IMG/VR virus record: IMGVR_UViG_3300006793_000231
Location: 1-26,665 of that record
Strand: one strand, 5' to 3'
Source of the DNA: a virus
DNA length: 26,665 nucleotides
The notes under the pieces are model-generated. The model was not told the DNA's origin. It was given only the letters and a program-made list of their open reading frames with translations, and made no database searches. Below, piece after piece: positions 1 through 26,665 of this stretch. The translations under genes were made by a program, and so were the position numbers. Each line of letters starts with the position of its first letter. Position 1 is the stretch's first letter.

Positions 1-84
1 AAGGTTGTGGATAGTATAGAGGCATACATGCACCTGCATGGCGTGTCGTTTAGTGAGGCAGTTAAGGAGATAAATAAATTATGA
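1..84 (+). CDS. C-terminal fragment of a probable CHC2 zinc-finger primase-type protein
   Basis: Frame 1 is open from the window edge to TGA at 82-84 and gives 27 residues; the N-terminus lies outside the window. The visible part reads AYMHLHGVSFSEAVKEINKL. This matches the shape of the last helix of CHC2-type primase zinc-binding domains (hydrophobic run, G-x-SF-x-EAV), which in known proteins binds template DNA for primer synthesis. The stop overlaps the next start as ATGA, so the two genes are translationally coupled, and the neighbour is a P-loop ATPase, as expected for a primase-helicase pair. It is the only TGA stop seen in the window. Assignment rests on a short tail and is tentative. 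Confidence 0.5.
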   Translation, partial: KVVDSIEAYMHLHGVSFSEAVKEINKL

Positions 85-1313
85 CACTACCAGACATCAA
101 AAAAGAAATACAGAAGTACCAGTACTTTGACGACACATCAGTCATCGACTTCTCCGTTGCCACTGTCATCGCCAACAGGCTTAAACTAACCGACCCTGTC
201 TGGGCAGTTGTTATCGGTGCGTCTTCTGGTGGTAAGTCGCAAATCCTACGACCCATTGCAGAAGCCAACAAAGATTTTATCAAGCGTGTAGATGACCTTA
301 CCGAGAACACCCTATTGTCTGGCGCTAAAAGCAAGGAGGGTAATACATCACTACTTAAGAACAAGGACGGCAGTAACTGGGCGCAAGGTATGCTTGCTAT
401 TTCCGACCTTACTGTCCTTATGAGCAAGAGTGGTGAAAGTCGCGCGACTATCCTGTCACAGTTCCGTATGCTCTTTGACGGCGAGATGACCAAGTATAGT
501 GGTAACCTCACAGAACCATTGAAGTGGTCTGGCTACTTGGGCGTGATCGCTGGGTCTACACCCTCTATATATGCAACCTTTGAAGAGGTGGCAGACATGG
601 GAGAGCGTTTTATATACTATCGAATGAAAGAGTTTGACGCTAAGAAGGCTACGCACTTGGCGCTAAATCGTGACATTTTTGGTAAAGAGCTAGACGGGCT
701 GTTGGCTGACCTATATAGAGAATACATTGAGGAGGTTGTTAAGTCGCATGTTGATGTACACGTTGAGTTAGATGAATCCGTAGTACAGCGCATAATACAG
801 GTGGCTACCTTCGCTGAAACAGTGCGTACAGCTTCCCACAAGGAATGGAATGGAGATATTGACCGACTGCCTGTGCCTGCCTACCCTATGCGTGTGGCGT
901 TGCAACTAACAGCTATCGCTAAGGCGTTGGCTATCATGCGACATGCCGATACCGGGAGTTATGAGCTTGGCGAGCGTGAGTTGGCAATCATTGACTGGAC
1001 TGGCTACTCGTTGGCTAACGAGGAGAAGCGTGCCTGTCTGCATATACTAGCAGAGCAAGATTTTGAACACGCCGTCACTACCTCGACTATTGCCGATCGC
1101 GTTGGGTTGAAATCCGAGATAATACAAACAATACTCCAGAACCTTTCGGCTGTTGGAGTTGTTGTTCGTGGCGGTGGCGGTGGTATGGACTCGATGTCAT
1201 GGTCTTTCAAGAATAAAGACGATTATGCGGTTGTACGGCGTATAGAATCCGTGACAGTGACTGACAATATAGAAAGTCGTGACGCGACTGTTGAAGAAGA
1301 TGTCGAGTTTTAG
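81..1313 (+). CDS. P-loop ATPase with C-terminal winged helix, probable replicative helicase-like protein
   Basis: A 410-residue protein. A Walker A motif (GASSGGKS, residues 46-53) follows a hydrophobic strand, and a Walker B-like strand ends at D109 (LAISDLT). A sensor-like strand GVIAGSTPS follows at roughly 155-165. Residues about 315-375 look like a winged helix-turn-helix (TIADRVGLKSEIIQTILQNL), then a glycine run. The order AAA-type core then winged helix recalls MCM-like and phage primase/helicase ATPases that unwind DNA at the fork; the exact family is not identified. The start is fixed by the ATGA overlap with the primase fragment and by AAGGAG at 64-69. The last residues, EEDVEF, resemble an SSB-type acidic tip and recur at the end of the small protein at 4548-4721. 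The stop overlaps the convergent gene at 1310-1411 by 4 bases. Confidence 0.7.
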   Translation: MTLPDIKKEIQKYQYFDDTSVIDFSVATVIANRLKLTDPVWAVVIGASSGGKSQILRPIAEANKDFIKRVDDLTENTLLSGAKSKEGNTSLLKNKDGSNWAQGMLAISDLTVLMSKSGESRATILSQFRMLFDGEMTKYSGNLTEPLKWSGYLGVIAGSTPSIYATFEEVADMGERFIYYRMKEFDAKKATHLALNRDIFGKELDGLLADLYREYIEEVVKSHVDVHVELDESVVQRIIQVATFAETVRTASHKEWNGDIDRLPVPAYPMRVALQLTAIAKALAIMRHADTGSYELGERELAIIDWTGYSLANEEKRACLHILAEQDFEHAVTTSTIADRVGLKSEIIQTILQNLSAVGVVVRGGGGGMDSMSWSFKNKDDYAVVRRIESVTVTDNIESRDATVEEDVEF

Positions 1314-1411
1314 TCAAGCAATCTCGATGTATAAGGGTTTTCATTATTAAGTGGGGCGTCCATTAGGTCGTCTTTTTGTAGTTTCCTACCCATTCTTTTT
1401 TCTCGTTTCAT
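1310..1411 (-). CDS. 33-aa hypothetical protein, last gene of the minus-strand block
   Basis: A short, basic-then-neutral ORF beginning MKREKRMGRKLQKDD. It is kept because its start context (CAATTAAATAGATAGTAATATGAAA) is almost the same as that of the preceding gene in the block (start at 1607), and it sits four bases after that gene's stop. Its stop overlaps the stop of the convergent ATPase gene. No known domain is recognisable. It could be chance, given its length; the conserved start context is the main support. Confidence 0.4.
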   Translation of the reverse strand: MKREKRMGRKLQKDDLMDAPLNNENPYTSRLLD

Positions 1412-1415
1412 ATTA

Positions 1416-1607
1416 CTATCTATTTAATTGTTGATCGGTCACATTAATACGCCTGATCCAATTGGCGAAATCATTAAAGTCAAAGCCGTTTTCATCTACC
1501 TTTCTTCTATATTCATGTGTTTGACTTCTAAACTCCGTCAATAGTTCCCATAATAATTCTTTCATTTCACCTAAGTCTCTTTCTGATGGTTGTGTTGTGT
1601 GTTTCAT
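1416..1607 (-). CDS. 63-aa hypothetical protein
   Basis: A charged, mostly helical small protein (ERDLGEMKELLWELLTEF in the first third, then a DFNDFANWIRRI segment). It lies 8 bases after the helix-turn-helix gene at 1616-1969 and 4 bases before the gene at 1310-1411, so it is probably co-transcribed. The start lacks a Shine-Dalgarno sequence and follows an A/T tract shared with its downstream neighbour. It ends in TAG, whereas the rest of the minus-strand block ends in TAA. I do not recognise a family. Small early phage proteins of this kind often bind host proteins, but nothing in the sequence shows that here. Confidence 0.6.
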   Translation of the reverse strand: MKHTTQPSERDLGEMKELLWELLTEFRSQTHEYRRKVDENGFDFNDFANWIRRINVTDQQLNR

Positions 1608-1615
1608 ATTACTAT

Positions 1616-1969
1616 TTATTTAATTGTTAATCGTGGTCGCCCTTGGTGCGGTAGTACGGCGTATCCTGCCTTGCGTAGCTTTGCCACCCACCTGTTCACT
1701 GTTATAGGCGTTCGGTTGTAGCGCTTGGCGATCTGCGCGTAGGTCATGTGCTGTTCGTTTATAAGGGGTATGATGTCTGTTAGTTTCATGTCAATAACAT
1801 GATTGATTAAGTCAACAAGATCTTCTACTGCTTTTATTCTTTGCTTTAATCTCTCATCATCTGCCTTAATTGGATTAAATTCTTCTGTGGGATTAAATTT
1901 GTTTGCGTTCTTTAATGATTTTTTAGCTTGTGTTATTACTTCTGTCACATTGTCTTGATTGATTTTCAT
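1616..1969 (-). CDS. Helix-turn-helix protein, probable phage regulator
   Basis: A 117-residue protein. The N-terminal 75 residues are charged and probably helical. The C-terminal 43 residues form a clear helix-turn-helix of the Mor/resolvase-like class: MTYAQIAKRYNRTPITVNRW, then a basic stretch ending QGRPRLTIK. Y-A-Q-I-A-x-R-Y then T-x-x-T-V-x-R-W is the usual spacing of helix 2 and the recognition helix. It presumably binds DNA and could regulate the early/late switch or the block itself; the target is unknown. Its start overlaps the upstream stop by one base (TAATG), which indicates translational coupling. It is the only protein in the minus-strand block with a recognisable DNA-binding fold. 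Confidence 0.7.
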   Translation of the reverse strand: MKINQDNVTEVITQAKKSLKNANKFNPTEEFNPIKADDERLKQRIKAVEDLVDLINHVIDMKLTDIIPLINEQHMTYAQIAKRYNRTPITVNRWVAKLRKAGYAVLPHQGRPRLTIK

Positions 1970-2157
1970 TATAGTTTATCGTTATCGGCGTGCTTGATAT
2001 ATGTCACATCATCATCACGATCTGTGATTGATAAATACTCTATCAATAGCTGATTAGCTTTGATTAGCAGATCTTCTACTTTTTCTTTGTCCTCATGTTG
2101 CTCGTTAAAGCGCTCGAAATAAAGGGACGTGTCCTTGCGTAGTTGTCTAATGTTCAT
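1969..2157 (-). CDS. 62-aa acidic hypothetical protein
   Basis: A charged helical protein (RQLRKDTSLYFERFNEQHED, then a heptad-like KVEDLLIKANQLLIEYL stretch) ending in an Asp-rich tail. It is separated by 5 bases from the upstream gene and overlaps the downstream helix-turn-helix gene by one base (TAATG). There is no Shine-Dalgarno sequence; the start is preceded by ACTTATAATAACC. No family is recognised. Coupling to the regulator gene may mean that the two proteins act together, but that is only context. Confidence 0.6.
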   Translation of the reverse strand: MNIRQLRKDTSLYFERFNEQHEDKEKVEDLLIKANQLLIEYLSITDRDDDVTYIKHADNDKL

Positions 2158-2162
2158 GGTTA

Positions 2163-2342
2163 TTATAAGTTATCTAGGTGTCTGATAAATTTTATCTCTA
2201 TATCCATTTTAGGCTTGTCTTTTCCTTGTCGCCAAATGTCTGTGCCGTCTTCTTCTTCGTCCAAAAGAAAGAAGCCCTGTTCGGTAAGAAAGATATATGT
2301 TTCTTTTAACTTCTCTGCATACTGTTTATTTGATTCGTCCAT
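2163..2342 (-). CDS. 59-aa hypothetical protein
   Basis: A small protein starting MDESNKQYAEKLKETYIFLT with a central acidic patch (LLDEEEDGTDIW) and a basic C-terminal third. It starts one base after the stop of the gene at 2344-2478, in the sequence ACAATTAATATGG, and ends 5 bases before the next start. This packing and shared start context argue that it is real despite its length. The plus-strand frame at 2143-2358 is open over the same bases but has no gene-like context, so the minus strand is preferred. No family is recognised. Confidence 0.55.
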   Translation of the reverse strand: MDESNKQYAEKLKETYIFLTEQGFFLLDEEEDGTDIWRQGKDKPKMDIEIKFIRHLDNL

Positions 2343-2343
2343 A

Positions 2344-2478
2344 TTAATTGTTTGTTAATTGTTTGATAATCTCGTTTATGGTCATCTTTTTTCCTTTATA
2401 ATCAGCTATTACACCTCCAAAACCATTCTTTGCAAGATCTTTGAGTGTAGATAGATATATTTGTTGTTCTTTTGTCAT
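2344..2478 (-). CDS. 44-aa hypothetical protein
   Basis: Begins MTKEQQIYLSTLKDLAKNGF, followed by GGVIADYKGKKMTINE and a short helical end. The alternation of a helix, a Gly-Gly turn and a strand-like VIADYKG suggests a small compact fold. It starts one base after the previous stop (TAACATG) in an AACAATTAAC context and is followed one base later by the next start. No known domain. Included because the tandem stop/start packing on both sides is regular. Confidence 0.5.
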   Translation of the reverse strand: MTKEQQIYLSTLKDLAKNGFGGVIADYKGKKMTINEIIKQLTNN

Positions 2479-2479
2479 G

Positions 2480-2602
2480 TTAATTGTTTGTTATCGCTGT
2501 TAATGCCTCGCCTAGCGCCTTGTCTAGGTCATAGTCTTGGTGTACCGACAGGGTTTTGCGTACTGTGATGTACCAGATGTTTTGTATTTTATAGATGTGC
2601 AT
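2480..2602 (-). CDS. 40-aa hypothetical protein
   Basis: Begins MHIYKIQNIWYITVRKTLSV, a strand-rich N-terminus, then an amphipathic helix (DYDLDKALGEALTAI). The strand-strand-helix pattern resembles many tiny phage proteins of unknown role. It starts 4 bases after the stop at 2607 and ends one base before the next start. No Shine-Dalgarno sequence. No family recognised. Confidence 0.5.
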   Translation of the reverse strand: MHIYKIQNIWYITVRKTLSVHQDYDLDKALGEALTAITNN

Positions 2603-2606
2603 GGTG

Positions 2607-2867
2607 TTATATTGTTATTTCGTGCTGACAATTGTCGCAATGGATTGTGATTTCTTCGTCTGCCTCCTGTAAATAGTCTAATAACGCCAGTATGCCGTTG
2701 ATAGACTCCACCGCTGTGTTTTCTCCTGCATTAAGAGGGTTGTCTTTCTTGTATCGGTCGACTGCCTCTCTGATTTTGTTTTGTATTTTTTCATGTTTAA
2801 TAGTGGTTATCGCCAATATTCTCTGATAATATGTCAATTGTCTTGGGTTCGCTCCTATGTCCGTCAA
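2607..2867 (-). CDS. Small protein with a C-terminal CxxC motif; start uncertain
   Basis: As read from the ATG at 2867 it has 86 residues, but that start lies 71 bases inside the upstream gene (2797-3003), deeper than any other overlap in the block. No other in-frame ATG exists; a TTG near 2818 (LAITTIKHEK...) would cut the overlap to about 22 bases. The central part is helical (IQNKIREAVDRYKKD; ESINGILALLDYLQEADEE). The C-terminus is ITIHCDNCQHEITI, a single CxxC plus His that could form half of a zinc site. A competing 38-codon ORF starts at the ATG just after the upstream stop in another frame, but its product looks less protein-like. Function unknown. Confidence 0.5.
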   Translation of the reverse strand: MTDIGANPRQLTYYQRILAITTIKHEKIQNKIREAVDRYKKDNPLNAGENTAVESINGILALLDYLQEADEEITIHCDNCQHEITI

Positions 2868-3003
2868 TCATAATATATGCTGTGCCGTCCAGTTGGTGTT
2901 GTACTGTTAGCCGTTGAAAGCTATCAGGGTTCGTGTAGAGTTCTGCCTGTACCTCTTTATCCTCCACTTTCTCCAGTGCTGTTATTAGTTGTGCTATTGT
3001 CAT
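2797..3003 (-). CDS. 68-aa hypothetical protein
   Basis: Begins MTIAQLITALEKVEDKEVQA and continues with strand-like segments (RLTVQHQLDGTAYIMIDG). The start MTIAQLITALEKV and the following acidic turn resemble small phage proteins that begin with a helix used for dimerisation, but no family can be named. Start and stop spacing (2 bases after the upstream stop) fits the operon. The start follows ATATAAAC without a Shine-Dalgarno sequence. Confidence 0.6.
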   Translation of the reverse strand: MTIAQLITALEKVEDKEVQAELYTNPDSFQRLTVQHQLDGTAYIMIDGHRSEPKTIDILSENIGDNHY

Positions 3004-3005
3004 GT

Positions 3006-3134
3006 TTATATGAATTTAATGGTTAGTAATACCAAGGCAAGGGCGACTATGAATAGTGCCATAGCTGTGATGTCCGTTGCTATCTTGGCGTGGCGCTTGC
3101 GCCTGAATTGCTTGTATAGTTGCGAGTGTTGCAT
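3006..3134 (-). CDS. 42-aa single-span membrane protein
   Basis: A basic N-terminal half (KQFRRKRHAK, residues 8-17) is followed by one strongly hydrophobic segment (ITAMALFIVALALVLLTIKF, about residues 22-41). This predicts one membrane helix with the positive N-terminus inside the cell. It starts 2 bases after the upstream stop and ends 2 bases before the next start, so it fits the operon exactly. Similar small membrane proteins in phage early regions act in superinfection exclusion or on host envelope functions; a role is not shown here. The coding sequence contains GGCGCTTGCGCC, part of a recurrent 10-mer (see findings). Confidence 0.55.
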   Translation of the reverse strand: MQHSQLYKQFRRKRHAKIATDITAMALFIVALALVLLTIKFI

Positions 3135-3136
3135 GG

Positions 3137-3391
3137 TTATATTGCATTATTAAGGATATCTAATAATCGTTTGAAGTCTGATTGTTGCTGTTCGTTGCCG
3201 TGATTGTTGACTTGGTCGTCAACAGTTTCCATAATTGCGTGCTTGAAACCCTCGCAAATATCCCAAGTACCGCAAAAATAGTTCATAGCTTTCTCCAACA
3301 CTTTCATACTTTCATCACTATTTTCCATTTCTGAAAGTGTGTTGTGGATTTCATCTTGTAAGTTCTCTAGTGGTGTATGTTCTTGTTGCAT
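3137..3391 (-). CDS. 84-aa acidic hypothetical protein
   Basis: A helical, acidic protein (ENLQDEIHNTLSEMENSDES, then EKAMNYFCGTWDICEGF, ending FKRLLDILNNAI) with two cysteines seven positions apart. It is the second gene of the block, 47 bases after the first, and the next gene starts 2 bases after its stop. No Shine-Dalgarno sequence; the start follows AATTAAATAACACC. No domain is recognised. Confidence 0.6.
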   Translation of the reverse strand: MQQEHTPLENLQDEIHNTLSEMENSDESMKVLEKAMNYFCGTWDICEGFKHAIMETVDDQVNNHGNEQQQSDFKRLLDILNNAI

Positions 3392-3438
3392 GGTGTTATT
3401 TAATTAGATTGATAAATTTCGCAATGTAAAAACCGCTT

Positions 3439-3801
3439 TTATTCCTCCTCCTCTAATGTCTCCATTAGTGTGTTGTAGTCCTCTCTTAACTGTTCCTCGT
3501 GCCAGAAGTATAAATCGCTCATCATCATTTCAATGATTGATTTCTTTGGCTCGTACTCTCCAACAATTTCAAGAGTTAGCTCATGTGCGTCTGGTGTGTC
3601 GCCCCATTCCTTTATAATGTCGTGATTATATACAGGTACTCGTCCGTCTGCGTACTCTGATATATAGTCCTCCAGATCTTTGACTGTCTTGTCGCCGTAT
3701 AAGTAGCCTTCAATAAAGTATATTAGTTCGTCTTTATCGTTTAGCCCTTTGATATTTTCAATCACTTTTGTGATACGCTCGATTTCTTTTTTGTTTTCCA
3801 T
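3439..3801 (-). CDS. 120-aa strongly acidic protein, first gene of the minus-strand block
   Basis: Glu/Asp-rich throughout, ending in ETLEEEE. It has helical segments (KKEIERITKVIENIKGL; DELIYFIEGYLYGDKTVKDL) and a tyrosine/tryptophan-containing C-terminal half (MMMSDLYFWHEEQLREDY). Its acidity and position as the first gene after a strong promoter resemble DNA-mimic or host-takeover proteins of other phages, but no specific family is recognisable and the comparison is only by composition. The mRNA would begin about 43 bases upstream with a hairpin (3827-3842). No Shine-Dalgarno sequence. Confidence 0.65.
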   Translation of the reverse strand: MENKKEIERITKVIENIKGLNDKDELIYFIEGYLYGDKTVKDLEDYISEYADGRVPVYNHDIIKEWGDTPDAHELTLEIVGEYEPKKSIIEMMMSDLYFWHEEQLREDYNTLMETLEEEE

Positions 3802-3826
3802 GTTATATGTTGTTAGTTGTTAGTAT

Positions 3827-3842
3827 GACCAGTTGCCTGATC
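3827..3842 (-). promoter_or_regulatory. 5'-end hairpin with GCAA tetraloop in the minus-strand leader
   Basis: Read on the minus strand, GATCAG-GCAA-CTGGTC forms a 6-bp stem with one G-U pair and a GNRA-type loop. It begins within about 1-3 bases of the transcription start predicted from the promoter at 3851-3878. Hairpins at the extreme 5' end are known to protect mRNAs from decay, so this may stabilise the early transcript. Confidence 0.4.
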
Positions 3843-3850
3843 TGTATTAA

Positions 3851-3878
3851 AGTGTATCAAATACCATATCATTGTCAA
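3851..3878 (-). promoter_or_regulatory. Sigma70-type promoter of the minus-strand gene block
   Basis: On the minus strand, TTGACA (3878-3873) and TACACT (3856-3851) are 16 bases apart. The -35 box is a perfect consensus. The predicted start, near 3844, gives a leader of about 43 bases before the ATG at 3801. It is the only good promoter found for the twelve small genes. Confidence 0.6.
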
Positions 3879-3897
3879 GTACTTTTGATCGACTGAC

Positions 3898-3906
3898 TGT
3901 GGATAA
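3898..3906 (-). promoter_or_regulatory. DnaA-box-like site
   Basis: TGTGGATAA is the exact complement of the classic TTATCCACA DnaA box. A single perfect 9-mer could occur by chance about once or less in a window this size, but it lies in the only large gap, next to repeats and A/T-rich DNA. A replication origin is possible. Confidence 0.35.
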
Positions 3907-3977
3907 CTATTGAGGGGCAGAATGGGTCGCTTTTCTTGACAGGTGCGTTGGTTCTGTGTTGTATTGGTGTTCGTGTC

Positions 3978-4108
3978 TTGACTTTTTCTCTTGACAGGTG
4001 TACCATTAGGGGGCTAGACCCCCCACACGGGGAGGTCGCCTCCGAATGGCGACGATATTGTATAATATGTTGTTGTTTATAGCCCTCTTTTGAGGGTTTT
4101 CTCTTTTT
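3978..4108 (+). ncRNA. Candidate structured small RNA or attenuator ending at an intrinsic terminator
   Basis: TTGACT (3978-3983), 17 bases, then TACCAT (4001-4006) could start a transcript near 4013. A chain of overlapping stems follows: GGGGG/CCCCC (4009-4023), ACCCCCC/GGGGAGGT (4018-4036, one mismatch), GGAGG/CCTCC (4031-4043) and GTCGCC/GGCGAC (4035-4053). Neighbouring stems exclude each other. The transcript would stop at 4097-4108. No gene lies upstream on this strand except one 2.6 kb away beyond a convergent block, so the terminator probably serves a local RNA. Promoter strength and RNA limits are guesses. Confidence 0.3.
4081..4108 (+). terminator. Rho-independent terminator
   Basis: CCCTC (4083-4087), loop TTTT, GAGGG (4092-4096), extended by a G-U and an A-T pair, then TTTTCTCTTTTT. 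The T-tract is only on the plus strand, so it ends plus-strand transcription. Confidence 0.7.
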
Positions 4109-4172
4109 GATGGCTAATATAAAGGCTCGTTTGGCTTGTGTTTTGTGTGTTTTGATAGTTTTGTAGGCTCTT

Positions 4173-4270
4173 TCGTATTAAATAATATACGATTTTTTTA
4201 TGCTAACGGAAAAATGGACTGTTTCACCTTAAATAGCGTTGTTTGTCAATTGCTATAAAATATACGATTT
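4173..4270. repeat. Repeated ATACGA half-sites, candidate operator
   Basis: TCGTAT (4173-4178) and ATACGA (4187-4192) form an inverted pair 8 bases apart. AATATACGATTT occurs at 4184-4195 and again at 4259-4270. A degenerate TTACGA (4303-4308) overlaps the predicted start site of the next gene. That gene encodes a likely ribbon-helix-helix protein, and such proteins bind repeated short half-sites, so autoregulation is plausible but unproven. Confidence 0.35.
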
Positions 4271-4293
4271 GATATTATGTAGGGTATTATTGG

Positions 4294-4302
4294 TGGTATA
4301 AA
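4294..4302 (+). promoter_or_regulatory. Extended -10 promoter (TGG-TATAAA)
   Basis: TGGTATAAA followed by TTACGATAAT and the ATG at 4313. No -35 box is seen at 16-18 bases, as is usual for extended -10 promoters. The predicted start near 4309 leaves a leader of about 4 bases. Confidence 0.5.
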
Positions 4303-4312
4303 TTACGATAAT

Positions 4313-4555
4313 ATGAAAAATAAAAGAGTGGAGATCATGTTAGACGAGAATAATAAGCAAAGGATTAAGTCGATGGCGGTTCTTGCTTTTGAGCTTGGTA
4401 AGACTAATAATAAGACTGTTAGCGCGCTTGTTAGAGAATATCTTATTCCAAAAGGTGAAAAGGCACTGGAGAAGGAGAGGCAATTGTCGCTGATTGCCGA
4501 TAAGGAGGAGAGAAGGGCAAAATTTTTAGCTTATCAACAAAAAAATCATGGATAA
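4313..4555 (+). CDS. Probable ribbon-helix-helix transcriptional regulator
   Basis: An 80-residue protein. It begins with a strand-like KNKRVEIMLDENNKQRIKSM and a second helix TVSALVREYLIPKG, the pattern of the CopG/Arc ribbon-helix-helix fold (beta strand, helix A, turn, helix B with S-x-x-V-R-E). A 10-residue insert between the helices (FELGKTNNK) is longer than usual. The C-terminal third is a charged coiled-coil-like helix (EKERQLSLIADKEERRAKFL). Such proteins bind DNA as dimers and often repress their own promoter; repeated half-sites lie upstream. The last 8 bases overlap the next start. Its place at the left end of the plus-strand late genes would suit a control role. Confidence 0.6.
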   Translation: MKNKRVEIMLDENNKQRIKSMAVLAFELGKTNNKTVSALVREYLIPKGEKALEKERQLSLIADKEERRAKFLAYQQKNHG

Positions 4556-4721
4556 ATTATATAGGTTTATAGTTATATTGGAGGAGGACAAGTTTAATGA
4601 CATGAATAGTATTCTAGCAAAATCAAATTGGAATACTGCCGAGGAGTTGTTATTAAATGAGCTTATCCCTTTAGGTTTAGAGAAATATAGAACCTCTATT
4701 GAGGACGATGTAGAGTTTTAG
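4548..4721 (+). CDS. 57-aa small protein, possible second ribbon-helix-helix-like partner
   Basis: Starts MDKLYRFIVILEEDKFNDMN with a strand-like beginning and then two helices (SILAKSNWNTAEELLLNELI and a short PLGLEKY). The layout strand, helix, turn, helix with LIP-x-G-x-EK echoes the preceding protein (YLIPKGEKAL against ELIPLGLEKY), so it may be a diverged paralogue. The genes overlap by 8 bases, which suggests coupling and perhaps a heteromer. The C-terminus, EDDVEF, is nearly the same as the end of the ATPase at 81-1313. A hairpin terminator follows at 4781-4823. Confidence 0.55.
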   Translation: MDKLYRFIVILEEDKFNDMNSILAKSNWNTAEELLLNELIPLGLEKYRTSIEDDVEF

Positions 4722-4734
4722 AGGATAAGGCACA

Positions 4735-4800
4735 AGGCGCAAGGACACCAGACAACAGGCGCAAGATCACCAGACAACAGGCGCAAGAACACTAGCACAA
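4735..4800 (+). repeat. Three tandem 22-bp repeats upstream of the candidate small terminase
   Basis: Copies at 4735-4756, 4757-4778 and 4779-4800 share the start AGGCGCAAG and a central CACCAGACAAC (CACTAGCACAA in copy three). Copies one and two differ at two positions. There are no spacers, so this is not a CRISPR array. Terminase small subunits of phages such as lambda and SPP1 bind repeats near their own genes, so a packaging-start (pac/cos) role is a reasonable guess. The third copy also forms the left arm of a terminator hairpin. Confidence 0.6.
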
Positions 4801-4823
4801 GGTGACTTGCGCTTTTGTCTTTT
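4781..4823 (+). terminator. Probable intrinsic terminator built from the third repeat
   Basis: GCGCAAG (4781-4787) pairs with CTTGCGC (4806-4812); CAC and GTG can pair inside the 18-base loop. TTTTGTCTTTT follows directly. It would end the transcript of the two small genes at 4313-4721. The right arm also supplies the TTGCGC box of the next promoter. Confidence 0.5.
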
Positions 4824-4835
4824 GTAGGGTAGAAT
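4807..4835 (+). promoter_or_regulatory. Sigma70-type promoter TTGCGC-17-TAGAAT
   Basis: TTGCGC (4807-4812) and TAGAAT (4830-4835) are 17 bases apart. The sequence GGTAGAATTAGTAC matches the GGTATAATTA pattern seen before other late genes. The predicted start near 4842 is about 2 bases before the chosen ATG at 4844. Confidence 0.5.
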
Positions 4836-4843
4836 TAGTACAA

Positions 4844-5314
4844 ATGCAGAATGATAATGGCAACATAATAGAAAATGAGGAGGATTTAGACAAAAGCGAG
4901 GCGCAAAACGCGCCTGTAAGCGATTTAAATGAGGAAGATGACCCAGTCATCGAGCCAGAAGTAGTCAAAGTAAAGCGCAATGCACTTGGTCAGCTTGCCA
5001 AAGGTCAAGTGCTCAACCCTAACGGCCGACCTGCTGGCGCTATCAACATGACTAGCAAGTTAAAGAACGCCTTGTCTATTGTTGGCGAGGGGCGACACGC
5101 CTCTGCTGATTTGGAGATAGTGGACAAGGTGCTAGAGTTAGCAAAGCAAGGTGACAAGGCAATGATCCAATTGATATGGAACTATGTAGACGGCAAGCCT
5201 ATCCAAAGGATTGACCACACCTCGCTAGGTGAGGGAGTACAGGCGCTAAGTGACGAGCAAATGGAGAAGTTAAACAACACATTTAGCAAAGAGTCAAATG
5301 AAACGGACGAATAA
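4844..5314 (+). CDS. DUF5681-type protein, candidate terminase small subunit
   Basis: A 156-residue protein from the ATG at 4844. An in-frame ATG at 4802 is rejected because it lies inside the terminator hairpin and upstream of the promoter. Residues 1-36 are very acidic. Residues about 47-66 contain KGQVLNPNGRPAG, the signature of the DUF5681 family (G-Q-x-x-N-P-x-G-R-P-x-G). That family often sits just before phage terminase or portal genes and is thought to contain small-terminase-like DNA-binding proteins. Helices follow (TSKLKNALSIV; DKVLELAKQGDKAMIQLIWNY). The gene stands between tandem repeats and the large terminase, which fits recognition of packaging DNA. The end overlaps the next gene by 17 bases. 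Confidence 0.6.
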   Translation: MQNDNGNIIENEEDLDKSEAQNAPVSDLNEEDDPVIEPEVVKVKRNALGQLAKGQVLNPNGRPAGAINMTSKLKNALSIVGEGRHASADLEIVDKVLELAKQGDKAMIQLIWNYVDGKPIQRIDHTSLGEGVQALSDEQMEKLNNTFSKESNETDE

Positions 5315-5480
5315 ACAAATGATTGGAGACATTCTATGGTGCGTGGCGCTTGGCGCTGTGTGCCTGTTAGGTGTTGCGTTAGCCGTCCTTGTGTACAGGT
5401 TCATAGTGGACGCGTGGGCAGGCATTGCGATCGTGGCTGTGGCCATGGTGCTAGGCGCGTGGTGCGTGGGGAGGGGGTAG
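5298..5480 (+). CDS. Small two-span membrane protein, holin-like by size only
   Basis: A 60-residue protein with a short basic start (MKRTNKQ) and two hydrophobic segments, about residues 12-33 (ILWCVALGAVCLLGVALAVL) and 40-55 (AWAGIAIVAVAMVLGAW), joined by a short loop with RFIVD. Both ends are basic, so both are expected inside the cell. It starts inside the preceding gene (17-base overlap, different frame), which suggests coupled translation. Its size and topology are like those of some holins, but no lysis enzyme is next to it. Other possible roles are membrane anchoring or superinfection control. A second ATG at codon 8 is also possible. Confidence 0.5.
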   Translation: MKRTNKQMIGDILWCVALGAVCLLGVALAVLVYRFIVDAWAGIAIVAVAMVLGAWCVGRG

Positions 5481-5555
5481 TAATTGACCCTTGCCCTTCG
5501 TTCGGTTGATAAAAGTTAGGGTGCCGCAAAATAGTATAATCAATTTTTCCAATCC

Positions 5556-5665
5556 ATTGACAACGCCCCACGCCCATGGCATTATTTATGGATTGACAAC
5601 GCCCCACGCCCATGGCATAAGTGATTAAGGTAATAATTGACAACGCCCCACGCACCTGGTGAAAT
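5556..5665 (+). repeat. Three promoter-like direct repeats upstream of the large terminase
   Basis: Copies begin at 5556, 5592 and 5636. Each has TTGACA, then a G+C-rich 17-base spacer starting ACGCCCCACGC, then a -10-like hexamer (CATTAT at 5580, CATAAG at 5616, TGAAAT at 5660). The first two copies are identical over 27 bases; the third changes CCATGG to ACCTGG. The spacing is exactly that of a sigma70 promoter. They may be tandem promoters for the terminase, or binding sites for a protein that also shape promoter activity. They fill most of the 229-base gap before the terminase. Confidence 0.6.
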
Positions 5666-5709
5666 ATATATATAATTTTTTTTCAATAACTTGACAACAT
5701 ACAAAAAGA

Positions 5710-7221
5710 ATGGCAATAGACCCTAAGAAAATCAAAATGATAGCGGAGCTGACCCCTGCAGAGAGGAAGTATATTCTGTCTAAGGAGGAGAATTTCCCTT
5801 ACTTTTTCGTGTATTATTTTGTTGATTATGTGAACTATCCTTTTGCTGACTTCCACTATGATATGTTCAGCGACGTGGCGAAGATGATTAATTGTGAGTT
5901 GCGGGAGGTTGGGTGGATTGCGTTTCGTGAATCGGCTAAAACATCTATTGCAAAGGGCTTCGTTACCTACTTGGCGGCATATAATAAGCGTAACTATATT
6001 AATGTGGACTCGTATTCTAAGGAGAATGCTGAGCGTATCTTGTTCGATATTGTGTTGGAAATGCAGACGAACAAGCGTTTGGTGGAGGATTTCGGGCAGA
6101 TGTATAATGCTAAGAGGGAGAATAATGAGGTGACGCAGAAGAGGGTGTCAAACTTCATTACGAACAACGGGGTGCGTGTGGAGGCTCACTCGACTCAGGA
6201 GCCTGTGCGAGGTAGGCTGTCACGACAGTTTCGTCCTGATGCGGTGATTTTGGATGACTTTGAGACGGATAAGACTATTGCATCGGAGGCTACTACACTG
6301 TCCATCAGGAACCACATTGGGGAGTTCCAGGGAGGTTTGGCACCTAATGCTTTTGTGCTTTATTTGGGGAACTACATTTCGGAGTACTGTAATGTGCAGT
6401 GGTTGATGGATCGTGCGAAGGAGGACGATAAGATAATGATTAGGAATATCCCTGTGATGGTAAGCGATGAGCCTACATGGCCAGGGAAGTATGTGCGGAA
6501 TGATGTGGATAAAGTTGGGGATAATGTGGATAAGGTGTCGATTGAGACGATTGAGAAGCGGTTGTCTAGTCCTGATGAGGGTAATAGGAGGTTCTTGGCG
6601 GAAATGATGAATGAGCCTGTTGATTACAGTCATCAGATTTTTCATAAGGAGATGTTTAAATATGTGGAGTGGGATGACATAACGGCGAAAAGTACTGCTT
6701 GTTATGTGACTATTGATACGGCGGTGTCACAGGAGGCGAAGGCGGACTATACGGGGATTACGATTAACTGGGTGGACACCGAGGGTATGTGGCATTTGAA
6801 GTCGTTTAGGAAGAAGATCACGCCGACAGAGGTGATTGATTTGATATTTGGGCTACACAACCAATATCATCCAGAGAAGATAGGGATTGAGAAGGGGATG
6901 TATACGAGTGTCATTAAGCCTTTCTTGCAGGAGGAGATGCGCGAGAGGAATGTATATCCGTATATAGTGGAGGTGGAGCATCAGAATAAGAAGAAGGAGG
7001 CGCGTATTGAGTGGTTGTTGCCACGCTACGAGGCGGGGAGTATCTTCCATTTGAAGGGGGAGTGTGGGGATTTGGAGAATGAGCTAATGCGACACCCAGT
7101 AAACGTACATGATGACGTGGCGGATAGTGCTTCAATGCAGACGCAGATTGCTCAACGGCGGTATTCCGAGGGGCTGGAGGAGTTAAATGAGCCAGAAACA
7201 TATTCTGACATCGGAATTTAG
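5710..7221 (+). CDS. terL: Terminase large subunit (ATPase plus nuclease)
   Basis: The 503-residue packaging motor that pumps DNA into the capsid and cuts the concatemer. The ATPase half has a deviant Walker A (FRESAKTS, residues 72-79, with R73 and K77), Walker B with D182-D183 (AVILDDFE), and a motif III-like YLGNY (218-222). The nuclease half has the RNase H-like acids D336 (TIDTAVS), E394 (IGIEKG) and D468-D469 (HDDVADS). Length is typical of the Terminase_6-type family. Codons ending in G or T dominate (many GTG, TTG, AGG and CGT), unlike the coat gene, where A-ending codons and CGA prevail. There is no Shine-Dalgarno sequence; TTGACAAC lies 19 bases before the ATG. Confidence 0.95.
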   Translation: MAIDPKKIKMIAELTPAERKYILSKEENFPYFFVYYFVDYVNYPFADFHYDMFSDVAKMINCELREVGWIAFRESAKTSIAKGFVTYLAAYNKRNYINVDSYSKENAERILFDIVLEMQTNKRLVEDFGQMYNAKRENNEVTQKRVSNFITNNGVRVEAHSTQEPVRGRLSRQFRPDAVILDDFETDKTIASEATTLSIRNHIGEFQGGLAPNAFVLYLGNYISEYCNVQWLMDRAKEDDKIMIRNIPVMVSDEPTWPGKYVRNDVDKVGDNVDKVSIETIEKRLSSPDEGNRRFLAEMMNEPVDYSHQIFHKEMFKYVEWDDITAKSTACYVTIDTAVSQEAKADYTGITINWVDTEGMWHLKSFRKKITPTEVIDLIFGLHNQYHPEKIGIEKGMYTSVIKPFLQEEMRERNVYPYIVEVEHQNKKKEARIEWLLPRYEAGSIFHLKGECGDLENELMRHPVNVHDDVADSASMQTQIAQRRYSEGLEELNEPETYSDIGI

Positions 7222-7238
7222 TGTGATTGTCAAGTTCA

Positions 7239-7247
7239 TGGTATAAT
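7239..7247 (+). promoter_or_regulatory. Extended -10 promoter (TGG-TATAAT)
   Basis: TGGTATAATTATTA matches the motif before the gene at 20954. TTGTCA lies only 9 bases upstream, too close to act as a -35 box. The predicted start near 7254 gives a leader of about 24 bases to the ATG at 7278. Confidence 0.5.
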
Positions 7248-7277
7248 TATTACAATTAATAGTAATAAAATTAGATT

Positions 7278-7457
7278 ATGCCAGCAAAAAAGGTAACAAA
7301 ATCTGTTAGAAAGCCACGATCAGCTCCAAAGAAGGTGTCTGTATCGGTTTTTGACGGTGGAAACTTGGTACGAGAGTACTCAAAGGAGGTTCATGGCAAG
7401 GATTTTGCTAAATTAGCGGAGTCTTTGGCAGCAAAGAAGGGATTTACAGTAAAATAA
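7278..7457 (+). CDS. 59-aa basic protein
   Basis: The N-terminal 20 residues are lysine/arginine-rich (MPAKKVTKSVRKPRSAPKKV). A compact part follows (SVSVFDGGNLVREY, then a helix KDFAKLAESLAAKKG). The basic tail plus small folded domain could bind nucleic acid. It is the first gene after the terminase and has its own promoter motif. The stop lies in the AAAT repeat before the next gene, which is also very basic. I do not recognise a family. Confidence 0.6.
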   Translation: MPAKKVTKSVRKPRSAPKKVSVSVFDGGNLVREYSKEVHGKDFAKLAESLAAKKGFTVK

Positions 7458-7471
7458 ATAAATAAATAAAT
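7452..7471 (+). repeat. (AAAT)5 tetranucleotide repeat between two genes
   Basis: Five perfect AAAT units run from the stop of one basic protein to the base before the ATG of the next. Slippage here would change only the leader spacing, not a reading frame. Confidence 0.7.
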
Positions 7472-7840
7472 ATGGCATTAGTTAAGAAAAAAACCAGAAG
7501 AAAAATCAAAAGAAAGGCAGTAGGTGTTACTTCAGATATACTATCTGCACCAGCAAGGCTTAAGTCTTCAAGGTCAATAAAAAGAGATAATAAGGAGTTG
7601 GCCATTATTAAGCGAGCGAGGACAAAGTCACCAAGACGAAATCCGAATGGCTCTGTTGCATTGTGGCCTGACTTACAGGACTTATTAAATGAGGGTGAGG
7701 CAAAAAAGACAAAGGAAGAGATTAAGAAAAGACGAGCTAAAGCAAAGACTAAAGCAAAGAAGAAGGCAGATGCGAAGAAGAAAAGAGCGGCTCGTGAGAA
7801 GGCACTAACAAAGAAGATGAAAGGTGGATTTCGGCCGTAA
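7472..7840 (+). CDS. 122-aa lysine/arginine-rich protein
   Basis: Starts MALVKKKTRRKIKRKAVG. A middle part without strong bias (NGSVALWPDLQDLLNEGEA) is followed by a long helical lysine-rich stretch (about residues 78-115, KKTKEEIKKRRAKAKTKAK-type). The composition is unusual even for phages and suggests binding to DNA or RNA, perhaps inside the head. It lies between terminase and portal, where minor head proteins are often found. There is no homology that I recognise; a low-complexity protein of this kind could also be a packaging or scaffold helper. Confidence 0.55.
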   Translation: MALVKKKTRRKIKRKAVGVTSDILSAPARLKSSRSIKRDNKELAIIKRARTKSPRRNPNGSVALWPDLQDLLNEGEAKKTKEEIKKRRAKAKTKAKKKADAKKKRAAREKALTKKMKGGFRP

Positions 7841-7851
7841 TATAAAATAAT

Positions 7852-9852
7852 ATGATAAAAAAAGAGATACGCGATAAAATCGTGAGTCAGGCTCTTTCAG
7901 AAATAGAATTTGCTCGTAAGCACAAGCAGGGGAAGATTGGGAACTGGGCTAAAAACGAGTCAATGTACTATGGAGTGAAGGTGAAGTCTGATGATTCAAG
8001 AGCGAATGTGGAACTAGGACGAATGCAAGAGTTCGTTCATACGCTGATGTCTAAGATTGACGAACCGTTGAAGTTTAAGTTCGTTAAACGAAAGCCAGCA
8101 CAGAAGCCTCGTGTTGAAAGACTTAACTCACTAGCATCATTTGATGCGAACCGTGACTTCTGGGATCTTAAAGACCTTGTAGGAAAGAAGCAGGGTATTT
8201 TGTATGGTAGGGCTATGTATGCTTATCATGCTGATTCACAGGACGGATATACACCGCACCTGGAGAACATTGATGTTTATGACTTCTTGATTGATCCTTC
8301 TGCTGGAGGTATTGATATTGATAAGGCTATGTTCATGGGTCGTTATGGGGTTGTAAAGACTAAGAGCCAGTTGAAGGCGGATAAGGGTCTATATATAAAG
8401 ACTGAGATTAACAAGTTGATTGACGGTCATGGTAATGCCGATGAGAACAGTACTGAGGAGAACAACAAGAAGAACAGAACATCAGCACAGAACGTGACTG
8501 ATACTGACAAGCAGATTGTTGACCCTGATAAGTATAAGTTCTGGGAGTGGTACACAACATATAATGGTGTGCGTTATTACCTATTGCTAAATGAGAATGG
8601 CGCTCGTGCTATTCGTTGTGAGGAGTTGAAGGATGTGTTTGCTAATAACGATTGGCCGATTTGGACATGGGCAGCATTTCCTGATTTGACAGAGTTCTGG
8701 ACTCCTTCATATGCAGACTTTGTGCGTGAGATATTCATGGCGCAGTCAGTATCTGTAAACCAGATGCTTGATAACGCAGAGCAGATTAACAAACCCCAGA
8801 AATTGGTTGATGTTACAGCTCTAGAGAACTTGGCAGACATTAAGTACAAGAAGGGGGGTGTTATTAGAACTAAGGGTGGTGTTGATGTACAGAAGGCAAT
8901 GCAGATTGTAGAGACTCCTAGCATCAAGACTCCTTTGGATGTATACGCCACTCTTGAGAGTATTCAGGAGAAGGCGCTGGGTATTACAGCAGCATCTAAG
9001 GGTGTAGCTGATACTGGTGGTAAAGCTACTATCTACGAAGGGAACCAGGCTAACACAGCTGATCGTTTCGGACTGTTGAATAAATCATATGCCTTTGGTT
9101 ACCGACGTTTCGCTTCTCTATATGAGAATGGTGTACGAGAACACTTATCAAAGAAGATGGCAATAGATGTACTTGGGCCAAACGGAATTGATATTAAAGA
9201 GATTAGTAAGAAGGATATCTTCTGGAAGAACGATAAGTTCGGAGTTCAAGTAGAATCATCTGCTGCGGAAGAAGCGTTGTCAATTGCTGACAAGAGAGCT
9301 AAGTTGAACTTCCTACAGTCACAGAACGGAAGCCCCGTTATTAATCCTCAGAAGTCAGTAGAAATCCAGGGGCAAATCTCTGGAATGACAGAGGAGCAGA
9401 TGCGAGAGTTGCTGGATGTGTCTGAATTTGGAGATGCCAACCTAATGGCAGAAGCAGATCGCGATATAGAAAGAATCCTCGAGGGAGAAGTATTCAAGCC
9501 AAACTTGCACGCTAATACAGCTTACCTACAACGATTTGTGGACTACTTCACAGACCATGAGGAAGATATTACGGCAGAACAGTTTGCTGGACTGGAGCGA
9601 TACATGGCTTCACTGAACCCTATTGTTGTACAAAACATGGTTCGTGAACTGGAAATCCAGAAATTGAAGCAACAGGCAATGCAGATTTCATTGGCAGAAG
9701 ACCCTAATGGGGTGACTTCTGGTGGGAATCCTACAAACCCTGCTGATGATACTAATCCTTTGAATGGGGGCGGTGGACGTATTCCAAAGCCACGAAGGAT
9801 TATTGAAGAGACATCTCAAGAGATTACAAGTAATCAAGCTAACCAATTTTAA
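7852..9852 (+). CDS. Portal protein
   Basis: A 666-residue protein, near the size of P22 gp1 (725). Portal proteins form the dodecameric ring at one capsid vertex through which DNA is packed and leaves. The N-terminal part has the usual portal features (MIKKEIRDKIVSQALSEIEF; a helical region with YGRAMYAYHAD and VYDFLIDPSAGG). Residues about 265-320 contain the WPIWTWAAFPDLTEFWTPSY and MAQSVSVNQMLDNAEQINKP regions, typical of portal stem and clip helices. The C-terminal tail is Asn/Gly/Pro-rich (NPTNPADDTNPLNGGGG) and probably flexible. The gene ends two bases before the next start. Confidence 0.85.
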   Translation: MIKKEIRDKIVSQALSEIEFARKHKQGKIGNWAKNESMYYGVKVKSDDSRANVELGRMQEFVHTLMSKIDEPLKFKFVKRKPAQKPRVERLNSLASFDANRDFWDLKDLVGKKQGILYGRAMYAYHADSQDGYTPHLENIDVYDFLIDPSAGGIDIDKAMFMGRYGVVKTKSQLKADKGLYIKTEINKLIDGHGNADENSTEENNKKNRTSAQNVTDTDKQIVDPDKYKFWEWYTTYNGVRYYLLLNENGARAIRCEELKDVFANNDWPIWTWAAFPDLTEFWTPSYADFVREIFMAQSVSVNQMLDNAEQINKPQKLVDVTALENLADIKYKKGGVIRTKGGVDVQKAMQIVETPSIKTPLDVYATLESIQEKALGITAASKGVADTGGKATIYEGNQANTADRFGLLNKSYAFGYRRFASLYENGVREHLSKKMAIDVLGPNGIDIKEISKKDIFWKNDKFGVQVESSAAEEALSIADKRAKLNFLQSQNGSPVINPQKSVEIQGQISGMTEEQMRELLDVSEFGDANLMAEADRDIERILEGEVFKPNLHANTAYLQRFVDYFTDHEEDITAEQFAGLERYMASLNPIVVQNMVRELEIQKLKQQAMQISLAEDPNGVTSGGNPTNPADDTNPLNGGGGRIPKPRRIIEETSQEITSNQANQF

Positions 9853-9854
9853 GA

Positions 9855-10259
9855 ATGACAAAATATACTTATAAGGTGATTGAAGAGAATGAAGATCCTT
9901 ATGCTCAAATTATTGAGAAAGGTAATATTAGTGCGAAGTTTACCTTCGCAGAAATGAAGGCAGAACAACAGAAGGTTGATAAGACTATGGAACAGATAGA
10001 TGCACAGCGTCGTATCCACGATGCTGAATGTAAGAACATTGAAGATCATCATCCAGAAGTATTAGATGTTGACCCAGAACACCGTTCACACCTATGTACT
10101 TATCATATGGCTATCCAGAATCGTTCAGAACAAGCAGACTTACTCAAAATATATAAGGATGCAAAGAAAGAGATTGCCGAAGAAATGGCAATCATCATGA
10201 AAGAACTTGATATTCCAGAAGTAGTTAACATAAGTGACCTAGCCAATGACGAAAAATAA
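9855..10259 (+). CDS. 134-aa helical protein
   Basis: An acidic protein with a long predicted coiled coil (FAEMKAEQQKVDKTMEQIDA) and a second helix (ADLLKIYKDAKKEIAEEMAI). A middle segment has four His residues and two Cys (DAECKNIEDHHPEVLD; SHLCTYH), which could bind metal. It follows the portal by 2 bases and overlaps the next gene by 14 bases. Position between portal and scaffold suggests a head assembly role. Family unknown. Confidence 0.6.
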   Translation: MTKYTYKVIEENEDPYAQIIEKGNISAKFTFAEMKAEQQKVDKTMEQIDAQRRIHDAECKNIEDHHPEVLDVDPEHRSHLCTYHMAIQNRSEQADLLKIYKDAKKEIAEEMAIIMKELDIPEVVNISDLANDEK

Positions 10260-10530
10260 AACAGAAGAAATGAAGGAGGATATCAGCAAGTACGCGGAAA
10301 TTGCTGTTATTGCTCAAACTAAGGGCGGGAAAGTTCTTGTTGACACTCTTAGACAAGATACAGCTAATGCTGTAGAGACATTGTCTAATTCCTTTAAGGA
10401 TAAAAGTCACGTGGAGTTGATAGCTCTGTGTGCTGACCTTAAGGCTAAGTTAGACCTTTATCGGGTTCTAATTAAGGCAGAAGGCAACAAGAAAGAGATT
10501 GAGGAACTATTAGAAGAAGAGCTTCAATAG
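10246..10530 (+). CDS. 94-aa helical protein
   Basis: Almost entirely helical by composition (KTEEMKEDISKYAEIAVIAQ, then VELIALCADLKAKLDLYRVL), ending in an acidic EELLEEELQ tail. It overlaps the preceding gene by 14 bases, so translation is probably coupled. After its stop comes a hairpin (10536-10553) and then the scaffold promoter, so it ends the portal transcript. It may be a minor head or packaging factor; no domain is recognised. Confidence 0.6.
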   Translation: MTKNKTEEMKEDISKYAEIAVIAQTKGGKVLVDTLRQDTANAVETLSNSFKDKSHVELIALCADLKAKLDLYRVLIKAEGNKKEIEELLEEELQ

Positions 10531-10535
10531 CACAT

Positions 10536-10553
10536 CGCAAGGTGTGTCTTGCG
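10536..10553 (+). terminator. Hairpin after the portal gene group, possible weak terminator
   Basis: CGCAAG (10536-10541), loop GTGTGT, CTTGCG (10548-10553). No T-tract follows, so it may be a processing or protein-binding hairpin rather than a terminator. The stem matches that at 4781-4812. Confidence 0.35.
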
Positions 10554-10602
10554 CCTGTCAGCTTCCCATTCGGCTGTCGGACGCAGGACTTACCTTACGA
10601 GA

Positions 10603-10631
10603 TTGTCACAAGGACATTTATAAGGTATAAT
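10603..10631 (+). promoter_or_regulatory. Strong sigma70-type promoter of the scaffold/capsid operon
   Basis: TTGTCA (10603-10608), 17 bases, then a perfect TATAAT (10626-10631). It is the best consensus promoter in the window and fits the need for high coat expression. The predicted start is near 10639, about 68 bases before the ATG. Confidence 0.7.
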
Positions 10632-10638
10632 TACTAAT

Positions 10639-10706
10639 AACGAGGGTAAACTCGGTCAAGTTTATCAGAGAGGCACTTACCTCGCTTTAAATAAAAAGGA
10701 TAAAAT
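10639..10706 (+). promoter_or_regulatory. Structured 5' leader of the scaffold/capsid mRNA
   Basis: CGAGG-G-TAA (10641-10649) can pair with TTACCTCG (10677-10684) over 8 bp with one bulge. Local alternatives are CGAG/CTCG (10641-10654), GGTAAAC/GTTTATC (10645-10666, one G-U) and GAGG/CCTC (10670-10683). The stem would begin about +3 of the mRNA. AAGGA (10696-10700) is a Shine-Dalgarno-like site, unusual for this phage. Confidence 0.45.
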
Positions 10707-11471
10707 ATGAATGAAGAAACACCTACTCAACCTGAAGAGGATACAAAACCTCAGGAACAGGAAGAAGCGCCTGAAGAAGAAAAAGCTGAAGATGTCAATG
10801 ATGCTACTGAGACAGAAGAGAAGGCTCCAGCGGCTGAAGAGACTATTGGTGACTCACTACCTGCGTCTGAAAAGACAAAGAAGGGTGGTAAACCAGACAC
10901 AATACCTTTTGATGTATTTGAAAACATGAAGAAGGAATTGAAAGAAGAGATTCGTTCTCTTAAAGATGATAAAGATACAAAGGAATCCGTTGTTGGAGAC
11001 CTAGATCTTAAAGATCTGTCATCTAAGCATGACGTTAGCCAGGAGTTCCTTGCTGACTTTGCACAAGCTATTGAGGGGAAAGCAATATCAAAGTTTGAAG
11101 ATAGATTCAAAGGCATTGAGGCCAAAGAAGCTGCTGCAGAATTTGATAAGAAATTTGCAACTCTATTAGATAACGCACTTGAGATTTCGCCAGATTATTC
11201 TGACATAATCAATGCTGACGTTATTAAGACGCTAGCCCAAAAACCAGAGAACCAAGATAAGACAGTATCTAAACTTATCGAGGAGACCTATGGCAAAGCT
11301 GTTACTGGACGACGCTCTGCTGAAACAACGACACCAGGAGGGGGACAAGAACCTCAGAAATTAGATCTTAATAAGGCACAAACAGACCCTGCATACTTCA
11401 AAGAAGTGATGGCAGACCCAACTCTTAAAAAAGAGTACAACGAAGGCCTAGAGAAAAGAATTAACTTCTAA
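10707..11471 (+). CDS. Probable scaffolding protein
   Basis: A 254-residue, highly charged protein just before the coat gene. Residues 1-60 are a Glu/Pro/Ala-rich, low-complexity acidic region (PEEDTKPQEQEEAPEEE). Helical parts follow (FENMKKELKEEIRSLKDD; KFEDRFKGIEAKEAAAEF). The C-terminus has LDLNKAQTDPAYFKEVMADP, then a basic end (LEKRINF), as expected for the coat-binding end of a scaffold. Scaffolds guide procapsid assembly and leave or are degraded. Identification rests on position and composition. The start has an AAGGA site 6 bases away, one of few Shine-Dalgarno-like sites in the window. Confidence 0.7.
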   Translation: MNEETPTQPEEDTKPQEQEEAPEEEKAEDVNDATETEEKAPAAEETIGDSLPASEKTKKGGKPDTIPFDVFENMKKELKEEIRSLKDDKDTKESVVGDLDLKDLSSKHDVSQEFLADFAQAIEGKAISKFEDRFKGIEAKEAAAEFDKKFATLLDNALEISPDYSDIINADVIKTLAQKPENQDKTVSKLIEETYGKAVTGRRSAETTTPGGGQEPQKLDLNKAQTDPAYFKEVMADPTLKKEYNEGLEKRINF

Positions 11472-11482
11472 TCTTGAGAATG

Positions 11483-11501
11483 GGTTAATTAGTATTTAAC
11501 C
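11483..11501 (+). promoter_or_regulatory. Hairpin just upstream of the coat start
   Basis: GGTTAA (11483-11488), loop of 7, TTAACC (11496-11501), ending 10 bases before the coat ATG. It may protect a processed coat mRNA or set its translation rate. Confidence 0.35.
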
Positions 11502-11511
11502 TTACAAATAA

Positions 11512-12729
11512 ATGGCATTAAACGATTTCCAAGAGAAATTTGATAATAGTTACCAAGAAATCTTCCAGAAAGTATTGGTTTCAAAACCTATTGCAAACTC
11601 TCGATTCATGAGTGAATTAACTTATGGAGAATCTTTGGAACGATTCGCTTACGACATCTCAGGTGTTCAAGTGCGAGACGTGACACGAGGTTCAGCTTCA
11701 ACAATCGACACAATAACTGACTCAACAGAATTGATTCAAGTTAACATCGAAAAAGAAGCAACATTCCACCTATCAGATGGTGAAATGACTCAAGCAGGTC
11801 CACTTAGCCCAGGAGAAGTGATTGGAGGAAAGGTAGCAAAGAAAGTTGCTATTGACCTTGACGCACGATTCTTCGGAGAAGTGTCAAACGCAAATAACAC
11901 TTTTGACACAGGAGACCTAACTACTTTAGCTTCAACAGGTACACCTATTACTTTGAGCAACACAACTGTTCCTCAAATGGTGGCACGAATGAACGCTAAA
12001 CTACAATACGCAGAGAACATTGATACTTCATCAAACATGGCTCTTGTTGTAGACGCTTACGCAGTAGCAGATATTGAAGAATACCTATTGAGTAAGAACA
12101 TTGACCTTGCTGGAGCAACATTCCGAAACGGATACGCAGGTTCAGTAAACGGAGCAGAGGTATATGTTTCTAACAACCTAACAGGAGAAGTAGTGTTGGG
12201 ACTAGCAACAAACCCTACTGATGGAGATACAATAACTGTTAACGGAATTGTATTCACTTTTGAAGCTACTCTAGCAACAGCAGGAGGACTTCACATCGGA
12301 TCAGCAGTTGATGCTACACGAGCAAACGCAGCAGTAGCTATGAACGCTATTGATACAGCGATTGCAGAAGCAACAGACACTGGTTACCAAGTTCTTTCAG
12401 CAGCAGACCAAGCTACTTGGAATGCTCTACAAGTTACAGCAACAGACTCAGCATCAGCTGACACGTTGACACTTGTATGTAAAGGAGCTGGACGACTTAT
12501 CGTTTCAGAAACTCTTACAGATGGTACAGATACATTTGAAAGTCCATTCATCCACTCTTACTTTGGTAAGAAAGGAGCAATTGACTTGGTTACACAAGAC
12601 GTGTCACCAGTTGACGTACGAAAGACAGCTGACCGAAGAGGATCAAACATCTTCTCAAGTTACCTAGCTGGAATCAAAACTTTCGCAGACGGAGCAAAGC
12701 AGTTCCTAGATGTAAAAATCATTGCGTAG
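11512..12729 (+). CDS. Major capsid (coat) protein with an inserted domain
   Basis: A 405-residue protein placed directly after the scaffold. Residues 1-225 and 344-405 read as an HK97-fold coat (PLSPGEVIGGKVAKKVAIDL; DAYAVADIEEYLLSK; ending SSYLAGIKTFADGAKQFLDV). Residues about 226-343 form an insertion of the phage beta-domain type (NPTDGDTITVNGIVFTFEAT, AMNAIDTAIAEAT, VTATDSASADTLTLVCKG), which is found in several virion proteins and probably lies on the outer surface. The gene uses CGA for 11 of 12 arginines. It starts with ATGGCA after ACAAATAA, without a Shine-Dalgarno sequence. The family is inferred from order and pattern, not from a search. Confidence 0.85.
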   Translation: MALNDFQEKFDNSYQEIFQKVLVSKPIANSRFMSELTYGESLERFAYDISGVQVRDVTRGSASTIDTITDSTELIQVNIEKEATFHLSDGEMTQAGPLSPGEVIGGKVAKKVAIDLDARFFGEVSNANNTFDTGDLTTLASTGTPITLSNTTVPQMVARMNAKLQYAENIDTSSNMALVVDAYAVADIEEYLLSKNIDLAGATFRNGYAGSVNGAEVYVSNNLTGEVVLGLATNPTDGDTITVNGIVFTFEATLATAGGLHIGSAVDATRANAAVAMNAIDTAIAEATDTGYQVLSAADQATWNALQVTATDSASADTLTLVCKGAGRLIVSETLTDGTDTFESPFIHSYFGKKGAIDLVTQDVSPVDVRKTADRRGSNIFSSYLAGIKTFADGAKQFLDVKIIA

Positions 12730-12751
12730 TTTACGACTCAATTCTACACTT

Positions 12752-12765
12752 CACTCTATGGAGTG
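12752..12765 (+). terminator. Hairpin after the coat gene, possible partial terminator
   Basis: CACTC (12752-12756), loop TATG, GAGTG (12761-12765), followed by TGGGGTTTGGGTT. The tail is not a clean T-run, so termination would be partial, which could lower expression of downstream tail genes compared with coat. Confidence 0.3.
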
Positions 12766-12796
12766 TGGGGTTTGGGTTATAAATTAAACAAATAGT

Positions 12797-13423
12797 ATGA
12801 CAGCAGCCAATATCATTAAAAAGTTTGAATTATTCATGGACGACACTACAGAGCTTTCGTCTGATGAAGCGTTAGATTTAGTAAATAAGGTATACCAATT
12901 CGTATGTATGCAGAACGAGTGGGCATTTCTTCATAAGGAGTTCTCAGGTACACAGTCAACATCTGTGGATTATATTGCATTACCTAGCGACTTTGCTTAC
13001 GTTGCATCTAACCGAAACTACTCTGATATAACAGCTTATGAGGCTTCTAATCCTGTAGTATTTGTTGGAACAGAGTATTCTCCTGTGAAGATTGTATCTT
13101 ACTCAGATCGTCGCCAGTACCTTAACCAAGATGGTTATGCATATGTTGATTTAGACAATGACCGATTGGTGTTCACAAAGCAGCCAGCGTCAGCTAAGTC
13201 TGTAGAATTTGACTATCATGCTGTACCTACTGATTTAACAACATCTACTTCACCAGTATTCCCAGATAGATTCCACGATGTTATCTATCATGGAATGTGT
13301 GTGGACGATTTTATTATTCAACAGTCTGACAAGGCTAAGTCATATGCTCGTGAGAATGATGCTAAGTATAATACATACTTAGATAGTATGATTATGTGGA
13401 ATAGTCGGTTTGCAGTATTATAA
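12797..13423 (+). CDS. Head-tail adaptor protein (P22 gp4 / T7 gp11-like)
   Basis: A 208-residue protein. The N-terminus is a helical pair (LSSDEALDLVNKVYQFVCMQ) followed by NEWAFLHKE and then YIALPSDFAYV. This arrangement of LVN-x-x-Y, an aromatic E-W-x-F-L step and ALPSDF is typical of the short-tail adaptor that docks under the portal and closes the head. A C-terminal helix (VIYHGMCVDDFIIQQSDKAK) also fits. It follows the coat gene and precedes the tail hub by 2 bases, as in short-tailed phages. It supports podovirus-like morphology. Specific family assignment would need a profile search. Confidence 0.7.
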   Translation: MTAANIIKKFELFMDDTTELSSDEALDLVNKVYQFVCMQNEWAFLHKEFSGTQSTSVDYIALPSDFAYVASNRNYSDITAYEASNPVVFVGTEYSPVKIVSYSDRRQYLNQDGYAYVDLDNDRLVFTKQPASAKSVEFDYHAVPTDLTTSTSPVFPDRFHDVIYHGMCVDDFIIQQSDKAKSYARENDAKYNTYLDSMIMWNSRFAVL

Positions 13424-13425
13424 TT

Positions 13426-15300
13426 ATGGAGAAAAAAGAAATTAAAGGATTTGCATCAGGAACACATAACCTTCTTCAGGATGAAATAATTCCTGACGAT
13501 GCTGCTTCTAACTCTTTAGGCTGGATAACTCGTGATGGGAGAGTGAAACTTGCTAATGGACGACGAACTGTCGGAGGTGATGGTGCTGCTGGAAAAAGTT
13601 ATATGGAACATACGGGGTACCGCGCAGATGGTACTGCGGTTCGTTTTCGTAAAGTAGGAACTGCTATCCAGGCTCTTGTGTCAGATGTGTGGACAGATGT
13701 TGTTACTGGGCTTACTGAGACAGCTGATTATGTTGGAGCTAACTACCAGTCACTTGCTGGGGCATTTACATATTTCTTTGGAGAGGACGGTATTTACAAA
13801 GTATGTACAGCCAATCCTACAGACAATACATCTTTATATGTAGAAGACACCAATTTCAAAGGATTTGCCTTTATTGACAGCGGACGTACTGTATTGTGGG
13901 GTAGAAAAGACGACCCAACAGGACTCTATGGTTCATGGATTGATAGTCAAGACGGCGTTGATGCTGGTCTTGGGGTGTACACAACAGTGGCGAGTGAGGC
14001 AACAACATCATTGTCAGGAACACTAGCCTTCAAGGCTGGTGGTGCTACACGCACATGTTTTGCGGTAGAGCTTACTATTACAGGTTCAGGTGAAGTGTAT
14101 ACTGATGACTTCAATGGTGTTCTTACTGGAGATGCTGGAGGAACAGGAACTATTAACTACACAACGGGCGCGTATACTGTGTCAAATGCAGGAGTAGGAA
14201 CTGTAGACTATCAGTGGGAGGATAGTAACTTACGTGGAGTTACGGACTATCGAAAAGCGTCACCACGACAGGCTGGTGAAGGATTTGTTATTCGTCAGGA
14301 CGCAGGAGGTGACTTGATTCAGACAGTTATCCCTCTTGATGGTTCATACTTCTCCTTGAAGGAAAGCTCATGTTACAAGTTCACATTGGATGCTGCGGAT
14401 ACAGACCCTACTAATGAGATCTTCCGAACAGATATTGGTGTAGCTACATTACGCTCTGCTGTTGGTACAGGACTGGGTATTATCTTTATGAATACCGCTA
14501 ACGAGTCTAAGCCACGATTGAGTATTATTGAACGAAACCCTCTTGGTGATAACTTCACAAGTAAGGATATGTTCCCTCACTTTAAGTTTGAGGACTATAC
14601 ATATGCTGATACTGCTATTGACAGCTGGGATACTTATATTGTAGTTGCTTGTCGTGAGGATTCTGATGATAATAACCGACTGTTATTGTGCGACGTTAAG
14701 GCTGATACTGTAGATTCTGTGGGATACGGCGTGCGTACCTTTACTAAGAACGCAGGAGTTCTGTATGGTGGTGATTCAGTATCTACTGCAACACATGAAC
14801 TGTTCACAGGGTTTGATGACCTTGGCATTTCAATAACTAACTTCTGGGAGTCTAAGAACGAGGAGTTTGAAAATAATGAACTTAAGAGAGTGAAACGACT
14901 ACGTTTCAAGGGACTTATTGCACCAGACCAGAATGTATCAGTATATATCAGCCTTGATGACGGAGGAGAACAGCTGATCGGTACTATTCGTGGCGACGGT
15001 TCTTATGTAGATGGCTCAGCGACTCACGCTGTGGGTACATATATGGTGGGTAATGAGGTAATAGGAGGTGACGATACTGTGAATGTGTCAGATTACTACA
15101 TGGAAATTAAGGCTAAAATGTCTAAATTCCAGAAGAGAAAGCTGAGATTTGTGGCCAATGCCATTGGGTATTTTGACCTGGAAAGTATTGAAGACCATGA
15201 CATATGGCGTTATCAGGATAAAATTCCAGCGAAATACCGAATTAAGCAGAATGTAAGCCTTGATGGTGAGACCACAGATTTGGACAATCCACAATATTAA
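13426..15300 (+). CDS. Tail hub / stabilisation protein (P22 gp10 or T7 gp12-like)
   Basis: A 624-residue protein. The N-terminus starts with the phrase KEIKGFASGTHNLLQDEIIP then DDAASNSLGWITRDGRVKLA, the classic beginning of nozzle proteins (loss of a site, then 'D-G-R-x-x-x-x-x-G-R'). Repeated blade-like strands follow, with a late section LKRVKRLRFKGLIAPDQNV and KMSKFQKRKLRFVANAIGYF, close to gp12-type ends. Residues about 186-263 look like an inserted beta domain (GTINYTTGAYTVSNAGVGTV). The protein forms the central tube of the short tail and keeps DNA in. Stop TAA at 15298-15300 lies next to the next promoter. Confidence 0.7.
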   Translation: MEKKEIKGFASGTHNLLQDEIIPDDAASNSLGWITRDGRVKLANGRRTVGGDGAAGKSYMEHTGYRADGTAVRFRKVGTAIQALVSDVWTDVVTGLTETADYVGANYQSLAGAFTYFFGEDGIYKVCTANPTDNTSLYVEDTNFKGFAFIDSGRTVLWGRKDDPTGLYGSWIDSQDGVDAGLGVYTTVASEATTSLSGTLAFKAGGATRTCFAVELTITGSGEVYTDDFNGVLTGDAGGTGTINYTTGAYTVSNAGVGTVDYQWEDSNLRGVTDYRKASPRQAGEGFVIRQDAGGDLIQTVIPLDGSYFSLKESSCYKFTLDAADTDPTNEIFRTDIGVATLRSAVGTGLGIIFMNTANESKPRLSIIERNPLGDNFTSKDMFPHFKFEDYTYADTAIDSWDTYIVVACREDSDDNNRLLLCDVKADTVDSVGYGVRTFTKNAGVLYGGDSVSTATHELFTGFDDLGISITNFWESKNEEFENNELKRVKRLRFKGLIAPDQNVSVYISLDDGGEQLIGTIRGDGSYVDGSATHAVGTYMVGNEVIGGDDTVNVSDYYMEIKAKMSKFQKRKLRFVANAIGYFDLESIEDHDIWRYQDKIPAKYRIKQNVSLDGETTDLDNPQY

Positions 15301-15308
15301 GGTATAAT
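15281..15308 (+). promoter_or_regulatory. Promoter TGGACA-16-TATAAT
   Basis: TGGACA (15281-15286) lies inside the end of the hub gene and TATAAT (15303-15308) right after its stop. The following AATTAGTAAC repeats the GGTATAATTA pattern. The leader to the ATG at 15343 would be about 28 bases. Confidence 0.5.
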
Positions 15309-15342
15309 TAGTAACAAACGAGTGGGAATTTAATTACAATAC

Positions 15343-17520
15343 ATGTCAGTAAATATAAGAAAGGTTGTAGCCGACTTCAATACAAGTCTTAGTACGAAAA
15401 TTTCCGCTGGAGACACTACTTTTACATTATCATCTGCTACAGATGATAGTTCTGTTGTGCTTGCAGACGGTCAATACTGTTTCACGATTAACAATGGATC
15501 ATCAAACAAGGAGTACCTTGTAGGTACACTTGATGGGTCTACAAAGATTGTGACAGCAGTTAGTACAGTAACACGCCAAGGTGTAGAGACATCTGGTGCT
15601 GTTAATGAACACCGTGTAGGTTCACCTGTGATTATCTCAGATTTCACAGCTATTTTGGACGTTGTTAAGACTCTTCGTGGTGAAAAAGACCTTGATGGCG
15701 ACAACCCTATTGAATATGATGCAGAGCCTACTCTAGCAAGCCGAACTGAGGTTGCTACTGTCGGATACGTTTTGGATAACACTAACGGAGGTACTGTATC
15801 TGTTGCAGGTCTTATCGTTGCTGGTAACGGTGGTGAGGTTCTTGCCGCTGGAGACGTAGTATTCTTTGATACTGCTGACCAAGAGTGGAAATTGGCTGAT
15901 GCTGATACTACTTATGGTGATGATGTGCAGTTTGGTATCGCACAAGGCGCTGGTACAGACGGAGGTGCTATCACTGGAGGTGTATTGGTACGTGGTGTTG
16001 ATGATAACCAGACAGGCCTAACTGCTGGTGCTACACAGTATGTTTCCGCTACTGCTGGAGATTTAACAGAATCAGCTCCTACTAACGACATCTTTGCAGG
16101 TGTTGCTCTAAGCACTACTGATATTCTGGTAAACTTTGAGAACAGGATTACTGACTATATTGATACTGATGACCTAACACAATCTGCTGACTTACAAACT
16201 CAGACAACATCTACAAATACTATTGAGGCTGGTGAAGCTGACGCAACAACTAAGAAGAATAGTCTTGCACAGTCATTTACAGCGTCTAAAACTAAGATGC
16301 GAGGATTTAAATTGCACAAGAAAGCAGATACGGGAACATTCACAGGTAACGTGGTTGTAACTCTTCAGGCAGATAGTTCAGGAGAACCAAGTGGATCAGC
16401 TCTTGCAACAGCAACTATTTCTAATGCTAATTGGTTGTTACTAACGGACGATGCAGAATTTGAAGCCATTTTTGCTTCTGAGTATACATCATTGACAGTT
16501 GGAGATACTTACTGGATTGATGTACAACCATCTACTTCAGACAACTCAAATCATCCAAACCTAGGTGGAGATACTTCAGGTGGTGACGGAACTCTTTATT
16601 ACAACAACACAACTGACGGCTGGACTCAAATTACTAGTGCGTACTTGTACTACAAAACAATGGAGGGTAATACTAATCAGGTTGTAAAGACTGGTTCGAC
16701 AGGCAAAATCGACCCTGAACTAATATTAAGTCAAGAAACATTCACTGCATCTGGAACATGGACAAAACCCTCATCAGGAACAATGGTACTGGTTCAAGCG
16801 TGGGGTGCAGGTGGCTCTGGTGGTGCTGGTTCTGAAGACGATGATGGAAATGCTGCTGGAAATGGTGGTGGTGGTGGCTCTGGCGCTTACACAGAAAGGT
16901 GGATTAACTTCGCTGAATTAGGGAGTACAGAGACTGTAACTGTTGGTGCGGGGGGTGCAGCAAAAGTGGAGACAGACAACTCTGCTAACGGAAATCCAGG
17001 AGGAGTATCCTCATTTGGCTCTATTGTTTATGCTTATGGAGGCGGAGGCGGAGGTTCATCAACATCACCATCGGCTGTATCTTATGGAGGCGGAGGCGGA
17101 GGGTTATTCGGTGTTGGAGATAATGGTGATACAACCGCTATTGGAGAAGCGGGCGCTCCTGGGACACCTCTTTATGGAGGAAATGGGTTAGCTGTTGGTA
17201 TTTACAGTGTTGTTGGAGGAAAGGGTACTGGTGCAGGTGGTGGAAGTGGTGCTGGCTCTGATTCTATCTTCTCAGGGGCTGGTGGTGGAGGAGGACATGC
17301 GACTGGAGATGACGCAAATTCAGCCGCTGGTGGGACTTCACAAATTGGAGGAAATGGAGGTGCTGGGGCTGGTACTACAAATGGTGATGCTACTGCCACA
17401 GCTGGTTCAGTACCAGGAGGGGGTGGGGGAGGTGCTGGGTGCGCTCGTTTTGCAGAAGGACAGGTTACAGCAACATCTGGAGCTGGTGGAGACGGACAGA
17501 TCATTGTAACTGTAATTTAA
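15343..17520 (+). CDS. Tail fibre with C-terminal glycine-rich receptor-binding domain
   Basis: A 725-residue protein in several parts. Residues 1-115 resemble the virion-attachment domain of many phage fibres (TKISAGDTTFTLSSATDDSS, ending HRVGSPVIISDF). About 140-270 is a beta-rich shaft. About 285-440 looks like a jelly-roll or carbohydrate-binding-like module (AQSFTASKTKMRGFKLHKKA; GDTYWIDVQPS). Residues 467-725 are a glycine-rich tip that starts FTASGTWTKPSSGTMVLVQA and has blocks of 4-5 glycines, like the polyglycine sandwich tips of T4-like adhesins. The DNA carries a 21-base repeat of GGAGGC units at 17034-17054 and 17082-17102. It probably reads a surface receptor; the ligand is unknown. 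Confidence 0.75.
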   Translation: MSVNIRKVVADFNTSLSTKISAGDTTFTLSSATDDSSVVLADGQYCFTINNGSSNKEYLVGTLDGSTKIVTAVSTVTRQGVETSGAVNEHRVGSPVIISDFTAILDVVKTLRGEKDLDGDNPIEYDAEPTLASRTEVATVGYVLDNTNGGTVSVAGLIVAGNGGEVLAAGDVVFFDTADQEWKLADADTTYGDDVQFGIAQGAGTDGGAITGGVLVRGVDDNQTGLTAGATQYVSATAGDLTESAPTNDIFAGVALSTTDILVNFENRITDYIDTDDLTQSADLQTQTTSTNTIEAGEADATTKKNSLAQSFTASKTKMRGFKLHKKADTGTFTGNVVVTLQADSSGEPSGSALATATISNANWLLLTDDAEFEAIFASEYTSLTVGDTYWIDVQPSTSDNSNHPNLGGDTSGGDGTLYYNNTTDGWTQITSAYLYYKTMEGNTNQVVKTGSTGKIDPELILSQETFTASGTWTKPSSGTMVLVQAWGAGGSGGAGSEDDDGNAAGNGGGGGSGAYTERWINFAELGSTETVTVGAGGAAKVETDNSANGNPGGVSSFGSIVYAYGGGGGGSSTSPSAVSYGGGGGGLFGVGDNGDTTAIGEAGAPGTPLYGGNGLAVGIYSVVGGKGTGAGGGSGAGSDSIFSGAGGGGGHATGDDANSAAGGTSQIGGNGGAGAGTTNGDATATAGSVPGGGGGGAGCARFAEGQVTATSGAGGDGQIIVTVI

Positions 17521-17527
17521 TATTAAT

Positions 17528-19084
17528 ATGCCTACAATTTTAGATGATAGAAGAATAAGTGAGTTGGGACGAGGAGGTGTCTTTGAGGGAGACATCGTGC
17601 CTGGGACTGGGGGTGGAACATTACTACCCGACGGTTCTGTTAGAGGAGGAACATCACCGCAACCACAAGCACAAACCTTTGGTGCTGATGTGTTTGACTC
17701 TCCAGCTTTTCACGCTGCAGGAGGCGTAGGAGCACCTGAGCAGACTATCGGAGAGGCTCTTGGAACATTCCAAGCTCCTGCTGCAGATGTATTAGATGAA
17801 TCACGATTTATTCCACGAGATGTGAATGTAGACCAGATTCGTCGTAACACAATGCGTCAATTCCAGGGTGAGATTGATGCCGCTAACCGCGTATATGACC
17901 AACTTTTAAATGAAGCACGTATCGAAGGTCAAGGACGATTAGGTTCAGCACGAGCCATTGCAGGACGATCAGGAACACTAGGTTCTGACTTTGGAGCTGC
18001 ACAGAAGGAACAGGTACTAGGACAGAACCTTGGTATTGAACGATCTATTGGGGCAGAGCGAGGCGCAGCTATCGCAGCTATCATGGGACGAGGGCGCGCG
18101 GCAGCAGCAGAAGAGATTGCGGCCAAGCGAGCTGCATTACAGAGTGGTGTAGATAACTACATTACATTCTTAGGTGCTAAGACAGAGCGAGATGCACAAA
18201 ATCTATCTAATCTTACATCATCACTTATCGCACAGGGATTTGACCCTAGCGAAATGGATCCAGAAGAAATCGCAGCTATCGCTGAAAGCTATGGCACAGA
18301 TACTGGCACAATCCTATCAAGCTACTCTACAGCTAGGGCAGAGGCTGATGCAGCAGAGGCGGCGGCAGCTCGAGAGGGACAATTCAACCTATCAGAAGGT
18401 CAGGCACGATTTGATGCACAAGGTAACGTAATCGCACAACGAGCTAAGACATTCAAACCAACCGCAGGTACAGGCTCAAGAGGAATAGGGGCGGGATTAG
18501 ATGTGTCTAATTTGACAGAAGGTATCCTTCAGGGTGTTGCTGGACTTAAAGACCTTACACCATCACAGCGCGGTGATGTGATTAGCGAAATTATAGCATC
18601 TGGACGAGGTCAAGAGTTGAAAGATCAGTTCACAGGATTTGCAGATGCTAAAAAGAACACAATCATTGAGTTTGTGGATAAAGCGTTGACTCAATTTACT
18701 GACGCAGAAGGAAACGCACTATTGCGAGTTGGATCATCTAAGATTCCAGGAACAGACTCATTCGACTTCAATCAGACTCTCGAAACAATCAAGGCGAACA
18801 TTGGATTTAATGAACTTCAAGAAATGCGTGCTGCATCACCAACAGGAGGTGCACTGGGACAAGTTTCTGAACGAGAATTGTCTACACTGCAGGCAGTTCT
18901 AGGATCTCTTGATATTGGTCAATCGGATGCACAAATTACAGAGAACCTCAACAAGATTAGGGAGAGTGTTCAAAAATGGGGAGACGCTGTTAGACAGGCC
19001 AATGTCAATGACTACGGTACTGATGTGGTTGGATCAAACACGGTGATTGGCCCAGATGGACAAGAGTATGAGCTTACAGACTAA
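17528..19084 (+). CDS. Probable ejection (internal virion) protein
   Basis: A 518-residue protein. The first 90 residues are Gly/Pro-rich and flexible. The middle is a long Ala-rich helical region (about 100-300, including ERSIGAERGAAIAAIMGRGR and ADAAEAAAAREG), and residues about 430-490 hold ELQEMRAASPTGGALGQVSE followed by RELSTLQAVLGSLD and a final helix. The motif R-x-x-S-P-T-G-G-A-x-G-x-V-S then L-x-x-L-x-x-x-L-G-S-L-D recurs in phage virion proteins of unknown fold. Its size, composition and place after the fibre suit ejection proteins such as P22 gp7/gp20, which enter the host envelope with the DNA. The next gene starts 2 bases later. Confidence 0.5.
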   Translation: MPTILDDRRISELGRGGVFEGDIVPGTGGGTLLPDGSVRGGTSPQPQAQTFGADVFDSPAFHAAGGVGAPEQTIGEALGTFQAPAADVLDESRFIPRDVNVDQIRRNTMRQFQGEIDAANRVYDQLLNEARIEGQGRLGSARAIAGRSGTLGSDFGAAQKEQVLGQNLGIERSIGAERGAAIAAIMGRGRAAAAEEIAAKRAALQSGVDNYITFLGAKTERDAQNLSNLTSSLIAQGFDPSEMDPEEIAAIAESYGTDTGTILSSYSTARAEADAAEAAAAREGQFNLSEGQARFDAQGNVIAQRAKTFKPTAGTGSRGIGAGLDVSNLTEGILQGVAGLKDLTPSQRGDVISEIIASGRGQELKDQFTGFADAKKNTIIEFVDKALTQFTDAEGNALLRVGSSKIPGTDSFDFNQTLETIKANIGFNELQEMRAASPTGGALGQVSERELSTLQAVLGSLDIGQSDAQITENLNKIRESVQKWGDAVRQANVNDYGTDVVGSNTVIGPDGQEYELTD

Positions 19085-19086
19085 CT

Positions 19087-20826
19087 ATGGCTATAAAAAT
19101 CACAAGAGAAGAATACGAAAAGAAATTTGGTAAATCTCCTGTAGTATCTACGCAACAGCCCATCAAAATTACACGAGCCGAATTTGAAAAGAAGTTTAAG
19201 AAACCTGAAGGTGGTAGATTTGATGTACCAGCTATTCCAGAATCACGACCAGACAAGATTGCACGATTCCAGAGCGAGACTGCACAGTTCCAAGAGGAGG
19301 CTGATAAGTTTAAGGGATTTGGCTTCGTTAAGGAGACAGGCAAGGAGATTGCAAAGACACTGCTACCAGGACACGCTGGGTTACTAGAAACAGGTAAGGC
19401 ATTGGGAGATGCGGGGTCTTTTGAAGCTCTTGCTGAGAGTTCAGTACAACTAGGTACACAACAGGCTGAACTAAGAAAGCGAATTAGGGACAAAGAGGCT
19501 CGTGGAGAAGATGCCACACAACTAAAGCGTGCATTTAATACAAACCAGGACACTATCGAAGCTAACAAAAAGCAGATTGAGTCACAAAGACAAGCACTAC
19601 CGACTAACAAGCAATTCATCGGGCAAGTGGGAGCAGCTACTGTTGATACTTTAGCAGCAGGAACGTTCGGAAAGGCTGCTGCAGGACTTAAATCAGGACA
19701 ATCGGGACGAGCACTACCCACTATAATCACACCAGGTAAGGCGGGAATTGCGGGGCAAATCAAGGCAGTCGCACCAGGAGCCGCATTAGGTTACAGCTTT
19801 GATGTTACATCTGGACTACAAGAGGGAGAAGAGAATCCATTCGCACCAGGAATCGGAACACTTATTGGTGTATCTGCTCCACTATTGTCTCGAATGGTGA
19901 CAAAGACTAAAAATATCCTACCTAAGCCACAGAAGGTTAATAAGGAGATTGATGAAGTTGTGGGTAAGATCACACAGTCCAAGAAGCCCTTTATTCGTGA
20001 TAAATCAGCTAACGCATTGAAACGATTAGACACATCTGATGTAAAAACATACAAAGATTTAAATACAAAATCATCAGAGAAGATTTCTGATCTATCAACT
20101 AGCCTTGACAGAGTGTTGTCCAAAGACAAGACTCTATATAAAATAGACGACCTTGTAACAACCACCAAGGTTGGAGAACAGTCAGTTTCTACTAATCATG
20201 TGGCCAATGCTTTTGACGATCTGACCGAAATCTATACTAAAAATGGAGAGGCAGAAAAAGTGGCTCTTATCACACAATTACGTGAAAAGGCCGCAACAAC
20301 AGGCCTAACTGTTCAAGACATTAACGACCTTGCTAGGACTTATGGCATTGATGGAAAGAATGCGTTTTCAAAACTAGGAGATCCTTTGACGGGGGTAACA
20401 GCAGTTCGTGCCGAAAACACACGTAAGGGCGTTAAAGAAGCCGCACGTAGTCGTTCTGAAAATAGAGAGGTGTTTGAGCTTCTAGACGGCGAAATCTCTG
20501 ACCTATTCAAATTACAAGACTCTTCAAAGAAGATGGCTGAGCGAGTCCTGGCTCTACAGAACCGCGTGGAGAGCAAGGGACTGGGCGCTTCATTCGGAAA
20601 CCAACTATTCCAATTGATTGACATTCTTTCTTTCCGCAGTGCTGGTGGGATACTAAGATCTGTCGGAGGACAAATTAGTCCATCAAGAGGTAATTTGAAG
20701 ACACTAAACGCACTAGAACTCGAGAAGAATTTACAGAAAAATCTAAAGAAGCTAGATGATCTACTAGATATCACCAACGATATTGATTTCCAAAAGGCAT
20801 TACTAAAGTTGCTAAACGAGGGTTAG
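19087..20826 (+). CDS. Probable second ejection protein with a duplicated N-terminal motif
   Basis: A 579-residue protein. An N-terminal motif occurs twice: IKITREEYEKKF (residues 3-14) and IKITRAEFEKKF (26-37). A helical region follows (ARFQSETAQFQEEADKFKGF; ELRKRIRDKEARGED). A Gly/Ala segment lies around 215-275 (GIAGQIKAVAPGAALGYSF, FAPGIGTLIGVSAPLL), which could insert into membrane. The rest is charged and helical, ending in EKNLQKNLKKLDDLLDITND. The pattern fits a virion protein ejected with DNA and lies next to a similar candidate. The stop overlaps the end of the minus-strand peptide gene at 20823. Family unproven. Confidence 0.5.
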   Translation: MAIKITREEYEKKFGKSPVVSTQQPIKITRAEFEKKFKKPEGGRFDVPAIPESRPDKIARFQSETAQFQEEADKFKGFGFVKETGKEIAKTLLPGHAGLLETGKALGDAGSFEALAESSVQLGTQQAELRKRIRDKEARGEDATQLKRAFNTNQDTIEANKKQIESQRQALPTNKQFIGQVGAATVDTLAAGTFGKAAAGLKSGQSGRALPTIITPGKAGIAGQIKAVAPGAALGYSFDVTSGLQEGEENPFAPGIGTLIGVSAPLLSRMVTKTKNILPKPQKVNKEIDEVVGKITQSKKPFIRDKSANALKRLDTSDVKTYKDLNTKSSEKISDLSTSLDRVLSKDKTLYKIDDLVTTTKVGEQSVSTNHVANAFDDLTEIYTKNGEAEKVALITQLREKAATTGLTVQDINDLARTYGIDGKNAFSKLGDPLTGVTAVRAENTRKGVKEAARSRSENREVFELLDGEISDLFKLQDSSKKMAERVLALQNRVESKGLGASFGNQLFQLIDILSFRSAGGILRSVGGQISPSRGNLKTLNALELEKNLQKNLKKLDDLLDITNDIDFQKALLKLLNEG

Positions 20827-20894
20827 TCCCACGCATGGTTCATAAGCCAGTTGTATACCCAAAGGGCAGCTAATACTATGAAGAATGTTTGCAT
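20823..20894 (-). CDS. 23-aa hydrophobic peptide with its own promoter
   Basis: A single short ORF in a gap of about 127 bases. It reads MQTFFIVLAALWVYNW and ends NHAWD, that is one membrane-spanning segment with no basic start. The ATG lies 6 bases after the -10 box of a good minus-strand promoter (20901-20928), so the mRNA would start at or next to the A of ATG and be leaderless. The stop overlaps the stop of the convergent ejection gene. It resembles a toxin-like or membrane-active micropeptide only in size. It could be chance, but promoter and ATG spacing argue against that. Confidence 0.4.
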   Translation of the reverse strand: MQTFFIVLAALWVYNWLMNHAWD

Positions 20895-20900
20895 GACTAA

Positions 20901-20928
20901 ACTATATATGATAGTCATCAAAAGTCAA
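20901..20928 (-). promoter_or_regulatory. Minus-strand promoter TTGACT-16-TATAGT
   Basis: On the minus strand, TTGACT (20928-20923) and TATAGT (20906-20901) are 16 bases apart. The predicted start coincides with the ATG of the micropeptide at 20894. It lies back to back with the plus-strand promoter at 20935-20943. Confidence 0.45.
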
Positions 20929-20934
20929 GCGTTG

Positions 20935-20943
20935 TGGTATAAT
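20935..20943 (+). promoter_or_regulatory. Extended -10 promoter (TGG-TATAAT)
   Basis: TGGTATAATTATA matches the motif at 7239-7247. The predicted start near 20950 leaves about 4 bases before the ATG at 20954. No -35 box is seen; the upstream GTCAAG is shared with the motif at 7230. Confidence 0.55.
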
Positions 20944-20953
20944 TATATAAAAC

Positions 20954-23014
20954 ATGGATGAATTTGAAATAGAACTACAAGCGAAACAATTACAAGAGAT
21001 GCAAGAGGCGAATAAGAACGCTGAAGCCAGCCTTGTTACACAAGATAAAATTGTTAAGAAGTTTGAGAGCCTTGCTGACAGCATGGAGCGTATTGCTATT
21101 CCTAACGCCACGTTCACAAAGATTAAGGGGCCTAAGGGAGATAAGGGTGCAGAGGGAAAGCAAGGTAATCCTGGACCACAGGGTGAAGCGTCCAAAGTGC
21201 CTGGACCAAAGGGAGCTGACGGTAAAGACGGGGCACGTGGGCCAAAGGGTGATACAGGTAGTATAGACCCTAAAGATCTAGAAAAAGCAATCAAATCTGT
21301 TCCGAAAGACACAGCAGATGTAATTGCACGTAAACTTAACTCTAAGAAGAAGGTCTTGGACTATGCGGTACTAAAGAACGTACCTGACTTTGATGCTGAA
21401 TTTAATCACATACTATCTAAGGTTGCGTCTAAGACATATGACATTGAGGACATTCCAGGATTGCAAGATGCGTTGGATTCAGGTACAAATGGTGCAATAT
21501 GGGGTCTTATCACGGGTACAATCACAGACCAAACAGACCTTACAACTTACATTGCAAACCAACTTGCCACACAAGACACACTACAAGAAGTTACAGACAA
21601 CGGTGCTACTACAACGAATGATATTACAGTTGCAGGATTGGAAATTTCAGATACATTTCCTACCTTAAATTTTGCTCATACAGCATCAGGTGATAATGCT
21701 GATGTATCCTACACAGATTCAGCAGGATTGGTATTTACAACGTCTACTGGCGGAATGACTTTTGCTCCTGATAGTGGAATAGTGAATGTTGGTACAGCGA
21801 TTGACTTGAACGGAACATCAGGTGACATTATGATGGCTAGTGCTTCTGATTCAACTGGTGTTCGTGTAGATGTGACTAATCAGATTCTAAAAGACTCTTC
21901 AGACTTTAATTCACTTAACTGGGATAATCGTCAAGGTATATGGACTGATGGAACAACCATTACCTTAGATTGGGCTATTGGTATTTTATATGACTCAACG
22001 GGAACAAGTTCTGTGGACTGGATTACTAATCGTCACCTTATAGATTCTCTTGGTTCAGTAGTTGTTGATTGGGACGGACAGTATCTAAATGACAATACAT
22101 CATTCCTTTCTGTTGACTGGGGACAACGTAAACTATTTGATACAGATGGAACAACAGAAGTTTATAATTGGAACACTGGAACATTCTCTCAGAATCAGAC
22201 AATTGAAAGTACGGGAAATGCCCAATTAACAATCTCATCAGATACAGATAACAACTCTGCCACATCAGAGGCAAGACTATCGTTCGCACTAGATGGCTCA
22301 TCTATTGCTGACGTTTGGTATTCAGAGAGTGAGGCTAAACTTATCTTAGAGGCTAACGGTAACCCTGGAATTAAGATTAGTGAAGCAGATGGTGCTGTTG
22401 AACTATCAACTGGTACATCTATTTTAGAGTTCTCTACTGACGGTACTCTTGCAGGTAACAGTGATGACGCTGTACCCACTGAAAAGGCTGTTAAGACTTA
22501 TGTAGACGCTAGTGGTGAGGCAGACGCTTCCACAACAGTTAAAGGTATTGTAGAACTAGCAACTGCCGCAGAAACAACTACTGGTACAGACACAACACGA
22601 GCAGTAACACCAGATGGTCTTGCTGGTTCAGAGTTTGGAGAAAGAAATGTTGGAGCAATTTGTGTAGACTTCACAACAGATACTGCTGTGGGTAACGGAG
22701 TTAATTATTTCCATATTCCTGATAATATGAATGGTATGGACTTGGTTGCAGTACATGCAGAGGTAATCACTGCGGGTACAACAGGAACTACTGACATTCA
22801 GATTCATAATCTTACCCAAGCAGTAGATATGTTAACTACAAAGATAACCATTGACTCTACTGAGACTGGTTCAGATACAGCAGCAACTCCAGCAGTGATT
22901 GATACTGCTAATGATGATGTTGCAACAAATGATGTTATCCGAATAGATGTTGATGCAATCTCAACAACAGCCGCTAAAGGTTTAATAGTAACTCTAACAT
23001 TCAAACTACCGTAA
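20954..23014 (+). CDS. Tail fibre with collagen-like stalk
   Basis: A 686-residue protein. Residues 1-48 are a predicted coiled coil (EIELQAKQLQEMQEANKN), probably a trimer seed. Residues 59-102 hold Gly-X-Y repeats (GPKGDKGAEGKQGNPGPQG and GPKGADGKDGARGPKGDTG) with one break, a collagen-like triple helix common in phage fibres. About 310-415 is a repeated unit with S-V-D-W and R-x-L-x-D (SVDWITNRHLIDSLGSVVVD), likely a beta-helical shaft. About 530-565 has a fibre repeat (VKGIVELATAAETTTGTDT), and the last 125 residues form a beta-sandwich-like head (VGAICVDFTTDTAVGNGV). It probably binds the host surface. Confidence 0.75.
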   Translation: MDEFEIELQAKQLQEMQEANKNAEASLVTQDKIVKKFESLADSMERIAIPNATFTKIKGPKGDKGAEGKQGNPGPQGEASKVPGPKGADGKDGARGPKGDTGSIDPKDLEKAIKSVPKDTADVIARKLNSKKKVLDYAVLKNVPDFDAEFNHILSKVASKTYDIEDIPGLQDALDSGTNGAIWGLITGTITDQTDLTTYIANQLATQDTLQEVTDNGATTTNDITVAGLEISDTFPTLNFAHTASGDNADVSYTDSAGLVFTTSTGGMTFAPDSGIVNVGTAIDLNGTSGDIMMASASDSTGVRVDVTNQILKDSSDFNSLNWDNRQGIWTDGTTITLDWAIGILYDSTGTSSVDWITNRHLIDSLGSVVVDWDGQYLNDNTSFLSVDWGQRKLFDTDGTTEVYNWNTGTFSQNQTIESTGNAQLTISSDTDNNSATSEARLSFALDGSSIADVWYSESEAKLILEANGNPGIKISEADGAVELSTGTSILEFSTDGTLAGNSDDAVPTEKAVKTYVDASGEADASTTVKGIVELATAAETTTGTDTTRAVTPDGLAGSEFGERNVGAICVDFTTDTAVGNGVNYFHIPDNMNGMDLVAVHAEVITAGTTGTTDIQIHNLTQAVDMLTTKITIDSTETGSDTAATPAVIDTANDDVATNDVIRIDVDAISTTAAKGLIVTLTFKLP

Positions 23015-23015
23015 T

Positions 23016-23573
23016 ATGTATACACTAAAAGTAATAACAAGAGGAGAACGAGCAGAGCGACCAAGTGAGGCAGTTATCCTTTCTGATTCAATTAAGATGA
23101 CACAAGGTGTTCAACCTTCACAAGACCCTACTAAGGATAACTTCTTTATCATTAAGGGAGACGCTGCAAAGAACACTATCCGAATGGAACGACAGTACAA
23201 CGGTTCACCATATCTACCACAAGAGAACGATGGTGTAGCTGATTACCCATACCCACACTCAGGAAAGATGACACGAGCCACAGAACTACGAACGTGGGAG
23301 GGTGTAGACGAGGAAGAGAATCCTATTACAGTTTCTTCAAAGGCACATGTACAACACTTAGGAGGTACAGAGATTTATGACACACTAGAAGAAGCACGAA
23401 CATTCATTGAAACACTAGATGCGTCAGAAGGATACACTCTAATAGATGAAGGGAAAGATACTCAAGTAATAGAAGCACGTCCAACACTTATCCCATCAGA
23501 GGAAGAGAAACCTTTTGATGTAGATATTTCAGTGAAGAACATGCACGGACGTACAGAAGCTGACAGATACTAA
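23016..23573 (+). CDS. 185-aa hypothetical protein between fibre genes
   Basis: It starts one base after the fibre stop (TAATATG), so it is probably co-transcribed. The sequence has strand-like and loop segments (MYTLKVITRGERAERPSEAV; DNFFIIKGDAAKNTIRMER; YPYPHSGKMTRATELRTW), then acidic parts and a C-terminal EEEKPFDVDISVKNMHGR. No signal peptide or membrane segment. It could be a fibre chaperone or a small receptor-binding protein; nothing in it proves either. The next gene starts 2 bases later. Confidence 0.6.
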   Translation: MYTLKVITRGERAERPSEAVILSDSIKMTQGVQPSQDPTKDNFFIIKGDAAKNTIRMERQYNGSPYLPQENDGVADYPYPHSGKMTRATELRTWEGVDEEENPITVSSKAHVQHLGGTEIYDTLEEARTFIETLDASEGYTLIDEGKDTQVIEARPTLIPSEEEKPFDVDISVKNMHGRTEADRY

Positions 23574-23575
23574 TT

Positions 23576-26500
23576 ATGGCTAGCCCACAACAAGACACAT
23601 TCACAGACGAGAGCAACCTAAACGAGACACTCGGGTCTGAGGTCACAGGCGGTGATTTAATATCGGAGGATTTACAGGGAGACAACGTACTTACATATAA
23701 CGGAAGTAGTACGAAGATTATTGTTTCAGACGACGCTTCACTTACGCCCACAGACATGACGATACTGGCTTGGATTAAGCCCGACACCTTGGGTACTGAT
23801 GACGTGATTGTGGGTAAGAGGGGGTCTGGTAATGACTACCGTTTTTTCATTAATGATACTAATGGTGCTTTACGATTTAATAGGTGGGAAACAGGAGGTT
23901 CTAATGTGGTTAGTATTAATAAGACAACCGCACTAACCACTGACGTTTGGCAACAAGTTGGCGTAACCTCTACTGCCGCAGGTGCTAACGCCCTATATCG
24001 TGATGGTGAGCAAATCGCTTCTGATACTGACACAGCCTACACAGCGAGCAACAGTGCTTCTGAGCTAGGTATCGGATACTCATCAGTTGCAGGTGGACGA
24101 TACTTTGATGGGGAAATGGCACAAGTTCTATTCTTTAATGTTGCTTTAACAGAAGAACAGATAAGGGAGATATATGCAGTTGGATATGAGAATGCCAATG
24201 TACCCACAGCAGTCTCATATTGGAAACTAGACGAAGGTACAGGCACAACAGCTACTGATTCAGTAGGGAGTAATGACGGTACTATCACGGGTGCTACATG
24301 GGGAGAGGGTAAAATCTACACACAACGCTCACGAACAACCTCTGACGACAAGCTAGGTTCAGCAGATACACCTACATCTATCACAGACTTTAAATACACA
24401 ACCTCAAAGAAACCTGGAGGTGTCTCTAATCGTGTAGCCTTTTCAGAGGACTATGATGTTGAGAGGGAGGATGTTTTGAGTTTTGATGGGAGTAATGATT
24501 ATGTCCGAAACTCATCAGCGGTGGTGAGTGCTTATCCGTTTACAATGTCAGGTTGGTTTAAGACCACAGAAACTTCTGGAACAGTTGTGGGTATATTCGA
24601 CACAACAACAAATGCTTTCTACACCGCTATATATGTTAGTGGAGATAACAAAGCAACACTAACCATTGATGATGATGTCGTTGCGGGGGTTATTAAATCT
24701 ACTGATGATGTGACAGATGGAAACTGGCATCATATGGTTGGAGTATTCACCAGTACAACAGATAGAAAATTATACCTTGATGGGATTGAGGTGAATAGCG
24801 ACACAACCTCTGTTGGTTTTCCTACGGGACTAGATACAACCTCTATTGGAGTGTTTGATAGGTCAACACAGAGTACCCTTATGGAAGGACAGGTTGCTGA
24901 TGTCCGTATCTACGATGATGCCCTAACAGCAGATGAAGTAAACTATCTATACACAAACGGAAAGCAGGGAACAGACCCTACTACAACAAACCTAGTCTCT
25001 CAATGGCTACTAGACGAGGGTACTGGAACTACTGCTACCGACAATGAAGGTTCTAACGATGGAACAATCACAGGTGCGACATGGGACACAGACACAGACC
25101 TAGCTCACAAACTAGCAACATGGAAGAACTCTAATAACGATACTCTTGTTACTGGGGGGTATTCTTTTGATGGTACTAATGATTCAATCAACCTCGGTGA
25201 TAATTTAGATTTGGAATTTAATACAGCCTTCAGTATCTTCTCGTGGGTGAAGACTTCAGACATTACCAATCAGGGTGCTGTATTAGATAAATATAGTGGG
25301 ACAGGTAACGAAAGAGAGTACAGTGTTAGAATAAATGCTCAAAAATTAAAAATCAGCTTTGGAGACCCTAGTGACGGTACTTTTGAAGGTAATTATGAAT
25401 CAGATAATAATGTAATCTCAGAGGTGGGGAAGTGGTATCATGTTGGGTATACTTATAATGCAGGTACTGTTAAAACTTATTTAAATGGTGTTGAGGCAAG
25501 TGGAAGCACCACCAATGGTTCAATCCCAAGTTCCCTATATAATGGTTCATCTGAAGCACATATTGGGGGTGATGAAGGTAATTCTGTGCCTTTTGAAGGA
25601 GACATCTCAGATGTTCGTGTATACTCAGAAGCCCTCTCAGCCTCAGACATCTGGAGTCTATATGCTGACTCGGTTGAACCTGATGACACAAACCTAGAAG
25701 GACACTGGAGACTAAACGGAAACACACTAGATGAAACATCAAACAATAACGATGGTACAAACAATGGTGCAACACCACTAGGACAATGGACATCTAAACC
25801 TGTTCTAGGAGATGCTACAAACCAGAGAGAGGTTGCTAGTTTTGATGGTACAAATGACTCTGTTGATGTTGCAGATGCTGGAGATATCAGTACCGACCAA
25901 GACCTCACAATTTCTGCCTGGGTTAAAACAACTCCTGGTGCGTATTATCCTACAATAATCGGTATGGACGATGAAATAGATTCTGACAATGACCCATTCT
26001 TCTATTTAAGATTGACTGATTCTGGATATGCTAATATCGGTATAAGAGATAAGGAGACAGCCTCAACAGACTTAATCACTGTGAAGGGAACGACTGACTT
26101 AACTGGTTCATGGCATAATCTTACTTTAGTATTTGATAAATCAGCTAAACAGGGTTGGCTGTATGTTGATGGTCAACTAATTGGTACTGATACAGCATCT
26201 ACAATGGACACATCAAAGTTATCAACTGGTATCCAAAAAATTGGAGTTAGAACACTTGATAGACCAACCTATTCAGAGAATCTTTGGTTTAATGGGCAAA
26301 TCGCTAACGTAGCAATTTATAATGACGTACGCACAGCCTCAGAAATCCTCACAGACTACGAGAACGGATACATAGACGAATCAAACGCTAACCTTGTATC
26401 ATATTGGAAACTAGACGGAGACTACCTAGACGCCGTGGGAAGTAACGACGGAACAAATAGCGGGTCAACAATGATTGACTCTATCACCGCTCCTCTGTCA

Positions 26501-26665
26501 AATGAGGGAGACACACAGGTGACACTGGATATATCAGGACTATCATTCACTGACACAATCTTTGTACGAGACTACATGGATAACATGGTGAAAGATGTGA
26601 CACGACCATATGCACTGACTTCATGGCAGATTGATTATCTTTCAGCCGTAACCTTTATTCCTAAA
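23576..26665 (+). CDS. Giant adhesin with four LamG-like domains, cut by the window end
   Basis: The ATG at 23576 opens a frame that stays open to the last base, 1030 codons, so the C-terminus is missing. It holds four concanavalin-A/LamG-like domains starting near residues 41, 302, 529 and 755. The last three begin SFDG[ST]ND and the first begins YNGSS. Each has a W-x-K or W-x-x-V core strand and ends with a helix like EEQIREIYAVG or ADEVNYLYTNG. Three of the four tails carry a Y/Q-W-x-L-D linker (YWKLDEGTGTTATDSVGSND). Such domains bind sugars or proteins, so this is likely a host-binding fibre. Repeats are diverged at synonymous sites, so duplication is old. Confidence 0.75.
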   Translation, partial: MASPQQDTFTDESNLNETLGSEVTGGDLISEDLQGDNVLTYNGSSTKIIVSDDASLTPTDMTILAWIKPDTLGTDDVIVGKRGSGNDYRFFINDTNGALRFNRWETGGSNVVSINKTTALTTDVWQQVGVTSTAAGANALYRDGEQIASDTDTAYTASNSASELGIGYSSVAGGRYFDGEMAQVLFFNVALTEEQIREIYAVGYENANVPTAVSYWKLDEGTGTTATDSVGSNDGTITGATWGEGKIYTQRSRTTSDDKLGSADTPTSITDFKYTTSKKPGGVSNRVAFSEDYDVEREDVLSFDGSNDYVRNSSAVVSAYPFTMSGWFKTTETSGTVVGIFDTTTNAFYTAIYVSGDNKATLTIDDDVVAGVIKSTDDVTDGNWHHMVGVFTSTTDRKLYLDGIEVNSDTTSVGFPTGLDTTSIGVFDRSTQSTLMEGQVADVRIYDDALTADEVNYLYTNGKQGTDPTTTNLVSQWLLDEGTGTTATDNEGSNDGTITGATWDTDTDLAHKLATWKNSNNDTLVTGGYSFDGTNDSINLGDNLDLEFNTAFSIFSWVKTSDITNQGAVLDKYSGTGNEREYSVRINAQKLKISFGDPSDGTFEGNYESDNNVISEVGKWYHVGYTYNAGTVKTYLNGVEASGSTTNGSIPSSLYNGSSEAHIGGDEGNSVPFEGDISDVRVYSEALSASDIWSLYADSVEPDDTNLEGHWRLNGNTLDETSNNNDGTNNGATPLGQWTSKPVLGDATNQREVASFDGTNDSVDVADAGDISTDQDLTISAWVKTTPGAYYPTIIGMDDEIDSDNDPFFYLRLTDSGYANIGIRDKETASTDLITVKGTTDLTGSWHNLTLVFDKSAKQGWLYVDGQLIGTDTASTMDTSKLSTGIQKIGVRTLDRPTYSENLWFNGQIANVAIYNDVRTASEILTDYENGYIDESNANLVSYWKLDGDYLDAVGSNDGTNSGSTMIDSITAPLSNEGDTQVTLDISGLSFTDTIFVRDYMDNMVKDVTRPYALTSWQIDYLSAVTFIPK

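Follow-up and report, generated by a model that had tools for sequence, protein, structure and literature searches.

The window analysed here, a virus record of 26,665 bases, has a podovirus-like gene order. Its plus-strand gene at 81-1313 is followed by a set of genes at 1416-3801 on the minus strand, the first of them showing a weak match to an Ocr-like anti-restriction family. The next plus-strand gene starts at 4313, ahead of the packaging and structural genes, and the divergent gap between the two sets contains most of the features considered in this work:

81-1313, plus strand: gene without a clear terminator
1416-3801, minus strand: genes directed away from the plus-strand terminator of the gap
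3851-3878, minus strand: TTGACA-16-TACACT, divergent promoter serving the minus-strand genes (promoter scan)
3936-3965, plus strand: candidate promoter TTGACA-18-TGTATT, 10 of 12 consensus matches, predicted start at ~3972
3978-4006, plus strand: promoter-like match TTGACT-17-TACCAT, predicted start at ~4013
4003-4049, plus strand: long nested hairpin (MFE and ensemble folding)
4008-4088, plus strand: possible 9-bp antiterminator, 4008-4016 with 4080-4088 (folding; not clearly higher than expected from composition)
4046-4093, plus strand: possible 15-residue ORF MATILYNMLLFIALF, with GGGGAGG upstream at 4029-4035 and its stop within the terminator loop
4050-4075, plus strand: second hairpin, with many G-U pairs in the plus-strand sense (fold and strand comparison)
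4081-4108, plus strand: intrinsic terminator with a 7-bp stem, a TTTT loop and a U-rich tail (terminator scan)
4250-4278, plus strand: separate promoter TTGCTA-17-TATTAT directly before gene 4313 (promoter scan)
5710-7221: large terminase
7852-9852: portal
11512-12729: capsid
From 12797: tail adaptor

Relatives were drawn from IMG/VR, where a capsid search yielded 80 loci. They include a near-identical phage (L002, 99.9%), a species with 75% terminase identity (L005) and several at ~50%, among them L007 and L008. Two loci at 44-45% sit within bacterial assemblies, and one of them, L014, is labelled Patescibacteria; the host of the phage is thus probably a Patescibacterium. Among 380 Patescibacteria genomes, one had a strong capsid match and two had a weak one. 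Compared with the window at 3783-3822, the near-identical phage harbours at 7681-8113 an extra 56-residue gene with repeats of a leader and start (AACAACTAACAACATAYAACATGGAAAACAAAAAAGAAA) on either side, and the window version apparently lost this gene by recombination between the AACAACTAACAACATAYAACATGGAAAACAAAAAAGAAA repeats. Further along in the window, three direct repeats with 22-bp spacing (GGCGCAAG..CACCAGACAACA) at 4728-4795 precede a small-terminase-like gene and may be operators or iterons.

The terminator is the clearest plus-strand one with a canonical U-tail in our scans. Its G+C-rich stem at 4081-4098 is directly followed by the U-rich stretch TTCTCTTTTT, and no plus-strand gene lies immediately upstream, in keeping with its description as an orphan in a previous, sequence-only reading of this DNA. 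That reading placed the start of transcription at ~4013 on the basis of TTGACT-17-TACCAT, which is indeed present. However, both the -10 box at 4001-4006 and the start at ~4013 fall within the outer 5' arm of the nested hairpin. Such a start would remove the first of the stems proposed in the same reading (4009-4023) as well as the outer stem of the nested hairpin, and is in conflict with the evidence described below that this arm belongs to the structure. A start at ~3972, by contrast, retains the whole hairpin. The corresponding candidate promoter is one of two copies of CTTGACAGGTG, and the 10-mer TTGACAGGTG occurs in the window only at 3936 and 3991. Neither candidate promoter (3936 or 3978) clearly exceeds chance, as 12 promoter-like matches were found between 3000 and 6000 against 8.5 +/- 2.4 in shuffled sequences.

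The segment folds with unusual stability. The z-score for 4001-4110 on the plus strand, -6.5, is the lowest among 1,328 windows taken on both strands of the 26.7-kb sequence; values of -6.0 (300 shuffles) and -4.4 were obtained for 4001-4108 and 3960-4115, respectively, and none of 200 shuffles of the latter was as stable. The favoured order is the nested hairpin, the G-U-rich hairpin and the terminator, and in the full RNA the nested hairpin and the terminator each form with probability ~1. The nested hairpin is built from the arms CCATT/AATGG (4003-4007/4045-4049), GGGGGC/GCCTCC (4009-4014/4038-4043), GACC/GGTC (4017-4020/4034-4037) and CCCC/GGGG (4021-4024/4029-4032), with A4033 bulged and an ACAC loop. 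When the outer 12-nt 5' arm was randomised, the real stability was reached in only 2 of 500 trials, which indicates that this arm is part of the structure; for the second hairpin, it was matched in 6 of 500. Over 4000-4100, the z-score is -6.8 for the plus strand and -4.2 for the minus strand, a difference due to several pairs that are G-U when read on the plus strand. Together with the plus-strand U-tract, these G-U pairs favour a plus-strand RNA. We regard the hairpin at 4003-4049 as a true RNA structure with a strand bias, and the terminator as a normal one.

The same segment had been described as a ladder of four mutually exclusive stems (4009-4023, 4018-4036, 4031-4043 and 4035-4053). All four are present at these positions, their sequences overlap, and folded alone they have energies of -8.6, -10.3, -5.7 and -9.8 kcal/mol. 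In the ensemble for 3970-4110, however, the base pairs examined have a probability of ~0 for stems 1, 3 and 4, and of ~1 for stem 2. Imposing stem 1, 3 or 4 on 3970-4108 costs 11-12 kcal/mol. What is stable is not a ladder but a single nested hairpin, in which the arm 4009-4014 closes with 4038-4043 around stem 2. In folds of the growing chain, stem 1 forms first, stem 2 next and the nested hairpin last; stem 1 is thus at most a folding intermediate. Of the earlier proposal of a short structured or attenuated plus-strand transcript, the strand asymmetry makes a short RNA with its end at the terminator plausible, and the four-stem switch is not supported.

We looked for the element elsewhere. 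At the gathering score, Rfam searches gave no match in the window or in six relatives, and no riboswitch or leader family matched the element; weak sub-threshold matches to CRISPR-repeat and rimP families were taken as chance. No tRNA or tmRNA was detected. A DNA search of phage records with 3801-5800 gave no match, and with the element as query blastn against phage records gave nothing but a chance match of 26 bases. In IMG/VR, hairpin patterns, whether exact or degenerate, matched only the contig of the near-identical phage, which carries an identical copy, the only one found outside the window. A single-sequence covariance model (R1) found no other locus in 68 sources, and the same model, run without a positive control on 96 Patescibacteria genomes, found none. 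One Patescibacteria genome has a partial match of 36 bases, which proved a singleton in a pattern search of 380 genomes, and a dif/Xer-like reading of 4050-4078 was dropped, as its pattern does not recur in the 380 genomes. Similarly, a CCCC-tetraloop-GGGG-A motif common to L047, L018 and L069 was discarded as a sign of homology, the covariance model of the window element missing all three.

The gaps of some relatives have other contents. In L005, the equivalent gap harbours a promoter directly ahead of the small-terminase-like gene. In L008, the gap ahead of the terminase genes holds a structured stretch of ~220 nt (727-945), bounded by a TTGACA-17-TATACT promoter and a U-tract resembling that of a terminator, and in L025 a tRNA-like sequence with a GTT anticodon is found in the divergent gap (3600-3675).

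We tentatively favour, as the leading reading, a short RNA that is terminated by default and serves chiefly to halt transcription ahead of the packaging operon. We infer that a plus-strand RNA of ~100-135 nt would start in the divergent gap, at ~3972 rather than 4013. The nascent RNA would fold at once into the very stable nested hairpin and the second hairpin and be released at the terminator, termination being the default outcome. The main effect would be to block leaky or antisense plus-strand transcription from entering the packaging operon, which would be driven by its own downstream promoters. Gene 81-1313, being without a clear terminator, could feed such antisense transcription through the minus-strand genes. 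Downstream, a GGTATAATTA motif recurs on the plus strand directly upstream of structural genes, at 7242, 10626, 15303 and 20938, and is probably a late-type promoter of the phage. With promoters of this type before the later structural genes and gene 4313 having its own, there is no need for read-through from the gap RNA. Nevertheless, a nested 47-nt hairpin followed by a second one is more than a plain stop needs, and a terminator at the equivalent position is not consistently kept in relatives.

It is rather unlikely that the gap harbours a transcription attenuator, in which 4008-4016 would pair either with 4038-4043, leaving the terminator free, or with 4080-4088, forming an antiterminator within a multibranch fold. 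The choice would be tipped by a protein, a ribosome or a small molecule, allowing RNA polymerase to proceed into gene 4313 and the packaging operon. The 9-bp antiterminator is compatible with both stem 2 and the second hairpin, and in a chain ending at 4093 its stability equals that of the free fold; once the terminator is completed, the terminator state is favoured by 5-7 kcal/mol. The pairing score was reached by upstream shuffles in 8 of 1000 cases, but by shuffled arms in 305 of 1000, and before the terminator completes shuffled leaders pair with its arm with a mean probability of 0.56-0.60. With the chain end at 4090, most shuffles pair with the terminator arm more than the real leader does; with the end at 4093, the real leader surpasses 97-99% of them. 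Because pairing with this arm is frequent among shuffled leaders, the 4008-4016/4080-4088 antiterminator is not clearly special. Gene 4313 lies 205 nt beyond the terminator with a promoter of its own, and the only copy of the element found in a relative is the identical one of L002, which offers no compensatory changes to compare. A variant in which a ribosome on the 15-residue ORF translates up to the stop in the terminator loop is unlikely, because the phage does not use Shine-Dalgarno sites: none precedes the genes of the window, whose leaders are AT-rich throughout. The status of this ORF as a gene is doubtful.

An unlikely alternative role for the RNA is regulation in trans, as a phage small RNA with its own promoter, a protective 5' hairpin and putative targets in the host or the phage. 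The stable structure would suit such a function, as would an isolated unit that combines a candidate promoter and a terminator of its own and adjoins small minus-strand genes, the first of them weakly Ocr-like; small RNAs of phages form an established class (PMC12197685). Yet the homologue searches found no related RNA beyond the near-identical phage. More generally, we consider it quite improbable that the gap encodes a phage-specific regulatory RNA, be it a late-operon attenuator based on alternative partners for 4008-4016 or a trans-acting RNA.

Still less probable is an element acting at the DNA level in the divergent gap, such as an operator, an origin or a processing hairpin, with an incidental terminator. 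Long hairpins of unrelated sequence are present in the equivalent gap of five relatives (L014, L020, L022, L047 and L088), and a -10-like box falls partly within the outer arm both in L047 and in the window. However, the G-U pairs of the window point to RNA, and at the gap the GC skew turns no more than the switch in coding strand accounts for. Scoring of 151 intergenic gaps served as a control: a segment with z below -5 occurred in 37% of 27 divergent gaps vs 22% of 100 same-direction ones, a difference that is not significant (p = 0.3 for the difference in z). Intergenic hairpins are common in this phage group, so that position alone says little. Finally, a switch in which four stems form successively, each blocking the next, is very improbable: stems 1 and 2 could arise transiently in that order during synthesis, but stems 1, 3 and 4 are virtually absent from the ensemble and costly to impose, and an RNA starting at 4013 excludes stem 1.

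Elsewhere in the phage group, a different hairpin is of more interest than the gap element. In ~30 diverged relatives and in the window (10531-10706), a long hairpin, mostly of 20-35 bp, is located upstream of the scaffold/capsid genes (L005 14605-14787; L025 9005-9230; L031 9047; L052 9041; L060 9054; also L042, L067, L082, L083, L091 and others). Its loop is usually of the CCCC(G/A)TTC type, and the hairpin is followed by TATAAT of the scaffold/capsid promoter, often as GGTATAAT, and then by a structured leader. In many relatives the leader directly past the promoter contains a complement of the loop, with both sides changing, as in the pairs CCCCGTT/AACGGGG, CCTGTT/AACAGG, CCCCAAT/ATTGGGG, CCTCGT/ACGAGG and TCCTGT/ACAGGA. 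The summed complementarity was equalled in only 11 of 2000 permutations of re-paired sets. The window has kept the hairpin without the loop-leader pairing. From these sequence comparisons, the capsid-promoter hairpin may be a novel, conserved RNA or promoter element of phages.

On present evidence, the gap element consists of a strong hairpin and an ordinary terminator. To our knowledge, phages of Patescibacteria have been little studied at the RNA level, and an RNA made in the gap would offer an early view of RNA-level control in phages of candidate phyla.

In layout, the proposed gap RNA is reminiscent of the late leader of phage lambda, PR'-6S RNA-tR', a short transcript whose promoter lies just upstream of the packaging and late genes and which ends at an intrinsic terminator. 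However, no Q-like antiterminator or qut-like site was identified in the window, and the downstream genes have their own promoters. Attenuators of the trp and pyrBI types combine a terminator, an antiterminator and an anti-antiterminator. The window has a terminator, possible counterparts of the other two and a short ORF whose stop falls within the loop of the terminator. No regulated gene follows closely, however, the element was found only in this phage and its near-identical relative, and the alternative pairings are not clearly beyond what composition yields. In the put antitermination RNA of phage HK022, two neighbouring hairpins lie close to the 5' end of the transcript, ahead of a terminator. 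The window similarly has two adjacent hairpins near the predicted 5' end followed by a terminator, but its element matches no Rfam family at the gathering score. Lastly, the candidate gap RNA, predicted from sequence, resembles the bacteriophage-derived small RNAs reviewed as a class (PMC12197685) in being short, structured, intergenic and terminator-ended.
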